Of a stretch of 64,000 nt of DNA, positions 1-64,000 are shown one piece after another; position 1 is the stretch's first letter, and each line of letters begins with the position of its first letter. A program made the position numbers and the translations under genes. The stretch is taken from assembly GCF_018135625.1 (NCBI RefSeq), contig NZ_CP073078.1, forward strand, positions 1,302,001-1,366,000. The letters run 5' to 3'. The notes under the pieces were generated by a model. The model saw only the letters and a program-made list of their open reading frames with translations, was not told where the DNA came from and ran no database searches. Source of the DNA: Phenylobacterium montanum. Its GTDB lineage: Bacteria; Pseudomonadota; Alphaproteobacteria; Caulobacterales; Caulobacteraceae.

Positions 1-447
1 CGACGTGTTTCCCTTCCAGTAGAAGATGGACTGCTGGGAGGTCGCCATCGCAGTGGGCGTGAAGCCTAATTCGACGAACGGGCGCACGCCCTTGGCCAGA
101 AGCGCATCATAGAGCTGGTCGATCCCGGTCCAGTCGTAGACGATCCTCCCATTGGCCTCGCGCACTGTTCCGAGCACGTCATGGAAGATGGCGTGAAAGC
201 GGACGTAGCGAAAGCCGAGCTCGTTTATGATCGCCTTCAGCTGCGCCTGGCAGTCAGGGCGGATCAGGGTCCCCGGATAGTCCGAGCCGATCGAGAGATC
301 GAAAAAGCGGTCTACCGGATCGCCGGCTTTCGAAACATCGAAATTTATGATCCGCACATTCTCCCCGGCCTGCGGCCCCGCCAGGGCGGGCTTTGTCGTC
401 GCCGCTGCCGAGAGCGCGGCGATCACCGCGCGACGCGATACTTTCAT
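1..447 (-). CDS. GH39 beta-xylosidase-like glycosidase, N-terminal part (truncated by window edge)
   Basis: The reading frame begins with an ATG at 447, preceded on the minus strand by a GAGGG ribosome-binding site, and runs off the left edge after 149 codons. A short basic signal peptide with an alanine-rich core is followed by a segment typical of family 39 glycosidases: IGSDYPGTLIRPD, then ELGFRYVRFHAIFHD, then GVRPFVELGFTP and QQSIFYWKGN. The family hydrolyses beta-1,4-xylosides with retention; its catalytic glutamates lie further downstream and are outside the window. The signal peptide suggests an exported enzyme. A near-perfect LacI-type palindrome lies about 75 bp upstream, fitting control by a xylose-type repressor. 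The family call is fairly sure; the exact substrate is inferred. Confidence 0.8.
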   Translation of the reverse strand, partial: MKVSRRAVIAALSAAATTKPALAGPQAGENVRIINFDVSKAGDPVDRFFDLSIGSDYPGTLIRPDCQAQLKAIINELGFRYVRFHAIFHDVLGTVREANGRIVYDWTGIDQLYDALLAKGVRPFVELGFTPTAMATSQQSIFYWKGNTS

Positions 448-522
448 GGCTACCCTCACAGCACGAAGCCCACGCATCTGCGGGCCGCCTCGGCCTTTGC
501 TCCCGCTCGGGCCAAACCGGGC

Positions 523-540
523 TATGGTAGCGATACCATA
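523..540. promoter_or_regulatory. LacI/XylR-like operator upstream of the GH39 gene
   Basis: An 18-bp inverted repeat has two perfect 7-bp arms, TATGGTA and TACCATA, around a GCGA centre. Its core GGTAGCGATACC differs by one base from the symmetric GGTAGCGCTACC, which resembles the operator bound by the LacI-family xylose repressor of Caulobacter. The position upstream of a xylosidase-like gene supports this. The repressor gene itself is not next to it, so the identity of the regulator is inference. Confidence 0.6.
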
Positions 541-1083
541 ACGGGATAAACCAGCGAAGACGCTTCTGCGACATTCTTATCCACGAGGCGAAGTACGTGT
601 GGATACTCGGAGTGGAGTTTGGCGACGCACCGGCCGAGCCCCGACGCCATCACGCTCGCCAAGCGTAAGCCCTAGTTCAAAGCAAGCGCTTCACTGGGCG
701 GACCTCGGCCATGCATGTTGGAAGCCGCCGAATTTGAAATCGGCTGCCCGATCGCCGCCATGGCGGCGGAAGCACCCCGAACTCTCAAACCTCGGCGAAA
801 CGGCCGCTCGCGGATTTTCGGATGGTCTGAGATCATCACCGATCAACTCAAGCCCTGAGGCACGGCAGACCAGCCGGCGTGTGATCTGGCGGAACCTATG
901 ATCGCGCGGTCAGCACCGAGCCGGCGTTGCCCCAAGAAACTCGCATCCGTGACCGGTGTCGCCAATCGGATACGTGAGCGATTCCGCGGCCATCCGGGTG
1001 GCTCAGAAAGGCGTTTTGGGGAGCGCTTCGTGGGGCAAAGGGGAGATCAGGTGACCGTTCTCGACCTAACCTTTTGAAAAACC
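541..1083. other. Non-coding stretch between GH39 gene and tRNA-Val
   Basis: No open frame here looks like a real protein; the 100-codon frame at 599-901 is arginine/proline/serine rich with no recognisable domain. The one structure seen is an inverted pair TATCCAC (578-584) and GTGGATA (599-605), each part of a DnaA-box-like TTATCCAC. The stretch lies 3' of the tRNA gene, a common integration position, but I see no integrase or att duplication. Confidence 0.4.
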
Positions 1084-1158
1084 TGGTGGATGCGACAGGG
1101 ATTGAACCTGTGACCCCCTCGGTGTGAACGAGGTGCTCTCCCGCTGAGCTACGCATCC
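1084..1158 (-). tRNA. tRNA-Val, anticodon CAC
   Basis: The minus strand folds as a full cloverleaf. The acceptor stem is GGATGCG/CGCATCC, the D arm GCTC...GAGC, and the anticodon stem CCTCG/CGAGG with loop TTCACAC. The variable loop is GGGTC, and the T stem ACAGG/CCTGT carries loop TTCAATC. Discriminator A and an encoded CCA follow. The anticodon CAC reads GUG valine codons. There are no mismatches in the stems, so the gene looks intact. Confidence 0.97.
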
Positions 1159-1252
1159 AGGCCAGGGAGGGCGAGCGTATAGCCCGGTCGCCCACTCACG
1201 GCAAGGGCCGAACGAAGCGCTCGGCGGCGTGGCTCCGAGAACCGCGAAAGGT

Positions 1253-1504
1253 TCAGCCGCAGCGGCGTTGCAGGAAAGACGGCCAGGTGTCGGATTGGCC
1301 CTGCCAGCGGTCGGCGCCGGGCAGTTGAGCGGTGGAGTCGTTCAGGCTGACCTCCTCCACCACGATCGACTTGTAGCGGCTGACCGAGACACGGGCGTTT
1401 TCGCCCGGGCGCAGTTCGCGGCGGATGGTATGGCCGCCGAAGGTCTCGATGATCTTGACGATGTTGCCGCTCTCGACGGCGTTCTCGACGAAAATGACGG
1501 TCAT
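1253..1504 (-). CDS. Small conserved-looking hypothetical protein (83 aa)
   Basis: This small frame downstream of gcrA starts MTVIFVENAVESGNIVKIIE and has a balanced composition, unlike shadow frames. It reads as alternating beta strands with a charged middle (RRELRPGENARVSVSRYKS) and ends in a tryptophan-containing tail. I do not recognise the family. The ATG at 1504 is preceded by AGGA about 12 nt upstream; a GTG seven codons earlier (1525) is possible. It lies about 105 bp after the gcrA stop on the same strand, so the two may share a transcript. The function is unknown. Confidence 0.5.
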   Translation of the reverse strand: MTVIFVENAVESGNIVKIIETFGGHTIRRELRPGENARVSVSRYKSIVVEEVSLNDSTAQLPGADRWQGQSDTWPSFLQRRCG

Positions 1505-1609
1505 GGCGCGAACTGGTCCTGACACCGCAAGCTGCGGCGCCCAAAAGGCGGATGATGGGTTGAAAAAGGGCGCCCGCCGCTCGAGGGGCAGCGGCGGGCG
1601 TCAGGGGTG

Positions 1610-2158
1610 CTAACGAACGGCGATGCTGTCTGGGCGACGACGGTTGTCGCTGGCCTGCTTCAGCCAGTATTCGACCTCGGCGTTGACCGCGGCTTCCGAG
1701 CGCTTGCGGCGCAGGGAGGTCTGGGCGTGGTCGGCGCAATAGGATCCGACGCCATCGCGCGGTCGGCCGCAGAAGCCGAAATCGCTGGTCCCCGGATCGC
1801 CGATCGGCCAGCGGCAGGCGTGGCCGCCGAGGGAAAGAAGATTGGTGGTGGGCTTGAGTTCGAGATTGACCGGCGGCGCCACAGGCGCCGGACGCGGGGC
1901 AGGAGTGATGGTGGGGACGGTGGTGGCGCTGCGGTGCGCCTGGACCACGTTGGCGGCGGCGCGGCCAGAGCCGGCGGGGCGGCCGCCCAGCGAACGGGGC
2001 CGCGAGGGGGCCTGGCGGCTGTCGAGGCCCAGGCGGTGAACCTTTCCGATCACAGCATTGCGGCTGACACCGCCGAGCTGGCGCGCACATTGGCTGGCGC
2101 TCATGCCCTCGAGCCACATCTTGGTCAGTTGGGCCGTGCGTTCCTCATTCCAGTCCAT
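1610..2158 (-). CDS. gcrA: GcrA-family cell-cycle regulator
   Basis: This 182-residue protein begins MDWNEERTAQLTKMWLEGMS, then SASQCARQLGGVSRNAVIGK, the helix-turn-helix that defines GcrA. A low-complexity Pro/Ala/Arg linker follows. A C-terminal segment holds CRWPIGDPGTSDFGFCG and GSYCADH, the conserved sigma-interaction region. In Caulobacter, GcrA binds RNA polymerase sigma-70 and, at promoters methylated at GANTC by CcrM, activates division and replication genes. The length matches the family. An upstream gene-free region of about 740 bp carries three GANTC sites, consistent with cell-cycle control of this gene or its neighbours. Identity is secure; regulation details are inferred from Caulobacter. 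Confidence 0.95.
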   Translation of the reverse strand: MDWNEERTAQLTKMWLEGMSASQCARQLGGVSRNAVIGKVHRLGLDSRQAPSRPRSLGGRPAGSGRAAANVVQAHRSATTVPTITPAPRPAPVAPPVNLELKPTTNLLSLGGHACRWPIGDPGTSDFGFCGRPRDGVGSYCADHAQTSLRRKRSEAAVNAEVEYWLKQASDNRRRPDSIAVR

Positions 2159-2896
2159 GGCTGCGCCCCTCTTCCTTCAGGCCTGTAGCCGCGCGCCGAA
2201 TACCCGAACAACACTGTTCAAGATAAGCAAAGCGACGAAACAGAACCGTCAAAAACTGTGATATCTGCCTGGGACGTCGCATCTCCCCGACGTCGTGACC
2301 TGAGTATTGCCGGCCGGAATTATGGTTAACAATGCGACATTCCGTGCGCACCCCGGCCGTCCGGACCACCTGAAACCGCCGAAAGCTTTGCCTGGCGAGA
2401 CTGGAATAGCGTCGATCCGGGAAACGAATCTCATTTGTTGTGGGTCAAGCCATCCGCAGCCACAATCTGTTGTGGTCGCCACGCAGGACGAGCGGAAATC
2501 GCTGAGATTCACCCACCCGCTCGGGCGCAGCCTCGAAATCGCCCCTTTTGTAGGGCCCCATTCCCAATAAGCGTCGAATCTCAGCCTAAATTTATCCAAT
2601 TATTTCAGATAATTAACCAAGCCGCAGTCGGCCGGCGGCCGATAAGCCGGCCCAAGTCCAGTCCCGCCTGTGCGACGCATTGGCACAGCAATGGAACCAT
2701 CGTGGCCGGGCATCGCCAAGACGTTCCATTTTGTCGCACCCCCGATGAGTTCAACCCGCTTGATCGCCCCCAGGTTTTGGTAACTATTGATGCTCGCACC
2801 GAGCGCCACAAACGTGTCCTTAACAACAATAAATACAAGACGACGCTAGGTGTTGGACGATCTGCGCCGGGGGGCGCGTAAGATAGGTGCTGCGCC
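2159..2896. other. Long intergenic region between gcrA and an AraC regulator
   Basis: About 740 bp separate two divergent genes and carry no convincing coding frame; the 148-codon frame at 2435-2881 has no domain-like pattern. GANTC (CcrM methylation) motifs lie at 2426-2430, 2506-2510 and 2576-2580. An A/T-rich block spans about 2575-2620. A GC-rich inverted repeat, GGCCGGC...GCCGGCC, lies near 2629-2652 but has no T-tract. The region probably holds the gcrA promoter and that of the AraC gene; I could not place either exactly. Confidence 0.5.
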
Positions 2897-3982
2897 TTGT
2901 CAGTAAGAGAAATCGAATCCACAACCAAATCGGGCCGGCCGGTCAGTCTGCGCCAGCGCTTCCTGCGCGCCGGCATACTCCGGGCTTTTGTCGAAGCGGC
3001 CAACCTGCTGAGTCTCGACTGGGCAGGGCTGATGCGGAGCGCCGGGATCGACCCGGTGGTGCTCGACGATCAGGAAACCCGGGTTCCGGCCGCAGCGGTC
3101 GCGCAATTGTTGCACCTTGGCGTGGAAGCGTCCGGTCGCCGCGACCTACCCCTGGTGATCGCCGAGGTTTTCCAGCCCTCGATGCTTGGGCCGCCGGTAT
3201 TGTGGGCCCTGCGCCAGGCGACGGTCGCCGAAGGCCTGGAGGTCTATGAGGACCGGCTGAAGAGCCGCAACAACTCGCTGCTGATCAAGGTCGAGCGCAA
3301 GGGCGACCTCGTGCTGTTCCAGCCGCTGATCCTGGATCCCGAGCTGCGCAACGACAGCCTGGACCAGGACCTGGTGATGGGCATGTGCCTGCGCCTGCTT
3401 CGCTGGCTGCTGGGCGAGGGCTGGTGGCCCCAGACCGCGTATTTCAGCTGCCCGCGGCCCCAGGATGTCTCCGCGCATCGGCGGCTGTTCGGCGAGGTCG
3501 TTTTCGACCATGGCTTCAGCGGCATGGCGATCGACGCCGCCGACCTGGAGCGGCCGATCCAGGCCGCCGACCCCGGCGTAATGGCGGTGATCCAGCGCCA
3601 TGCCCTGGCCAACGCCCGCAGCGGCGGAGCCAGCGCGGTCGATGTTATGAGCGAGATGATCGCTCGCCTCCTGCCCACCGGCCATTGCGGCATAGACCAG
3701 GCCGCCCAGCGCCAGGGGGTCGATCGCCGCACCATCCACCGGCGCCTCGCTGCTGAAGGCTGCTCGTTCACCGACCTGGTGGAGCGGGTGCGGCGGGAAC
3801 TGATCGCCGAGGAGATGAGCGATCAGAGCCGCTCCTTGACCAGGATCGCCGAGCTGCTGGGCTTCTCCAGCCTCAGCACCTTCTCGCGCTGGCACCGCCA
3901 CGCCTACGGCGTCGCGGCCCGGGACGTGCGCAAGGGCCGTCACCCCGATCTTGCCAATGCGCCGAGATCGAGCGCGGCGTGA
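2897..3982 (+). CDS. AraC-family transcriptional regulator (arabinose-binding-like N-domain)
   Basis: This 361-residue protein has an N-terminal ligand domain of the arabinose-operon-regulator type (about residues 25-230). An AraC HTH region follows at about 250-345, with GIDQAAQRQGVDRRTIHRRL as first helix-turn-helix and IAELLGFSSLSTFSRWHRHA as second. The start is a TTG at 2897; an in-frame stop just upstream at 2879 and the lack of earlier ATG/GTG make it the only plausible start. It is convergent with the kinase/CoA-ligase pair at 3995-6927. Regulation of those genes is possible but not shown; effector unknown. Confidence 0.85.
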   Translation: MSVREIESTTKSGRPVSLRQRFLRAGILRAFVEAANLLSLDWAGLMRSAGIDPVVLDDQETRVPAAAVAQLLHLGVEASGRRDLPLVIAEVFQPSMLGPPVLWALRQATVAEGLEVYEDRLKSRNNSLLIKVERKGDLVLFQPLILDPELRNDSLDQDLVMGMCLRLLRWLLGEGWWPQTAYFSCPRPQDVSAHRRLFGEVVFDHGFSGMAIDAADLERPIQAADPGVMAVIQRHALANARSGGASAVDVMSEMIARLLPTGHCGIDQAAQRQGVDRRTIHRRLAAEGCSFTDLVERVRRELIAEEMSDQSRSLTRIAELLGFSSLSTFSRWHRHAYGVAARDVRKGRHPDLANAPRSSAA

Positions 3983-3994
3983 AGCCGGCGGGGT

Positions 3995-5053
3995 TCAGCC
4001 CCTCCCCTCCAGAATCTCCAGCGCCTGGGCGGCCAGGGGCGGGGCGCCGTTGATCGCCTCGCGCTCGCTGGCCAGCACCCCGTCCAGGGTCCGGCGGTAG
4101 ACGCCCTGCGAGATCGAAGCCAGGCGGAATATCCCGAAGGCCATGTAGAAGTTCCAGTGGGGGATTTCGGCCCGCCCCGTGCGCCGGCAATAGGCGTCGA
4201 CATAGGCCTCCTCGGTCGGAATGCCGCTGGTCGCGAAGTCGACCCCGTCCAGCGAGCCCCAACTCGGCGAATGCGAGCGCCACATGAAGGCGTTGTAGGC
4301 GATGTCGGCCAGGGGGTGGCCGATGGTGGAGAGCTCCCAGTCGAGCACGGCGATCAGCCGCGGCTCGGTCGGGTGAAACATCACGTTCTCCAGCCGGTAG
4401 TCGCCGTGGGCGATGGAGACGGAGTCATCCTCGGGAATACGCTCCGGCAAGGCGGCGATCAGGGCCTCCATGGCCGGGATGGTCTCGGTCTCGGCGCCGC
4501 GGTACTGGCGGATCCAGCGGGCCGCCTGGCGCTCGAAATAGGCGCCGGCCTTGCCGTAGTCGCCGAGTCCGACCGCTTGGTGATCGACCCCGTGCAGTCG
4601 CGCCAGGACCAGGTTGAGCTGGTCATACACCTCCGCCCGCTCGGCAGGCGCCAAGTCCGGCAGCGTGGCGTCGCGAAACACCCGGCCCTGCAGATAGTCC
4701 ATAACGTAGAAGGCGGTGCCGATCACCGCCTCGTCCTGGCAGAGCAGGCGCATGACCGGGGTCGGCACGCCCGTGCCCTCCAGCGCCTTCATCACCCGGT
4801 ACTCGCGATCGACCTGGTGGGCGCTGGCGAGCAGCTGGCCCGGCGGCTTCTTGCGCAGGACGTAGCGGCGAGGTCCGGCCGCCGTCTCGGTGGTCAGGAG
4901 GAAGGTCGGGTTGGAGGCGCCGCCCTGGAACTGGCGCACCACCATCCCTTCGCCGAAGCCATCGATGCGCGGCTTCAGATAGGCTTCCAGCTTGCCCTCG
5001 TCGAAGCGGTGGGCCGGGGCCACCTCGCGAACCGGCGCCGAAAGGGTCTCCAT
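3995..5053 (-). CDS. APH-family phosphotransferase (acyl-CoA dehydrogenase-associated kinase type)
   Basis: This 352-residue protein carries the aminoglycoside-phosphotransferase/choline-kinase fold. N-terminal QFQGGASNPTFLLTTETAA is the nucleotide loop, and YVLRKKPPG contains the ATP-binding lysine. SIAHGDYRLENVMFH is the catalytic HGDxxxxN motif, and AVLDWELSTIGHPLADIAY carries the metal-binding Asp. This subfamily is usually linked to acyl-CoA metabolism, not drug resistance, as in the kinase part of ACAD10/11, which phosphorylates 4-hydroxyacyl-CoA. Its start lies 11 bp after the stop of the CoA ligase gene on the same strand, so the two form an operon. The substrate is unknown; a role with the ligase is inferred. 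Confidence 0.85.
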   Translation of the reverse strand: METLSAPVREVAPAHRFDEGKLEAYLKPRIDGFGEGMVVRQFQGGASNPTFLLTTETAAGPRRYVLRKKPPGQLLASAHQVDREYRVMKALEGTGVPTPVMRLLCQDEAVIGTAFYVMDYLQGRVFRDATLPDLAPAERAEVYDQLNLVLARLHGVDHQAVGLGDYGKAGAYFERQAARWIRQYRGAETETIPAMEALIAALPERIPEDDSVSIAHGDYRLENVMFHPTEPRLIAVLDWELSTIGHPLADIAYNAFMWRSHSPSWGSLDGVDFATSGIPTEEAYVDAYCRRTGRAEIPHWNFYMAFGIFRLASISQGVYRRTLDGVLASEREAINGAPPLAAQALEILEGRG

Positions 5054-5064
5054 GAAACCCTCCC

Positions 5065-6927
5065 TCAGAGGACGATGACGCCGGGCCCGGGCGGCTCGGC
5101 ATGTAGCGCCTCGACCAGGGTGTGGCGGCGCTCGAGGGTGGCGCGCTGATTGACGTAGCCCTTGTCGGTGATCTCGCCAGCGTCGATCGAGGGCGGCTCG
5201 GTCATCACCAGCACCCGGCCGATGCGGCGTGAAGAGCCGCCGGCGCCGGCGTTGAAGGCGCTGAGGCGCTCGCGAAGCGCTGCGGCCAGCGTCTCCAACG
5301 GATTTCCGCCTTGCGCCGCCAGGGTCTGCATCGCCGCCGGCGAGGGCCAGACCAGGGCGCCGATGAAGGCCTTGTCCTGGCCTGTGATCACCGCATCGAA
5401 AACATAGGGGCTGCAGGCCGCGATCAGGTCGGGCCTGAGCGCCCCCACCGAAACCCAGGTGCCGCTGTCCAGCTTGAAGTCCTCGGTCACCCGGCCGTCG
5501 AACACCAGGCCCTGCGCGGGCTCGTCGGGATCGACGAAACGCGCGGCGTCGCCCAGCTTGTAGAAGCCTTCCTCGTCGAAGGCCGCGGCGGTCTTTTCCG
5601 GGTCATTATGATAGCCGGTCGTGACGGTCGGCCCCTTGACCCGCACCTCGAGCTTGCCGCCGTTGGGGACCAGCTTGAGCACGATGCCCGGCAACGGCAG
5701 GCCGACCAGGCCTACCCGTTCGGCCAGCCAGTGGACCACGGTGATGCCTTGGGTCTCGGTCGCGCCGTACATGGTGGTGAGCGGGATGCGCTTGCCGGTC
5801 TCGGCGATGGCCAGGGCCTGCATGCGCTCATAGACATCGTTCGACAGGGTGGCGCCGCCATAGCCCATGTAGCGCAGGTTCCTGAAGAACGAGGCGCGCA
5901 GGACCGGATCGCGCTCCATGGCCTCGGCCAGCATGCCGAAGGCGATCGGCGCCGAGCCGAACACGATGGGCGAGACCTCATAGAGGTTCTTGATGGTGGT
6001 CTCGAACATGCCGGGCAGGGGCTTGCCCTCGTCGAGGTGCAGAATGCCGCCAGCCCACAGGTTGCCATTGAAGCCGATATTGCCGGCCGAGATGTGGCTC
6101 CAAGGCATCCATTCCAGGGAGACGGGGATCTGATCCGGATCCGGAACTTCGTCGCGCAGCCCCTCCTGGCCGGCGATCACCCCCGCCATCATGCCGTGGG
6201 TCTGAGGCACCCCTTTGGGCAAGCCGGTGGATCCAGAGGTGAACAGGTATTTAGCCACGCTGGCGGGGCCGAGGGCGGCGCGGGCGGCCTCGACCGCGGG
6301 CGTGGGCGCCGTCGTCGCCAGGTCGCCCAGGGCGATCTCGCCCTCGCCGGCGCCATCAGCGGTGATCACCAGAAGGCCGGGGTCCAGGGCGCGCAAGGCG
6401 GCGAGCGCGCGCTCGAACTGGGCGCCGCTCTGGGCGAACACGGCCTTGGGGCGCACCACGCCATAGCAGTGCTTCAGCTTGGCCAGGTCCTGCGACATCA
6501 GGCTGTAGGCCGGGCTGATCGGCGCCGCCGGGACTCCGGCTGTGTAGCAGCCCAGCATGACCAGGGCGTGCTCGATGGAATTGCCGGACAGGATCAGGAC
6601 GCTGTCGCCCGCGCCCATCCCGCGGTCCAGCAGGGCCTGGGCCACGCCCTCGGCGGTCCGCAGCGCCGCTCCATAGCCGACCTCGCGCCAGGGGCCGTGA
6701 CCAGGCTCGCGCTGGCGGATGAAGGGGCGATCGGGGTGGGCGGCGGCGCGCTCGGCGAGCAGGCGGGCGATGGAGACCGGCCCTTCGCCCGGCGGATGGT
6801 TGGAGGAAATCAGGATTGAGCCGTCCGCGCGGCGCTCGACCGAGACGTCCGGCCCCTTCATCGGCAGGGGCTTGAACGGCGGCGGAGCCGCCTGCGCTCG
6901 CGCGCCCAGATCGTCCGCCGGCGTCAT
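5065..6927 (-). CDS. Feruloyl-CoA synthase-like AMP-dependent CoA ligase
   Basis: The start is the ATG at 6927, which follows GGAGCAAGGAC; the open frame extends 61 codons upstream without family similarity. The 620-residue enzyme has the adenylate-forming signature LFTSGSTGLPKGV near residue 230, then MYGATETQG and KLGDAARFVDP. VFDGRVTEDFKLDSGTWVSV is a version of the adenylation hinge typical of feruloyl-CoA synthases. It should activate an aromatic (hydroxycinnamate-type) or related carboxylic acid with ATP and CoA in the cytoplasm. The partner genes for feruloyl-CoA cleavage are not adjacent. The gene leads an operon with the APH-type kinase. Ligase class is secure; substrate is inferred. 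Confidence 0.85.
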   Translation of the reverse strand: MTPADDLGARAQAAPPPFKPLPMKGPDVSVERRADGSILISSNHPPGEGPVSIARLLAERAAAHPDRPFIRQREPGHGPWREVGYGAALRTAEGVAQALLDRGMGAGDSVLILSGNSIEHALVMLGCYTAGVPAAPISPAYSLMSQDLAKLKHCYGVVRPKAVFAQSGAQFERALAALRALDPGLLVITADGAGEGEIALGDLATTAPTPAVEAARAALGPASVAKYLFTSGSTGLPKGVPQTHGMMAGVIAGQEGLRDEVPDPDQIPVSLEWMPWSHISAGNIGFNGNLWAGGILHLDEGKPLPGMFETTIKNLYEVSPIVFGSAPIAFGMLAEAMERDPVLRASFFRNLRYMGYGGATLSNDVYERMQALAIAETGKRIPLTTMYGATETQGITVVHWLAERVGLVGLPLPGIVLKLVPNGGKLEVRVKGPTVTTGYHNDPEKTAAAFDEEGFYKLGDAARFVDPDEPAQGLVFDGRVTEDFKLDSGTWVSVGALRPDLIAACSPYVFDAVITGQDKAFIGALVWPSPAAMQTLAAQGGNPLETLAAALRERLSAFNAGAGGSSRRIGRVLVMTEPPSIDAGEITDKGYVNQRATLERRHTLVEALHAEPPGPGVIVL

Positions 6928-7013
6928 GTCCTTGCTCCCTGCACATCTCGGTTTGCGCCAACCTACGCGCGGAAGGGCGCGCGGCAAGCGTGACCTGACG
7001 GAAGCTGGCGGCC

Positions 7014-7436
7014 TTAGTTGCTGGGCGGCAGGGGCACCACCAGGCTGGAATCGAACACCAGCCACTGGTCGGGCACGAGCGGGATGGAGAGCTGGTACTT
7101 GTAGGTCCAACTGACCCGCTCGACCGTTTCGGCCGCGCTGATCGTCTGCTGGGTGATGCTGACGGACAGGTTGTTGACCGGCACGTCGACCAGCAGGGCC
7201 TGGGCGGAGGCCTGGATGGTCGCCGCGGAGGTGTTGGGATAGGTGATCAGCGTGCGCGACGCGTTCTGCACGGCGCTGCGCACCGCCGAGCCGGCATAAA
7301 GCGCCAGGCCCATGTCGAAGATGCCGTATATCATCATGATGAGGGCCGGCGAGAGGATCGCGAATTCCAGCGCCGTCGCGCCGGAGCGATCCGCCGCGAA
7401 CCCCTTGCCCCCTCGCCTGCGCGCCTGGCGCATCAT
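7014..7436 (-). CDS. TadE-like pilus assembly protein
   Basis: The 140-residue product starts MMRQARRRGGKGFAADRSGA, followed by TALEFAILSPALIMMIYGIF, the TadE-type single N-terminal membrane segment with its conserved glutamate. The rest is a soluble beta-rich pseudopilin-like domain. The ATG at 7436 overlaps the TGA of the preceding gene (ATGA), which fixes the start over a longer frame to 7586. TadE/TadF are minor pseudopilins of the Flp/Tad pilus. No other tad genes (ATPase, secretin) lie in this window, so it may instead belong to an orphan surface system. Confidence 0.85.
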   Translation of the reverse strand: MMRQARRRGGKGFAADRSGATALEFAILSPALIMMIYGIFDMGLALYAGSAVRSAVQNASRTLITYPNTSAATIQASAQALLVDVPVNNLSVSITQQTISAAETVERVSWTYKYQLSIPLVPDQWLVFDSSLVVPLPPSN

Positions 7437-7882
7437 CGGATACGGACCTGCTCCTGGGTGGCGATCGGCTGGGTTCCAGACGGTCCGCTGTAGGTTTCCG
7501 AGGCGCTGACGGTGATGAAGGCCTGGGGAACGCTCTGATCGGGGCACAGCACCGAGCAATCGGAGCTTGACGAGCCGCATAGGCACATCTTGGTGGCGGT
7601 GACGCTGGCGCTCGAACTGTGGCCCGACCAGGCCGACATGGCGACGGTCTGCACCGTCGGCAGGTCCTGGCCGCCGCTCATCACATATTGCGCGCCGGCG
7701 GTGACCCCGGTGCGCATAGCGTTGTAGGCCAGCATCAGGGTGGCGCCGTTGATCACCCCCAGGACGATGACGGCGATGACCGGCGCGATCAGGCCGAACT
7801 CGACCAGAGCCGCCCCCTTCTCGTCGCGCCAGCCTGCCCCGCCGCGCCGCGCCAAGCTCTTCATCCAGTGAACGATGCGCAT
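7433..7882 (-). CDS. TadE/TadF-like pilus assembly protein
   Basis: This 149-residue protein has a basic N-terminus, then EKGAALVEFGLIAPVIAVIV, the TadE-type membrane segment with glutamate at the fifth position of the hydrophobic stretch, as in type IV pilin-like proteins. The C-terminal domain holds four cysteines in a short Ser-rich loop (CLCGSSSSDCSVLC), likely disulfide bonded outside the cytoplasm. It is the middle gene of a three-gene set with 4-bp overlaps or gaps, so co-translation is likely. Confidence 0.85.
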   Translation of the reverse strand: MRIVHWMKSLARRGGAGWRDEKGAALVEFGLIAPVIAVIVLGVINGATLMLAYNAMRTGVTAGAQYVMSGGQDLPTVQTVAMSAWSGHSSSASVTATKMCLCGSSSSDCSVLCPDQSVPQAFITVSASETYSGPSGTQPIATQEQVRIR

Positions 7883-7886
7883 CCGT

Positions 7887-9113
7887 TTACTCCGCGAGCT
7901 TGACGACGCCGCCGACCTGCAGGTTGTTCATCCCGTAGGCGGTGCAGTTGGCGGCCAGGTTGGCGTTGCCGCTCCAGGCCACGGTCAGGGCCACCACCTG
8001 GGTGCAGCCATTGGCCCCCGCCATGTCGCCCAGATAGGAGACCGGCTGGCTGGGGAAATAGATCGCGCCGGTCATGACGGAGCCGGCGGTGCCATTCAGC
8101 TTGATCAGCGACGAGCTGGTGTTGGAGCGGCTGCCGAAGAACAGCATGCCGGAATAGGTTCCGCTGGTCGGCGCCGAGAGGTTCAGCGAGGCGTTGCCGT
8201 TGAAGGTCAGCGAGGCGTTGTTGGCGAGGAAGAAGGTGACGCCGGAACCGGTGATGTTGGCGCTGCCGTTGGCGGTCAGCGAGCCGCCATCGATGATGTA
8301 GACGCCCGGCTTGAGGTTGACCGTCCCGTTCAGGGCGAGGCCGCCGCAATAGCGTCCAGGCTGCAGGGTCTTGCCGCTGGAGGGCTGGCAACTGCCGCTG
8401 ACGGTCGGCTCCGGCACGCTGCGGAACGGGTCGGCCACCGGAGCCAGGTTGGTCATGGCCGACTTGCAGCTCGTCTGGGTGACCAGCGCGTTGAGCGCCA
8501 CGCCGCCGGCGCTCATCAGGCAGGGCACAGTGACGGTGGTGGCCCCCTGGCTGTAGATCGCCGAATTCGAGATCGAATTGGCCATTACATTGCAGCCGCT
8601 GAAACTGACCGTCGAACTGCCGGAAAAATAGACCGCCTGGCTGACGCTGGGATCGAGGGCCAGCACGCAGGCATTGGCGGCCGTGGTGAAGGTCGCGACG
8701 GCGCGGGCGGTCACATAGACCGGCGTGGAGCTGAACACAGCCGAGAAATAACGAGTCTCCTGGCGCTTCAGGATCACCTCGGCGGAGTTGGCGTTCTGGT
8801 TCGGCCCGGAGGTCGGCGGGGTGTTCATGGTGAAGGTGTCGGTGACGGTGGTGAAGCCGTCGCTGGCCGCCGCAGCCTGGGCGGCCGAGGACATCACCCC
8901 GGACGAAGCGCCTTCCCGATCCTCCATCGCCGCGGCGTAGGCGCCGGCGTCGGCGGCCTGCTGCAGCTTGAGCTGGTCGTAATACCAGGACCCGACCTCG
9001 AGGCCGAGCGCCGCACCGGCCGCAATAACCGGCATCGACAATGCGAAAACGATCGCGACCGAGCCAGATTTCGACCGCGAAAACTCGGAGTATGGTGTCA
9101 AATATTTCAGCAT
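7887..9113 (-). CDS. TadG-like pilus assembly protein
   Basis: This 408-residue protein starts with RSKSGSVAIVFALSMPVIAA, the TadG N-terminal membrane helix. LQQAADAGAYAAAM follows, the conserved ALDAAVLA-like stretch. A long Ser/Thr/Asn/Gly-rich secreted region follows, with repeated short strands that resemble a parallel beta structure (VNLKPGVYIIDGGSLTANGS). TadG proteins are thought to anchor the Tad pilus in the envelope. No clear ribosome-binding site precedes the ATG at 9113, but a TAG four codons upstream leaves no alternative. It is the first gene of the three-gene operon. Confidence 0.8.
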   Translation of the reverse strand: MLKYLTPYSEFSRSKSGSVAIVFALSMPVIAAGAALGLEVGSWYYDQLKLQQAADAGAYAAAMEDREGASSGVMSSAAQAAAASDGFTTVTDTFTMNTPPTSGPNQNANSAEVILKRQETRYFSAVFSSTPVYVTARAVATFTTAANACVLALDPSVSQAVYFSGSSTVSFSGCNVMANSISNSAIYSQGATTVTVPCLMSAGGVALNALVTQTSCKSAMTNLAPVADPFRSVPEPTVSGSCQPSSGKTLQPGRYCGGLALNGTVNLKPGVYIIDGGSLTANGSANITGSGVTFFLANNASLTFNGNASLNLSAPTSGTYSGMLFFGSRSNTSSSLIKLNGTAGSVMTGAIYFPSQPVSYLGDMAGANGCTQVVALTVAWSGNANLAANCTAYGMNNLQVGGVVKLAE

Positions 9114-9423
9114 TTCGATGCCATACTACTTCGCACGATTGAGCATTCAGATTCGCACAATCGTCATTAACAAGTGTCCTCCAACATTCGTTAATCGCAG
9201 ATTCAGCACTCTTAGGTTGTTGAAAATTCAAACACTTTATAATTTTTTCTAATATCTCTTCAGTAGCACGGGGCGATGCCACCCGGATCGCGCGTCATGC
9301 GCCCGCGGGGAGGGCGCCCGTTTGAAGGCGATTTCGAACCGCAACCGGCTCACGATGTCTCCAGCGCCTCGCTGACGCGGGCCTGACCATGCTAGCCAAG
9401 AGGCGAGTCGGAGGGGCGAATCC
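9114..9423. other. A/T-rich divergent promoter region
   Basis: About 310 bp between the TadG-like gene and the purine permease hold no gene. The first 180 bp are clearly A/T-richer than anything nearby. They contain two GANTC sites (9150-9154, 9200-9204) and two TTAA elements (in cattaacaag and cgttaatcgc), the building blocks of CtrA/CcrM cell-cycle promoters. A GGAGGGG ribosome-binding site for the rightward gene lies at about 9411-9417. Confidence 0.5.
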
Positions 9424-10503
9424 ATGGACTGGCTGCAGCGTTTGACCTTGCGGATTGGCGCGGTTCTCGCGGGCTTGAGCCTGGCGGGCGGCGCTCTGGC
9501 GTCCATGCCCCACAGGACCGAAGTGCGGGTCGTGGTCGTCACCACCTGGGAATCCACGCGTGGCGGCGAAGACCATGGCGAGCTGCACGCCTGGCAGGCG
9601 CGATGGCCGCTGAGCCAGGCCTTGCCGTTTCCGGTGGGCGTCCATTCCCTGCAATACGACCCCAAGCGGCATGTTCTGGCGATCCTGACCGGCATGGCCA
9701 CGGCCCGCGCCGCCGCCTCGATCATGGCCCTGGGGACCGACCCCCGTTTCGACCTCAGCCACGCCTACTGGATCGTCGCCGGGACAGCGGGGGTGGATCC
9801 CAAGATCGGGTCCGTCGGTTCCGCCGCCTGGGCGCGCTGGGTGGTGGATGGGGATCTGGCGCAGGAGCTGGACGCGCGCGACATGCCGGCCGACTGGCCG
9901 ACCGGCATCCTGCCCTATGGCCGCACCCGCCCCTACGAGCAGCCGGCGCCCAACGCGCACAATGCCGACGGCAACGTCGCCTACGCGCTGAACCCCAGGC
10001 TGGTCGACTGGGCCTTTTCCAGGACCCGCAACCTCACCCTGCCCGACGATCCGGCCCTGGCCCGGCTGCGGGCGCCCTATGCCGGGGCCGGCGCCAGGCC
10101 GCCCTTCGTGCTGGAGGGCGAAGGCCTGATGTCGGCGCGCACCTGGTACGGCGCGCGGATGAACGACTGGGCCGAGCGGTGGGTCGACTACTGGACCGGC
10201 GGCAAAGGCCAGTTCGCCATGTCGGCCGAGGAAGACACCGGGATCATGCAGGCCCTGACCTTCCTGGCCAGGGACCGCCGGGTGCGGCTGGACCGGGTGC
10301 TGATCCTGAGGGCCGCCAGCGACTACACGGTCCAGCCGCCGGGCGTGACGGCCGCCGACTTCGTCGCCCAGGAGGCCAGCGCCGGCTTCCCGGCCGAACC
10401 CCAGGCGCTGGACTCGCTTTACCGCGTCGGCGAACCGGTGGCGCGCGCCCTGGCCGACGACTGGAAACACACGCGGGACGTCACCCCCGGCGGCGCGCCC
10501 TGA
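9424..10503 (+). CDS. Purine nucleoside permease (NUP family)
   Basis: This 359-residue secreted-type protein has a signal peptide ending near ALAS and the NUP-family pattern throughout. Examples are VVVVTTWESTRGGEDHGELHA near the mature start, GMATARAAASIMALGTDPRF, AYWIVAGTAGVDP and the C-terminal LILRAASDYTVQPPG. The family resembles nucleoside phosphorylases and was described as a nucleoside permease; the molecular role in bacteria is uncertain. The ATG follows GGAGGGG. Its 3' end overlaps the convergent MHS transporter gene by 23 bp. The adenine uptake and deamination genes at 41.4-43.8 kb are the only other purine genes in the window. Confidence 0.85.
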   Translation: MDWLQRLTLRIGAVLAGLSLAGGALASMPHRTEVRVVVVTTWESTRGGEDHGELHAWQARWPLSQALPFPVGVHSLQYDPKRHVLAILTGMATARAAASIMALGTDPRFDLSHAYWIVAGTAGVDPKIGSVGSAAWARWVVDGDLAQELDARDMPADWPTGILPYGRTRPYEQPAPNAHNADGNVAYALNPRLVDWAFSRTRNLTLPDDPALARLRAPYAGAGARPPFVLEGEGLMSARTWYGARMNDWAERWVDYWTGGKGQFAMSAEEDTGIMQALTFLARDRRVRLDRVLILRAASDYTVQPPGVTAADFVAQEASAGFPAEPQALDSLYRVGEPVARALADDWKHTRDVTPGGAP

Positions 10504-11764
10504 GCGGATTTGACTCGGCCACCAGCGCCTGGGCCGTCAGCCCGACCAGGAGCGCGCCCAGCATGTACCAGGCCGGCGCGAGCGGGCTCTTCGCTGCATC
10601 GGTCAGGGCCTTTATAGCGAACTGGGCGACGCCGCCGCAGACCGCGACCGCCACGGCATAGATCAGAGCCAGGCCGCCGGAGCGGATGCGCCGCGGCAGG
10701 GACTCGGTGACGGTGATGAAGGCCGGGGCGCTGCCGATCTCCTGCAGCACGGTGAGCACCGCGACCACGGCATAGACCGAGACCGCCGAATGCAGCCGGC
10801 TCATCACCATGAAGCCGGGGATGACCAGGATCGCCATCACGGCGCCCGCGCTGATCATCACCGGCTTGCGCCCCAGCCGGTCGGAGAGAAGACCCGCGAT
10901 TGGCGAGGCCAGAAGGCCGCAGACGCCGAGCACGATGGTGGCGCCGAACGCCTGGCTGACCGGCAGCTTCAGGCTGTCCTGGGCGTAGGTGGTCATATAG
11001 TCCAGGCCATAGGCGCAGCTGGTGGCCGAGCCGATCATGACCAGGCCGAGGATAATCAGCCGCAGCGGCGGCCTGGCCGTCTGGGCGGCGTCGCCCTCCT
11101 CGCCGGGCGCCGCCAGGGTCTCCGGCAGGCGGCGGCGCAGCACCAGCCCGATCGGGATCACCGCAGCCCCGACCAGAAAGGCGCACCGCCAGCCCCAGGC
11201 GTCGAGCGCCGCCGGTGAAAGCGCGCTGGAAAGGCCGAAGCCGACCAGGCCCGCGGCCAATGAGGCGGCGTACTGGGTGGTGTCCTGCACCGCTACGTAA
11301 AGGCCGCGCCGGTGCAGCGGGGCTGCTTCGACCAGATAGGCGGTCGATGGGCCGATCTCCCCGCCAAGCGCAAAGCCCTGCAACAGGCGGAAGGCGACCA
11401 GCAGCACCGGTGCGGCCGGGCCGATCTGGGCGTAGCCGGGCGTCAGCGCCAGGCCGGTGATGGCCACGCCCATCAGGCTGAACGACACCACCATGGCCGG
11501 ACGGCGCCCCAACCGGTCGCCCAGCCGCCCGATCACCAGCCCGCCCAGCGGCCGGGTGAGAAAGCCGACGCCAAAGGTCGCCAGTGTCAGGCTCAACCCC
11601 CTGCCCGCCTGGCCGGCCGGGAAGAAGCAGTGGCCGATCTGCACGGCGAAGAAGGAGAAGGTCAGGAAGTCATAGAATTCGAGGGCGTTGCCGAGGGCCA
11701 CGGCGGCGAGGCTTAGGGCCGAAGGTCGCTTCGTCATGACCTGGCCGTCGGCGCTCGCCTGCAT
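10481..11764 (-). CDS. MFS transporter, metabolite:H+ symporter (MHS) type
   Basis: This 427-residue protein has about twelve membrane segments. It carries LGNALEFYDFLTFSFFAVQI near the N-terminus and GRLGDRLGRRPAM in the first inter-bundle loop. RLLQGFALGGEIGPSTAYLVE follows, features of the MHS branch that carries citrate, shikimate or betaine with protons. The ATG at 11764 is preceded by GGAGGA with 7-nt spacing. No metabolic gene next to it points to a substrate. The C-terminus overlaps the convergent permease gene. Confidence 0.85.
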   Translation of the reverse strand: MQASADGQVMTKRPSALSLAAVALGNALEFYDFLTFSFFAVQIGHCFFPAGQAGRGLSLTLATFGVGFLTRPLGGLVIGRLGDRLGRRPAMVVSFSLMGVAITGLALTPGYAQIGPAAPVLLVAFRLLQGFALGGEIGPSTAYLVEAAPLHRRGLYVAVQDTTQYAASLAAGLVGFGLSSALSPAALDAWGWRCAFLVGAAVIPIGLVLRRRLPETLAAPGEEGDAAQTARPPLRLIILGLVMIGSATSCAYGLDYMTTYAQDSLKLPVSQAFGATIVLGVCGLLASPIAGLLSDRLGRKPVMISAGAVMAILVIPGFMVMSRLHSAVSVYAVVAVLTVLQEIGSAPAFITVTESLPRRIRSGGLALIYAVAVAVCGGVAQFAIKALTDAAKSPLAPAWYMLGALLVGLTAQALVAESNPLRARRRG

Positions 11765-11892
11765 TCCGCATTCCTCCGCAACGGCCCGAACGGCGCACGC
11801 GCCTTCGGCTTAGCCTGTCGCGAGGCGCGCCGCCTCATCAAATGTGTTCGGTCCCCAGGGGCTCCGAGCGGCGCCAGGATGGCGGGCGCAAC

Positions 11893-12312
11893 TCAGCGCA
11901 GGCCCGGCAGTTCGCCGCGGCTGGCGGCGATGCCGAGCTGCAGGCTCTCGGCGATCATCTGCGACTTGGCCACGGCCAGGGCTGCGGCCTCCGGCGGCCA
12001 GAGGGCCTCGGCGGTCTGCTGGAACAGGTGCAGCCAGCGGGCGAAGTGGGTCCCGCGAATCCCGGCGATGCGGGTGTGGGCGACCATGGGCTGGCCCTTG
12101 AAGCGGCCGCTCATCAGCAGGACCGACGACCAGAAATCGCACATCCGCGCCAGGTGCGGGTCCCAGCCGTCGCCGATTACCCGGTTGAAGATCGGCCCCA
12201 GCGCCGGGTCGCGGCGCACCTGGGCGTAGAAGGCATGCACTAGGTCGTGGATCATCTCATCGGTCACCCCGGCCGCCACACCCGGCCCGACCCGCTCGGC
12301 TGCGCTCTTCAT
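11893..12312 (-). CDS. Group III truncated haemoglobin
   Basis: This 139-residue globin of 2/2 type has FYAQVRRDPALGPIFNRVI, then DHLARMCDFWSSVLLMSGRF-like spacing (WDPHLARMCDFWSSVLL), with YHGKPMAAH-like FKGQPMVAHTRIAGI containing the proximal His region. A tryptophan-rich helix LWPPEAAALAVAKSQMIAES follows. Group III globins bind haem and are linked to nitric oxide or oxygen handling. The gene starts 11 bp after the stop of a small membrane-protein gene on the same strand. Both diverge from an Rrf2-type regulator with NsrR-like operators between, which suggests a nitric-oxide response unit. Confidence 0.9.
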   Translation of the reverse strand: MKSAAERVGPGVAAGVTDEMIHDLVHAFYAQVRRDPALGPIFNRVIGDGWDPHLARMCDFWSSVLLMSGRFKGQPMVAHTRIAGIRGTHFARWLHLFQQTAEALWPPEAAALAVAKSQMIAESLQLGIAASRGELPGLR

Positions 12313-12323
12313 CGGCCTCCCCC

Positions 12324-12803
12324 TCAGGCGACCTGCCGGATGATCACCCCGATGCCGGCGACGCCGAAGGCGACGGCGAGGGGCACGGTCAGCATCTGGG
12401 CCAGGGCCGCGCCGGCGGAGACCCGGCCCGTCCAGGTCACCAGGCCCCGCTCAAGGAAATCGGCGAAATCGGGCCGCGGCCCGGCCTTGGGCTCCATGCG
12501 TAACAGCACGGCCGGCGCCCCGACATACATGACCAGATAGACCGCGCAAATCGCGATCATGAAGGCGGCCCCTGCCGTGGTCGCGAAGGCCAGGGCGAAG
12601 GCCCCCAGGAGCGCAGCGTAGGAGCCGGCGATCAGCACCCCGACCGTCACCGGCAGATCCGGCGCCGCAGCCTCGGACATGACCGGTGCCCTGGCGTCGT
12701 TGGCCGGCTGCAAGCTCTCGGCGACAGGAATAGCGGGCGCGCGCCAAGCGGCGACGGGTTGCTCCGGGACTGCAGGCGCCTTGGGCAGAACGGCGACGGT
12801 CAT
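12324..12803 (-). CDS. Small membrane protein of the haemoglobin/Rrf2 unit
   Basis: The 159-residue product starts at the ATG at 12803, preceded by GGAG. An open frame runs further upstream to 12959 but through the promoter region. A Pro/Ala-rich soluble N-terminus (about 50 residues) is followed by two adjacent membrane helices. A short soluble loop with FADFLERGLVTWTGRVSAG and a final hydrophobic helix complete it. I do not recognise a named family. First gene of an operon with the truncated haemoglobin and divergent from the Rrf2 regulator, it is probably a membrane component of the same nitrosative or redox response. Confidence 0.8.
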   Translation of the reverse strand: MTVAVLPKAPAVPEQPVAAWRAPAIPVAESLQPANDARAPVMSEAAAPDLPVTVGVLIAGSYAALLGAFALAFATTAGAAFMIAICAVYLVMYVGAPAVLLRMEPKAGPRPDFADFLERGLVTWTGRVSAGAALAQMLTVPLAVAFGVAGIGVIIRQVA

Positions 12804-12827
12804 GGCGAGGTCTCCTGGATCGCTTAA

Positions 12828-12974
12828 ATATTCATATGAAATACCTCTAATGAGACGCGCTATAAGATGCAAACGAAATATGGATTTGATAGGCAGACGC
12901 GCTTGATACCGATCAAAGCGCCGGAGGCCTCGCTGGCGCAGGCGTCCCGATTGGTGCATACTGAATGCATCTTA
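12828..12974. promoter_or_regulatory. Divergent promoter region with NsrR/Rrf2-like operator sites
   Basis: Three candidate sites lie between the haemoglobin operon and the Rrf2 gene. A palindrome TTCATATGAA is at 12831-12840, inside an A/T-rich run. AAGATGC is at 12864-12870. An inverted repeat TGCAT-N5-ATGCA is at 12955-12969; on the minus strand it reads as AAGATGCAT followed by its mirror. AAGATGCATTT is the half-site recognised by E. coli NsrR, so the last two fit an NsrR-type regulator. The third lies about 40 bp before the regulator start, as expected for autoregulation. Confidence 0.55.
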
Positions 12975-13005
12975 CGCCGCTCCGGCGGCGCCGCTCCGAG
13001 CCACA

Positions 13006-13428
13006 ATGCGCCTGACCCGCTTCACCGACTACGCCGTGCGCGTGCTGCTGCATCTGGGGGCCAAGGGCGAGGCGCAGTCGTCGATCGCCGAGATCGCCGA
13101 ACTCTACGGCATCTCGCGCAACCACCTGATGAAGGTGGTGCAGGACCTGGGCCATGCTGGCTTCGTGCGGACCGTGCGCGGCCGTGGCGGCGGCATCCGG
13201 CTCGGCCGGCCCGCCGAAGAGATCAACCTGGGCGCCCTGGTGCGCCAGACCGAGGACGGCTTTCAACTGGTCGACTGCAGCGATTGCCTGGTGGCCGGCG
13301 CCTGCACCCTGCCTCGGGTGCTGAACGAGGCGACCGCGGCGTTCCTGGGCGTGCTCGACAAATATACCCTGGCCGACCTGCTGGGCCGGCGGCAGGATCT
13401 GCGCCAGATCTTCGGCCTTGCCGGGTGA
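13006..13428 (+). CDS. Rrf2-family regulator, NsrR-like
   Basis: This 140-residue protein begins MRLTRFTDYAVRVLLHLGAK, then ISRNHLMKVVQDLGHAGFVR, the winged helix with the NsrR-type N-terminus, and GRGGGIRLGRPAEEINLG, the wing. Cysteines at 91, 94 and 100 should bind an Fe-S cluster that senses nitric oxide. The spacing C-x2-C-x5-C is shorter than the usual C-x(4-7)-C-x5-C of NsrR proteins, so the cluster ligation may differ. It diverges from the membrane protein and truncated haemoglobin genes, which it probably represses. Rrf2 membership is secure; NsrR function is inferred from operators and context. Confidence 0.85.
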   Translation: MRLTRFTDYAVRVLLHLGAKGEAQSSIAEIAELYGISRNHLMKVVQDLGHAGFVRTVRGRGGGIRLGRPAEEINLGALVRQTEDGFQLVDCSDCLVAGACTLPRVLNEATAAFLGVLDKYTLADLLGRRQDLRQIFGLAG

Positions 13429-13437
13429 GCCCGAGGA

Positions 13438-14349
13438 TTAGCGCGACGGCTCTTCGCCTTCGACGATGGTGCGGTGCATCTCTCGACGATAGCCGTCGTG
13501 GTCGTTGAACGCCTGGTGGATGCACAGGCGGTTGTCCCAGAGTGCGAAAGTGCGCGGCGCCCAGCGCAGGCGACAGGTGAAGGCCGGCTGGGTCACGTGG
13601 CTCTGCAGGAAGGCGATCAGGGGCGCCGCCTCGCGGTCGGTCAGGCCCTCGATGCCGCGGGTATAGGTCTCGTCGACATAGAGGGCCTCGGCGCCGGTCA
13701 CCGGATGCCGGCGCACCAGCGGATGGGCCGCCCCCTCGACCATGGGCCCGGCGTCCGCGGATATCGCGGTCGAGCCCAGTCGCCCGGGTTGGCCGGTGGC
13801 GGCGGCGATCTCGTTCATGGTCCTCAGGACCTCGCCCGCCGACATGCGCACCTTCAGCGGACGCAGGATCTCCTGCATGGTCGGGCTGAGGCAGCGGAAA
13901 GCCAGTTCAGTGTCGGACCAGATGGTGTCGCCGCCGAAGGGCGGAATCTCGAACCCGTAGAGCAGGCTGATGGCCGGCGGCCGGGCCAGGAACGGCGAGT
14001 CGGTATGCCAGCCGCTGCCAAAGATCAGGGGCGTCCTGGCGTCGGCCTCCTTGACCACGCGCTGCACGTCGGGATGGCCTTCGATCCCCTGCGTATAGGC
14101 GTCGCGGCCGAACGGGCCGAAGCGCAGGGTGAAGCGCTCCTGGTCGGCGAGGCCCATGTCCTGGTCGCGGAAGAAGATCATCTTGTGCCGGTAGAGGGCG
14201 TCGGCGATCTCGGCGAAGGCCTCGTCGGTAAGGCGGCTGACCTGCACGCCCCTGATCTCGGCCCCCATGGCGGCGGCCAAGGGCTCGGCGACAATGTGGA
14301 CGTAGGACCTGGCCGAATTGTCGAACCGCCCCGTGGGGTGCAGGCGCAT
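13438..14349 (-). CDS. TauD/TfdA-family alpha-ketoglutarate-dependent dioxygenase
   Basis: This 303-residue enzyme starts at the ATG at 14349 after GGAGGAA. The iron-binding HxD is His115/Asp117 in GWHTDSPF and the distal histidine is His278 in NRLCIHQAF. The 2-oxoglutarate-binding arginine would lie shortly after, in GYRREMHRT. The N-terminal IVAEPLAAAMGAEIRGVQ is typical of taurine/2,4-D/clavaminate-type oxygenases. It hydroxylates an unidentified substrate in the cytoplasm with O2 and 2-oxoglutarate. It diverges from a TetR regulator with palindromic operators in the shared region. Confidence 0.9.
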   Translation of the reverse strand: MRLHPTGRFDNSARSYVHIVAEPLAAAMGAEIRGVQVSRLTDEAFAEIADALYRHKMIFFRDQDMGLADQERFTLRFGPFGRDAYTQGIEGHPDVQRVVKEADARTPLIFGSGWHTDSPFLARPPAISLLYGFEIPPFGGDTIWSDTELAFRCLSPTMQEILRPLKVRMSAGEVLRTMNEIAAATGQPGRLGSTAISADAGPMVEGAAHPLVRRHPVTGAEALYVDETYTRGIEGLTDREAAPLIAFLQSHVTQPAFTCRLRWAPRTFALWDNRLCIHQAFNDHDGYRREMHRTIVEGEEPSR

Positions 14350-14449
14350 GGGCTTCCTCCGGTTCAGCGACTGGCGCGAAGGATGGCGGGTGACGCGGTT
14401 GGCGGCAAGCGGCTGCTGTTGGTGAACCATCGGTGGGTACGCCGCGCCC

Positions 14450-14493
14450 TTGACAATGACCAAGGGTCAGTAGTTAATGACCAACAGTCATTA
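14450..14493 (+). promoter_or_regulatory. TetR-gene promoter with two palindromic operators
   Basis: A -35-like TTGACA lies at 14450-14455. Overlapping and following it are two perfect inverted repeats: TGACC-AAG-GGTCA at 14457-14469 and TAATGAC-CAACA-GTCATTA at 14475-14493. They share the half-site TGAC and lie 12-48 bp before the TetR start codon. This is the expected layout for autorepression and for control of the divergent dioxygenase. Confidence 0.7.
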
Positions 14494-14504
14494 GGATCTG
14501 GCCA

Positions 14505-15077
14505 ATGGGCAAGCCGGCGCGCCGGCGCCTCCACCCCGAGGCGCGTAAGCGGGAGATCGTCGAAGCCGCCGAGCGCCTGCTCAATCAGGACGGCGCTCGG
14601 GTGCGGGTGGAGGACGTGGTGCGCGAGGCAGGCGTCGCCAAGGGCACCTTCTTTCTCTACTTCCCCACCTGGGACGACCTGCTGGAGACGGTCCGCCAGC
14701 GGCTCGTGTCCGAGTTCGACCTCGCCTATCCCTTGCCTGCGGAGGTCGACGGGCCGGTGGATTGGCCGGGGCTGATGGACGTCCAGGCCGCCGCCTTCAT
14801 CGACTTCACCCTGTCGCGCCGGGGCGTCGGCGAGGCGGTGTTCCATTCCGATTTCGCCGAGCGCCGCCCCCTGGCCATCAACGGCGTCCAGCGGCTTTCG
14901 GCCGTCATCCGCGCCGGCCAGGAGGCGGGCGGCTTCGGCCCGGTCGATCCCGACCCTACAGCGCGCCTTCTGTTCGCCGCCATTCACGAGGCCGCCGACG
15001 CCGTGGCCGGCGGCTCTGACCGCCAGGCGGTCGTCGCCGCGCTGCAAGGCCTGCTGCGGCGAACCCTGGCGCCCTGA
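14505..15077 (+). CDS. TetR-family transcriptional regulator
   Basis: This 190-residue regulator has an N-terminal TetR helix-turn-helix: ARKREIVEAAERLLNQDGA, then VEDVVREAGVAKGTFFLYFP with the classic KGTFFLYF recognition-helix end. A helical ligand domain of unknown specificity follows. Two palindromic sites just upstream are probable operators. The divergent dioxygenase gene and the downstream VOC gene, 29 bp after the stop, are likely targets. The inducer is unknown. Confidence 0.9.
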   Translation: MGKPARRRLHPEARKREIVEAAERLLNQDGARVRVEDVVREAGVAKGTFFLYFPTWDDLLETVRQRLVSEFDLAYPLPAEVDGPVDWPGLMDVQAAAFIDFTLSRRGVGEAVFHSDFAERRPLAINGVQRLSAVIRAGQEAGGFGPVDPDPTARLLFAAIHEAADAVAGGSDRQAVVAALQGLLRRTLAP

Positions 15078-15106
15078 ACCCAATCACAAGAATGAGGAGG
15101 AGCCCG

Positions 15107-15493
15107 ATGAGCGAAACCGCCGTGAATGTCCGCTACATGGTCAGCGACGTGCAGGCCTGCGTCGATTGGTACGTCGACCACCTGGGATTCAGCCAGGTGA
15201 TGAGCGCCGCCCCGGCCTTCGCCGCCGTGGAGCGCGGGCCGGTCCGGCTGCTGCTGAGCGGCAGGGCCAGCTCGGCGGGCCGGCCGATGCCGGACGGGCG
15301 CCTGCCGGAGCCCGGCGGTTGGAACCGGTTCCAGCTCGTGGTCCAGGACCTGGCCGCCGAGGTCGAGCGCCTGCGCGCCCAAGGCGTCAGCTTTCGCAAC
15401 GACATCCTCAGCGGCCCCGGCGGATCGCAGATCCTGGCGGAAGACCCCTCCGGCAACGTCGTCGAGCTGTTTCAGCCGGCGGCCTGGGCCTGA
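15107..15493 (+). CDS. VOC-superfamily (glyoxalase/bleomycin-resistance-like) protein
   Basis: The ATG at 15107 follows GAGGAGGAG; an earlier frame start at 15092 would place the SD inside the gene. The 128-residue protein has the two VOC beta-alpha-beta-beta-beta modules, with VRYMVSDVQACVDWYVDHLG opening the first. FQLVVQDLAAEVERLRAQGV opens the second, and ILAEDPSGNVVELFQP ends it with the metal-ligand glutamate. It may be a dioxygenase, isomerase or binding protein. Co-direction with the TetR gene suggests common control. Confidence 0.85.
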   Translation: MSETAVNVRYMVSDVQACVDWYVDHLGFSQVMSAAPAFAAVERGPVRLLLSGRASSAGRPMPDGRLPEPGGWNRFQLVVQDLAAEVERLRAQGVSFRNDILSGPGGSQILAEDPSGNVVELFQPAAWA

Positions 15494-15512
15494 GTTCGGC
15501 CGCGACAGAGCC

Positions 15513-15875
15513 TCACGGCTTCGGGCAATCCTTCACCGTCAGCCGGTAGTCTTGGCTGACGTCCTTTCCGGGGTTGGCCTTGTCGTGGATGCTGACCGAG
15601 AAATGGTACTTCCCCGCATCGTCAAGCGGGCCAAAGAGTTCGCCCGATTTATTGACGTCCAGGCCCTGAGGCGCGACGCCGTCGAGCAATCCGTAGTAAG
15701 GCGGCGCCCCGCCTTCTATGAGCTTGGTCTTGGGGTAGGGCTGGTTCGAGCAGCCGTCCGGCAGCGCCGTGACAATGAAATGGATCGCGCCGCCGTGGTG
15801 CTCCGCGGACTGGGCATAGGCGGTCCCCGCGGCCAGCAGAGCCGCTGCGAGTCCGATCCTGAGCTTTCTCATCAT
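15513..15875 (-). CDS. Secreted Ig-like-fold hypothetical protein (120 aa)
   Basis: A signal peptide (MRKLRIGLAAALLAAGTAYA) is followed by an about 95-residue beta-rich domain with two cysteines (ALPDGCSNQPY and VKDCPKP). A motif GGAPPYYGLLDGVAPQGLDV follows, resembling the putative-Ig repeat seen in exported adhesin-like proteins. It should be periplasmic or secreted with one disulfide. It stands alone between the convergent VOC gene and a crotonase gene. The fold call is moderate; function unknown. Confidence 0.7.
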   Translation of the reverse strand: MMRKLRIGLAAALLAAGTAYAQSAEHHGGAIHFIVTALPDGCSNQPYPKTKLIEGGAPPYYGLLDGVAPQGLDVNKSGELFGPLDDAGKYHFSVSIHDKANPGKDVSQDYRLTVKDCPKP

Positions 15876-15951
15876 AGGCGCTTCTTGAGTTCGGCGACCT
15901 TTGACTGTGGAGCTTACACCCGATTGCGCGGGTTAGATACCGCCCGCCGAT

Positions 15952-16779
15952 TTATCGCCCTCTGAACACCGGCTCGCGCTTCTCCACGAAGGCCTTGCTG
16001 GCCTCGCGGTGATCTTCGGTCTGGGCGCAGTGGACGTGATGGGTGGCCTCCAGGTCCAGGCAATCGTCCACATCGCCGGCCATGGCCCGGTTCAGGTTCT
16101 CCTTCATGTAGCGGTAGGCGACCGTCGGCCCAGAAGCCAGGCGCAGCGCGATCCGGGCCGTCTCTTCCGCCAGGGCGTCCGGCGCGACCACCCAGTTCGC
16201 CAGGCCGAGCCGCAACGCCTCCTGGGCCGAGACCCGGTCGGACAGGAAGTAGAGCTCACGCGCCTTGGCCGAGCCGACCAGCTGGGTCAGGAAATAGGTG
16301 CCGCCATAGTCGCCGGAAAAGCCGACCCGGGCAAAGGCCGTGGTCAGGAACGCAGTCTCGGCCATGATCCGAAGGTCGCAGGACAGGGCCAGCGACAGTC
16401 CCGCTCCGGCCGCTGCGCCCGGCAGAGCGGCGATGGTCGGCTTGGGCATGGAGAACAGCTTGCCGGCCGTAGCCCGCTGGTTGACCCGCTGGCGATGTAT
16501 GGCGGCGTCGATGGAGCCGCCGCCTGCGCCGCCCTCCCCGCGCGCAGCCATGCCCTTGACGTCGCCGCCAGCGCAGAAGCCGCCGCCCGCGCCGGTCAGC
16601 ACCAGGCACTTGACCTCCGGGTCCAGCTCGGCGCGAGCGATCTGCTCGGCCAGGGCCGCGTTCATCTCGCCCGACATGGCGTTGCGCGCTTCAGGCCTGT
16701 TGAGGGTCAGGGTCAGCACCCCCTCGTCCTGGCTGGCCAACAGGTGGGTGGTGCCGGTGTCGACGCTCTGGGCGGCCAT
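15952..16779 (-). CDS. Enoyl-CoA hydratase/isomerase (crotonase) family protein
   Basis: The 275-residue protein shows GGGFCAGGDVKGMAARGEGG (first oxyanion-hole strand) and ALPGAAAGAGLSLALSCDLR (second). The usual catalytic glutamate region reads VGFSGDYGGTYFLTQLVG, keeping an aspartate like PaaG-type isomerases and lacking the paired glutamates of true hydratases. The C-terminal FVEKREPVFRGR is typical of the superfamily. It acts on an acyl-CoA thioester in the cytoplasm; isomerase is as likely as hydratase. No operon partner is adjacent. Confidence 0.88.
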   Translation of the reverse strand: MAAQSVDTGTTHLLASQDEGVLTLTLNRPEARNAMSGEMNAALAEQIARAELDPEVKCLVLTGAGGGFCAGGDVKGMAARGEGGAGGGSIDAAIHRQRVNQRATAGKLFSMPKPTIAALPGAAAGAGLSLALSCDLRIMAETAFLTTAFARVGFSGDYGGTYFLTQLVGSAKARELYFLSDRVSAQEALRLGLANWVVAPDALAEETARIALRLASGPTVAYRYMKENLNRAMAGDVDDCLDLEATHHVHCAQTEDHREASKAFVEKREPVFRGR

Positions 16780-16902
16780 GGCGCGCTTCCTCGTTGTTTT
16801 GAGAAACCGATGCTATCGCCGCCGGCCACGGGTTGCACGGCCGGAATCCTTGTTGCACAGTCGTAAAACAGTGCGAATGAGACGCGCTGGAAGAGGGACG
16901 CC

Positions 16903-18201
16903 ATGACCAGAGGATTCATCGTCGCCGCCGTGCTGGCCGCGCTTGCGCCTACGGCGGCCCTGGCGGGCGTGTCCTATGTTCACGCCGGCCGGCTGGTGGA
17001 TCCGGAGCAGGGTCGCGTCCTGACCGACCAGCTGATCCGCATCGAGAACGGCCGGGTCACCGCCGTCACCCCCTGGAGCGGCGCGCCCGCGGACGGCCCC
17101 GTGGTCGACTGGACACGCTACGAAGTCCTGCCCGGCCTGATCGACATGCACGTGCACCTGGCCGATGCGGACGAGACCAGGAACCCCTCCGAGGCCTTGA
17201 TGCACTCGGTCGGCGAGATTGCCTATATCGGCGCCCGCCATGCCCGGCAGACCTTGATGGCCGGCTTCACCAGCGTGCATGACGTGGGCTGCTTCCGCGC
17301 CTTCGCCGACACCGAACTGCGCGACGCCATCAACCGCGGCGACGTGGTCGGCCCGCGCATGAGCGCGGTCGGCGCCTATATCACCATCCCCGGCGGCGGC
17401 GGCGAGGTCACCGGGTCAGCGCGTGATGTGAAGCTTCCCGACGACATGCGGGTCGGGGTGGTCACCGACCCCAACGACGTGCGGCTCAAGGTCAACTACC
17501 TGTTCCAACACGGGGCGGACTCGATCAAGCTGATCGCCACGGGCGCCGTCCTGGCCGAAGGCACCGAGGTCGGCCAGCAGGAACTGTCGGAGGACGAGAT
17601 GCGCGCCGCGGTCCAGACCGCCGCGGCCCACGGCGGCTGGGTCACCGCCCACGCCCACGGCGCCGAGGGCATCAAGTCGGCCATGCGCGCCGGCGTAAAG
17701 GCGATCGAGCACGCCTCGCTGATCGACGACGAGGGCATTGCGCTCGCCAAGGCCAAGGGCGTCTATCTCGACATGGACGTCTATAACGGCGACTACATCG
17801 ACGAAGTCGGGACCCGCGACGGCTGGCCGGCCGAATATCTGCGCAAGAACCGCGAGACCACCCTCGCCCAGCGCCAGGGCTTCCAGAAGGCGGTCAAGGC
17901 CGGGGTCAAGATGACCTTCGGCACCGACGCCGGGGTCTATCCGCACGGGCTGAACGCGCGCCAGTTCAAATACATGGTCCAGTGGGGCATGACGCCGATG
18001 CAGGCGATCCAGGCCGCCACGGTCAATTCCGCGGCCCTGCTAGGCTGGTCCAAGGACGTGGGCGCGCTGTCGCCTGGCCACTATGCCGACATGGTCGCGG
18101 TGGAAGGCGACGCCCTGAAGGACATCACCGTGCTGGAGCACGTCTCCGGCGTGATCAAGGGCGGCGAGGTGGTGAAGTCGTCCCTATCTATTGGGCCTTG
18201 A
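16903..18201 (+). CDS. Secreted metal-dependent amidohydrolase
   Basis: This 432-residue protein has a signal peptide ending near TAALAG. The amidohydrolase metal site begins with LPGLIDMHVHL and continues with a lysine in DSIKLIATGAV. WVTAHAHGAEGIKSAMRAG and IEHASLIDD supply histidines, and MTFGTDAGVYPHG the last aspartate. This is the imidazolonepropionase-like/Xaa-Pro dipeptidase branch found exported in Caulobacterales and Xanthomonads. The substrate is probably a peptide or cyclic amide in the periplasm. GAGGGAC precedes the ATG. Confidence 0.88.
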   Translation: MTRGFIVAAVLAALAPTAALAGVSYVHAGRLVDPEQGRVLTDQLIRIENGRVTAVTPWSGAPADGPVVDWTRYEVLPGLIDMHVHLADADETRNPSEALMHSVGEIAYIGARHARQTLMAGFTSVHDVGCFRAFADTELRDAINRGDVVGPRMSAVGAYITIPGGGGEVTGSARDVKLPDDMRVGVVTDPNDVRLKVNYLFQHGADSIKLIATGAVLAEGTEVGQQELSEDEMRAAVQTAAAHGGWVTAHAHGAEGIKSAMRAGVKAIEHASLIDDEGIALAKAKGVYLDMDVYNGDYIDEVGTRDGWPAEYLRKNRETTLAQRQGFQKAVKAGVKMTFGTDAGVYPHGLNARQFKYMVQWGMTPMQAIQAATVNSAALLGWSKDVGALSPGHYADMVAVEGDALKDITVLEHVSGVIKGGEVVKSSLSIGP

Positions 18202-18268
18202 GTTCCCGCCGGCGCCGCTTCATTGCTCCGCTGTCGGCGACATCGCCGCAGGTTGGCTTGGAGGCCCC

Positions 18269-19069
18269 ATGTTGGACGAGATCATCGCCGCCGCGATCGC
18301 CGCGGGCGAGGCGATCCTCGAAATCTATCGCCAGGCGGACTTCGGGGCCCGGGTCAAGGGCGACGGCTCGCCGGTGACTGAGGCCGACGCCAGGGCCGAG
18401 GCGATCATCCTGGAGGCCTTGGCCAAGGCCGCGCCCGGCGTGCCGGTGGTGGCCGAGGAGGCTGTCGCCGCCGGCCACATCCCGATCTGCGGCCAGCGCT
18501 TCTTCCTGGTCGATCCCCTGGACGGCACCAAGGAGTTCCTGAACCGCAACGGCGACTTCACCGTCAATATCGCCCTGATCGAAGACGGCGCCCCCGTACT
18601 GGGCGTGGTCTATACCCCCGCCCACGGGGACGTCTTCGTCGGCGAAGCCGGCAAGGGCGCCCGGCGTGCTCGGTATGAAGATGGCCGGATCGGCGAATGG
18701 CGCCCCGTGACGGTGCGCCAGCGTCCCGCCGAAGGTCTCGATGTGGTCGCCAGCCGCTCGCACCTCAGCCAGGAGACCAAGGACTTCATCGACCGCTTTC
18801 CGGTCGCCGAGATGGTCTCGGCCGGCTCGTCCCTGAAGTTTTGCCGCGTGGCGGCGGGCGAGGCCGACCTCTATCCCCGCCTCAGCCGCACCATGGAGTG
18901 GGACACGGCGGCTGGCGACGCCGTGCTGCGCGCGGCCGGCGGGCGGGTGGTGACCCTGGACGGCCGTCCCCTCACTTACGGCAAGCAGGACCAGGTCGAA
19001 GACAGCGCTTTCGCCAATCCCTGGTTCGTCGCCTGTGGCCCCTTCGATCCGCTGACCGAGCCGGCCTGA
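18269..19069 (+). CDS. cysQ: 3'(2'),5'-bisphosphate nucleotidase CysQ
   Basis: The start is the ATG at 18269 behind GGAG; a longer frame from 18191 lacks family similarity. The 267-residue inositol-monophosphatase-fold enzyme has GSPVTEADARAE, then FFLVDPLDGTKEFLNRNGDF (the DPxDGT metal motif) and MEWDTAAGDAVLRAAGG (WDxAAG). CysQ removes the 3'-phosphate from adenosine 3',5'-bisphosphate made in sulfate assimilation. It follows the amidohydrolase by 67 bp and precedes the RND operon by 62 bp; a GC-rich GCCGGC repeat at its stop codon may be a weak terminator. Confidence 0.92.
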   Translation: MLDEIIAAAIAAGEAILEIYRQADFGARVKGDGSPVTEADARAEAIILEALAKAAPGVPVVAEEAVAAGHIPICGQRFFLVDPLDGTKEFLNRNGDFTVNIALIEDGAPVLGVVYTPAHGDVFVGEAGKGARRARYEDGRIGEWRPVTVRQRPAEGLDVVASRSHLSQETKDFIDRFPVAEMVSAGSSLKFCRVAAGEADLYPRLSRTMEWDTAAGDAVLRAAGGRVVTLDGRPLTYGKQDQVEDSAFANPWFVACGPFDPLTEPA

Positions 19070-19131
19070 AGCCGGCCGGCAGATTAAGCTTTTGTCAGAC
19101 TAGGCCCGCGCGCTTGACGATAGCGGCGGGC

Positions 19132-20328
19132 ATGGCGTTCAAGCCGGGCGGGTCATTGCTCACGCGGCGGAGTCTCAGTTTGCGTTTACTCTCTCCAGCC
19201 CTGGCGACCTTATGCCTTGCGACGGCGCTCGCCGGATGCAGCGCTCACGCTACCAAAGGCCAAGGCCAGGATCAGGGCCCGCCGACGGTGGGCGTGGTCA
19301 CGCTGAAGACCGAGGCGGTGACCCTGACGAGCGAACTGCCCGGCCGGACTGCGCCCTATGAAATCTCGGACGTGCGCCCGCAGGTCGGCGGCATCGTGAT
19401 CGATAGGCCGTTCACCGAAGGGGCCGAGGTCAAGGCCGGCCAGGTGCTCTACCGCATCGACCCGGCCCCGTTCCGGGCCGCCTACGACCAGGCCAAGGCC
19501 CAGCTGGCCAGCGCCGAGGCCAATCTGACCACGACCAGGCTCAAGGCCGAGCGCTACGCCGACCTGGTCAAGATCAACGGCGTCGGCAAGCAGGACTATG
19601 ACGACGCCGAGGCCGCCTTCCGCCAAGCCGCCGCGGCCGTCGAGCAGCAGCGGGCCGCCGCCGAGACGGCGAAGATCAATCTCGCCTGGTCGACCATCCG
19701 CGCGCCGATAACGGGGCGCATCGGCCCCTCGGCGATCACCGAGGGCGCTCTGGTCACCCCTGGCCAGGCCACCGCCCTGGCTACGATCCAGCGGCTGGAC
19801 CCGATCTATGTCGACGTCACCCAGTCCGCCGCCGAGGTGCTGAAGCTGCGCCGCGCCGTCGCCGCCGGCCAGCGAGACGCCAAGAGCGCGGCCAGCGTGG
19901 CCGTGCGGCTGAAGCTGGAGGACGGCTCGGACTATCCCCTGGAAGGTCGGCTGCAATTCACCGACGTCACCGTCGACCAGGCCACCGGCGCAGTCACCCT
20001 GCGCGCCCTGTTCCCCAATCCCGGCGGCCTGCTCCTGCCCGGCATGTACGTCCGCGCCGAGGTGGCCCAGGGAACCGCGCCCCAGGCGCTGCTGGCGCCC
20101 CAGCAGGGCATCTCGCGCGACGAGAAGGGCCTTCCCATCGCCATGGTGGTCGACGCCCAGGGCCGGGCGCAGCAGCGCTCGGTGCAGACCGACGGCGCGG
20201 TGGGCAACCAGTGGCTGATCCTGGGCGGGCTGAAGGCCGGCGACCGGCTGATCGTCGAGGGGCTGCAGAAGGTCAAGCCCGGCGAGCCCGTGCACGTGGC
20301 CCAGGCCAATCTGGCCCTGACGCGGTAG
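19132..20328 (+). CDS. RND efflux periplasmic adaptor (membrane fusion) lipoprotein
   Basis: This 398-residue protein starts at 19132. The signal sequence ends in the lipobox LAGC, so the mature N-terminal cysteine is lipidated. Barrel-sandwich and coiled-coil hairpin segments are visible as [20 protein letters not shown], then [20 protein letters not shown], then [20 protein letters not shown]. The C-terminal membrane-proximal domain ends in [10 protein letters not shown]. It is the AcrA/MexA type, linking the inner-membrane pump and outer-membrane channel encoded just downstream with 7- and 3-bp gaps. Confidence 0.95.
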
Positions 20329-20335
20329 CCGCCCC

Positions 20336-23300
20336 ATGTCGCGCTTCTTCATCGAGCGGCCGATCTTCGCGACCGTGATCGCGGTCGCCGTCATGCTGGC
20401 CGGCGCCCTGGCGCTCTTGACCCTGCCGATCGCGCAGTATCCGAACATCGCCCCGCCGCGGGTGTTCATCGGCGCCACCTATCCCGGCGCCGACGCCGCC
20501 ACCGCCGAAGCCTCGGTGACCCAGGTGATCGAGCAGCAGCTCAAGGGCGTCGACCACCTGCTCTACTTCTCGTCCACCAGCGGCTCGGACGGCTCGATCA
20601 ACATCACCGCCACCTTCGAACCCGGGACCAACGCCGACATCGCCCAGGTGCAGGTGCAGAACAAGCTGGCCCAGGCCACCCCTCTCCTGCCCGCCCCGGT
20701 GCAGCAGCAGGGCCTGTTCGTCGGCAAGTCAGGCGCCAGCTTCTTGATGGTGCTGGCGCTCTACGACACCACCGGCAAATACAGCGACGTCGACATCTCC
20801 GACTACCTGAACAGCCGGCTGCGCGACCCGATCTCGCGGGTCAACGGCGTCGGCAATGTCAACGTGTTCGGCGGCCAGTACGCCATGCGGATCTGGCTCG
20901 ACCCATACAAGCTGAACAATTTCAAGCTGATGCCGTCGGATGTTAAGAACGCGGTGCTGGCCCAGAACGTCGAGGTGCCGGCCGGCCAGGTCGGCGCCCA
21001 GCCGGCCGTGCCGGGCCAGGCGCTGAACGCCATCATCACCGCCCAGTCGCGCCTGCAGACCGCCGAACAGTTCCGCGACATCGTGCTGAAGACCCAGCCC
21101 GACGGCTCGGTGGTGCGCCTGGGCGATGTGGCCCGGGTCGAGATCGGCGCCGACGGTTATGGCGTGGTCAGCCGCCTGAACGGGCGCCCGGCCAGCGGCA
21201 TCGGCATCTTTCTGACCCCCGGGGCCAACGCCCTGACCACCGCCGAGGCGGTCAAGAAGCGGGCCACCGAGCTTTCCGCCGGCTTCCCGCCCGGGATCAA
21301 GCTGGCCTTCCCGGTCGACACCACCACCTTCATCAAGCTCTCCATCGAACATGTGATCGTCACGCTGTTCGAGGCCATCGCGCTGGTGGTGGCGGTGATG
21401 TTCCTGTTCCTGCAGAACTGGCGCGTGACCCTGATCCCGGCCCTGGCGGTGCCGGTGGTGCTGTTGGGCACGTTCGGGGTGCTGGCCGCCTTCGGCTATT
21501 CGATCAACACCCTGACCATGTTCGCCATGGTCTTGGCCATCGGCCTCCTGGTCGACGACGCCATCGTGGTGGTCGAAAACGTCGAGCGGATCATGAGCGA
21601 GGAAGGCCTCTCGCCCAAGGACGCCACCATCAAGTCGATGAACGAGATCACCGGCGCCCTGGTGGGCATCGCCCTGGTGCTTTCAGCGGTGTTCCTGCCC
21701 ATGGCCTTCTTCCCCGGCTCGACCGGGGTGATCTACCGCCAGTTCTCGGTGACCATAGTTTCGGCCATGACTCTGTCGGTGCTGGTGGCCCTGGTCCTGA
21801 CCCCCGCCCTCTGCGCCTCCTTGCTGAAGCCGATCGACAAGGATCATCCGGCCGGCCAACGCGGCTTCTTCGGCTGGTTCAACCGCACCTTCGAGGCCAC
21901 CGTCGCCCGCTACAACGCCACTGTGCGGGGCGTGATCGGGCGGCCACTGCCGGCGCTGGCGGCCTATGGCGTGGTGATCGCGGCCATGATCGGGCTGTTC
22001 TTCGTCCTGCCCGCGGGCTTTTTGCCGGCCGAGGACCAGGGGACCCTCTTCACCATCTACAATCTGCCGACAGGCGCAGTGGAGGACCGCACGGTGGCGG
22101 TCGCCAAGCAGGTCGAGAGCTACTATCTGAACCAGGAGAAGGCCAACATCGACACGGTGTTCGTCGTCACCGGATTCAGCTTCGCCGGCTCCGGCCAGAA
22201 CCAGGGCCTGGCTTTTGTCCACCTGAGGAACTGGGCGGACCGCCCTGGCGCCAGGAACCGCGCCCCGGCCATCGCCCAGCGCGCCATGCAGGCTTTCTCC
22301 AAGATCCGCGACGGCATGGTGTTCGTGCTGGTGCCGCCGGCCGTGCAGCAACTGGGCAATTCCTCGGGCTTCGACCTGGAGCTGCAGGACCGCGCCGGCC
22401 TGGGGCACAAGGCCCTGACCGAGGCGCGCGACCAGCTGATCAGCATGGCTTCGAAGGACCCGATCCTCAGCGGCGTGCGTCCCAACGGCCTGGACGACAC
22501 CCCGCAACTGCACGTCGATATCGACCAGGCCCGCGCCGGCGCCCTGGGCCTGGCCCAGGCGGACATCAACGACACCCTGAGCTCGGCCTGGGGCGGGTCG
22601 TTCATCAACAACTTCATCGACCGCGGGCGGGTGAAGCAGGTCTATGTCCAGGCCGACGCGCCGTTCCGCCGCTCGCCCGAGGACCTCGGCCTATGGTTCG
22701 TGCGCGGCGCGTCTGGGGCCATGGCGCCCTTCTCCGCCTTCGCCAACTGGCGCTGGACCACCGGCCCGGCCCAGCTGGAGCGCTACAACGGCATCGCCTC
22801 GATGGAGATCCAGGGCGGCCCGGCCCCCGGCCAGAGCACCGGGGTGGCCATGACCGAGATCGCCAAACTGGTCGGCAAGCTGCCCCAGGGGATAGGCTTC
22901 GACTGGACGGGCCTGTCGCTGCAGGAGCAGCAGTCCGGGTCCCAGGCCCCGGCGCTCTATTCGCTCTCGATCCTGGTGGTGTTCCTGTGCCTGGCCGCCC
23001 TCTACGAGAGCTGGTCGATCCCACTGGCGGTGATGCTGGTGATCCCGCTGGGCGTGGTGGGCGCCCTATTGGCCGCCACCTTGCGCGGCTTCAACAACGA
23101 CATCTATTTCCAGGTCGGCATGCTGACCACCATCGGGCTCTCGGCCAAGAACGCGATCCTGATCGTACAGTTCGCCGACGAGGCCGAGCGACGTGGCGCA
23201 AGCCCCGTCGAGGCGGCGATGGAAGCCGCGCGCCTGCGCCTGCGCCCGATCCTGATGACCTCGCTGGCGTTCATCGCCGGCGTGTTACCCCTGGCCATCT

Positions 23301-23443
23301 CTACCGGCGCCGGGGCCGGCAGCCAGAACGACATCGGCACCGGGGTGATCGGCGGCATGCTGTCCGCCACCATCCTGGCCATCTTCCTGGTGCCGCTGTT
23401 CTTCGTCTTCGTCCGCCGCGCGTTCCGCAAGCAGAGGGCCTGA
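20336..23443 (+). CDS. RND multidrug efflux transporter, AcrB/MexB (HAE1) type
   Basis: The 1035-residue length is exact for the HAE1 family. The start is [20 protein letters not shown]. The membrane domain contains [18 protein letters not shown] with the paired aspartates of the proton relay. The second half repeats the architecture ([27 protein letters not shown]). It forms a trimeric proton-driven pump in the inner membrane exporting hydrophobic compounds, with the adaptor and NodT-type channel encoded on either side. No regulator is encoded upstream; the convergent HxlR gene belongs to another operon. Confidence 0.97.
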
Positions 23444-23446
23444 ACC

Positions 23447-24856
23447 ATGGCCCGCTCGCTTCCCGCCCTGGCCCTCGCCTTCGCCCTGCCGACTGCCGCC
23501 TGCGTCGACCTCGCCCCGGCCGATCGCCGGCCGCCTGCGCCGGTCCCCGCGAGTTTCCCGGCCGGACCGGCCTACGCCCCGGCGACCTCAGAACGCGCCC
23601 TGGCCGGCTGGCGCGCCTTCTTCGCCGATCCGAAGCTTAAGCAGGTCATCGAGCAGGCCCTGGCGAATAACCGCGACCTGCGCATCGCCGTCGCCAATGT
23701 CGCCGCCGCCCGCGCCCAGTTCCACGTCCAGCGCGCCGCCCAGCTCCCGACGGTGACCGCCAACGCCGCCGCGACCCAGTCCCGGGAGCCGGCCGCCGTG
23801 GCGGGCGCACAAGGCTCGGGCGCCGTCGACACCCGGCTCTATAGCCTCACCGCCGGGGTCAGCGCCTACCAACTCGACCTGTTCGGCAAGCTGCGCGACC
23901 AGAGCCGAGCGGCCCAGGAGCAGTACCTGGCCACCGCGGCTGCCCGCGACGCCGCCCAGATCACCCTGGTCTCCGAAGTCGCCGGCGACTACCTGACCCT
24001 CGCCGCCGACCGCGACCTGCTCAAGATCGCTCAGGACACGCTGTCCTCCAGTTCGGAAAGCCTGAAGGTGATCCGCAGCCGCTTCGAGCACGGTGTCGGC
24101 AGCCAACTCGATGTCAGCCAGGCCGACACCATCGCCCAGCAGGCCCGCTTCGATGTCGCCCGCCTGACCACCCAGGTCGCCCAGGACCGCAACGCCCTGG
24201 AGTTGGTGGTGGGCGCGCCGGTGGGCGACGAGCTTCTGCCCGCCGGCCTTGGCGCCCCGGTGGCCGTGCTGGAGCAGTTGCCGGCCGCGGTCAGCTCCAG
24301 CGTGCTGTTGGGGCGCCCGGACGTGATCCAGGCCGAGGACCAACTCAAGGCGGCCAACGCCAATATCGGCGCCGCCCGCGCCGCCTTCTTCCCAGACATC
24401 AGCCTGACCGGCTCCGGCGGCCTGACCAGCCTGGCCCTCTCCAGCCTGTTCAAGAGCGCGTCCGGAACCTGGAGCTTCGCGCCCGCCGTCAGCCAGACCC
24501 TGTTCGACGCCGGCGCCAACCGGGGCGATCTCGACTACGCCAAGGCCCAGCGCCAGCTACGGTTGGCGACCTACGAAAAGGCGATTCAGACTGCCTTTCG
24601 CGAGGTGGCGGACGCGCTGGCTCAGCGCGGCACGATCGACGAGCAGGTCACCGCCCAGCGCGCCCTGACCGCCGCGGCGGCCGACAGCCTGCGCCTTTCG
24701 ACCGCTCGCTACGAACGCGGTAGCGACACCTATCTCAATGTGCTGGTGGCCCAGCGCACCTACTACGGCGCCGAACAGACCCTGGTGGCGACCGAACTGG
24801 CCCGCTCCACAAACCTGGTCGCCCTCTATACCAGCCTGGGCGGCGGGCTGAACTAG
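23447..24856 (+). CDS. RND efflux outer-membrane channel, NodT family
   Basis: This 469-residue TolC-like protein has a short signal with a lipobox-like TAACVD, then the outer-membrane efflux domains. NRDLRIAVANVAAARAQFHV and GDYLTLAADRDLL lie in the first repeat. QAEDQLKAANANIGAARAAF and TYEKAIQTAFREVADALAQR lie in the second. It is the third gene of the pump operon; its stop overlaps by 4 bp the stop of the convergent HxlR gene. Confidence 0.95.
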   Translation: MARSLPALALAFALPTAACVDLAPADRRPPAPVPASFPAGPAYAPATSERALAGWRAFFADPKLKQVIEQALANNRDLRIAVANVAAARAQFHVQRAAQLPTVTANAAATQSREPAAVAGAQGSGAVDTRLYSLTAGVSAYQLDLFGKLRDQSRAAQEQYLATAAARDAAQITLVSEVAGDYLTLAADRDLLKIAQDTLSSSSESLKVIRSRFEHGVGSQLDVSQADTIAQQARFDVARLTTQVAQDRNALELVVGAPVGDELLPAGLGAPVAVLEQLPAAVSSSVLLGRPDVIQAEDQLKAANANIGAARAAFFPDISLTGSGGLTSLALSSLFKSASGTWSFAPAVSQTLFDAGANRGDLDYAKAQRQLRLATYEKAIQTAFREVADALAQRGTIDEQVTAQRALTAAAADSLRLSTARYERGSDTYLNVLVAQRTYYGAEQTLVATELARSTNLVALYTSLGGGLN

Positions 24857-25329
24857 GCCGGCGGCATGTGGCTGGGGTCGCGCGCGCCCGGCCCCGGGAT
24901 CGGCCGCACGTCGCGCGGCGAAACTTTCTCGCCGCAGGCCGAGCAGGTCATCACCGGATCGAACAGGCAGCCGCACTTCAGATGCCGGTGCAGCAGCGGC
25001 CGCCCCGCATCGCTGGCCAGGTGCATATCGCCGAAATGGACCAGCGACATGATCACCGGATAGAGGTCCAGCCCCTTGGGGGTCAGGCGATATTCATAGC
25101 GGGTCGGCCCCTCCTGATAGGCGACCTTGGCCAGGATGCCGCCGCCGACCAGCTTCTTCAGCCGGTCGGCCAGGATCGGACGGCCGATCCTGAGACGCGC
25201 CTGGAACTCGTCGAACCGGCGCACGCGCAGGAAGCAATCGCGCAGGATCAAGAGCGTCCAGCGGTCGCCGATCGCCGACAGGGTGCGGGCCAGGGAACAG
25301 GCCTCGCCATCGAGTTCGCTCCACTGCAT
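24853..25329 (-). CDS. HxlR-family transcriptional regulator
   Basis: This 158-residue protein has the MarR-like winged helix of HxlR proteins: CSLARTLSAIGDRWTLLILR, then FDEFQARLRIGRPILADRLK and YEYRLTPKGLDLYPVIMSL. A C-terminal zinc-finger-like CxxCG motif (MTCSACGEKVSPRDVRPIPG) is preceded by HLKCGC. It starts 10 bp downstream of the SDR gene and is the last gene of the three-gene operon 26720-24853, which it may autoregulate in response to an electrophile or aromatic. Confidence 0.9.
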   Translation of the reverse strand: MQWSELDGEACSLARTLSAIGDRWTLLILRDCFLRVRRFDEFQARLRIGRPILADRLKKLVGGGILAKVAYQEGPTRYEYRLTPKGLDLYPVIMSLVHFGDMHLASDAGRPLLHRHLKCGCLFDPVMTCSACGEKVSPRDVRPIPGPGARDPSHMPPA

Positions 25330-25339
25330 CGGTGCGTTC

Positions 25340-26083
25340 CTACCAGGCCTCGCTCCAGGGCCTCAGGTCCATCTCGTGGGTCCAGGCCGACGGCTTCTGA
25401 TGGTAGAGGGCGACATAGCTTTCGGCGATGTCGGCGGGCTTAAGCACCCGGTTTTCCGCCAGGCGCTGGTCCAGGTCGGGGATGTTCTCGCGCGAGAACA
25501 CCCCGTCGATCGATCCGTCACAGATCACATGAGCGACGTGGATCCCCTTGGGCCCCAGTTCGCGCGCCATGCTCTGCGCCACGGCCCGAAGGCCGCTTTT
25601 GGCTGCGGCGAAGGCGGCGAAGCCCTCGCGGCCGCGCTGGCTGGCGGTGGCGCCGGTGAAGAAGATCGCCCCCCGACCCCGCGGAACCATGACCTTGGCC
25701 GCCTCGCGCCCGGCCAGGAAGCCGGCGAAGCAGGCCATTTCCCAGACCTTGGTGAAGACGCGCGCCGTGGTCTCCCGGATACCGAAGCGGACATTGGCCC
25801 CGATGTTGAACACCACCACCTCCAAAGGGCCGATCTCCCGCTCGATGTGCTCGAACAGGGCGACAGTCTCCTCCTCCGAGCGGGCGTCGACGCCCATGGC
25901 GTGGGCTTTGCCGCCGGCCGCGGCGATCTCGTCCGCCAGGGCCTGAAGCTGATCCAGGTGGCGGGCGCGGCGGGTGACCACGACCTCGAATCCGTCCTGG
26001 GCGAAGGCCTTGGCGAGCGCTCCGCCGACCCCGTCGCCGGCCCCGATCACCAGGCAGACCCGTTTGGCTGCATCCTGCGGCAT
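25340..26083 (-). CDS. Short-chain dehydrogenase/reductase family protein, catalytic Tyr replaced
   Basis: This 247-residue Rossmann protein has VCLVIGAGDGVGGALAKAF, the glycine motif, and VFNIGANVRF in place of NNAG. At the active site the usual YxxxK reads FAAAK: Phe158 and Lys162. The cofactor site is therefore kept while the catalytic tyrosine is not, a feature I believe occurs in a subgroup with GxHVAHVxxDG, as here (GIHVAHVICDG). Activity may be altered or the enzyme may act as a binding protein. It is between the isomerase-like and HxlR genes. Confidence 0.87.
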   Translation of the reverse strand: MPQDAAKRVCLVIGAGDGVGGALAKAFAQDGFEVVVTRRARHLDQLQALADEIAAAGGKAHAMGVDARSEEETVALFEHIEREIGPLEVVVFNIGANVRFGIRETTARVFTKVWEMACFAGFLAGREAAKVMVPRGRGAIFFTGATASQRGREGFAAFAAAKSGLRAVAQSMARELGPKGIHVAHVICDGSIDGVFSRENIPDLDQRLAENRVLKPADIAESYVALYHQKPSAWTHEMDLRPWSEAW

Positions 26084-26108
26084 GGCAAATTCCTGTGGTT
26101 GAAAATCC

Positions 26109-26720
26109 TCACCCGGCCTTCTGGGTCAGGATCTCGTCCTCGACCTCGCCTAGTCGGTCCTTGCCGAAGAACAGCTCCCTGCCCACCAGGAAGCTGGGGC
26201 TGCCGAACACGCCAGCGTCGACCGCGGCCTGAGTGTTGGCCACCAGCCTGGCCTTGACCTCGTCGGTCTGGGACAGGCGCAGAAGTTCGTCCGTCGGCAA
26301 GCCGGCATCGTCCAGGGCGGCGCGGATCACCTCCGGCTCGTCCATCTTGCGCCCGCGCTCCCACATGTCGGCGAACACCGCCTCCACATACGGCTTGAAC
26401 ACACCCGCGACCTGGGCGGCCACGGCGCCGCGCATGATCTGCAGGGTGTTGACCGGGAAATGCGGGTTCATGCGGAACCGCTCCAGCCCGTGGCGGGCGA
26501 TGAAGCGGCGCATTTCCAATTGGTCGTAGGCCAGCTTGTTCTTGATCCCGGCGAAGGCCAAGGCCGGCGACTGGTTGCCGGTTAGCTTGAACACCCCGCC
26601 TAGCAGCACCGGCACGTAGTCGAAGGGGACCCCGGTGCGTTCGCTCATCGCCGGGATAACCTTGTGCGCGAGATAGGCGTTGGGGCTGCCGAAATCGAAC
26701 AGGAACTCGACTTTGACCAT
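26109..26720 (-). CDS. 2-hydroxychromene-2-carboxylate isomerase (DsbA-like/GST-kappa) family protein
   Basis: This 203-residue protein starts at the ATG at 26720 after GAGGAG. It has VEFLFDFGSPNAYLAHKVIP, the HCCA-isomerase start with the active-site serine. GVPFDYVPVLLGGVFKLTGN follows, and C-terminal AGVFGSPSFLVGRELFFGKD carries the cis-proline loop. The family uses glutathione in naphthalene-type catabolism. It leads an operon with the SDR and the HxlR regulator, which points to aromatic or electrophile metabolism. Confidence 0.9.
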   Translation of the reverse strand: MVKVEFLFDFGSPNAYLAHKVIPAMSERTGVPFDYVPVLLGGVFKLTGNQSPALAFAGIKNKLAYDQLEMRRFIARHGLERFRMNPHFPVNTLQIMRGAVAAQVAGVFKPYVEAVFADMWERGRKMDEPEVIRAALDDAGLPTDELLRLSQTDEVKARLVANTQAAVDAGVFGSPSFLVGRELFFGKDRLGEVEDEILTQKAG

Positions 26721-26804
26721 TCCAACGCTCCTCGCCCTTTCGAGTTCTATTTTAGAACTTACCAGCCGAAACCGGGATTGCAAGCTGAGCAGGGCGAACG
26801 AAGT

Positions 26805-29801
26805 TCAGAGCGCGGCGCGTTCGGCGGGCTTGCGAGCCACGGCGGGGCGGCTCCAGCGGGCGACCTTGTCGATCAGTTCGGCCACCTGCAGAGGCTTGGC
26901 GATGTGGTCATCCATGCCCGCCGCCAGGCACTGGGCGACCTGATCGGCCATCACATTGGCGCTGAGCGCCAGGATCGGCGTCGCCGCGTTGGCCCCGCCG
27001 CCATCACGGATCAGCCGGGCGGCGGTCATGCCGTCCATGCCCGGCATCTGTACGTCCATCAGGATCAGGTCGAAGGGTTCGGCGATGCTGGCCGAGACCG
27101 CCTCGGAGCCGCTGGCGGCCTCGGTCACCGCGTGGCCGATCGCCTCCAGCAAAAGGCGCACCAGTTCGCGGTTCTCGACGAGGTCATCAACGATCAGGAT
27201 GTGCGCGGCGCCCGGGGCGAGCTCTTCCGGAGCCGGCGCGGTCACAAGCGGGCGCGGCCGGGCCGACGCCACGGGCGCCAGGATGTCGAAGGTGAAGCTC
27301 GCCCCGCGGCCGACGGTCGAATGGACCGAGATCTGGCCGCCCATCAGTTCCACCAGGCTCTTGCAGATCGCAAGGCCGAGGCCCGTACCCCCATGCCGGC
27401 GATTGATAGAACCGTCGACCTGCGAGAAGCGCTCGAACAGGCGGTCGAGCTTGTCGGCCGGAATGCCGGAACCGGTGTCTTCGACCGTGACCCGCAGGCG
27501 CCGCTGGTTGGCCAGGTAGGAGGCGACGAGCGTCACCCGGCCGGCCCCGGTGAACTTCAGGGCATTGCTCAGGAGGTTCAGCACGATCTGGCGCAGGCGG
27601 GAACTGTCGGCGCGGACCAGGGCCGGCAGGTCCGGGGAGAGGTCGAGGACGAGCTCCAGCCCCTTGGCCTCGGCCTGGGCGGCCACAAGCTCGACCGCTT
27701 CGTTCAGCGCCTCTGTGGGATCGAAGGGCTGCGGGTCCAGTTCGACCTGCCCCGCTTCCAGCTTGGAAAAGTCGAGGATGTCGTTGACCACCGCCAGCAG
27801 CGTGCGGCCGCCGTTGGCGATGCGGCGGGCGTAGAGCCGGGCCTCGTCATCCAGGGCCGGCGTCCGGTTCAGCATGTCGGAGAAGCCCAGGATGGCGGTC
27901 AGAGGCGTCCTGATCTCGTGGCTCATATTGGCCAGGAAGTCCGACTTGGCCAGAGCCGCAGCCTCGGCCGCCTGGTGCGCTTCGGCCAGGCGCGCCTCGG
28001 CGGCCTTGCGTTCGGTGATATCGCGGATCACGTCCTGCACCGAGAGATACTCGCCGGTCTCCGAGTAGTTGATCCGCGGGCGTCCCTCGATCCAGATCAG
28101 CCGCCCGTCGCGATGTCGGGCGCGGTACTCTACGACCGTCGGCGGAGCGTCGGGGCCGGTGGCGACCAGTCGCTCGATGAAGCCCACCAGGCCATCCAGG
28201 TCGTCAGGCGCGACGAAGTCGGCCATCGGCCGTCCGATCATCTCGTCCGGCTCGTAGCCGACCAACGCGGCGCAACTCGGTGTGACGAACAGCACGACCC
28301 CGTCGGCGCCGACCTGGATGATCACGTCGGTGGCGTTTTCCGCCAGGAGGCGATAGCGCGCTTCGCTGCGCGCCAGGGCCTCGGCCGCCTCCTTCTGCGC
28401 GGTGACGTCGCGCATCACCGTGACCATGCCGCGCACCTGGCCGGTGCTGGGATCGAAGGTGAAGGTGGGCTTGCCCTCCAGCCACACCCAGTGGCCGTCC
28501 TTGTGCCGGGCGCGATAGGCGTTCAGCCGCGGCTCGGCCGACGGCCCCTCCGCGATCTGCTCGAGGTTGGACCGGATGACCCGCTCGATATCGTCCGGGT
28601 GCACATAGGCCAGGGTCGATCCGCCGGGGTCCTCGTCCTGGCCGTAGCCCAGGACCTTGGTCACGGCGGGGCTGACATAGGTCAGGCGGCGATGTCCATC
28701 GGGCGACACCGTGGTCTGCATGATCATGTCATTGGACTTGTCGGCCAGCAGGCGGAAGCGCTCCTCGCTCTCGCCGAGCGCAATCTCGCGCCGCTTCGCA
28801 TCGGTCACGTCGAGGATCGCGCCATAGACCGTGACGATCCGCCCCTCCGCGTCACGCTCGGCGGCGCCGTTGGAGACGACGTGCCGGACCTCCCCGTCTT
28901 CGCGCAGCAGCCGAGCTTCGAGCGCAAAGGGCGTTCCGTCACGCATGGCCCTGGTCAGGCAGTCGTTGATGAGCGCGCGATCCTCCTCGGCCCAATAGCG
29001 CGGCAGGGAATCGGGACCTGGCGCAGCCTGGCGCTGATCGAGGCCGACGATGCGATAGACCCCTTCGGACCAGAGGAACTGCCGGCTGGCCACATCCAGC
29101 CGCCAATGCCCCACCCCGGCCAAGGCCTCGGCCATCGTGGCGATTCGATGCGCCTCTTCCAGCCGGCGCGCATTGGCCTCGGCCCGGTCGGTGGCTTCGG
29201 CCAGTCGGCGACGGCTGCGCACGAGATGGTCGTGCAGCGAGCGGAACACCAAGAACACTGCGAACGGGCTGGCGACGACGGTGACGATTTCCTGCGGACG
29301 ATGATGGCTCAGGCGCAGGTACGAGGCCGCGACCTGGACCAGCACGATGGAAGCGGCGGGCGGGATCAGGTCGATGACCAGCCGGCGGGGGTTCTGGTAT
29401 TCGCGCACCAGCACGTCGAACAGGATCACCCCGAACAGGGTCACGCCCAGGGTCTGGGCGGCGCCGGTATGCGCCATCACCAGATAGAGGGCGCACAGCG
29501 AATAGCCTGTGCTGAGCGGCCAGGACGGCAGGCCCCGGCCCTGCCCGCCGGTCTCGTCCGCTGGCCGCGCAGCCAGGGTCAGCACCGCCATCGCCACGAA
29601 CCAGGCGCCCGGCAACGCCGCCCCGGCGAAGGGGACCACCGCCACGGCCACCACCAGCGGCAGCAGCAACCGCGCCCAGACCGCAGGCGTCAGACGCCCG
29701 CCCGCAACGCGCCGCGCGCGGGCCAGCAGGCCCGTGCGCCCGGCCGAGCCCGGCGCGGCGACGGGGGCCTTCGAACTGGCGAGATCGACGTTCAGGGTCA
29801 T
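26805..29801 (-). CDS. Membrane PAS hybrid histidine kinase/response regulator
   Basis: This 998-residue protein has about six N-terminal membrane helices (residues 35-190), then PAS domains near 210-330, 335-460 and 465-585. A HisKA domain with the phosphorylated His628 ([16 protein letters not shown]) follows. The ATPase domain has [22 protein letters not shown] and [11 protein letters not shown]. The C-terminal receiver domain has HILIVDD and the acceptor Asp916 in [10 protein letters not shown]. No cognate regulator is adjacent; output may pass through a phosphotransfer protein. The ligand is unknown. A 1061-codon open frame on the opposite strand is an artefact of this gene's codon use. 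Confidence 0.95.
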
Positions 29802-30004
29802 ACGAACGGGCGTGAGCGGACCATGGTGAATCGCGTAACGACGCTATAGGTGCCACGCCGAGCTTTATCTCACCTTAAGCCCGTGGCGCGCGCGCATCCG
29901 TAAGACTACGTAGCCACCGGCCGGCGCACACATAGTATTTTCATATAAATCAATTGGATAATGGGAACCAATCCCGCGCCGCCCGCATACCTGCGACGAT
30001 CGGC

Positions 30005-30040
30005 GCGGCGGCGCCAGCGCTCAAGTTGGGGCGCCGCCGC
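30005..30040 (-). terminator. GC-rich hairpin spanning the LacI stop codon
   Basis: Perfect 11-bp arms GCGGCGGCGCC (30005-30015) and GGCGCCGCCGC (30030-30040) enclose a 14-nt loop that contains the stop codon of the LacI-type gene. There is no T-tract after it on the minus strand, so it is a 3'-end protecting or Rho-assisted structure rather than a textbook terminator. Confidence 0.5.
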
Positions 30041-31052
30041 ATGATCGTCGCACGACCAGACGCGTCGGCAGCATCCGGCTCTCCACCGTCTGCTTGCCGA
30101 TCTGGCCGATCAGGGCGTCGACCAGGGCCGCCCCGGCCTCGCGCGAATCCTGGGCGATGGTGGTCAGGGGCGGATTGGCGAAATTGGCCGCCAGGATGTC
30201 GTCGAAGCCGGTGACCGCGACGGTGTCCGGCACCGCAAGCCCGTGCTCCTGCAACGCCCGGATGGCGCCGATGGCGATCAGGTCGCTGGCGCAGACCACG
30301 GCGTCGAAATCGAGGCCCCGCCCGATCAGGGTCAGCGCCGCTTCGTGCCCCGATTCCTCGGTGGAGATGGCGTCGACCTGATTCGCAGCCAGAACCGGCA
30401 GCTCCGCCTCGCTGAGCGCCTTCACATAGCCCCGGTAGCGGTCCTGGAATTCCGGATAGCCTGATGACGCGGCGCCCAGGAAGGCGATCCGCCGCCGCCC
30501 CAGGCCGATCAGGTGACGGGTGATCTCGTAGCCGCCCTGCAGGTTGTCGCAGCCGATGGTGATTCCCGGCTGGCCCTCCTGCACCGAACCCCAGCGCACG
30601 AAGTTCGCCCCCTCGGCCACCAGCTTGTCCAGTCGCCAGCGGTATTCGTCGTAGTCGCCGTAGCCCAGGAGGATGACGCCGTCGGCCTTGCCGCTGTCCT
30701 GGTAGTCGGTGTGCCAGTTGCCGGACAGCTGCTGGAAGGAGACCAGCAGGTCATAGCCCCTGATCGCGCAATTGCGGGTGATCGAGCCGAGCATAGACAG
30801 GAAAAACGGGTTGATCAGCGAATCGTCCGGAGTCGGATCCTCGAACAGCAGAAGGGCCAGGGTGTTGGTGTGCTGCGAACGCAGATTCGAGGCGTTCTTG
30901 TCGACCTTGTAGTTCAGCTGCCGGGCGATCTCTTCGATCTTGCGCCGCGTAGCCTCGCTGACCGTCGGGCTTCCCCGCAGGGCCCGCGACACGGTCGGCT
31001 GGGACACCCCTGCCAACTGGGCGATGTCGAACGAGGTGGGCTTTTCCTGCAT
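30021..31052 (-). CDS. LacI-family transcriptional repressor of the maltodextrin-type locus
   Basis: This 343-residue protein has the N-terminal LacI HTH, SFDIAQLAGVSQPTVSRAL, with hinge NASNLRSQHTNTLALLL. The sugar-binding domain of periplasmic-binding-protein fold includes DAVVCASDLIAIGAIRALQE and VTGFDDILAANFANPPLTTI. It diverges from the TonB receptor/GH13 operon, the normal layout for the local repressor released by a sugar. A palindrome ATACGTAT with central CG lies in the divergent region. The exact effector is unknown; maltose or maltodextrin is inferred from target genes. Confidence 0.92.
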   Translation of the reverse strand: MQEKPTSFDIAQLAGVSQPTVSRALRGSPTVSEATRRKIEEIARQLNYKVDKNASNLRSQHTNTLALLLFEDPTPDDSLINPFFLSMLGSITRNCAIRGYDLLVSFQQLSGNWHTDYQDSGKADGVILLGYGDYDEYRWRLDKLVAEGANFVRWGSVQEGQPGITIGCDNLQGGYEITRHLIGLGRRRIAFLGAASSGYPEFQDRYRGYVKALSEAELPVLAANQVDAISTEESGHEAALTLIGRGLDFDAVVCASDLIAIGAIRALQEHGLAVPDTVAVTGFDDILAANFANPPLTTIAQDSREAGAALVDALIGQIGKQTVESRMLPTRLVVRRSCGGAPT

Positions 31053-31190
31053 CGGGCGATTTTATCCGCCTCCCTTGCCCGCACCTATAGGACGCCGTGT
31101 CACGGCTCCTCCAGGCCCGTTTTGCGTCATGCTCAGCGCACATTACGAACGTGTCATATGCGCAACACCAGTGTTCAGGCGGGTCATTGA

Positions 31191-31198
31191 ATACGTAT
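31191..31198. promoter_or_regulatory. Candidate LacI-type operator core
   Basis: The 8-bp palindrome ATACGTAT has the central CG pair usual in LacI-family operators and lies 130 bp before the TonB receptor start and 139 bp from the repressor start. Flanking bases (TGA...GTG) are only partly symmetric. A single weak site, reported because of its position. Confidence 0.35.
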
Positions 31199-31327
31199 GT
31201 GGCGGGATTGCGTTTCGGTGGGCTCAGGATACGAAATTGATCCTGCACGATAGGCACTCTGCCTAAGAACACGACAATAAGTTCAGCGCGACCGAGTGGT
31301 GCGTTCTGAAAGGGGGATCTGCTTCAA

Positions 31328-34249
31328 ATGAGATCTAACAATAATCGCCGGCGAGCGAGTGCTTCCGCGCGCCTTACTCGTAGCGCGAGCACCCAAGTCT
31401 TGGGTTGGGCGCTGCTGTTCGCCGCCACCGGCGCGGCGGCCCAAGCCCAGGCTCCGGCGTCGTCTTCGAGCTCGCTCGACGAGATCGTGGTCACCGGCAT
31501 CCGCCACAGCCAGATCAGCGCCCTGAAAGTGAAGCGCGCCAACGAGGACATCGTCGAAGCGATCTCCGCAGAAGACATCGGCAAGCTGCCGGACGACTCC
31601 ATCGCCGACTCCATCGCCCGCCTCCCGGGCCTGGCGGCGCAGCGCGACAACAGCGGCCGCACTCAGGACATCTCCATCGACGGCCTGCCGTCGGCGATGA
31701 ACACCACCCTGCTGAACGGCTTCATGCAGGCGACCACCGACAACAACCGCACCACCCAGCTCGACCAGTATCCGGCCGAGATCATGAATTCGGTGGTGGT
31801 GTACAAGACCGGCGACGCCTCGCTGACCGGGGCCGCGATCGGCACCATCGACATGCGGACGGTTCGTCCGCTCGACTATGGCAAGACCAACCTGTTCCTG
31901 GGCGCGCAGGGCGAATACGCCCTCGAAGGCAAGCTGCAGCCCGGCGCCACCGACACCGGCTATCGCGCCAATCTCACCTACATCACCCAGCTCGACAACG
32001 ACAAAATCGGCGTGATGTTCGGCTATTCGCACATCGAGACGCCCAACCAGATCATCGCACAGCACCCTTGGGGCTACTATGCGGCGAACGATCAACTCGA
32101 GGGCGGGCTGCAGGATCAGCTTCGCAGCGATACACTCACCCGCGACAGCGGCGTTGTGACGATACAGTACAAGCCGACAGACAATCTCGAATTCGTCGTC
32201 GACGCCTTCGACTCCTCTTACGATGACGACGCCATCATTCGGGGGGTAGAGTTTCCGCTCAGCGGAACTCCGACCAACGTAGCAAACGGCACGAGTACCT
32301 GGTCGGCGCTGGCGCCGCAGCTGGAGAGCTACGACTACCGGCAGACCTCGCGCTTGCGGTCAGCCGATTTCACGATGAACTACAAGTTCGGCAACGGCTG
32401 GAAGATGCATGCCGACTACGGTTACTCCGACGCCGACAACCACTTTGACCAGCTGCAGCTGTACAACGGCTTTGGTCTCAACGGTCAGCAGAACACCACC
32501 ACTGCGACCTTGACCGAAGGCAAGGGCCCCGGCGGGAACATCGGCATCTCCAACTGGAGCGAGAACCTCGTGAACGTGGCCTTGGGGGAAAACCAAGGCT
32601 GGTCAAACTATATTCCGGCTGGCTTCCCGGGCGCCTGCCCCGGCGGGGTCGTGTCTCCGAACAATCCACCTCAATGGGGCAGCACCTGCAATGGTGGGCC
32701 CGACGCTGACCAGATGGGCGGCGCAGGACAAAACCTGATCCAACGCACCTTCGACAGCATCCAACAGACCAAGTGGTCCTTGAGCAAGGATATCCCCGGA
32801 TCGATCAGCAACATCGAAGCCGGAGTTTCCTATAGCGTCCGCAAGAAAGACTACCGCGTCGAAGAAGACGAGCTGTTTCTGCTCAGCGGGAACGAATCCC
32901 AGCCTATTCCGGCGAGCTGGCTTTCGTCCCCGACCAATATGAGCGTCTTCGGGCTGCCGGATATGTACAGCATCAATCCGCGGCAGGCCTTCAATAGCGG
33001 CCAATACGGCTCGGTCGCTGACTATCGCGCGCCCGGCGGGGGCAACGGGGCGTCGCTATCCGATTGGTCCATCAGCGAGCGGGTGATCACGCCCTATTTC
33101 AAAGCCCAGATCCGCACCGAGGTCGGCGGCCATGACCTGACCGGCAATTTCGGAATCCAGGCCGTCAATACCTCGCAAAGCGTCACGACGTCATTCGAAT
33201 ACCCGGCGGGCGGGACTGTCTTTAACTACGTGGCCATACCGTCATCCACGGAATACTGGGACGTTCTGCCGAGCCTCAACCTGACTCTGCATTTGAACGA
33301 CAGCCAGGACATTCGCTTCTCGGCTGGCCGGTCGATGGCTCGTGCGCGGTTCGACCAGATGGGCGGCGGCTCAAGCGTGAGCTTCAACTTCGCCGCCTCC
33401 GGCAATACCAGCCCGTGGAGCGGCAGCCTCGCCAACCCCAGCCTGAAGCCATGGATCTCAGACGACGTCGAGCTTACCTATGAGCGATACTTTGCTCCGG
33501 GCGAAGGCATATCGCTCGACTTCTTCTACAAGAACCTCGAAACCTACATCTATCAAAGCAGCTCGACCGCTAATTTCTCCGCCTACTATGCCGCCACCGG
33601 CCCATACACAAACAACGGCGTAACAATACCCGCGCCGATCATGACCGGTCCGGTGACCCAGTGGGTGAATGGCAATGGCGGCGCGCTCTATGGCGTCATC
33701 TTCTCGGGCAATTTCCAGCTGAAGCACCTGTCCCAGGTGTTGGACGGCTTCGGAATATCAGGCACGGCGGGGGTAATCGAAAGCACGGTCAAGATTCCGA
33801 CGGCTCCTGGCTGCGCTCTCAACAACATCAATACTTACCAGACCCCTTGCCAATCCGGCACGCCGGACGGCAATCTTCCCCAGTATTCGAAGTATGTCGC
33901 CAACGTCAGCCTGTACTGGGAAAAGAACGGTATTTCTCTGCGCCTCAACGACCGCTATCGCAGCAAATATGACCAGGAAGTTGTGGACTACAACGGCGGC
34001 CTGCAACCAGTCCTGGGCGCAGCCGAAAACATCGTGGACTTCCAGGCCGGTTATGATATTACGTCGGGCCCGCTCAAGAACCTGAGCTTCACCTTCGCAG
34101 CTGAGAACATCACCAACGAGGCGATGAACAGCTATACCGGCAGGTGGAACTCCGCCACGAACTCGGCCACCTCTCCCGACCCGAAAAATACCGTCTACTA
34201 CAAGCTGTTCGGCACCAATCTGCTGTTCGGCGTGCATTACAAGTACTAG
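31328..34249 (+). CDS. TonB-dependent receptor of the maltodextrin/oligosaccharide locus
   Basis: This 973-residue protein has a long signal peptide ending near GAAAQAQ, then the TonB box in LDEIVVTGIR. The plug domain has ISAEDIGKLPDDSIADSIAR and TLLNGFMQATTDNNRTTQLD. A large beta-barrel ends in LLFGVHYKY with a C-terminal aromatic. Receptors of this type import glucans or oligosaccharides across the outer membrane. The first quarter uses the strongly G/C-ending codons of the neighbours. From about 32,090 on, codons such as ATA, ACA, GTA and TCT become common, as if the barrel part had a different origin. It is first in the operon, followed by a strong hairpin. Confidence 0.93.
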   Translation: MRSNNNRRRASASARLTRSASTQVLGWALLFAATGAAAQAQAPASSSSSLDEIVVTGIRHSQISALKVKRANEDIVEAISAEDIGKLPDDSIADSIARLPGLAAQRDNSGRTQDISIDGLPSAMNTTLLNGFMQATTDNNRTTQLDQYPAEIMNSVVVYKTGDASLTGAAIGTIDMRTVRPLDYGKTNLFLGAQGEYALEGKLQPGATDTGYRANLTYITQLDNDKIGVMFGYSHIETPNQIIAQHPWGYYAANDQLEGGLQDQLRSDTLTRDSGVVTIQYKPTDNLEFVVDAFDSSYDDDAIIRGVEFPLSGTPTNVANGTSTWSALAPQLESYDYRQTSRLRSADFTMNYKFGNGWKMHADYGYSDADNHFDQLQLYNGFGLNGQQNTTTATLTEGKGPGGNIGISNWSENLVNVALGENQGWSNYIPAGFPGACPGGVVSPNNPPQWGSTCNGGPDADQMGGAGQNLIQRTFDSIQQTKWSLSKDIPGSISNIEAGVSYSVRKKDYRVEEDELFLLSGNESQPIPASWLSSPTNMSVFGLPDMYSINPRQAFNSGQYGSVADYRAPGGGNGASLSDWSISERVITPYFKAQIRTEVGGHDLTGNFGIQAVNTSQSVTTSFEYPAGGTVFNYVAIPSSTEYWDVLPSLNLTLHLNDSQDIRFSAGRSMARARFDQMGGGSSVSFNFAASGNTSPWSGSLANPSLKPWISDDVELTYERYFAPGEGISLDFFYKNLETYIYQSSSTANFSAYYAATGPYTNNGVTIPAPIMTGPVTQWVNGNGGALYGVIFSGNFQLKHLSQVLDGFGISGTAGVIESTVKIPTAPGCALNNINTYQTPCQSGTPDGNLPQYSKYVANVSLYWEKNGISLRLNDRYRSKYDQEVVDYNGGLQPVLGAAENIVDFQAGYDITSGPLKNLSFTFAAENITNEAMNSYTGRWNSATNSATSPDPKNTVYYKLFGTNLLFGVHYKY

Positions 34250-34291
34250 CACCTGCTCTGAACTGCGGCCTTGCAAATAGGCCCGAGCGAA

Positions 34292-34331
34292 CATGGTGGG
34301 CTTCGAGGGTGCGCCCTTGAAGCCCACCATG
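34292..34331 (+). repeat. Strong intercistronic hairpin between receptor and halogenase genes
   Basis: An 18-bp stem (5' arm 34292-34309, 3' arm 34314-34331) with a TGCG tetraloop has only one non-Watson-Crick pair (G-U). It lies 43 bp after the receptor stop and 128 bp before the halogenase start. No T-tract follows, so it is unlikely to be a full terminator. Position and strength fit a 3'-stabilising or attenuating element that keeps receptor mRNA more abundant than the enzyme mRNA. Confidence 0.75.
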
Positions 34332-34459
34332 ATCCTGACCGCCGGAGCACCCAATCCGTTGGGTCGGGCGGGGACCGGATTTTCCCGCGATCGGCAGGAT
34401 GCGATTGGTTTATTTGAAGCGTCCGCCTTCCCTTGTCAGCGCGGGCGGCGGGAGCAAGC

Positions 34460-36010
34460 ATGAATACCGACAGCGTTGAAGCGACCGCTTCCAATGTCTC
34501 CCCACTGGCGATCCGCAAGGTCGTCATCGTCGGCGGCGGCACCGCCGGCTGGATGAGCGCCGCCCTGCTCTCCAAGACTTTTGGCGCAAAGCTCGACATC
34601 ACCCTGATCGAGTCCGACGAAATCTCCACGGTGGGCGTCGGCGAGGCGACCATCCCGCACATCCAGTCGTTCAACCGCCTTGTCGGCGTCGACGAGAACG
34701 ACTTCATCAAGGCCACCCAGGGCACCTTCAAGCTCGCCATCGATTTCCGCGACTGGACTGGGCCGGGAAGCCGCTATTTCCATGCTTTTGGCCCGATCGG
34801 GCAGCATGTCGGCTGGCTCTATCCGCATCAGTACTGGCTGAAGGCCCGGCGGCTCGGACGCGCCGGCTCAATGGACGCCTTCTGCATCGGCGCCCAGGCG
34901 GCCCTGCGCAACAAGTTCATGCCCGCCGACCCCAAGGCCGGCAATTCGCCCCTGGCCGAGATCAGCCACGCCTATCATTTCGACGCCGGGCTCTACGCCG
35001 CTTATCTGCGCAAGCGGGCCGAGAGCCAGGGCGTGACCCGCATCGAAGGCAAGATCGTCGGCCACGCCAAGCGGGCCGAGGATGGCTTCATCGAGTCAGT
35101 GACGCTGGAGCGCGGCGAGACGGTTGCGGGCGAGCTCTTCATCGATTGCTCCGGCTTCCGCGGCCTCCTGATCGAACAGGCCCTCGGGGCCGGCTTCGAG
35201 GACTGGTCGCACTGGCTGCCCTGCAACCGGGCGCTCGCGGTTCCCTGCGCCTCGGTCACCCCCCTGACCCCCTATACGCGCGTCACCAAGCGCGAGGCCG
35301 GCTGGCAGTGGCGCATCCCGCTACAGCACCGGATCGGCAACGGTTATGTCTATTCCAGCGACCACATCAGCGACGACGAGGCGGCGTCCAACCTGCTCGG
35401 CCGTCTCGACGGGGAAGCGCTGGGCGACCCGCGACCGCTGCGCTTCACCCCTGGCAAGCGCAACAAGGCCTGGGTGAAGAACGTGGTGGCCGTCGGCCTG
35501 GCCAGCGGCTTCCTGGAGCCGCTGGAGTCCACCAGCATCCACATGATCCAGACGGCCCTGTTCCGCCTGCTCTCCCTGTTCCCGGACAAGCGGTTCGCCT
35601 GCGCCGATATCGACGCCTACAACGACCAGACGGATGTCGAGTACAGGTGGATCCGCGACTTCATCATCGCCCACTACAAGCTGGTCGATGAACCCACGCC
35701 GCTGTGGCGCTACTGCCGCAACATGGCGGTTCCGGAATCGCTGCAGGAAAAGCTCGACGTCTTCGCCTCGGCCGGCCGCATCTTCGCCAACACGCACGAT
35801 CTGTTCCGCGAAGTGTCCTGGATCCAGGTGCTGATCGGGCAGGGCCTGATCCCGGAACGCTACGATCCGGCCGTGGACCTTACCTCGCCTGAGGACATCC
35901 TCGCGCACCTGGACGGTGTCGAGCAGGTGGTCAGCAAGTGCGTGAATTCGATGCCCTATCATAGCGACTATATCGCGCGGACCTGCCGCGCCGGGCCGAT
36001 CTCGGCATGA
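34460..36010 (+). CDS. Flavin-dependent tryptophan-halogenase family protein
   Basis: This 516-residue protein starts at the ATG at 34460 after GGGAG. It has the FAD-binding VVIVGGGTAGWM (GGGTAG at 25-30), VGVGEATIPHI, and the family motif GWQWRIPL. FLEPLESTSIHMI supplies Glu356. Lys91 in TFKLAI corresponds to the catalytic lysine of PrnA/RebH-type halogenases. Thus the key residues for halogenation are kept. Such genes recur next to TonB receptors in sugar loci of Caulobacterales, Sphingomonads and Xanthomonads, without known substrate. Its TGA overlaps the amylase ATG by 4 bp, so translation is coupled. Confidence 0.92.
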   Translation: MNTDSVEATASNVSPLAIRKVVIVGGGTAGWMSAALLSKTFGAKLDITLIESDEISTVGVGEATIPHIQSFNRLVGVDENDFIKATQGTFKLAIDFRDWTGPGSRYFHAFGPIGQHVGWLYPHQYWLKARRLGRAGSMDAFCIGAQAALRNKFMPADPKAGNSPLAEISHAYHFDAGLYAAYLRKRAESQGVTRIEGKIVGHAKRAEDGFIESVTLERGETVAGELFIDCSGFRGLLIEQALGAGFEDWSHWLPCNRALAVPCASVTPLTPYTRVTKREAGWQWRIPLQHRIGNGYVYSSDHISDDEAASNLLGRLDGEALGDPRPLRFTPGKRNKAWVKNVVAVGLASGFLEPLESTSIHMIQTALFRLLSLFPDKRFACADIDAYNDQTDVEYRWIRDFIIAHYKLVDEPTPLWRYCRNMAVPESLQEKLDVFASAGRIFANTHDLFREVSWIQVLIGQGLIPERYDPAVDLTSPEDILAHLDGVEQVVSKCVNSMPYHSDYIARTCRAGPISA

Positions 36011-37845
36011 AGTCGAGCTTGGCGATGCTGGCCGCTTTGCTGCTCGGCGCCGGTTCGCTCGCGCCGATGGCCTGGGCGAGCGAACCGGCCGGCCCCGCCG
36101 CCTCATTCCGCGACCGCCTGCCCGAGGACGAGGTCGTCTACTTCCTGTTGCCCGACCGGTTCGCCAATGGCGATCCGGCCAACGACCGCGGCGGCCTGGG
36201 CGGCGACCGGCTCTCGACCGGCTTCGACCCCACCTCCAAGGCCTTCTACAACGGCGGCGACCTGAAGGGTCTGACCCAGCATCTGGACTATATCCAGGGC
36301 CTCGGCGTGACCGCCGTCTGGGTGGCGCCGGTCTTCACGAACAAGGCTGTCTCAGGCCCGCCGGGCCACGAATCGGCCGGCTATCACGGCTACTGGATCA
36401 CCGACTTCACCGACATCGACCCGCACTTCGGCACGCGAGCGGACTTCAAGGCCCTGGTCGACGCCGCGCACGCCCGCGGGATGAAGGTCTATATGGACAT
36501 CGTCGCCAATCACACGGCCGACGTGATCCGCTATCGCGAGTGCCCCAAGAACGACTGCACCTACCGCTCCAAGGCCGACTATCCCTATGTGCGGCGCGGC
36601 GGGGTGAACGGTCCGGCGATCAATGACGGCTTCCAAGGCGACGACGCCGACCACCAGACGATGGAGAACTTCTCCAAGCTCAAGGACCCGGACTGGGCCT
36701 ACACGCCCTATGTCCCGGCGGGCGAGGCGCGCGCCAAGAAGCCGGACTGGCTGAACGATCCGATCTACTACCACAACCGCGGAAACTCGATCTTCAAGGG
36801 CGAAAGCTCGATTTATGGCGACTTCGCCGGCCTGGACGACGTCCAGACCGAGGATCCGCGGGTGCTGGCGGGCTTCATCGACATCTATGGCCGCTGGATC
36901 GACGATTTCGGCGTCGACGGCTTCCGCATCGACACCGTGCGGCACGTGGGCCGCGAGTTCTGGACCGCCTTCGTCCCGGCCATGGCCGCCCGCGCCAAAG
37001 CCAGGGGCATTCCGAACTTCCATGTGTTCGGCGAGATCTATGACCCCGACCCCGCGGTCCTGGCCAGCTTCAGCCGAGCGGCGCCGCCGCTGGCGCCGCT
37101 GGACTTCGCCTTCCAGGGCGCGGTCACCGACGTCGTGGCCAAAGGCGAAGCGCCGTCGCGGCTGGCGCGGCTGTTCGCCGCCGACGCCGACTATGCCGGC
37201 GGCCCGGACAGCGCGCGAAAGCTGCCGACCTTCCTCGGCAACCACGACATGGGCCGCTTCGCCTGGTTCGTAAAGCAGGCCAATCCCACGGCCAGCGACG
37301 ACGAGGTCCTGCGCCGGGTGGTCCTGGGCCATGCCATGATGTTCTTCCTGCGCGGCCAGCCGGTGATCTACGCCGGCGACGAGCAGGGCTTCGTCGGGAC
37401 CGGCGGCGACCAGGACTCGCGCCAACCGCTGTTCGCCAGCCAGGTAACCGAATACATCAGGACACCGCTGATCGGGACCAAGGCCTCGGCGGCCCAGGAC
37501 CACTTCGACCCCGGCCACCCCATCTATCGCGCCCTGGCCGAGATGGCCGCCGTACGGGCCGCCGACCCGGCCCTGCGCCGCGGCGACCAGGTGGTCCGCG
37601 CGGCCGACGAGGCGCCCGGCCTGTTCGCAGTCTCGCGCCACGACCCGGTCTCGGGCGCCGAGACGCTGGTGGTGTTCAACACCAGCACCGCGCCGATCAC
37701 CGCCAGGATCAGCGTCGACGACCGATCACGATCCTGGCGCGCCCTGCATGGGACCTGCGCTTCCGCCGCCGCCGCGCCGACCAGCTATCCGGTCAGCCTC
37801 GCCGGCCTCGACTACATCATCTGCACCTCGTCCGGCGTTCAATGA
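36007..37845 (+). CDS. Secreted GH13 alpha-amylase family enzyme
   Basis: A signal peptide ends near AWASEPAG. The catalytic barrel shows the amylase residues: nucleophile Asp309 in GFRIDTVRHV, acid/base Glu343 in VFGEIYDPD, and transition-state Asp414 in LGNHDMGRF. GYHGYWITDFTDIDPHFG and MDIVANHTAD are further GH13 regions. The 612-residue length includes a beta-sandwich tail. It cleaves alpha-1,4-glucans in the periplasm or at the surface, releasing maltodextrins for import. Its start overlaps the halogenase stop, and its stop overlaps the glucosidase start. Confidence 0.95.
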   Translation: MKSSLAMLAALLLGAGSLAPMAWASEPAGPAASFRDRLPEDEVVYFLLPDRFANGDPANDRGGLGGDRLSTGFDPTSKAFYNGGDLKGLTQHLDYIQGLGVTAVWVAPVFTNKAVSGPPGHESAGYHGYWITDFTDIDPHFGTRADFKALVDAAHARGMKVYMDIVANHTADVIRYRECPKNDCTYRSKADYPYVRRGGVNGPAINDGFQGDDADHQTMENFSKLKDPDWAYTPYVPAGEARAKKPDWLNDPIYYHNRGNSIFKGESSIYGDFAGLDDVQTEDPRVLAGFIDIYGRWIDDFGVDGFRIDTVRHVGREFWTAFVPAMAARAKARGIPNFHVFGEIYDPDPAVLASFSRAAPPLAPLDFAFQGAVTDVVAKGEAPSRLARLFAADADYAGGPDSARKLPTFLGNHDMGRFAWFVKQANPTASDDEVLRRVVLGHAMMFFLRGQPVIYAGDEQGFVGTGGDQDSRQPLFASQVTEYIRTPLIGTKASAAQDHFDPGHPIYRALAEMAAVRAADPALRRGDQVVRAADEAPGLFAVSRHDPVSGAETLVVFNTSTAPITARISVDDRSRSWRALHGTCASAAAAPTSYPVSLAGLDYIICTSSGVQ

Positions 37846-39476
37846 CCTCAGTCCGTCCCGATCCCCGCCAAGCTGCGCCCGCCCCCTCGCCCAAGCCTGA
37901 ATGGTGGCGCGGGGCGGTGATCTATCAGGTCTATCCGCGCAGCTTCGCCGACACCAACGGCGACGGCGTGGGCGACCTGCCCGGCGTCACCGCCCGCCTT
38001 GACCATATCGCCTCGCTGGGCGTGGACGGCATCTGGCTCTCGCCGTTCTTCAAGTCGCCCATGCGCGACTTCGGCTACGACATCTCGGACTATCGCGCCG
38101 TGGACCCGATCTTCGGGACCCTGGACGACTTCGACCGGCTCCTGGCCCGCGCCCACGCCCTGGGCCTGAAGGTGATCATCGACCAGGTCTATTCGCACAC
38201 CTCCGACCAGCACGCCTGGTTCCAGGACAGCCGCTCGGGCCGCAACAGCGACAAGGCCGACTGGTACGTCTGGGCCGACGCCAAGCCGGACGGCTCGCCG
38301 CCCTCGAACTGGCAGTCGGTGTTCGGCGGCCCCTCCTGGACCTGGGACGCCCGCCGCGGTCAGTACTACCTGCACAACTTCCTGCCCAGCCAGCCGGACC
38401 TGAACCTGCACAACGCCGAGGTCCAAGCGGAGGTGCTGGCCACCGCCCGCTTCTGGCTGGACCGCGGGGTCGATGGCTTTCGCCTGGATGCGATCAACTT
38501 TTCCATGCACAACCCAGCCCTGATCGACAATCCGCCGGTCACCGAGCCTGGCAAGCGCACCCGGCCGTTCGACTTCCAGCAGCACATCCACAACCAGTCC
38601 CAGCCTGGCATCACCGACTTCATCGAACGGGTGCGGCTGGTCACCGACCAGTATGGCGCCTTCACCGTGGCCGAGGTCGGCGGCGAGCACGCCGAGCGCG
38701 AGATGCGGTTGTTCACCGAGGGTGAGCGGCGGCTGAACAGCGCCTACGGCTTCGACTTCCTCTATGCCGACCAGTTGACCCCGGACGTGGTGCGCCAGGC
38801 CTTCGAGACCTGGCCCGAGGCCGAGGGCGTGGGCTGGCCCAGCTGGGCCTTCTCCAATCACGACGCGCCGCGGGCCGTCAGCCGCTGGGCGGCGCCTGAG
38901 CATCGTGACGCCGCCGTGCGCCAGGGGCTGCTGCTCTTGATGGCCCTGCGTGGCAACGTCTTCCTCTACCAGGGCGAGGAGCTGGGCCTGCCCCAGGCCG
39001 AGGTGCCGTTCGACCGGCTGCGCGACCCCGAGGCGATCGTCAACTGGCCCCAGACCCTCGGCCGCGACGGCGCGCGAACGCCCATGCCGTGGAGCGCGAG
39101 TGCGCCCCATGCCGGCTTCTCCGACGCCGAGCCCTGGCTGCCGGTCGATCCCCGTCACCTGGCCCTGGCGGTTGACGCTCAGGAGGCCGACGCAAAATCC
39201 GCTCTCGCCCTCACCCGCCGCCTGATCGCCCTTCGCAAGGCCTCGCCGGCGCTGCGCCTCGGCTCGTTCGTGCTCGTTGCGGCGCCCGAGCCGATCCTGG
39301 CCTTCGAGCGCGCCAGCGACGGCCAGGCCCTCATCTGCGTCTTCAACCTCTCGCCCAACCGCCAGACCTGGACGTCGTTCGCCGGCGGGCGCGTACTGGC
39401 CCAGGTGGGCGAGACGGATCCCGCCTCTGGACAGCTCGGCCCCTATGCCGGCCTGATCCTGGAACAGCAGGCGTGA
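37842..39476 (+). CDS. GH13 alpha-glucosidase
   Basis: This 544-residue protein lacks a signal peptide, so it is cytoplasmic. GH13 subfamily 23-like residues are nucleophile Asp216 in GFRLDAINF, acid/base Glu278 in TVAEVGGEHAE, and Asp341 in FSNHDAPR. AVIYQVYPRSFADTNGDGVG at the N-terminus marks oligo-1,6-/alpha-glucosidases. It hydrolyses maltose and short maltodextrins, or sucrose, to glucose. ATGA overlap with the preceding amylase and GTGA overlap with the MFS gene make it part of one coupled unit. Confidence 0.95.
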   Translation: MTSVRPDPRQAAPAPSPKPEWWRGAVIYQVYPRSFADTNGDGVGDLPGVTARLDHIASLGVDGIWLSPFFKSPMRDFGYDISDYRAVDPIFGTLDDFDRLLARAHALGLKVIIDQVYSHTSDQHAWFQDSRSGRNSDKADWYVWADAKPDGSPPSNWQSVFGGPSWTWDARRGQYYLHNFLPSQPDLNLHNAEVQAEVLATARFWLDRGVDGFRLDAINFSMHNPALIDNPPVTEPGKRTRPFDFQQHIHNQSQPGITDFIERVRLVTDQYGAFTVAEVGGEHAEREMRLFTEGERRLNSAYGFDFLYADQLTPDVVRQAFETWPEAEGVGWPSWAFSNHDAPRAVSRWAAPEHRDAAVRQGLLLLMALRGNVFLYQGEELGLPQAEVPFDRLRDPEAIVNWPQTLGRDGARTPMPWSASAPHAGFSDAEPWLPVDPRHLALAVDAQEADAKSALALTRRLIALRKASPALRLGSFVLVAAPEPILAFERASDGQALICVFNLSPNRQTWTSFAGGRVLAQVGETDPASGQLGPYAGLILEQQA

Positions 39477-41005
39477 CCGAGGGCGGGGCCGTGCAGAAGC
39501 CGAGATTGAGGTTCGGGCAGATCTGGAACCTGTGCTTCGGCTTCTTCGGCATCCAGATCGGCTTTGGCCTGCAGAACGCCAATACCAGCCGCATCTTCCA
39601 GACCCTCGGCGCCGATGTCGACAAGCTGGCCATTCTGTGGATCGCCGCGCCCCTGACCGGCATGCTGGTGCAGCCGATCATCGGCCACATGAGCGACAAG
39701 ACCTGGGGTCCGCTCGGCCGCCGCCGACCTTATTTCCTGGCGGGCGCCCTGCTCTCCACCGCCGCCCTGCTGTTCATGCCCAGCGCGCCGGTGCTGTGGC
39801 TGGCTGCGGGGACCCTCTGGGTGATGGACGCCTCGATCAATGTCACCATGGAGCCGTTCCGCGCCTTCGTCGGCGACCTTCTGCCCGAGGAGCAGCGCAC
39901 CACCGGCTTCGCCACCCAGAGCTTCTTCATCGGCGCGGGGGCGGTGTTCGCCTCGGCCCTACCTTGGATGCTGAGCCACTGGCTGCATGTGGCCAACACC
40001 GCCCCGGCCGGCGTGACGCCGCCCTCGGTGCGCATCGCCTACTATGTCGGCGGGGTCTGCCTGCTGCTGGCCGTGCTCTGGACCATCGCCAGCAGCAAGG
40101 AATATTCGCCGGAAGAAGCCGCCCGCTTCGCCAGCCCGGTCGATCCGACAGCCGTCCATGCGGCCCGCCGGTCGCCGAGCTTCTACCTCAAGGGCGGCGG
40201 CCTCTGCCTCGCCCTGGGCGCCCTGGTGACGCTGGCGGTGCGCGCCTTCGCGCTCGGCAAGGAGGTCTATGTCCTCGGCGGCTTGATCGCCCTGTTCGGC
40301 CTGGCCCAGCTCGCGGCCGGGAGCTTGCGGGCCGCGGGCCGCGGAGCCGGCGGCCTGACCGAGGTGGTCGACGATCTCTTCGCCATGCCCAAGGTCATGC
40401 GGCAGCTGGCCGTGGTGCAGTTCTTCACCTGGTTCGGCCTGTTCGCCATGTGGATCTACACCACCGCGGCGGTGACCAGCTTCCACTACGGCGTCCATGA
40501 CACCGCCTCGAAGGCCTACAACGAAGGCGCCGACTGGGTCGGGGTGCTGTTTGCGGTCTACAATGGCGTGGGCGCGCTGAGCGCCTTCGCCCTGCCGGCG
40601 CTGGCCGCCCGCATCGGCCGGCGGCAGGCTCATGCCCTGGCCCTCACCCTGGGCGCCCTCGGCCTTGCGTCCTTCATGCTGATCCGCGATCCGCAGATGC
40701 TGTGGGCGCCGATGATCGGGGTGGGAATCGCCTGGGCCTCGATCCTGTCCGCGCCCTATTCGATCCTCTCGGGCGCCGCGCCGGCCGCCAAGATGGGCGT
40801 CTATATGGGCATCTTCAACATCTTCATCGTCACCCCCCAGCTCCTGGCGGCCACCCTGCTTGGCCTGATGCTGAAGACCTTCTTCGCCGGCCAGCCGATC
40901 TGGGCCCTGGCGGTCGGCGGCGCCTCCCTGGGCCTCGCCGCCCTCGCCGTCCTGGCCGTGGCCGACGACGCGGACCCGGCGCGGGCGAAACGGGCCGTCG
41001 CCTGA
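39473..41005 (+). CDS. MFS sugar:cation symporter (GPH/SUC-like)
   Basis: The gene starts with a GTG overlapping the glucosidase TGA. The 510-residue protein has twelve predicted helices. WNLCFGFFGIQIGFGLQNAN and GPLGRRRPYFLAGALLSTAA belong to the sugar-symporter branch related to maltose/sucrose carriers of Xanthomonads, Caulobacter and plants (SUC). It should carry maltose or maltodextrin through the inner membrane to the cytoplasmic glucosidase. Last gene of the coupled operon. Confidence 0.92.
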   Translation: MTEGGAVQKPRLRFGQIWNLCFGFFGIQIGFGLQNANTSRIFQTLGADVDKLAILWIAAPLTGMLVQPIIGHMSDKTWGPLGRRRPYFLAGALLSTAALLFMPSAPVLWLAAGTLWVMDASINVTMEPFRAFVGDLLPEEQRTTGFATQSFFIGAGAVFASALPWMLSHWLHVANTAPAGVTPPSVRIAYYVGGVCLLLAVLWTIASSKEYSPEEAARFASPVDPTAVHAARRSPSFYLKGGGLCLALGALVTLAVRAFALGKEVYVLGGLIALFGLAQLAAGSLRAAGRGAGGLTEVVDDLFAMPKVMRQLAVVQFFTWFGLFAMWIYTTAAVTSFHYGVHDTASKAYNEGADWVGVLFAVYNGVGALSAFALPALAARIGRRQAHALALTLGALGLASFMLIRDPQMLWAPMIGVGIAWASILSAPYSILSGAAPAAKMGVYMGIFNIFIVTPQLLAATLLGLMLKTFFAGQPIWALAVGGASLGLAALAVLAVADDADPARAKRAVA

Positions 41006-41040
41006 TTGCCTAGCGCCGCCGCCCGGCCCATTCTCGGCCG

Positions 41041-41322
41041 GTGCAGCAGAGCCTCGTCCGCCTGATCATCCACGGCCGTGTCCAGGGCGTCGGCTACCGC
41101 GCCTGGGCCGTCGACGAGGCCCGGCGCCTCGACCTCTCCGGCTGGGTGCGCAATCGCCGCGAGGGCACGGTCGAGCTCGTGGCCAGGGGCCTCGAGACCG
41201 ACGTCGAACGGCTGATCGAGGCGTGCCAGCGCGGCCCGGCCGGCGCGCAGGTGACCCGGATCGAGCGGGCTGCCGCGGAAGATGACGGCGGCCAGGGCTT
41301 TCACCATCGACCGACGGCCTGA
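41041..41322 (+). CDS. Acylphosphatase
   Basis: The 93-residue enzyme has the acylphosphatase signature LIIHGRVQGVGYRAWAVDEA with the catalytic arginine, then LSGWVRNRREGTVELVARG with the catalytic asparagine. The start is a GTG at 41041 with no Shine-Dalgarno. A small hairpin CCGGCC-N7-GGCCGG (41023-41041) ends at the first base of the start codon, so translation may be weak. It hydrolyses acyl phosphates in the cytoplasm; a link to the sugar operon is not implied. Confidence 0.93.
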   Translation: MQQSLVRLIIHGRVQGVGYRAWAVDEARRLDLSGWVRNRREGTVELVARGLETDVERLIEACQRGPAGAQVTRIERAAAEDDGGQGFHHRPTA

Positions 41323-41405
41323 GCCTTGCCGCGGCCGCGTTCCGCGTCATCCTGCCAGGGCTCGCGGGGTCGCGAGTCGGAACTGCGTAGATCGGGGGCG
41401 ACGCA

Positions 41406-42737
41406 TTGACCATCACGGCCGGCCTGGACCGCCATTTCCGACTGGCCGAGCGCGGCACGAGCCTGCGCACCGAGATCGCCGCGGGCGTCACCACCTTCCT
41501 GACCATGGCCTATATCGTGGCGGTCAATCCCTCGATCCTGGGCCTGGCCGGCATGCCCGTGGCGGCGGTGGCGGCGGCGACCTGCTTTTCGGCCGGGATC
41601 GCCAGCATCCTGATGGGCCTGACCGCCAACGTGCCCCTGGCGCTGGCCCCCGGCATGGGGCTGAACGCCTATTTCACCTTCACCGTGGTGCAGCAGATGC
41701 ACGTGGCCTGGCCGACGGCGCTGGGCTGCGTGTTCCTGTCGGGCTGCTGCTTCATGCTGCTGACCCTGGCCGGCGTGCGGCGAATGATCGTCTCGGCCAT
41801 TCCGCCCAGCCTGTTCGCGGCGGTGGCGGGCGGCATCGGCCTGTTCATCGCCTTCATCGGGCTTCGCAACGCCGGGGTGGTGGTCAGCAATCCCGACACC
41901 AGCGTGGCGCTTGGAAACCTCAAGGCGCCCGGCGCGGCGCTGTCGGTCCTCGGCCTGGTCCTGATCGTCGCCCTCACCGCCTGGCGGGTGAAGGGCGCCA
42001 TGCTGATCGGCATCCTGGCGACCACCGCCGCCGGCTGGGCGATCGGCCTGGTCCACTTCACGGCCCAGCCCTACGGCCTGACCGAGCTCGGCAAGACCGC
42101 CTTCGCTCTCGATATCCCCGGCGCCTTCCGCCTGGGCGGCGGCGGGCTTCTGTCCATGGCCGAGATCGTGTTCGTGTTCCTGTTCGTCGATGTGTTCGAC
42201 AATATCGGCACCCTGGTGGCTGTCACCCGCCGCGCAGGGCTGCAGACGCCCGAGGGCGAAATCCCCAATCTGAACCGCATCCTGATCGCCGACGCCGCCG
42301 CCAGCATGATCGGCGCCCTGGCCGGCACCAGCACCGTCACCAGCTATGTCGAGAGCGCGGCCGGGGTCCAGGCCGGCGGGCGCACAGGCCTCGCCGCCAT
42401 CGTCACCGGGCTGCTGTTCCTGGCGACCATGCTGGCCGCGCCCTTCGCCCAGGCCGTGCCGCTGGCGGCCACGGCGCCGGCCCTGATCCTGGTCGGCGCC
42501 CTGATGATGGCGCCGGTGGCCGAGATCGCCTGGGAGGACCCGGTCCAGGCCATCCCCGGCTTTCTGACCCTGATCATGATCCCCCTGACCTTTTCCATCG
42601 CCAACGGCCTCGCCTTCGGCGTCACCGCCTATGCGGCGATCAAGCTGATCCGCCGCGAAGCTCGTGTTGGCGACTGGCTGCTGTTCCTGCTGGCGGCCCT
42701 CTTCGTCGCCCGCTTCGTCTATATGTCGGCCGCCTGA
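41406..42737 (+). CDS. NCS2-family purine permease (adenine/AzgA-like)
   Basis: This 443-residue membrane protein has FRLAERGTSLRTEIAAGVTT, then MAYIVAVNPSILGLAGMP and LALAPGMGLNAYFTFTVV. EIVFVFLFVDVFDNIGTLVA and GTSTVTSYVESAAGVQAGGR complete the pattern of the AzgA (hypoxanthine/adenine/guanine) subfamily. The start is a TTG behind GGGGGCG; the family's usual N-terminus agrees. It is followed after 18 bp by a deaminase gene with a strong AGGAGG, forming a purine salvage operon. Confidence 0.92.
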   Translation: MTITAGLDRHFRLAERGTSLRTEIAAGVTTFLTMAYIVAVNPSILGLAGMPVAAVAAATCFSAGIASILMGLTANVPLALAPGMGLNAYFTFTVVQQMHVAWPTALGCVFLSGCCFMLLTLAGVRRMIVSAIPPSLFAAVAGGIGLFIAFIGLRNAGVVVSNPDTSVALGNLKAPGAALSVLGLVLIVALTAWRVKGAMLIGILATTAAGWAIGLVHFTAQPYGLTELGKTAFALDIPGAFRLGGGGLLSMAEIVFVFLFVDVFDNIGTLVAVTRRAGLQTPEGEIPNLNRILIADAAASMIGALAGTSTVTSYVESAAGVQAGGRTGLAAIVTGLLFLATMLAAPFAQAVPLAATAPALILVGALMMAPVAEIAWEDPVQAIPGFLTLIMIPLTFSIANGLAFGVTAYAAIKLIRREARVGDWLLFLLAALFVARFVYMSAA

Positions 42738-42755
42738 AGACTTAGGAGGCGTTAC

Positions 42756-43760
42756 ATGAGCGATCTCGACGGCTTCATCGCCGGCCTGCCCAAGGCCGAA
42801 CTGCACCTGCACATCGAAGGCAGCCTGCAGCCGGAAATGATGTTCGCCCTAGCCCGGCGAAACCGCATCGCCATCCCCTTCGACAGCGTCGAGCAGCTCA
42901 GGGCAGCCTACACTTTCAGCCGACTACAGGACTTCCTGGACATCTACTATCAGGGCGCCGACGTGCTGAGGACCGAGGAGGATTTCCACGACCTCGCCCT
43001 CGCCTATTTCGACCGCGCCGCGGCGGACACTGTGGTCCACGCCGAGATCTTCTTCGACCCTCAGACCCACACTGCGCGCGGAATCCCCTTCGGCGTGGTC
43101 GCCGAGGGCCTATTGGCCGGGATGCGCGAGGCCGAGGCGCGGCACGGCCTGACCTCGAAACTGATCCTCTGCTTCCTGCGCCACCTGTCGGAAGACGACG
43201 CCTTGGCCACCCTGCGCGAGGCCGAGCCCTGGCTGGAGCAGATCACGGGGGTGGGTCTCGATTCCTCCGAACTCGGTCACCCGCCCTCCAAATTCCGTCG
43301 CGTGTTCACCGCCGCGGGAGAGCGCGGCCTGAAGCGCGTCGCCCACGCCGGCGAGGAAGGCCCGCCGGCCTATGTGATCGAGGCCCTGGACTTGCTGCAC
43401 ATAGACCGCCTGGACCACGGCAATCGCTCGCTGGAGGACGAGGCCCTGACCCGGCGCCTGGCCGAGACCGGCATGACCTTGACCGTGTGCCCGCTTTCGA
43501 ACCTGAAGCTGTGCGTGGTCCGCGATCTTGGGACCCACCCGATCGCCCGCATGTTGCAACTAGGATTGCGCGCTACGGTGAATTCCGACGATCCGGCCTA
43601 TTTCGGGGGCTATATCAACGACAATTACCGCGCCGTGGCCCCCCTGCTCACCAGGGCCGATCTGGCTGCCTTGGCCAGGAACAGCTTTGAAGGCTCATTC
43701 CTCGACCAGAACCAAATCGCCTTGCGCGTGGCCTCAATCGAGGCCTACATCTCCGAATAA
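42756..43760 (+). CDS. Adenine (adenosine) deaminase of the ADA superfamily
   Basis: This 334-residue amidohydrolase has AELHLHIEGS with the two metal histidines and RVAHAGEEGPP with the catalytic Glu. HIDRLDHGNRSLED and VCPLSNLKLCVV follow, and VNSDDPAYFGGY carries the metal Asp. Among ADA-like proteins the CPLSNLKLCVV and NSDDPAYFGGYI segments fit the adenine deaminase group, converting adenine to hypoxanthine. It is in an operon with the AzgA-like permease, which supports a free purine base as substrate. Confidence 0.92.
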   Translation: MSDLDGFIAGLPKAELHLHIEGSLQPEMMFALARRNRIAIPFDSVEQLRAAYTFSRLQDFLDIYYQGADVLRTEEDFHDLALAYFDRAAADTVVHAEIFFDPQTHTARGIPFGVVAEGLLAGMREAEARHGLTSKLILCFLRHLSEDDALATLREAEPWLEQITGVGLDSSELGHPPSKFRRVFTAAGERGLKRVAHAGEEGPPAYVIEALDLLHIDRLDHGNRSLEDEALTRRLAETGMTLTVCPLSNLKLCVVRDLGTHPIARMLQLGLRATVNSDDPAYFGGYINDNYRAVAPLLTRADLAALARNSFEGSFLDQNQIALRVASIEAYISE

Positions 43761-43862
43761 GATAATATAAATCAAGACTTTTGACGCTCGATAACAAATA
43801 AAATCTCGATCGATCCGCCCTCGATATTCCGACTATGCGCGCTTTTACGGCCGAGCTTGTGT

Positions 43863-43888
43863 GGAACCATTCGGCCAGCACCCACGTT
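43863..43888 (+). promoter_or_regulatory. EcfG/SigT-type general stress promoter
   Basis: GGAAC at 43863-43867, a 17-bp spacer, and CGTT at 43885-43888 match the GGAAC-N16/17-CGTT consensus of the alphaproteobacterial general stress sigma factor (SigT in Caulobacter). Transcription would start near 43895, leaving about 85 nt of leader before the next gene. The downstream genes are of stress-envelope type, which agrees. Confidence 0.7.
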
Positions 43889-43979
43889 GCTCGCCTCACT
43901 AGCGCCAATCATTGACGAAATCGTGATCGACACAGATTTCGGTCAGTGAGATCTCGCGCCTGTTTTCAGGAGCACGCTC

Positions 43980-44372
43980 ATGACCAACCAGTATCGCGTC
44001 CAGACACCATCGGAAACTTCGACGGTCGAACGGCATCGCGACGGCCGCACTTCGATGATCGTCATCGGCATCGTGGCGGTCGTGGCCATCATTGCGGCCG
44101 CTGTCTATTTCACCAACCGCGACCAGACCACCGCGGTGAACCCCTCCAGCGCCCAGCAGGCCGCGGCCTCGGCTCAGATGTCCCGCGACCAGGCGACCAC
44201 GGCCGACATCCAGGCCCGGACCGCCAACGCCGCGGCCAACGCCAGCGCCAATCAGGCCCAGAACAACGCCAACCAGGCGGCCAACAACGCCAGCCAGTCG
44301 GACAACAACGCCGCTCAAAGCGCCGCCGCGCCGGCCTCGGGCTCGTCGAACTCGAGCGCCCCGCCGCAATAG
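43980..44372 (+). CDS. Small single-pass membrane protein with Asn/Ala-rich tail
   Basis: This 130-residue protein has a short cytoplasmic N-terminus, one membrane helix (SMIVIGIVAVVAIIAAAVYF, about 25-44) and a long periplasmic tail. The tail is made of Ala, Asn, Gln and Ser in near repeats (QNNANQAANNASQSDNNAAQ). The tail is heptad-like and may form a long helix. I do not recognise a family. It follows a SigT-type promoter and is followed by a DUF1236 protein 26 bp later, so an envelope stress role is likely. Confidence 0.8.
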   Translation: MTNQYRVQTPSETSTVERHRDGRTSMIVIGIVAVVAIIAAAVYFTNRDQTTAVNPSSAQQAAASAQMSRDQATTADIQARTANAAANASANQAQNNANQAANNASQSDNNAAQSAAAPASGSSNSSAPPQ

Positions 44373-44398
44373 GCACCGAATAAAGGAAGGAAAATCCC

Positions 44399-44872
44399 AT
44401 GAAACGGTTCATTCTGGCCGCCAGCGCCGCCAGCCTGTTGCTGGCCTCAGCCCCGGCCTTTGCACAGACCACCACTACCGACAGTCAGGCGAACCCTGAC
44501 GGCTCGACCACCACCACCCAGACCACGGTGACCAAGAAAGGCAGCACCGGCGCCGGCGTCGGCGTGGCCGGCGGCGCGGTGGCCGGCGCGGTGGTCGGCG
44601 GCCCGATCGGCGCGGCTGTGGGCGCGGTGGCCGGCGGCATCGCTGGCGCGACGGTCGACCCGCCCAAGGAGGTCAAGACCTATGTGCGCACCCAGCGTGC
44701 GGCCCCGGTCGACTACGATGGTCCGGTCGCGCTTGGCGACACCCTGCCGGACAGCGTGACCACCTATGACGTGCCGCGCTACGAGCGCTATCACTGGACC
44801 TATATCCACGGCCAGAAGCTGTTGATCGACGAGCGCACGCACAAGATCGTCTCGATCGTCAACGACGAATGA
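44399..44872 (+). CDS. DUF1236-domain exported protein with glycine zipper
   Basis: A signal peptide ends at PAFAQ. A Thr-rich stretch is followed by a glycine-zipper membrane-interaction segment (GGAVAGAVVGGPIGAAVGAV). The C-terminal DUF1236 domain has VKTYVRTQRAAPVDYDGPVA, LPDSVTTYDVPRYERYHWTY and LLIDERTHKIVSIV. Such proteins occur in alphaproteobacterial envelopes, of unknown function. GGAAGG precedes the ATG. A strong hairpin follows the stop. Confidence 0.85.
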   Translation: MKRFILAASAASLLLASAPAFAQTTTTDSQANPDGSTTTTQTTVTKKGSTGAGVGVAGGAVAGAVVGGPIGAAVGAVAGGIAGATVDPPKEVKTYVRTQRAAPVDYDGPVALGDTLPDSVTTYDVPRYERYHWTYIHGQKLLIDERTHKIVSIVNDE

Positions 44873-44882
44873 CGCGCGCGCT

Positions 44883-44921
44883 GCGGCCCGGTTTCCGATC
44901 CAGCGGAACCGGGCCGCTTCT
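44883..44921 (+). terminator. Rho-independent-type terminator after the DUF1236 gene
   Basis: Perfect 11-bp arms GCGGCCCGGTT (44883-44893) and AACCGGGCCGC (44907-44917) with a 13-nt loop are followed by TTCTCATT. The run of T is short, but this is the best terminator-like structure in the window. It starts 11 bp after the stop codon. Confidence 0.7.
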
Positions 44922-44977
44922 CATTGATTGATGAAGGCATGATCGTCGCTTGTGCGGCGAAATCACAGGAGCCTCAA

Positions 44978-45235
44978 ATGGGCATTCTTGCTTGGCTCGT
45001 GGTCGGGCTCGTCGCGGGGTGGATCGGCAGCTTGCTGGTCAATCGACGCGGCGAGGGCCTGGTCCTCGACATCGTCCTCGGGATCGTCGGCGCCTTTGTC
45101 GGCGGCTTCCTGTTCAATACCTTTGGCCACGCCGGGGTCTCCGGCGTGAACCTCTACAGCATCCTGGTCGCTGTCGTCGGTTCGGTGGTGGTGCTGGTGC
45201 TGTACCACGCCATCGCGGGGCGACGCGCCCTGTAG
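44978..45235 (+). CDS. GlsB/YeaQ/YmgE-family stress membrane protein
   Basis: This 85-residue protein has three membrane helices with glycine-rich faces: MGILAWLVVGLVAGWIGSLL, DIVLGIVGAFVGGFLFNTFG and a last helix to YHAIAGRRAL. This is the transglycosylase-associated/GlsB family, membrane anchors induced by stress. The ATG at 44978 follows AGGAG; a longer frame from 44924 starts inside the leader. It is separated from the SigT-type promoter by a terminator-like hairpin and may have its own promoter. Confidence 0.9.
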   Translation: MGILAWLVVGLVAGWIGSLLVNRRGEGLVLDIVLGIVGAFVGGFLFNTFGHAGVSGVNLYSILVAVVGSVVVLVLYHAIAGRRAL

Positions 45236-45243
45236 GCGGGCGA

Positions 45244-45399
45244 TCAGTTCCACGGTCCCTGGCCGGTTCCGCTACGGCGGCGCCGGCCATTGGCTTGACG
45301 GCGATTGACCACCGCAATCAGCTTCAAGGCAGGCTCGCGGCCGGCGAAAATGAACACCCCTGATCCGATGATCGCGCCGATCAGCCAATAGATGTCCAT
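45244..45399 (-). CDS. 51-residue single-pass membrane microprotein
   Basis: A 52-codon frame on the minus strand starts with an ATG at 45399, preceded by AGGGCGAG, and encodes MDIYWLIGAIIGSGVFIFAG as one membrane helix. A basic tail follows (residues 33-45 include seven arginines) and ends in GTGQGPWN. Helix, positive-inside tail and ribosome-binding site look like a real small protein. It lies convergent to the GlsB-like gene, 8 bp from its stop. No family is recognised; conserved context should be tested. Confidence 0.5.
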   Translation of the reverse strand: MDIYWLIGAIIGSGVFIFAGREPALKLIAVVNRRQANGRRRRSGTGQGPWN

Positions 45400-45434
45400 G
45401 GTCTCGCCCTAGCTGCCTCCCATCATTCTGCCCA

Positions 45435-45483
45435 GGGTGCGGCGGCCTGACCATCGGACCGCTCGCCGCACCCTTAACCGGCG
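45435..45483 (-). terminator. Hairpin after the siderophore-type receptor gene
   Basis: Perfect 10-bp arms GGGTGCGGCG (45435-45444) and CGCCGCACCC (45474-45483) enclose 29 nt, beginning 7 bp after the receptor stop on the minus strand. No T-tract follows. It is placed between the receptor and the microprotein gene, so it could separate them or protect the receptor mRNA end. Confidence 0.5.
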
Positions 45484-45489
45484 CCCGTA

Positions 45490-48060
45490 TCAGAACTTGG
45501 CCTGCACGCGGAATTCCACCGTGCGCGGGTCGTTGCGGACCAGGAAATCGTTGCCATAGAAGGCCGGCGCCGACTGCCAGTTCAGTTGGTCGGTGACGTT
45601 GTAGACCGAGAGGGTGAAGGTGTATTTGCTGACCTCGTAGAACACCGCCATGTTCATGGTGTACTGCCAGGGAATGACCGGCGACTTGTAGTAGCCGCCA
45701 TTGTTGATCACGCTCTGAGGCACGAAGAACGAATTGGCCAGGTCGAGCTTGCCAGACGTAGTGGTCTGAATCGGGCCGATCACCTGCACCCCGGCGCGGA
45801 AACCGAGCCCATTGTCGAACTTGTAGTTGCCCAGGAAGTTGAAGATCTGCTCCGGCACGCCTGGATCGTCGAATTTCTGACCGGGCGCGAAGGTGGCGAA
45901 CAGGCCGGCGCCGTCGACGAAATTGTAGGGCTGGCCCGGATAGTTGTTCGCGTTGTCCGCCGGATAGTCGTAGAAGCCGGCCGCCTTGTTCAGCGTAGTC
46001 TTGACGTAGGAATAGCTGGCGGTGGCGAACAGGTTGCGGGTCGGCTGGTAGTTGGCCTCCAACTCCACGCCGCGGATATTGGCCTCGTCCGTCTGGGTTC
46101 CAGCCGCTCCCGTCGGAATCGAGCGCTTCTGGTCGAACGCCGCCGTGCCGATGAACAGCTTGTTGTTCAGGAGGTTGAACTTCAGCCCGCCCTCGAAGAG
46201 GTAGCTGTCCTTGCGCAGCAATTGGCTGTCCGGAACCTGGGTGAAGGCGTTGATGCCGCCGTTGCCGCCGTTGGGATCGGTGCTCTGGGTGAAGTCGGCG
46301 GTGATGTAGCCGCTGACCCAGGGCGCGGCCTTGTAGACTACGCTGATATTGGCGTTGCCGAGCCCATAGACCCCGGTGGTGTGGTCGATCGGAAAATCGG
46401 TGAAGCAAGCCCCGCAGACCGCTCCACCCAGGGGATCGTGCGTATGGGCCTGCACCGCGTCGACGCGGGCGCCGAACAGGGCGCTGAGCTTGGGCGTGAA
46501 CTCCATCCGGTCCTGGAAGAACACGGCCGTATCGTACACGTCCGAGATGCCGGTATTGCCGAGGTTGACGGAATCCCGCCCCGGCGTGCCGTATTGTAGC
46601 CGCCCCATGGCCGACTTGTAGACGAAGGCGTCGCCGAAATTGATCTGTGTCGCCGGATCGAACACCCAGAGCTTGGGATTGCCGGTCAGATCATAAACCG
46701 AGGCCGGCTCGTCGTTGAAATTGCTGATATAGTTGACGTGAGCGAAGCGGAAGGTGAAGCCGGCCACAACCTCGTTGTGGATCGGCTCCATGCCCTTTCC
46801 GAAGCTAATATCGAAGCGGTCATGCAGGTCGGTGCGGCTCTCGAACGACCAGGAGTCCTTGGTCGAGTCGGCGAAATAATAGAAGTCCTGGTTGTCGCTG
46901 TTCAGGTAGTTGAAGAAGGTATTGTTCTCGATCCAGAGATCGTTGGTGAAGTAGTATTTCTGGATCAGCTGGGCGTTGTATTTCAGCGCGCGGGCGGAAG
47001 TGCCGGGCGTCTGGTCGATGGTGATCTTGGTGTTGAGCGGAACCTCGCCCGTCAGCTGCACCCCGGTCAGAATCGGCGCCGCCGGCGCATAGGGATTGCC
47101 GGGCGAGCCGACCGGGAAGGAGCCTGGGTCGCCGCCCAGGATGAAGGTCGCCCAGGGGTCGCCGGAACTCGGCGCGCCCTGCAGATAGAGCGTGTGGTCG
47201 ATAAGGGCCTGGTTGACCCGGTTGACGCCCACATTCTCCGTATACTGCTCGGAATTGATCTCGGTGTTGAAGTCGAGCTGGTACTGGTCGTTCGGCTTCC
47301 AGCGCACCGCGCCATAGATCGCGTTCTTGCGGAAATAGTGGCCGTAGAAGTAGCTGCCGTCGTCGTCGCCGGCATAGCTGATGCGCACGCCGAGGTCGCC
47401 TCGGATCAGCGGGCCGCCGACGTCGACGCTCCAGCGACGGTTGCCGAAGGTGTCGATCGAGGCCGCGGCCGAGGCGGTCATGTGGAACATGTTCGGCCGC
47501 TTGGTGATGAAGTCGGCCTCCCCGCCCACGCCCGGCCCAGGGCCGTCGATCACGCTGGCCGGACCCTTGACGATGTTGATGGTGTCCAGGCTGTCGAAAT
47601 TGGGCGGCGCGCCATAGCCGTTGACGGTGAAGCTGTCGCGCATGCCGTTGACGAAGGTGTCGGCGTACTGGCCGCGGATGCGCGGGATGTTCGGCGTGCC
47701 GAAGGCGCTGTCGGTGTAGCTGGACGCCGTCAGGTAGGAAAAGGCCCGCGGGTCCTGGATGTTCAGGGTCTGCAGCTGGGTGTTGGACAGCAGCGTGGTG
47801 TTACGCGGCGTGTCCATCACGTTGAGGTCCAGGCCATAGACCGAACTGGAAGACAGCCGGGTCGGCAGCACCGTCTCATGATAGGGAATGCCGTTGACCA
47901 CGATTTCGGGCGTCTCGCCCGTCGCGGCGGGCTTCTGATCGGCCGGCGCGGCCGTCTGGGCCAGGGCCGCCGCCGGCAGCAACGCCGCCAGAACCAGCCC
48001 TGACGCCGCTGTCATAAGCCGCACGCCTCTCAGATTGCGATCTCGTGCCCCAAAGCGCAT
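45490..48060 (-). CDS. TonB-dependent siderophore-type receptor
   Basis: This 856-residue protein starts at the ATG at 48060 after GGGGTGG. The signal peptide ends near AAALAQ, and the TonB-box-like segment is PEIVVNGI. The plug domain has SFTVNGYGAPPNFDSLDTIN and IVKGPASVIDGPGPGVGGEA (the FhuA/FecA-like GP motif), then ITKRP. The barrel ends in VEFRVQAKF with a C-terminal Phe. It resembles siderophore receptors (FpvA/FhuA branch). I find no convincing Fur box in the 217 bp upstream, so the metal link is from the protein only. Confidence 0.88.
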   Translation of the reverse strand: MRFGARDRNLRGVRLMTAASGLVLAALLPAAALAQTAAPADQKPAATGETPEIVVNGIPYHETVLPTRLSSSSVYGLDLNVMDTPRNTTLLSNTQLQTLNIQDPRAFSYLTASSYTDSAFGTPNIPRIRGQYADTFVNGMRDSFTVNGYGAPPNFDSLDTINIVKGPASVIDGPGPGVGGEADFITKRPNMFHMTASAAASIDTFGNRRWSVDVGGPLIRGDLGVRISYAGDDDGSYFYGHYFRKNAIYGAVRWKPNDQYQLDFNTEINSEQYTENVGVNRVNQALIDHTLYLQGAPSSGDPWATFILGGDPGSFPVGSPGNPYAPAAPILTGVQLTGEVPLNTKITIDQTPGTSARALKYNAQLIQKYYFTNDLWIENNTFFNYLNSDNQDFYYFADSTKDSWSFESRTDLHDRFDISFGKGMEPIHNEVVAGFTFRFAHVNYISNFNDEPASVYDLTGNPKLWVFDPATQINFGDAFVYKSAMGRLQYGTPGRDSVNLGNTGISDVYDTAVFFQDRMEFTPKLSALFGARVDAVQAHTHDPLGGAVCGACFTDFPIDHTTGVYGLGNANISVVYKAAPWVSGYITADFTQSTDPNGGNGGINAFTQVPDSQLLRKDSYLFEGGLKFNLLNNKLFIGTAAFDQKRSIPTGAAGTQTDEANIRGVELEANYQPTRNLFATASYSYVKTTLNKAAGFYDYPADNANNYPGQPYNFVDGAGLFATFAPGQKFDDPGVPEQIFNFLGNYKFDNGLGFRAGVQVIGPIQTTTSGKLDLANSFFVPQSVINNGGYYKSPVIPWQYTMNMAVFYEVSKYTFTLSVYNVTDQLNWQSAPAFYGNDFLVRNDPRTVEFRVQAKF

Positions 48061-48277
48061 CGCGCCACCCCGTCTTCTGAAATTTATGATCTGACCCCAG
48101 CGGGCGCCGGCTTTACGCCGACTCGAATCCCGCGCCCATCCCGCAAGCTTGGCGAACGGGATCATGCGTCAAACCTGCGCCTTGTAAATCGGCAAGGCGG
48201 CGCGCCGTTCGCCTATTTTCTGGGCGACCGACTGCTGAGCGGGTGAGATTTTGACCAGCGGGCCGGCGAGCGGCGCC

Positions 48278-50311
48278 TCAGGCCGCGTGGCTCTGCCGCT
48301 TGATCACATCGTCGGCGAGGCGTCCGGTCAATTCGGCCATATGGTCGAACACGGCCTCGAACACGCCCAGGCCGTGGGTGATGCCGCGCAGTTCGGTGAT
48401 GAAATCGCGGGTATGCACCTCGGGCATATAGGCCTCGATCTCGTCCCAGCCGGGCCAGCCGTCCTTGGGCGCAAAGGCCAGGATCTGGCCGCGCAGCGAG
48501 GACACCGCCGCGGTGATCTTGGGCGTGCTGGCGGTCGGGGCGGTGATGGTCAGTCGCTGTATCGGCTCCAACAGATAGGGATCGCAGGCCCGAAGCCCCT
48601 CGACCATGGCCAGGCGCCCGGCGGCGCGGAAGGCCATCTCGGACGAGTCGACGCTGTGATAGGAGCCGTCGATCAGCACAGCCTCCAGGTCGATCACCGG
48701 AAAGCCCAGCGGCCCTTTGATGGTCCCGTCGCGCAAGCCCTGCTCCACCGCTGGAATCCACTGCTTGGGCACCACCCCGCCAGTGATCTTCTGGGCGAAG
48801 GCGAAGCCCGTGCCGCGGGCTGCAGGGCGGATCTCGACCAGCACGTCGCCGAACTGACCGTGGCCGCCGGTCTGCTTCTTGTGACGGCCGCGCTGGGTGA
48901 CGCCTTTGCGGATGGACTCTCGATAGGCGGTCGCCGGCCGGCTGGCGTTGACCTCCAGGCCAAAGCGACGGCGCAGGCGGTCGATGGTCAGGGTCAGGTG
49001 CCCCTCGCCCTGGCCTTCCAGCAGGGTCTGTTGAGTGTCGGCGTCGCGACGCACGGCCAGGGCCGTGTCCTCTTCCAGAAGCTTGGTCAGGGCGGCGGAG
49101 AGGCGCACGTCGTCCTTGCGGTCCTTGGCCTCGATGGCCAGGGCGTATTGCGCGGCGCGCCGGGGAGGAACCTTGGCCTCACGAGCCTTGCCGTCGGTGG
49201 AGAGGGCCATGCCGGGGGCCGCGTTCTCGATCTTGGCGATGGCGATCACGTCGCCGGCCGCACAGGATGAGACTTTCTTGGTCGCCCCGCCCGCCACGGC
49301 GAACAGGCCGCCGGCCCGGCTGTGCGAGCCGTCTGGCAGGGTGAAGTCGGCGCCGTCGGCCAACTCGCCGCCAAAGGCGCGGGCGAAGGCCAGCTTGCCC
49401 ATCTGGCCGGCGTGCGAGACCTTGAACACGTAGGCCGCCGGCCCGTCGAGGCCGAGCCGGGCCGCCGCGGCGTCGGGCTTGGGCGCCTCGTGCCGCAGGG
49501 CTTTGAGGAGACGGCGGATGCCGAAGTCGCCGGTGGCCGAGCCCAGGAACACCGGGGTGATCTTGCGCTCCTGCATCTCGGTGACCAGGTCGGCGAACAC
49601 CGTGTCCTGATCCGGCTGGATGTCGCTGACCAGTTGCTCAAGCAGGGTGTCGTCGTATTCGGCCAACTGCTCCAGCATGTGGAAGCGGGCGTCCGCCTCG
49701 GCCGGGCCGATTTCCTGCGGCATGTCGATCCGCGCCGAGGCCTGGCCGGCCCGGTAGACGAAGGCTCGTTCCAGGGCCAGGTCGACGAAGCCGGTGACCT
49801 TCTCGCCCTCGAACAGGGGCAGCTGGCGCGCCACCACCGGCAGGCTGGAGACCGCCTCCAGCGCCTTGATCAACTCGTCCAGCGGCCCGCGGGCCTGGTC
49901 GATCTTGTTGACGAACACGGCGTGCGGCACGCCCAGAGACTCGATGGCGCGCAGCACCGGCTGGGCCAGCACCGCCTTGTCCGGCTGGGGATCGACCACC
50001 ACGATGGCGAGATCCACCGCCGGCAGGGCGATGTCTTCCGCGCCGCTGAACTCGGTCGAGCCGGGGCAATCGATCACAGCGAAGTGGTCGCCCAGATAGT
50101 CGAACCCGGCCAGGTTGGTCTCCACCGACTGGCCGCGCTGGCGGGCCTCTGGGCTACTGTCACCGACGCTCGAACCGGCCGCGACTTCGCCCTGGCGAGA
50201 GATCGAGCCGCTGGAGAACATCATCGCTTCCAGAAGGCTGGTCTTGCCCGATCCGGGCGGCCCCACCAGGGCGATGGTTCGGGTGGTTCCAGAAGCGCCT
50301 GACTGACCCAT
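48278..50311 (-). CDS. Elongation factor G-like translational GTPase paralogue
   Basis: This 677-residue protein has all EF-G domains. The P-loop GPPGSGKT is at 17-24, and G3 is DCPGS at 81-85, where the catalytic histidine after DTPG in true EF-G is serine. NKID is the guanine site. Domain IV has GHGQFGDVLVEIRPAARGTG and domain V has EPIQRLTITAPTASTPKITA. The main EF-G gene would be elsewhere. EF-G2-type paralogues without the histidine occur in other bacteria with weak or no ribosome-dependent GTPase; role here unknown. GGGAG precedes the ATG. Confidence 0.9.
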   Translation of the reverse strand: MGQSGASGTTRTIALVGPPGSGKTSLLEAMMFSSGSISRQGEVAAGSSVGDSSPEARQRGQSVETNLAGFDYLGDHFAVIDCPGSTEFSGAEDIALPAVDLAIVVVDPQPDKAVLAQPVLRAIESLGVPHAVFVNKIDQARGPLDELIKALEAVSSLPVVARQLPLFEGEKVTGFVDLALERAFVYRAGQASARIDMPQEIGPAEADARFHMLEQLAEYDDTLLEQLVSDIQPDQDTVFADLVTEMQERKITPVFLGSATGDFGIRRLLKALRHEAPKPDAAAARLGLDGPAAYVFKVSHAGQMGKLAFARAFGGELADGADFTLPDGSHSRAGGLFAVAGGATKKVSSCAAGDVIAIAKIENAAPGMALSTDGKAREAKVPPRRAAQYALAIEAKDRKDDVRLSAALTKLLEEDTALAVRRDADTQQTLLEGQGEGHLTLTIDRLRRRFGLEVNASRPATAYRESIRKGVTQRGRHKKQTGGHGQFGDVLVEIRPAARGTGFAFAQKITGGVVPKQWIPAVEQGLRDGTIKGPLGFPVIDLEAVLIDGSYHSVDSSEMAFRAAGRLAMVEGLRACDPYLLEPIQRLTITAPTASTPKITAAVSSLRGQILAFAPKDGWPGWDEIEAYMPEVHTRDFITELRGITHGLGVFEAVFDHMAELTGRLADDVIKRQSHAA

Positions 50312-50500
50312 GACCGTCTCCCGTGTGGCGGATACTTTGGCCTTGTAGTTGCGTCTCGCTGCTCATCGTCCGCTGCGCCCGGCGATGGTGCAAGCGTGTC
50401 CGTCGAATTGGCGGGTCAGCTTGGCCGTGGACGACCGAAAACTGGCGCAGCCGTGGCGAACTCTACGCCCGGCGTCGGCCATTCCAAGTGTTAATTGTGG

Positions 50501-51337
50501 TTACTCGGGCCTCGTCCAAAGCCGTTCTATTTCAGCCCGCAGCGTCAGGGCCTCGCTCCAGCGGTCTGACAGCTCCAACCCATTGGCGCCGGTGATGGCG
50601 TAGGGCGGCGGGCCGAGTTCGCAGAGGAAGGTCAGGACGGCGTCCTCGCCAGCCCGCTTGCGCCAGGAGCCGATCCCCTGCCCCCACCAGGACAGGAACT
50701 GGTCCAGCCATTTGCGATGCTGGGGAAAGCCTAGCTGGACCTGCACCTGCTCGTTGGAGGCGACCCGCCCCTGGATCGCCCAGGAGCGGTCCAGGACCTG
50801 GCCGATCATGACCTCATCAGCCGGCGAGATCGGCAGCGCGAACTCGCGGTCGACCACGAAATGGCTGAGGTCGGCGCAGAGCCGCAACTCAGGGATCGCG
50901 TCCAGCAATTCCAAGGTCGGGTAGAGATCGTTCAGCAGGCCGTGGCGATGGGTTTCGAACAGCAAGGGAAAGCCGGCCCGCTCGGCGATGGCGATCCAGC
51001 GACGGGCGAGGTCGATCATGCCGGGAACGTCCCGGGGCATCACCTGGCCGATCACGCTGAGATAGGGCGCGCCGAAGTCGCGGGCCATGTCCAGCATGAA
51101 GGCCAGTTCGTCGTCGCTCTTGGGAAAGCCGTTGAACAGGCACTTCAGGCCATGGCGTTCCAAGAGCGGCCGAGCCTGGCGCGCCAGCGGCACGTCGTTC
51201 ATGGCCAGGTCGAGGCCGGCGCCGGCATAGCCCGCCTCGGCGATCCGCTCGATCCAGCTTTCCAGCGGCGCCTCGGACTCGCCGGGCCGGCGTTGCTCCA
51301 TGGCCCAGAGGGACTGGTAGACCTCGAGCCGCTGCAC
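50501..51337 (-). CDS. TIM-barrel (xylose-isomerase-like) sugar phosphate isomerase/epimerase family protein
   Basis: This 278-residue protein has the AP-endonuclease-2-type barrel: WIERIAEAGYAGAGLDLAMN, LLERHGLKCLFNGFP, APYLSVIGQVMPRDV and FPLLFETHRHGLL. ELRLCADLSHFVVDRE supplies metal-binding residues (Glu, His, Asp). It is separated by 3 bp from the upstream desaturase gene, so they form an operon. The substrate is unknown; an isomerase or epimerase acting on a polyol or keto sugar is likely. Confidence 0.8.
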   Translation of the reverse strand: MQRLEVYQSLWAMEQRRPGESEAPLESWIERIAEAGYAGAGLDLAMNDVPLARQARPLLERHGLKCLFNGFPKSDDELAFMLDMARDFGAPYLSVIGQVMPRDVPGMIDLARRWIAIAERAGFPLLFETHRHGLLNDLYPTLELLDAIPELRLCADLSHFVVDREFALPISPADEVMIGQVLDRSWAIQGRVASNEQVQVQLGFPQHRKWLDQFLSWWGQGIGSWRKRAGEDAVLTFLCELGPPPYAITGANGLELSDRWSEALTLRAEIERLWTRPE

Positions 51338-51340
51338 GGC

Positions 51341-52294
51341 TCAGGCGGCCTGGGCGGCTTCGCGGGCGCGCCGGCGCAGGGTGGCGAAAATCTCGCGCTG
51401 GGCCTCAATATAGCCCAGAGTCGGCACCGGCCGGCCCAGATTGGCGACGATGTCCCCGTGCAACTCGGCCAGGCGGTGGAACGGCACCCCAGGGAAGCAG
51501 TGGTGGGCGGTGTGATAAGACATGTTCCACACCAGCCAGCGCATCACCGCCGGCCCCTTGAGGGTCCGGGTGTTCCTGAAGGTATCGCTGTCGTGGTCCA
51601 GACCGGTGTGCTCGCCGGTGTTCTGCAGCTGGTGGAACCACTTGGTCAGCAAGAGCGGCCCGATCCAGAACTCCACCGCGATCCACGAGCGGAAGGCGAT
51701 CGAGGCCACTGCGATGGCGACCCACAGGGCCACATAAATGCGCGCCTCCAGGATCACCGCGTTGCGCTGTTCGTCGGTCAGCCAGTAGTCGCCCTCCAGC
51801 CCCTGGGCGAAGGCGGTCCGCACGATCATGCGGATACGCCGGCGCCAGAAGCCGACCGCGATCAGGTCGAGGAAATAGCTCCAGCTCGTATAGGGCTTCA
51901 TGCCGATCAGCTCGGAATCCAGCAGCGGATCGTGGGTCGCCCGGTGGTGGGCGAAGTGGGCCCAACGGTCGGTATAGAACGGGTTCAGCGTCGCAAAGCC
52001 GAACACCTGGCCGACCCAGTCGTTGAGCGCCTTGGTCTTGAACGCCGTCCAGTGGCTCAGCTCGTGCTGGCCGGCATAGAGGCAGTTGATCAGGATCCCG
52101 TGCACCATCAGCACCGGAATCAGCAGCGCCGGCATATTGGCGGGAACCAGGATGATGGCGGCGGTGGTTCCGCAGATGGCCCCGACATGGCTCAGCGTCT
52201 GGGCCCAGCCGCGCAGGTCGGAGCGAACGCTGAGCGCGCGCAGCCGATCCCGCGGCACCACCTTGTGCCCGTTCCTGGCCATCCAATCGTCCAT
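51341..52294 (-). CDS. Fatty acid desaturase
   Basis: This 317-residue membrane protein has three histidine boxes: GQHELSHW, HFAHHRATHD and YHTAHHCFPG, which bind the di-iron centre. About four membrane helices separate them. It introduces a double bond into a lipid acyl chain, adjusting membrane fluidity, or acts on a related lipid substrate. It is first in the operon with the TIM-barrel gene. Start ATG at 52294 follows a GGAG-containing region. Confidence 0.92.
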   Translation of the reverse strand: MDDWMARNGHKVVPRDRLRALSVRSDLRGWAQTLSHVGAICGTTAAIILVPANMPALLIPVLMVHGILINCLYAGQHELSHWTAFKTKALNDWVGQVFGFATLNPFYTDRWAHFAHHRATHDPLLDSELIGMKPYTSWSYFLDLIAVGFWRRRIRMIVRTAFAQGLEGDYWLTDEQRNAVILEARIYVALWVAIAVASIAFRSWIAVEFWIGPLLLTKWFHQLQNTGEHTGLDHDSDTFRNTRTLKGPAVMRWLVWNMSYHTAHHCFPGVPFHRLAELHGDIVANLGRPVPTLGYIEAQREIFATLRRRAREAAQAA

Positions 52295-52441
52295 CGGCGC
52301 CTCCGTTCGCCCTATCCCTAGTCGATAGCGGCAGCGGCTTCATCTGGATTTTTCGAGGCTTGCCGAGCCGACCTCGCCCGTTGGCCAGGCCTGCCGGCTT
52401 ACCCTATAAGCGCCGGGTCCCTCGGAAGGATCTGAAATCCA

Positions 52442-53587
52442 GTGGAAACCCGCTTCGAAGCGCTCCGTGCGCGCTTTCCCCTGCTGGCCCGCAAGACCTA
52501 TCTCAACAGCGGCTCCTACGGCGCCCTGGCCATCGAGGTCGAGGCCGCCGTCCAGGCGTATTTGAGGGACCGCAACGAGGCCGGGGCCGACTGGGAGCTC
52601 TGGGTCGGCAAGCACGAGGCGGTGCGCCAAGGACTGGCAGTACTCCTGGGCGTCGCCGCCGACGAGATCGCCGTCACCGCCTCAGCCTCGGCGGGGCTGA
52701 ACGCCCTGGCCAGCGCGCTCGATTTCACCGGCGGACGCGACACGGTGGTGACCACCGACTTCGAGTTCCCCACCAGCGCCCAGATCTGGCACGCTCAGGC
52801 CCCGCGCGGCGCCCGCGTGGTCCACGCCCATCCGCGCCAGGACGGCTACATCCCGCTGGAGGCTTTCGAGGCCCTGATCGACGAGCGCACCCGGATCGTC
52901 GCTGCGACCCAAGTCTGCTACCGCAACGGGGCCAAGCTGGACGTGGCTGGTCTCGCCCGCCTGGCCCATGCCCGCGGCGCCCTGATGCTGCTGGACTGCT
53001 ACCAGACGGTGGGATCCGAGCCGATCGACCTGAAGGCGCTGGGCGTCGACTTCGCCATCGGCGGCATGATGAAGTACCTGATCGGCACGGCGGGTATCGG
53101 CTTCCTCTACGCCCGCGCCGAGCTGATCCCGGGCCTGGTCCCCACAGCCTCCGGCTGGTTCGCCCAGGCCGACATCGGGGCCATGGACATCACCGCCAAC
53201 CACCCCTCGCCCACCGCGCGGCGGTTCGAGGCCGGCACCCCGGCCGTGGTCAACGCCTACGCCGCCGAGGCCGGCCTGAAGATCATCAGCGATCTTGGGA
53301 CCCAGGCCATCGGCGACCGTGTGCGGTGCCTGACACGTCTTTTGCTGGACCGGCTGCAGGCGATCGGCTGGCCGGCGATCACCCCGGACCTGGACGCCCG
53401 CCGCGGACCGCTGGTGGCTGTTCCCTCGCGCGACGCCGCCGGCCTCTGCGCCGAGCTGGCGCGGCAGGGCATAGTCACCTCACACCGCGACGGCAACGTC
53501 CGGGCCGGCGTGCACGCCTACAACAACGAGGACGATATCGAGACCCTGATCGCGGCCCTGGAGGCGGCTCGCGGGGGCTTCCGCTAG
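52442..53587 (+). CDS. Class V aminotransferase (PLP-dependent)
   Basis: This 381-residue protein starts with GTG. YLNSGSYGALAIEVEAAVQA is the N-terminal strand, TASASAGLNALASALDF the cofactor phosphate loop, and DCYQTVGSEPIDLKALGVDF lies before the lysine. GGMMKYLIGTAG has the Schiff-base lysine. It belongs to the cysteine-desulfurase/isopenicillin-epimerase-like group, but lacks a clear conserved cysteine for desulfurase function. It neighbours, in opposite direction, a TauE/SafE exporter; a shared sulfur role is speculative. Confidence 0.88.
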   Translation: METRFEALRARFPLLARKTYLNSGSYGALAIEVEAAVQAYLRDRNEAGADWELWVGKHEAVRQGLAVLLGVAADEIAVTASASAGLNALASALDFTGGRDTVVTTDFEFPTSAQIWHAQAPRGARVVHAHPRQDGYIPLEAFEALIDERTRIVAATQVCYRNGAKLDVAGLARLAHARGALMLLDCYQTVGSEPIDLKALGVDFAIGGMMKYLIGTAGIGFLYARAELIPGLVPTASGWFAQADIGAMDITANHPSPTARRFEAGTPAVVNAYAAEAGLKIISDLGTQAIGDRVRCLTRLLLDRLQAIGWPAITPDLDARRGPLVAVPSRDAAGLCAELARQGIVTSHRDGNVRAGVHAYNNEDDIETLIAALEAARGGFR

Positions 53588-53591
53588 ACGC

Positions 53592-54380
53592 TTAGAACAC
53601 CAGCCGGCTGCCGACCAGCACCAGGGCCGAGGCCAGCACTGGGCGCAGGATGCGGTCCGAGACCCGCGACGAAACCAGGCTGCCCAGTACGATCCCTGGG
53701 ATCGATCCCGACAGCAGCGAGACCAGGAGGTGAAAGTCCACCGAGCCCATCATCCAATGGCCCATGCCGGCGATCAGGGTCAGGGGCACCGCGTGGGCGA
53801 TGTCCGAGCCGACCAGTTTCCCTACCGGAAGGTCGGGATAGAGAACCAGCAGCACGGTTATGCCGATCGCCCCGGCCCCGACTGAGGACAGGGACACCAG
53901 AACGCCCAGGATGGCGCCGAGGATGACGGTGAAGATCGCCGTGCGGCGCGGATCGATCTCGCCGGCCCGCTCGCGGAAGTGCTTCAGTATGAAATTGCGG
54001 AATAGAATGGCGATGGCGGTGGCGATCATCGCCACGCCGAGCACCACGGTGATCAGGTGATTGGCTCCGGCGCCTTGCTTCTCGGCATGGGCCAGGATCG
54101 TCAGGGTGATGATGGTGGCCGGCGCGCTGCCGGTCGCCAGGCGCCGGACGACCCGCCAATCGACCGTGCCGCTGGCCCCGTGCACGGCGGTGCCGACGGT
54201 CTTGGTCGCGGCGGCGTAGAGCAGGTCCGTGCCTACGGCCGTGCTTGGGTGAATGCCGAACAGCAGCACCAGGAGCGGAGTCATCAGCGAACCGCCGCCG
54301 ACACCGGTCAGGCCGACCAGTAGACCGACCAGGAAGCCGGACGCGGCGTAGAGGGGATTGATCGAAGCCAGAAGATGCAT
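53592..54380 (-). CDS. TauE/SafE-family sulfite/organosulfonate exporter
   Basis: This 262-residue membrane protein has about eight helices in two repeats. The first is ASGFLVGLLVGLTGVGGGSL and the second is LGVLVSLSSVGAGAIGITVL, each with the family GxGGG-like motif. The family exports small organosulfur or organic anions. It is convergent with the aminotransferase gene, 5 bp apart, without a strong terminator. The substrate is not shown. Confidence 0.9.
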   Translation of the reverse strand: MHLLASINPLYAASGFLVGLLVGLTGVGGGSLMTPLLVLLFGIHPSTAVGTDLLYAAATKTVGTAVHGASGTVDWRVVRRLATGSAPATIITLTILAHAEKQGAGANHLITVVLGVAMIATAIAILFRNFILKHFRERAGEIDPRRTAIFTVILGAILGVLVSLSSVGAGAIGITVLLVLYPDLPVGKLVGSDIAHAVPLTLIAGMGHWMMGSVDFHLLVSLLSGSIPGIVLGSLVSSRVSDRILRPVLASALVLVGSRLVF

Positions 54381-54808
54381 GCGGTGGAACGGGAACTCGC
54401 TGGCTCGCCGAAAGCGGCCTGGGCGCGGACGCTCAGCCCCCTCCCGGCAGGAAGGACAATCCTACCCGGATCAGAGGGATAAAGCTAAAGCCCATCGGCA
54501 GGCTCCGGGCGAAACCAGAAATATTCGGCGCGTCTATAGGATTTCAGGCCGGCGATCGGTGAAGGCCGGCGGCGATTCGCGTGCGGCGGACCGGAGCCGT
54601 CCCCCGGGCGTTCGGCGCCTCCCGCTGGCCAAAACGGCGCCCTCAGCCCGCTGCGAAGCTTGAAATCGTGTTTTTCCAACGGTTTTTCGACCCGCGCCTC
54701 TTGAGAACCGATCGCATCGGGTTCACTCTCGCGTCAGGTGTTCCGCATCCCTGATACGCGGGGGCGAGGGTGCGAGCCGTGGTCATGACCGTCACCCTGG
54801 AGTGATCC
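54381..54808. other. Non-coding region upstream of exporter and cupin genes
   Basis: About 430 bp lie between the TauE/SafE gene and the cupin-like gene, both transcribed away from here. Open frames in it are arginine/proline-rich shadows. I see a short GGGTG...CACCC repeat near 54764-54798, just before the cupin gene, and no clear promoter match. It probably carries the two divergent promoters. Confidence 0.45.
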
Positions 54809-55255
54809 ATGCCGCTGTCGCTTTTTCGCCTGCTCGTCGCCGCCCTGGCGTCGATATCGACGGTGCACGCCTCCAGCTCTTGCAAATATTCGATGCATGC
54901 CACCAGCCCCGGAGACCGCGTGCTGGCGGGCCTGCGTGAAGCGGTCAGCCAAGGCCCCTCCGGCGACTATGCCCGGGCAGGCGACGCGGGCGGCCGGGTC
55001 AGCGTCGCGCCTGAGGCCAAGCCGGCCGAGAGCGAGCGCCAGGGCTATGTGGTCGGCGTGGTCACCCGGGGCCGCTTCATCCTTAAGGAAGACGGCAAGC
55101 CGCCGCGCGTCCTGGGCCTGGGTGAGACCTTCTTCGAGCCGGCGGATGCGCCGGGTCTCAGGCTCGACAGCGCCAGCCCCAGCGCCTCGGCGCGGATGGT
55201 CGGGGTCTATCTGCCCAAGGCTTTCGCCCACCGCGCCCGTCGCGAACGTAGCTGA
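54809..55255 (+). CDS. Cupin-like secreted protein
   Basis: This 148-residue protein has a signal-like N-terminus (LFRLLVAALASISTVHA). A small beta-barrel region shows a cupin pattern: YVVGVVTRGRFILKEDGKPP (first cupin box) and LGLGETFFEPADAPGLRLD (second). The histidines typical of metal cupins are absent. It may bind a small molecule or be a sensor in the periplasm. The start choice is moderate; an internal ATG at the MHAT codons is possible. Confidence 0.65.
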   Translation: MPLSLFRLLVAALASISTVHASSSCKYSMHATSPGDRVLAGLREAVSQGPSGDYARAGDAGGRVSVAPEAKPAESERQGYVVGVVTRGRFILKEDGKPPRVLGLGETFFEPADAPGLRLDSASPSASARMVGVYLPKAFAHRARRERS

Positions 55256-55273
55256 GCCAACGGGTCCCGGCGA

Positions 55274-56053
55274 TCAACCCAACCCGCGCCGCTGGGCCAG
55301 GGCGGTGACGCTGGCGGTCCCGATCTGGCCGTCCTGGTCATGCAGCCAGCACTCGCCGATCGCCACCCCATCCGTCGCCTGGTGGCAGGTCACCTGAAAC
55401 CCGACCCAGTCCTGGCGTGGCAGGCGATGCAGATAGAGGGTCACGTCGCTGTTGATGTAGCCAAGTCCCTTGTCCCCGGCGTTGGCGAACGGACTGGCGA
55501 AGTCGGCGGCCAGGGCCACACGGGTGAACGGGGTCATCGGCTCATCGTCGACCAGGGGGCGAACCTCGCGCATCCACAGGCGCCGCTCGCCAAGGTCGCC
55601 CCATCCGCCGACGATGGGTCGGGTCTCCCACATGCCGCCCAGATTGGCCCGCGGGTCTGCCGGCGTGGGCAGGGCGTCCGGCGGCGGCGAGCCCCAGGGC
55701 GGCGGGGTCCAGACGCGCCCCTCCGGGGCTTCGGTGCGGCGCAGCAGCTGGCAGGTGGCCCGGGCCATGCTCTGGCCTGCGCTGAAGAACTCCGCGTCGA
55801 TCACCTTGATCCGCTTGCCCTCACGCACTGGGCGGGTGGTCACCTCGACCGGAGACAGGTCCGGCAGCTTGTACATGTCGACGGTCAGCCGGGCCGGAAC
55901 GAAGTCCGGTTCGCCATAGAGGCGCTCGATCTCATAGCCCAGAAGGCCGATCACCACCCGCCCGTGCAGCGAAGTCTCGTTCCAGGGACCGCGGCTGATG
56001 GCGCTGGGGACATAGCGCGCGCCGTCGCGCGTAAAGAAAGGCTGGTTGCTCAT
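55274..56053 (-). CDS. Acyl-CoA thioesterase-like hotdog protein
   Basis: This 259-residue protein contains two hotdog-like halves: ETSLHGRVVIGLLGYEIERL, then MYKLPDLSPVEVTTRPVREG, with a C-terminal half including FTRVALAADFASPFANAGDK and YINSDVTLYLHRLPRQDWVG. This is the TesB/thioesterase-like superfamily, acting on acyl-CoA in the cytoplasm, sometimes in sterol or aromatic catabolism. No neighbouring gene gives a substrate. Confidence 0.82.
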   Translation of the reverse strand: MSNQPFFTRDGARYVPSAISRGPWNETSLHGRVVIGLLGYEIERLYGEPDFVPARLTVDMYKLPDLSPVEVTTRPVREGKRIKVIDAEFFSAGQSMARATCQLLRRTEAPEGRVWTPPPWGSPPPDALPTPADPRANLGGMWETRPIVGGWGDLGERRLWMREVRPLVDDEPMTPFTRVALAADFASPFANAGDKGLGYINSDVTLYLHRLPRQDWVGFQVTCHQATDGVAIGECWLHDQDGQIGTASVTALAQRRGLG

Positions 56054-56140
56054 GCGGCAAGCTTAGCCCGGCCTCTCGACTTCCGCCCAGCCCCGTGAAT
56101 GATCGGCGATCAGGAATCATCACACCGTGAGTAAACGCGC

Positions 56141-57544
56141 ATGAAGTCCGCCATCGCCCTGGCCGCCCTGCTGGCCGCAGCCCCTGCCGCCGCCCAGCCC
56201 TTGTCGCCGGATGTCGCTGCGTTCCGCGACACCTACAAGGAACTGGTGGAGACCAACACCGAGCTTTCCATCGGCAGCTGCACCGAGGCGGCGGAGAAGA
56301 TGGCGGCGCGGCTGAAGGCGGCGGGTTATGCCGACGGCGACGTGCATGTCTTCACCGGGCCGGACCACCCCAAGGAAGGCGGCGTCGTGGCTGTGCTGCA
56401 CGGCTCGGACCCCAGCGCAAAGGCGATCCTGCTGCTGGCGCATATCGACGTGGTCGAGGCCAAGCGGGAGGACTGGACGCGCGATCCGTTCAAGCTGGTG
56501 GAGGAGAACGGCTACTTCTACGGGCGCGGCGCCAGCGACGACAAGGCCATGGCCGCAGTCTGGGTCGACACCATGATCCGCTACAAGAAAGAGGGCTTCC
56601 GTCCCCGGCGCGACGTCAAGATGGCCCTGACCTGCGGCGAGGAGACCTCGGGCGCGTTCAATGGCGCCGACTGGCTGGTCCGTAACCAGCGCCCCTGGGT
56701 CGATGCGGCCTTCGCCCTCAACGAGGGGGCCGGCGGACGGCTGGACGAAAAGGGCGACCGCGTCAGCCTGGGGGTCCAGGCCGGCGAGAAGGTCTATCAG
56801 GACTACCAGTTGGAGACGACCAACCCCGGCGGCCACTCCTCGCGGCCGGTCAAGGACAACGCCATCTATCGCCTGGCCGATGGCTTGGCGCGGCTGCGCG
56901 ACTACGACTTCCCGGTGCAGTTCAACGACGCCACGCGCCTCTATTGGGATCGCATGTCCAAGATCGTCGGCGGCGAGAATGGCGCGGCCATGCAGGCGAT
57001 TCTGAAGGACCCGGCCGACGCCAAGGCGGACGCAACCCTATCCAAGGACCCGAGCTGGCACTCGATGCTCCGCACGACCTGCGTGGCCACGCGCCTGTCC
57101 GGCGGCCACGCCAACAACGCCCTGCCCCAGCGCGCCGACGCCAACGTCAACTGCCGCATCTTCCCGGGCGTGCCGATCGAAGACGTGCGCCAAGCCATCG
57201 TCAAGGCGGTGAACGACCCGCAGATCGCCGTCACGGTGGTCGAGCCTAAGTCCCCCGCCCCACCGGCACCGACGCTGACCCCGGCCATGCTGGGCCCGGT
57301 CGAGAAGGTCTCGGCCGAGCTCTGGCCCGGCGTGCCGGTCGTGCCGACCATGTCCACCGGCGCCACCGACGGGGTCTACACCAATGCCGGCGGCATCCCC
57401 ACCTATGGGCTGTCCGGCATGTTCGGCGATCCGGACGGTGATGGCGTTCACGGTCTGAACGAGCGGATTCGCGTACGCTCGCTCTACGAAGGGCGCGACT
57501 TCCTCTACCGGGTGGTCAAGCTCTACGCCGACCAGAAGGGCTGA
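56141..57544 (+). CDS. Secreted M20-family metallopeptidase
   Basis: A signal peptide ends near PAAAQP. The 467-residue enzyme has the M20 zinc site: LLLAHIDVVEA (His), YGRGASDDKAMAAV (bridging Asp) and LTCGEETSGAFNG (Glu pair). TNPGGHSSRPV belongs to the dimerisation domain. FPGVPIEDVRQAIVK is another family segment. It should be a periplasmic dipeptidase or carboxypeptidase. It stands alone. Confidence 0.92.
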   Translation: MKSAIALAALLAAAPAAAQPLSPDVAAFRDTYKELVETNTELSIGSCTEAAEKMAARLKAAGYADGDVHVFTGPDHPKEGGVVAVLHGSDPSAKAILLLAHIDVVEAKREDWTRDPFKLVEENGYFYGRGASDDKAMAAVWVDTMIRYKKEGFRPRRDVKMALTCGEETSGAFNGADWLVRNQRPWVDAAFALNEGAGGRLDEKGDRVSLGVQAGEKVYQDYQLETTNPGGHSSRPVKDNAIYRLADGLARLRDYDFPVQFNDATRLYWDRMSKIVGGENGAAMQAILKDPADAKADATLSKDPSWHSMLRTTCVATRLSGGHANNALPQRADANVNCRIFPGVPIEDVRQAIVKAVNDPQIAVTVVEPKSPAPPAPTLTPAMLGPVEKVSAELWPGVPVVPTMSTGATDGVYTNAGGIPTYGLSGMFGDPDGDGVHGLNERIRVRSLYEGRDFLYRVVKLYADQKG

Positions 57545-57792
57545 TCCCGAAACTTGCTGGCTGGGGCGCGCGTCGCGGCTTTACCTTGACGTGCGCGCCG
57601 GGCTGTTTGCGCGCTCAAAGACCTGCCTCCTGCAAGCTCTTACCGCTCTGCTTGTGGCGCAAAAGCAACAGCACGAAAACTTGAATTCAAGACCGGTGAA
57701 GGTGGGAACAATGGCGCCTATCTTGCGTCTGGATAGCAAGGGGCGAGCCCGCGAATACTTGGCATCAGCGCTCCCCCAGTGGAGCATGAACC

Positions 57793-58113
57793 ATGGCTGC
57801 GTCGCACCTGACTGCGGTTACCAGTACTCCTGACACCGGCGCCCCTGCGGCGGAGGTCGTCGATCTGGGCCGCGAAGTCGAGACCGGAGCCCAGCGCATC
57901 CGGCGGCTGCAGCAGGAAGCGCGCACACTGGCCCGAGAACAGCTGGAGGCCTTCGAGCGAGACCTTAACGCCTTGGCCGAACGGGCCATCGAAATCGCCC
58001 AGGGCGGCGAGGTCTACCCCGTCGGCGCGCGCGAGCTGGCGGCGCGCTTGGCCGAGGAACTGGCCAAAAAAGCTCAGACCCTGGAAAGCATCATGAGCCG
58101 CGCCGCCCACTGA
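57793..58113 (+). CDS. Small coiled-coil protein (106 aa)
   Basis: This 106-residue protein is almost entirely helical. LGREVETGAQRIRRLQQEAR and TLAREQLEAFERDLNALAER form a coiled coil, and ELAARLAEELAKKAQTLESI a second helix. No named domain is recognised. A GGAAC-N16-CGTC (57705-57729) about 65 bp upstream is a near match to the EcfG stress promoter. It might be a cytoplasmic stress or nucleoid-associated factor; this is a guess from composition. Confidence 0.7.
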   Translation: MAASHLTAVTSTPDTGAPAAEVVDLGREVETGAQRIRRLQQEARTLAREQLEAFERDLNALAERAIEIAQGGEVYPVGARELAARLAEELAKKAQTLESIMSRAAH

Positions 58114-58204
58114 GGCTTATCAAGCCGGCGATTGTGAATTGATCGGCCGAGGTTTCCGCCCGACCCTGAACCCGCGCGATCAGTCCCCGCGTTGAGGTAG
58201 CGTG

Positions 58205-59011
58205 ATGAGCGTCGGCCTTCTGCTGATGACCAACGCCGCAGGCTCGGCGGCCTGCTACCTGATCCTATGGTCGATCGCCCTTCGGCTGAGGGACGTGACG
58301 TTCGTCGACGCCTACTGGCCGCTCGGCATGATGCTCCTGGCCTGGAACAGCTTTTTCGAGACCGGGCCTGCGACGTCGCACAAGCTGGCGCTGGGCCTGG
58401 TCTGCGCGGCCTGGGGCATCAGGCTCGGCTCCTACCTGCATTGGCGCTGGCGCCGGCGCGGGCCGGACCGTCGCTACCAGGCTTTGCTGGACAAGGCGGA
58501 GCGCAAGGGCGGCCTGGACTTTCCAATCGCCTCCCTGGTCATGGTGTTCGCCCTGCAAGCCGTTATGCAGTTCGTGGTCAGCTTGCCGGTGCAACTGGGC
58601 ATGCTGGCCGGGCCGGGGCGCGAGCTGGGGCCCGAGGCCCACGCCGGGATCGCGCTCGCTCTGGTCGGCATCGTTTTCGAGACAGTGGGCGATTGGCAGC
58701 TGGCCCATTTCCGCGCCGACCCGCGCAACCGGGGCCAGGTGCTCGAGACCGGCCTGTGGCGCTATTCGCGCCATCCCAACTATTTCGGCGACGCCTGCGT
58801 CTGGTGGGGGCTCTATCTGATCGCGGCCGAGACCCCGCTGGGCCTGTGGTCCCTGCCAGGGCCGATTCTCCTGACCCTGATGCTGATCGGCGGGCGCGGC
58901 GCACCGGCGATCGAGGGCGAACTGCGCCGCACGCGGCCCGGCTATGAGGCCTATGCGCGGCGCACCTCGGGCTTCATCCCCCTGCCGCCCAAACGGCTGG
59001 CGGCGAGTTGA
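58205..59011 (+). CDS. DUF1295 membrane protein (steroid 5-alpha-reductase-like fold)
   Basis: This 268-residue protein starts at the ATG at 58205 (GAGG 8 nt before; a GTG at 58202 is also in frame). It has seven or so helices. The family signature is VLETGLWRYSRHPNYFGDA, followed by WWGLYLIAAETPLGLW, with a C-terminal RRTSGFIPLPPK. The fold binds NADPH in steroid reductases and methyltransferases; the bacterial DUF1295 role is unknown. Confidence 0.9.
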   Translation: MSVGLLLMTNAAGSAACYLILWSIALRLRDVTFVDAYWPLGMMLLAWNSFFETGPATSHKLALGLVCAAWGIRLGSYLHWRWRRRGPDRRYQALLDKAERKGGLDFPIASLVMVFALQAVMQFVVSLPVQLGMLAGPGRELGPEAHAGIALALVGIVFETVGDWQLAHFRADPRNRGQVLETGLWRYSRHPNYFGDACVWWGLYLIAAETPLGLWSLPGPILLTLMLIGGRGAPAIEGELRRTRPGYEAYARRTSGFIPLPPKRLAAS

Positions 59012-59102
59012 TCTGCCGATTTGGCGCATCGGTGGTAACCAGCGCGACGGCGAGAGCGTATGAAAAGCCAGAAGGTCCCAGCCTGAAACACCCGGAGGCC
59101 CC

Positions 59103-59618
59103 ATGCGCGCCGCAGCCGCGATCGTCACCGCATTCGCCTTCACCGGCCCCGCCGCCGCGATGCAACTCACCAGCCCCGACCTGAAGGCCGACGCACCCAT
59201 GCCGCTCCTGCACGTCTATACGCGCTGCGGCGGCCAGAACACCTCGCCGGCCCTCGCCTGGAGCGGCCAGCCCAAGGCCGCCAAAAGCCTGGTCCTGACC
59301 ATGATCGACGAGAGCGTGAAACCGGCCGGCTGGTCGCACTGGGTCGTGGTCGATTTGCCGGCGTCGGCCTCGGGCCTCGGGCGAGGCGCGGCGCCGCCGG
59401 CCGGGGCGCGGGCGATCGTCAGCAATTTCGGCGACGCCGCCTATGCCGGCCCCTGCCCTCCGCACGGAACCGGCGTGCATCGCTATGTGGTGACCGTTTG
59501 GGCCATGCCGACCGCCAAGCTCGAGATCGGCGCCGACGCCAAGGCCGCCGAGGTCTCGGCCATGCTGCAGAAGGCCGCGCTCGATCACGCCTCGATCGCG
59601 GTCACCGCCGAACGCTGA
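59103..59618 (+). CDS. YbhB/YbcL-family PEBP-like protein
   Basis: This 171-residue protein has a signal peptide (residues 1-20) and the phosphatidylethanolamine-binding-protein fold: QNTSPALAWSGQPKAAKSLV, then HWVVVDLPASASGL and YAGPCPPHGTGVHRYVVTVW. The PPxGxxHRY loop is the ligand pocket. It is periplasmic; the family has unknown function in bacteria. It stands alone. Confidence 0.92.
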   Translation: MRAAAAIVTAFAFTGPAAAMQLTSPDLKADAPMPLLHVYTRCGGQNTSPALAWSGQPKAAKSLVLTMIDESVKPAGWSHWVVVDLPASASGLGRGAAPPAGARAIVSNFGDAAYAGPCPPHGTGVHRYVVTVWAMPTAKLEIGADAKAAEVSAMLQKAALDHASIAVTAER

Positions 59619-59878
59619 ACGGCGCGCCAAACCCCGATCGACAAATTTGAACCGCCGGCGCTGCGGACGGGATACACAGACAAGTCCCCTCCGACCGGAA
59701 TAGAGCGGCCCATGACATGCGTGCGTAACTTTATAGCGAGGCGCTGGTCCCCGGGCCGACTGTCCAGCTTGGAATAGACAGAGCTTCAAACCGCTTACAA
59801 TTCAACCGAAGACAGGGCGCCGGCCTTCGCTCGCGCTTGCCCCGACATTTTGACCTTCAATATCTGCCAGAGGCGCCG

Positions 59879-61234
59879 ATGCAGCTCAATCTGGACTGCG
59901 CGAGGCTGCTCGCGCTCCTGACCGTCCTCGCAGCGAGCCTGGCCCAGGCGGCGCCTGCAAACGCCGTCCCGGCCTTCGCCGCCCAGACCGGCCAGCCCTG
60001 CCAGATGTGCCATGTGGGCGGGTTCGGGCCGCAGCTCACCGTGTTCGGCCGCAATTTCAAGCTGCACGGCTACACTCAGCGCGCAACGCCGTTCAGCATC
60101 CCGCTCTCGGCCATGGTCGAGGCGTCCTACGTCCGCACCACCAAGGCGCAGGCCGCTCCGCCGGCGCCCGATTTCGCACGAAACGACAATGTCGCCCTGG
60201 ACCAGGCCAGCCTGTTCTTCGCCGGCGGCTTCGGCGAGCATTTGGGCGCCTTCGTCCAGGCCACCTATGACGGCGTGGCCAGGGCCTTCAGCTGGGACAA
60301 CCTGGATGTCCGGGCCACAACCACGACGCAGCTCGCCGGGCATGACGTGGTCGTGGGCGCCAGCCTGAACAATGCGCCGGGCGTGCAGGACGCCTGGAAC
60401 ACCCTGCCGGCCTGGGGCTTCCCCTATTCCGGCTCCAGCCTTGCGCCGGCGCCCGCGACCACGCCCCTGATCGACGGCGCCCTGGCCCAGACCAGCCTGG
60501 GCCTTACCGGCTACGCCTGGATCGACTCCAGCCTGTATCTCGAAGGCGGCGCCTACGGCTCGCCGGGCGCCACGAGCCTCGCCCGCCTGGGCGCCGATCC
60601 CACCTCGCCTGGCGACATATCCGGCCTGGCCCCCTACGGCCGGATCGCCTTTCAGAAGATGATGGGCAATGCGGCGCTCGAGGTCGGCGCCTTCGGCGTC
60701 GACGCCAGCATCCATCCCGGCCTCGACCGCTCGACGGGCTTCCTGGACCGCTACACCGACCTGGGCGTCGACGCCTCCTACGAGGCGCCCCTGGCCCATG
60801 GCGACATCTTCGCCGTCAACGCCCGCTACACCCATGAGCGCCAGGCGCTGCAGGCGACCTGCGCCTTGGCGATCGAAGGCCGCCCGGGCGGCTGCGGGCA
60901 CAGCCATCTCGACGAGATGACCGCCGACGTCTCCTACTATTGGCATGGCTGGCTGGGCGCGACCCTGGCGGGGTTCGACACCACCGGCTCGGCCAACCCC
61001 GTGATCTACGCCGGCAACCGCACCTTCAGGCCCGACAGCACCGGGGTGATGCTGCAGCTCGACGCCACCCCGTTCGGCGGGCGGCCACAGCCGGCGCGGC
61101 GGGCGAACCTGAGGGTCGGGCTGCAATACACCGCCTACACCCGCTTCGACGGCGCCGGGGTCAATTTCGACGGCGCTGGGACCCGCGCTTCGGACAACAA
61201 CACCTTCAGGGTATTCACATGGCTCGCCTTCTGA
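59879..61234 (+). CDS. Cyc2-like fused monohaem cytochrome c/outer-membrane porin
   Basis: The ATG at 59879 follows AGAGGC; a TTG at 59837 is less likely. A signal peptide ends near ANA (residue 29). AVPAFAAQTGQPCQMCHVGG follows, with one haem motif CxxCH at 41-45, then LTVFGRNFKLHGYT. This is the start typical of Cyc2, the outer-membrane iron oxidase in which a monohaem cytochrome plugs a 16-strand barrel. The remaining 390 residues alternate short beta strands and Gly/Ala loops and end in a C-terminal Phe (VFTWLAF), the outer-membrane barrel mark. Length (451) fits Cyc2. Iron oxidation is not shown. Confidence 0.75.
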   Translation: MQLNLDCARLLALLTVLAASLAQAAPANAVPAFAAQTGQPCQMCHVGGFGPQLTVFGRNFKLHGYTQRATPFSIPLSAMVEASYVRTTKAQAAPPAPDFARNDNVALDQASLFFAGGFGEHLGAFVQATYDGVARAFSWDNLDVRATTTTQLAGHDVVVGASLNNAPGVQDAWNTLPAWGFPYSGSSLAPAPATTPLIDGALAQTSLGLTGYAWIDSSLYLEGGAYGSPGATSLARLGADPTSPGDISGLAPYGRIAFQKMMGNAALEVGAFGVDASIHPGLDRSTGFLDRYTDLGVDASYEAPLAHGDIFAVNARYTHERQALQATCALAIEGRPGGCGHSHLDEMTADVSYYWHGWLGATLAGFDTTGSANPVIYAGNRTFRPDSTGVMLQLDATPFGGRPQPARRANLRVGLQYTAYTRFDGAGVNFDGAGTRASDNNTFRVFTWLAF

Positions 61235-61596
61235 TCCTGACCGTGCTCGCCGCACTGGCGGCCCCCCTGGCCCAGGCTGTCGCCGGGGCCGACCCTGGCC
61301 AAGGCCGGGCGGTGTTCGCCGCCCAGTGCGGGGTTTGCCATTCCAACGCCCGTAGCGGCGGGGTGATCGTCGGGCCGCCTCTGTATGGGGTGGTAGGGCG
61401 CAAGGCCGGCACGGTGGCCGGCTTCGACTATTCACAGGCGATGAAAGGCGCCGGCTTCGTCTGGACCCCAGACCGGCTGCACGCCTACCTGCCGGCGCCG
61501 CGCGACTACCTGCCGGGGGTCAAGATGACCTATGCCGGGCTGAAGGACCCGAACAAGCTCGACAGCCTGATCGCCTATCTGCAGACGCTCCGGTGA
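61219..61596 (+). CDS. Class I c-type cytochrome
   Basis: The ATG at 61219 lies within the end of the Cyc2-like gene (16-bp overlap in another frame), so the two genes are co-expressed. The 125-residue protein has a signal peptide and haem site QCGVCHSN (Cys37, Cys40, His41). GPPLYGVVGRKAGTVAGFDY follows, with the axial Met103 in GVKMTYAG. This is a mitochondrial-type cytochrome c of the periplasm. It is the likely electron partner for the outer-membrane cytochrome, passing electrons to or from a terminal oxidase. Confidence 0.92.
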   Translation: MARLLILTVLAALAAPLAQAVAGADPGQGRAVFAAQCGVCHSNARSGGVIVGPPLYGVVGRKAGTVAGFDYSQAMKGAGFVWTPDRLHAYLPAPRDYLPGVKMTYAGLKDPNKLDSLIAYLQTLR

Positions 61597-61600
61597 GACC

Positions 61601-62587
61601 TCAGATCCCAGCGAAGGCCGCCCTGACGCGCTCGACGCCAGCGCCCTCGGCCAGCAGAAGCTGCAGCAGCACCCGCGCCTTGCGCGCGTCCAGGGGCCCG
61701 GCGCCGATCAGGCCCTTGGCCAGAAGCTCGATCTCGCCGCCGCCAAAGCCGTAGGAGTTCTGCAGAGTCTCGCCGGCGCCGGTGCGGCTGGCGAACACCA
61801 CCGGACGCTCGGCCGCCAGAGCCGCCAGCGGGGCCACCGCCGCGGCCGCCACATGGCCGGCGCCCGGCAAGGCCACCACCAGGCCGTCGCAGGCCGGCGC
61901 CAGGGCCTCGACCACCTTTGGCTCCAAGCCCGGCCCCGCCTCGACGATCGGAACCACCGGCTCGCCGCCGGGATAGGCGAGGTGTGGCAGGTCGAAAGCG
62001 GGCTTGAGGGCGATGCGGACCCGTCCCTCGGCCACCCAGCCGATCGGGCCGAACGGGGCGGAGGAGAAGGCATGCGGGCGGAAACTGTGGGTCTTGCGCA
62101 CCAAGGCCCCGACATGGATCTCGTCGTCGCTGACTACGAGCAACCCGAGGCCCCGCGCCTTGGCGCTGGCGGCGACGCGGATCGCGGCGGCCAGATTGGC
62201 CGGGCCGTCGGCGCCCAGCTGGTCCGGCCGGCGCATAGCCGAGGTCATGACGATCGGCGCCTCGGCTCGGGTCAGGAGGGCCAGGGCGAAGGCCGTCTCC
62301 TCCAGGGTGTCGGTGCCGTGGGTGATGACCACGCCGTCGAACATCTCGGCCGCCTCTTGCGCCGCCGCGGCGATCCGGCCGAGGTCGCTCAGGGTGAAGC
62401 TGGCGCTGGGCTTGGCCAGGACCGGCCGCACCTCGATCTCGGCTAGCGTCTCTATGCCCGGGACCGAGGCCGACAGCGCCGCCCCGTCCAGGGCCAGCTG
62501 CCCGCCTCTACCGCCTTGGGCGGTCATGGCGATGGTGCCGCCGGTGGTCAAAAGGGCGATGCGCGGGCGAGGCGGATTCTGAGTCAT
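61601..62587 (-). CDS. L-asparaginase
   Basis: This 328-residue enzyme has RIALLTTGGTIAMTAQGG with the nucleophile Thr and VVITHGTDTLEETAFALALL with the Thr-Asp pair of the second site. RRPDQLGADGPANLAAAIRV follows the usual family pattern. It hydrolyses asparagine to aspartate and ammonia in the cytoplasm (no signal peptide). It is convergent with the cytochrome gene, 5 bp apart, and stands alone otherwise. Confidence 0.92.
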   Translation of the reverse strand: MTQNPPRPRIALLTTGGTIAMTAQGGRGGQLALDGAALSASVPGIETLAEIEVRPVLAKPSASFTLSDLGRIAAAAQEAAEMFDGVVITHGTDTLEETAFALALLTRAEAPIVMTSAMRRPDQLGADGPANLAAAIRVAASAKARGLGLLVVSDDEIHVGALVRKTHSFRPHAFSSAPFGPIGWVAEGRVRIALKPAFDLPHLAYPGGEPVVPIVEAGPGLEPKVVEALAPACDGLVVALPGAGHVAAAAVAPLAALAAERPVVFASRTGAGETLQNSYGFGGGEIELLAKGLIGAGPLDARKARVLLQLLLAEGAGVERVRAAFAGI

Positions 62588-62612
62588 GGCCGAGGCTTAG
62601 GCCCTTTTTCGA

Positions 62613-63326
62613 TCAGCCGTCCAGCGCCTCGTAGCGGCGGAAAATGCCGCCCTCGTTGAACGGGATGCGCCGCTCCGACGCCAGATAGTCCGCCACCCGC
62701 GGCAGGGCGGCGACCCGGTTGCGCAGGGCGATCAGGTGCAGCCAGGACGGCTCGAGCCGCGCCATGGCTTTGGGAAAGGCGTACCGCAGGCCCTCGACCA
62801 CCTGGAACAGGGAGAGATCGGCGCAGGTCAGTCCTTCGCCGACCAGATGTTGCGGCCCCGCTGGATTGGCCGCCAGCACACCCTCGAAATAGCCGAGATA
62901 CTTGGGAATGCGGTCTTCGCGGAAGGCCTTGGCCCGGCGCGTCGCCTCGGGCTTCTGGTCCTCATAGTAGAGGCTGACGTCGATCGGATGGTGGGTGTCG
63001 TGCGCCTCGTCGACCAGATCGGCGATGGTCAGTTGAAGCTGATGAGCGAACAGGCGCCCGCCCTTGTCCTTGGGCGCCAGGCCCAGACTCGGGCCGAGAT
63101 AGAGCAGGATATTGGCCGTCTGCGCCACGATCAGACCCTCGTGCCGCAGAAATGGCGGGGCGAACGGCCGATGCGCGAGCGCCGGATCGCGCATCACCGC
63201 CATCATGGCCGGAACGCCGTCCTCGCGCGCCACGTCTCGATAGGACGCGCCGGCCGCCTCCAGCGCCAGGCGGACGAACTCGCCGCGCCCCTGGATCTGC
63301 GGCCAATAGAACAGCTGGTAGGTCAT
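62613..63326 (-). CDS. Glutathione S-transferase
   Basis: The ATG at 63326 overlaps the TGA of the upstream crotonase gene (ATGA), so this start is preferred over one at 63341. The 237-residue protein has the thioredoxin-like N-domain (FYWPQIQGRGEFVRLALEAA) and a GSH-binding QTANILLYLGPSLGL. The helical C-domain has DLVDEAHDTHHP and GEGLTCADLSLFQVVEGLRY. The sigma-type WPQIQGRGEFVR start suggests detoxification or isomerisation. It is co-transcribed with the crotonase. Confidence 0.9.
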   Translation of the reverse strand: MTYQLFYWPQIQGRGEFVRLALEAAGASYRDVAREDGVPAMMAVMRDPALAHRPFAPPFLRHEGLIVAQTANILLYLGPSLGLAPKDKGGRLFAHQLQLTIADLVDEAHDTHHPIDVSLYYEDQKPEATRRAKAFREDRIPKYLGYFEGVLAANPAGPQHLVGEGLTCADLSLFQVVEGLRYAFPKAMARLEPSWLHLIALRNRVAALPRVADYLASERRIPFNEGGIFRRYEALDG

Positions 63327-64000
63327 GATGCGTCCATCCATTCAGGCCGGCGCTTTTCCAGGAAGGCGGCTATGCCCTCGGCCGGATCGGACTCCAGCAT
63401 GTTGATGGCCATGACCTCGCTGGCGCGGGCGTAGGCCTCAGCCAGGTCCAGGTCGAGCTGCTGCTGGAACAGGCGCTTGCCATAGGCGATGGCCTGGGAG
63501 GAGCGGGTGGCGATGTGGGTCGCCATGGCCATGACGGTCGCCTCGAGCTCGCCCGCAGGAACCACCCGGTTGACCAGCCCCATGGCCAGAGCCTGCTCGG
63601 CGCCGACGAATTCGCCCATCAACAGCATCTCCATGGCCTGCTTGCGCGGCACGGCGCGGCTGAGCGCCACCATGGGCGTCGAGCAGAACAGGCCGTTATT
63701 GACCCCCGGCGTGGCGAAGCGAGTTCCGGCCTCGGCTATGGCCAGGTCGCAGCTCGCCACGAGCTGACACCCCGCGGCGGTGGCGACCCCACGCACCGCC
63801 GCGATCACCGGCTTGGGCGCGGTCACGATGGCCTGCATCAGAGCCGAGCAGTCCCCCATCAACCGGCGAAAGAAGGCGAGGCCCCGGTCGGCGTCAGCCA
63901 GGTGGCCGTACATCTCCGCGAAATCGTGGCCGGCGGAATAGACCGGCCCGGCTGCGGCCAGGACGATGACCCTTACGCCCTCGTCTTCCACCGCTCGGGC
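63323..64000 (-). CDS. Enoyl-CoA hydratase/isomerase family protein (5' end beyond window)
   Basis: The frame is open to the right edge. The GTG at 63991 would remove the first 35 or so residues of a normal crotonase, so the true start is outside. Visible are VIVLAAAGPVYSAGHDFAEM (first oxyanion strand) and AAVRGVATAAGCQLVASCDL (second). FATPGVNNGLFCSTPMVALS follows, where a catalytic Glu is absent, as in several atypical crotonases. The C-terminal FLEKRRPEW is usual. It overlaps the GST gene by 4 bp. Confidence 0.9.
   Translation of the reverse strand, partial: ARAVEDEGVRVIVLAAAGPVYSAGHDFAEMYGHLADADRGLAFFRRLMGDCSALMQAIVTAPKPVIAAVRGVATAAGCQLVASCDLAIAEAGTRFATPGVNNGLFCSTPMVALSRAVPRKQAMEMLLMGEFVGAEQALAMGLVNRVVPAGELEATVMAMATHIATRSSQAIAYGKRLFQQQLDLDLAEAYARASEVMAINMLESDPAEGIAAFLEKRRPEWMDAS

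Follow-up and report, generated by a model that had tools for sequence, protein, structure and literature searches.

P0001, encoded in the Phenylobacterium montanum window (the whole stretch of 64,000 nucleotides that we analyzed, positions 1,302,001 to 1,366,000 of NZ_CP073078.1), is a monohaem cytochrome-porin fusion and, judged from its sequence, represents a Cyc2-like variant that lies outside Cyc2 in the strict sense, as that sense is defined in the available sections of PMC8406198. We consider it reasonably likely that P0001 serves as a gate through which electrons flow inward to P0002, a coupled periplasmic cytochrome c, whatever the donor may be. The features on which this reading is built are listed in the table.

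Features of the cytochrome-porin gene and of its partner gene, with positions in the window
Feature	Position	Strand	Basis
Cytochrome-porin fusion P0001, 451 aa	59879..61234	+	ORF; 16-strand model; porin folds in PDB; homologues
Probable signal peptide, residues 1-28	59879..59962	+	Hydrophobic stretch with AxA sites, judged by eye
AVPAFAAQT, counterpart of Cyc2 motif AXPXFAR[Q/K][T/Y], with Ala35 at the Arg position	59963..59989	+	Sequence; motif from the available sections of PMC8406198
CQMCH, single haem-c attachment site, residues 41-45	59999..60013	+	Sequence
Predicted 16-strand beta-barrel, residues 76-450	60104..61228	+	AlphaFold2 model
Ribosome-binding-site-like AGG codon for R444, 8 bases upstream of the P0002 ATG	61208..61210	+	
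16-bp overlap of the P0001 and P0002 genes	61219..61234	+	ORFs
Class I cytochrome c P0002, 125 aa, signal-like N-terminus, CGVCH	61219..61596	+	PF00034

The P0001 reading frame begins with an ATG at 59879, closes with a TGA ending at 61234, and specifies Phe as the C-terminal residue. CQMCH sits within AVPAFAAQTGQPCQMCH, is followed by FGRNFKLHGY, and is the only CxxCH of the protein; PQL occupies residues 51-53 downstream of it, and C41, C44, H45, P51, and L53 were invariant in a 20-row alignment. Searches with P0001 against Pfam and NCBIfam gave zero matches at E 5, and sequence searches of solved structures likewise returned none, either for P0001 or for its profile. The AlphaFold2 model of P0001, built from 20 rows, had a mean pLDDT of 79.9 and a pTM of 0.81, and displayed 16 strands of at least 3 residues between residues 76 and 450; over residues 31-50, pLDDT fell to ~60-65, and haem is absent from the model. 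In Foldseek, the model matched porins of both the general diffusion and the substrate-specific type, including OprP (6.9e-8) and OprO (6.4e-7), at modest TM-scores of 0.45 to 0.50 by query (VhChiP 5mdo, OprP, OprO 4rjx). P0001 shares the 16-strand barrel with OprP/OprO, OmpC/OmpF, and chitoporin, but these proteins lack a covalent haem and are only 8-14% identical to it in the fold alignments. The 451 residues and 16 modelled strands also agree with the porin criterion given in the available sections of PMC8406198, i.e., at least 365 aa and a 16-strand domain. Hence a preliminary description of this locus, made from the letters alone, was right about the 451 residues ending in Phe, the CxxCH at residues 41-45 with FGRNFKLHGY behind it, and a signal peptide that is apparent by eye, and the AlphaFold modelling that it had proposed did yield a 16-strand porin with matches to porin folds; its barrel of about 390 residues stands as a barrel but is shorter, at ~375 residues.

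To place P0001 relative to Cyc2, we compared it with the published motif. According to the available sections of PMC8406198, AXPXFAR[Q/K][T/Y] is unique to Cyc2, and sequences without PXFAR[Q/K][T/Y] were dropped before the 1,593-sequence Cyc2 tree was built. P0001 fails this test at a single position, as AVPAFAAQT matches everywhere except at the Arg. Because the published tree excluded sequences of this kind, we do not file P0001 as Cyc2 in the strict sense, and since the motif acted as a filter, its universality in that tree would be partly a matter of construction. Among the 92 full-length rows of our own tree, from which L019, L025, and L057 had been dropped as short or split, 53 lacked the Arg and 39 carried it; the full motif was present in 31 of the 39, and 50 of the 53 fit the motif at every other position. 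P0001 fell in a 45-row clade (support 100/100) in which no row carries the Arg, the position being occupied by Val (22 rows), Ala (10), Met (4), Glu (4), Ile (2), Asp (2), or Thr (1). Caulobacteraceae account for 38 of the 45 rows, and Polymorphobacter and MAGs labelled Alphaproteobacteria or Proteobacteria supply the rest; P0001 is 51-66% identical to 16 other members. Arg-bearing members occur in Caulobacteraceae as well (L105, L107), and Arg-less proteins outside the clade comprise seven rows, each with a cupredoxin nearby, plus a plasmid copy from Acidithiobacillus ferrooxidans. Several independent losses of the Arg were considered and are not claimed: parsimony required 3 label changes, yet the AU test does not reject a single Arg-less clade (p 0.08).

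The similarity to Arg-bearing proteins runs the length of the protein. With hhalign, 17 rows of the P0001 clade aligned end to end with nine Arg-bearing proteins, seven of which carry the full motif (E 1e-114, 421 columns). Against two presumed Zetaproteobacterial types, the alignments covered 267 columns (E 1.3e-15) and 55 columns (E 3.2e-8). On this profile evidence, the P0001 clade is homologous to motif-conforming cytochrome-porins, yet would not pass the published Cyc2 screen. A possible second departure concerns PQL, whose Pro is the sixth residue counted from the His, whereas the Cyc2 rule, as stated in the available literature, has PXL 4 residues downstream; the wider spacing is also seen in some Arg-bearing rows (e.g., L041 and L021). 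The published requirement of one CXXCH, located at the N-terminus, does describe P0001, insofar as the available text sets it out. As far as the accessible portions of the sources go, Cyc2 of A. ferrooxidans and Mariprofundus ferrooxydans PV-1 and Cyt572 of Leptospirillum resemble P0001 in their apparent signal peptide, single N-terminal CxxCH, PXL after the CxxCH, porin of 16 predicted strands, length of >365 aa, and profile homology via motif-bearing relatives. P0001 differs in its Ala for the motif Arg, in its more distant PQL, and in belonging to a host in which RuBisCO was not found. By analogy with these proteins, P0001 would work like Cyc2. A search with the rusticyanin model TIGR03095 for the Acidithiobacillus cyc2 operon gave weak matches in 51 of 398 genomes and none above the cut-off in any of the 398, so our tree holds no functionally proven Cyc2. 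The Cyc2 N-terminal pattern claimed in the preliminary description is therefore borne out for the single CxxCH and the rest of the motif but not for the Arg, whose replacement by Ala35 had gone unremarked; homology does reach beyond the CxxCH, and the alternative raised there, an unstudied Cyc2 relative, describes P0001 better than plain Cyc2, given that the published motif is not fully matched (R to A). Our literature search, in coverage that excluded most subscription journals, returned no paper joining Cyc2 with Phenylobacterium, Caulobacteraceae, or Caulobacterales, and Cyc2, iron, and lithotroph are absent from the main text of a 2025 Caulobacterales survey (PMC12700997). Cyc2 and Caulobacter do occur together in two papers, whose titles concern Zetaproteobacteria and Acidithiobacillus.

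Relatives are scattered over many genomes. Scanning named genomes turned up 19 loci, each in a MAG record, with the titles Phenylobacterium (2), Caulobacteraceae (8), and Alpha-, Beta-, or Gammaproteobacteria or Proteobacteria (9). Matches were found in 38 of 249 Caulobacteraceae genomes (own genome included), representing 9 of 22 genera, and in 89 of 398 genomes of a phylum sample, 65 of the 89 being members of one family, presumed Mariprofundaceae. Nine plasmid records carry a relative, i.e., those from Polymorphobacter (56%), Caballeronia (2), Acidiphilium (2), A. ferrooxidans, Ideonella, Paraburkholderia, and Methylocystis. Exactly one CxxCH was present in 107 of 108 profile-matching ORFs (repeated loci counted); the one ORF that deviates is the 3' portion of a gene that is split. 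The P. montanum genome itself encodes a second cytochrome-porin, 68% identical to P0001 (C1:1709400-1710719; L112:7398-8768, minus strand), which has its own 16-bp-overlapping cytochrome c followed by a convergent multicopper oxidase. Two of the plasmid copies are Arg-less and lie near transposase genes and a cytochrome c gene, namely that of A. ferrooxidans YQ-N3 (L024, CP084173.1) and that of Acidiphilium multivorum (L025, NC_015179.1), the latter split into two ORFs. A further kind, which carries Gln (FAQQTG) and has cupredoxin genes nearby, was seen at L109, L110, L106, L108, and L111 (genomes G020, G033, G054, G061, and G117), and four of these five genomes (G020, G033, G054, and G117) carry the kind found in the window as well.

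The assignment of P0002 to the class I cytochromes c follows from its PF00034 score of 34.4 bits, above the gathering cut-off of 21.3; its best NCBIfam match was cytochrome c-550 CycA at 78.8 bits, far under the cut-off of 240. Both the class I cytochrome c gene and its 16-bp overlap with the porin gene had been named beforehand and are confirmed, and the overall picture, in which a member of the Caulobacteraceae couples a periplasmic cytochrome c to a monohaem cytochrome-porin fusion, is supported. A cytochrome c ORF lies on the porin's strand, no more than 1.5 kb from the porin stop, at 23 clade loci, and the same 16-bp overlap was present at 18 of them, counting the start that gives 16 bp wherever several starts were possible; one of the remaining five loci has a 4-bp overlap and four have none. 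At the 18 overlap loci, the cytochrome ATG is formed from porin codons of the last strand (xxA-TGG), which specify Thr-Trp (14), Leu-Trp (3), or Ala-Trp (1). For the Arg located 8 bases upstream, AGG is the codon at all 18 of these loci versus 11 of 27 other loci, with AGG making up 102 of the 946 Arg codons in the clade porins; kinship inflates this contrast, and its Fisher value (p 2e-5), which ignores kinship, is not used as a probability. That both the cytochrome start and a ribosome-site-like codon lie inside a barrel strand suggests that the two products are made together.

Pairing with an electron carrier extends beyond the overlap loci. Across the 45-row clade, a carrier ORF (cytochrome c, HiPIP-like, or cupredoxin) was found within 100 bp at 36 loci, within 300 bp at 37, and within 1 kb at 40, measured to stop-to-stop ORF edges from a porin start that was assumed to lie 40 residues ahead of the first Cys; these edges are ones which can be nearer than the true start (at L121, the first fitting start of the cytochrome is 310 bp away). 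At two of the other five loci, a cytochrome c is situated 2.4-2.5 kb away; at the remaining three, the sequence extends <300 bp upstream of the porin and includes no downstream flank. Carrier density was 40 in 26.9 kb near the porin versus 3 in 247 kb at 1.5-4.5 kb, using seeds that were chosen after these neighbourhoods had been seen and that were the same for the near and far zones. Within 300 bp, 20 of the 45 loci have a downstream cytochrome c, 12 an upstream HiPIP-like protein, 2 a cytochrome c plus a HiPIP-like protein, and 3 a cupredoxin with or without a HiPIP-like protein, leaving 8 with none. Here, HiPIP-like denotes a four-Cys pattern, kept in 16 of 16 such neighbours, together with similarity to seeds that include the confirmed L023 (93.3 bits); against PF01355, these neighbours ranged from no match to 21.7 bits, the cut-off being 22. 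The cupredoxin neighbours that were scanned belong to PF00127.

On the tree, at least 6 switches of carrier kind occur within the 34 single-kind rows of the clade, and 10 within the 61 single-kind rows of the whole tree; this count omits rows that have either no carrier or carriers of two kinds (11 of 45 in the clade). Such changes are expected if electron hand-over, rather than one partner protein, is what has been conserved. No carrier was found near the presumed Zetaproteobacterial rows, most of whose loci have only ~1.5 kb of flank or less. At L008:5689-10343, a HiPIP-like gene and a cytochrome-porin gene are followed on the opposite strand by genes for a dihaem cytochrome and for two oxidase subunits, I and II (COX1, 3.1e-87; COX2, 2.1e-8), so arranged that the locus is a candidate for a compact chain from the outer membrane to oxygen. 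Similar company has been reported for Cyc2 itself in the available sections of three papers: cyc2 often adjoins a cytochrome c gene in Acetobacteraceae (PMC10715153), is clustered with a HiPIP and three cytochromes c in Bradyrhizobium (PMC5566968), and belongs to the rus operon, cyc2-cyc1-cup-cox-rus, in Acidithiobacillus (PMC10654088). Like these clusters, so far as those sections describe them, the P0001 clade sets an outer-membrane cytochrome-porin beside periplasmic one-electron carriers, and L008 resembles them further in having an oxidase. The P0001 clade differs in that there is usually one carrier kind, which varies within the clade, and in that the carrier start is embedded in the porin gene at 18 loci; the available portions of the three papers contain no description of carrier kinds being exchanged within one clade.

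Taken as a mechanism, P0001 would be an outer-membrane electron gate whose 16-strand barrel holds a monohaem plug near the periplasmic mouth. A small reductant would enter the pore from outside, the haem plug would take up single electrons and hand them to the co-translated P0002, and P0002 would pass them to the respiratory chain, via an oxidase or the bc1 complex. That electrons cross the outer membrane by this route is, in our judgment, very likely; that they travel inward is likely, though with less assurance. Dissolved Fe(II) appears the best single candidate for the donor, since the Cyc2 proteins assayed so far oxidize Fe(II), as stated in the available sections of PMC8406198, which describe Fe(II) oxidation by the Mariprofundus Cyc2 and leave function unsure for distant Cyc2 homologues. 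Even so, we put Fe(II) as the main donor at slightly under an even chance, and the donor may differ if the missing Arg matters for haem potential or Fe(II) docking. Neither RuBisCO nor the type II reaction centre (PF00124) was found in the P. montanum genome at E 0.001, with positive control genomes in both searches, which makes Fe(II)-driven Calvin-cycle autotrophy unlikely; Fe(II) would rather be an auxiliary electron source of a heterotroph. HiPIP (PF01355) was also not found in this genome at E 0.001 with positive controls, a weak negative given that the HiPIP-like proteins of relatives score below the cut-off.

Much of the same evidence could be accommodated by a gate of identical core whose donor is not Fe(II) but some other soluble reductant, such as Mn(II), Cu(I), reduced humics, or phenols, a reading we regard as unlikely. 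The paralogue beside a multicopper oxidase would then belong to a metal-oxidizing set, and multicopper oxidases do lie within 2 kb at L112 and at relatives L081, L089, L010, and L015 (Pfam-confirmed at L010, L112, and L081), while the absence of the motif Arg and the failure to find RuBisCO and a type II reaction centre in the own genome point the same way. Such an oxidase is nevertheless present at only 5 of the 45 clade loci, and around the P0001 gene, none was seen in 6.9 kb of upstream and 2.8 kb of downstream sequence. A haem at 208 mV fits Mn(II) poorly. This potential suits Fe(II) at neutral pH, according to the available sections of PMC8406198, and was measured for Mariprofundus only. 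In favour of the reading, Cyc2 has also been proposed to act in Mn(II) oxidation in Ca. Manganitrophaceae (PMC9040806, in the sections available). The multicopper oxidase locus L081 also encodes a weakly hemerythrin-like protein (PF01814, 17.4 bits, below the cut-off).

It is improbable, in our estimate, that the gate works outward and, under oxygen shortage, disposes of electrons on an acceptor outside the cell such as Fe(III) or humics. The potential of HiPIPs and cupredoxins is usually high. Carriers of that sort fit a role in which they accept electrons from the haem and deliver them to an oxidase, and L008 pairs the gate with oxidase subunits, both of which speak against outward flow. Electron carriers are reversible, however, and Cyc2/Cyc1 isoforms of Acidithiobacillus are also discussed for ferric iron reduction in the available sections of PMC10715153. 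Far less probable still is a structural or uptake porin in which the haem has no part in electron transfer and acts, e.g., as a sensor or fold anchor: the fold matches are to general diffusion and substrate-specific porins, but the redox-carrier neighbours, their changing kind, and the near-universal single CxxCH argue otherwise. An ordinary diffusion porin with a chance CxxCH was dropped on neighbourhood and conservation, and a complex of the MtrAB/MtoAB/PioAB type was dropped because P0001 and P0002 have one CxxCH each and the barrel has 16 strands. Those complexes also lead electrons through an outer-membrane barrel, but with a separate decahaem protein (PMC5566968) and a 26-strand barrel (PMC10654088), as described in the available sections, whereas the haem of P0001 would reside in the barrel polypeptide itself.

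Going beyond the inward-flow gate, we tentatively suggest, as a rather unlikely extension, that the Arg-less, Caulobacteraceae-centred clade may constitute a modular electron-entry device in which the barrel is retained, the periplasmic partner is swapped among cytochrome c, HiPIP, and cupredoxin, and the loss of the Arg signals that the haem potential has shifted and that the donor is not Fe(II), yielding auxiliary energy for heterotrophs. Among the marker-gene candidates for microbial Fe(II) oxidation, Cyc2 is a leading one, and the published tree required the FAR motif; as the P0001 clade has the structural hallmarks and fails the motif screen, extracellular electron exchange may be under-counted in Caulobacteraceae. 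This family includes genetically tractable laboratory strains, and if one of them carries the gene or is able to express it, a Cyc2-like role outside known iron oxidizers becomes a question for a deletion mutant. The changing carrier kinds, in turn, offer naturally occurring variants with which to study the demands that a haem bound to a porin places on its partner.

As for the surroundings, the P0001 gene is preceded by genes for a DUF1295 protein and a PEBP-family protein and, on the downstream side, the neighbours are an asparaginase and a glutathione transferase, none with an evident link to P0001. Elsewhere in the window, at 31400-41005, a TonB-receptor-like protein, a halogenase-like FAD protein, amylase-like proteins, and a transporter are encoded in a row, which, judged by eye, looks like an alpha-glucan utilization cluster.
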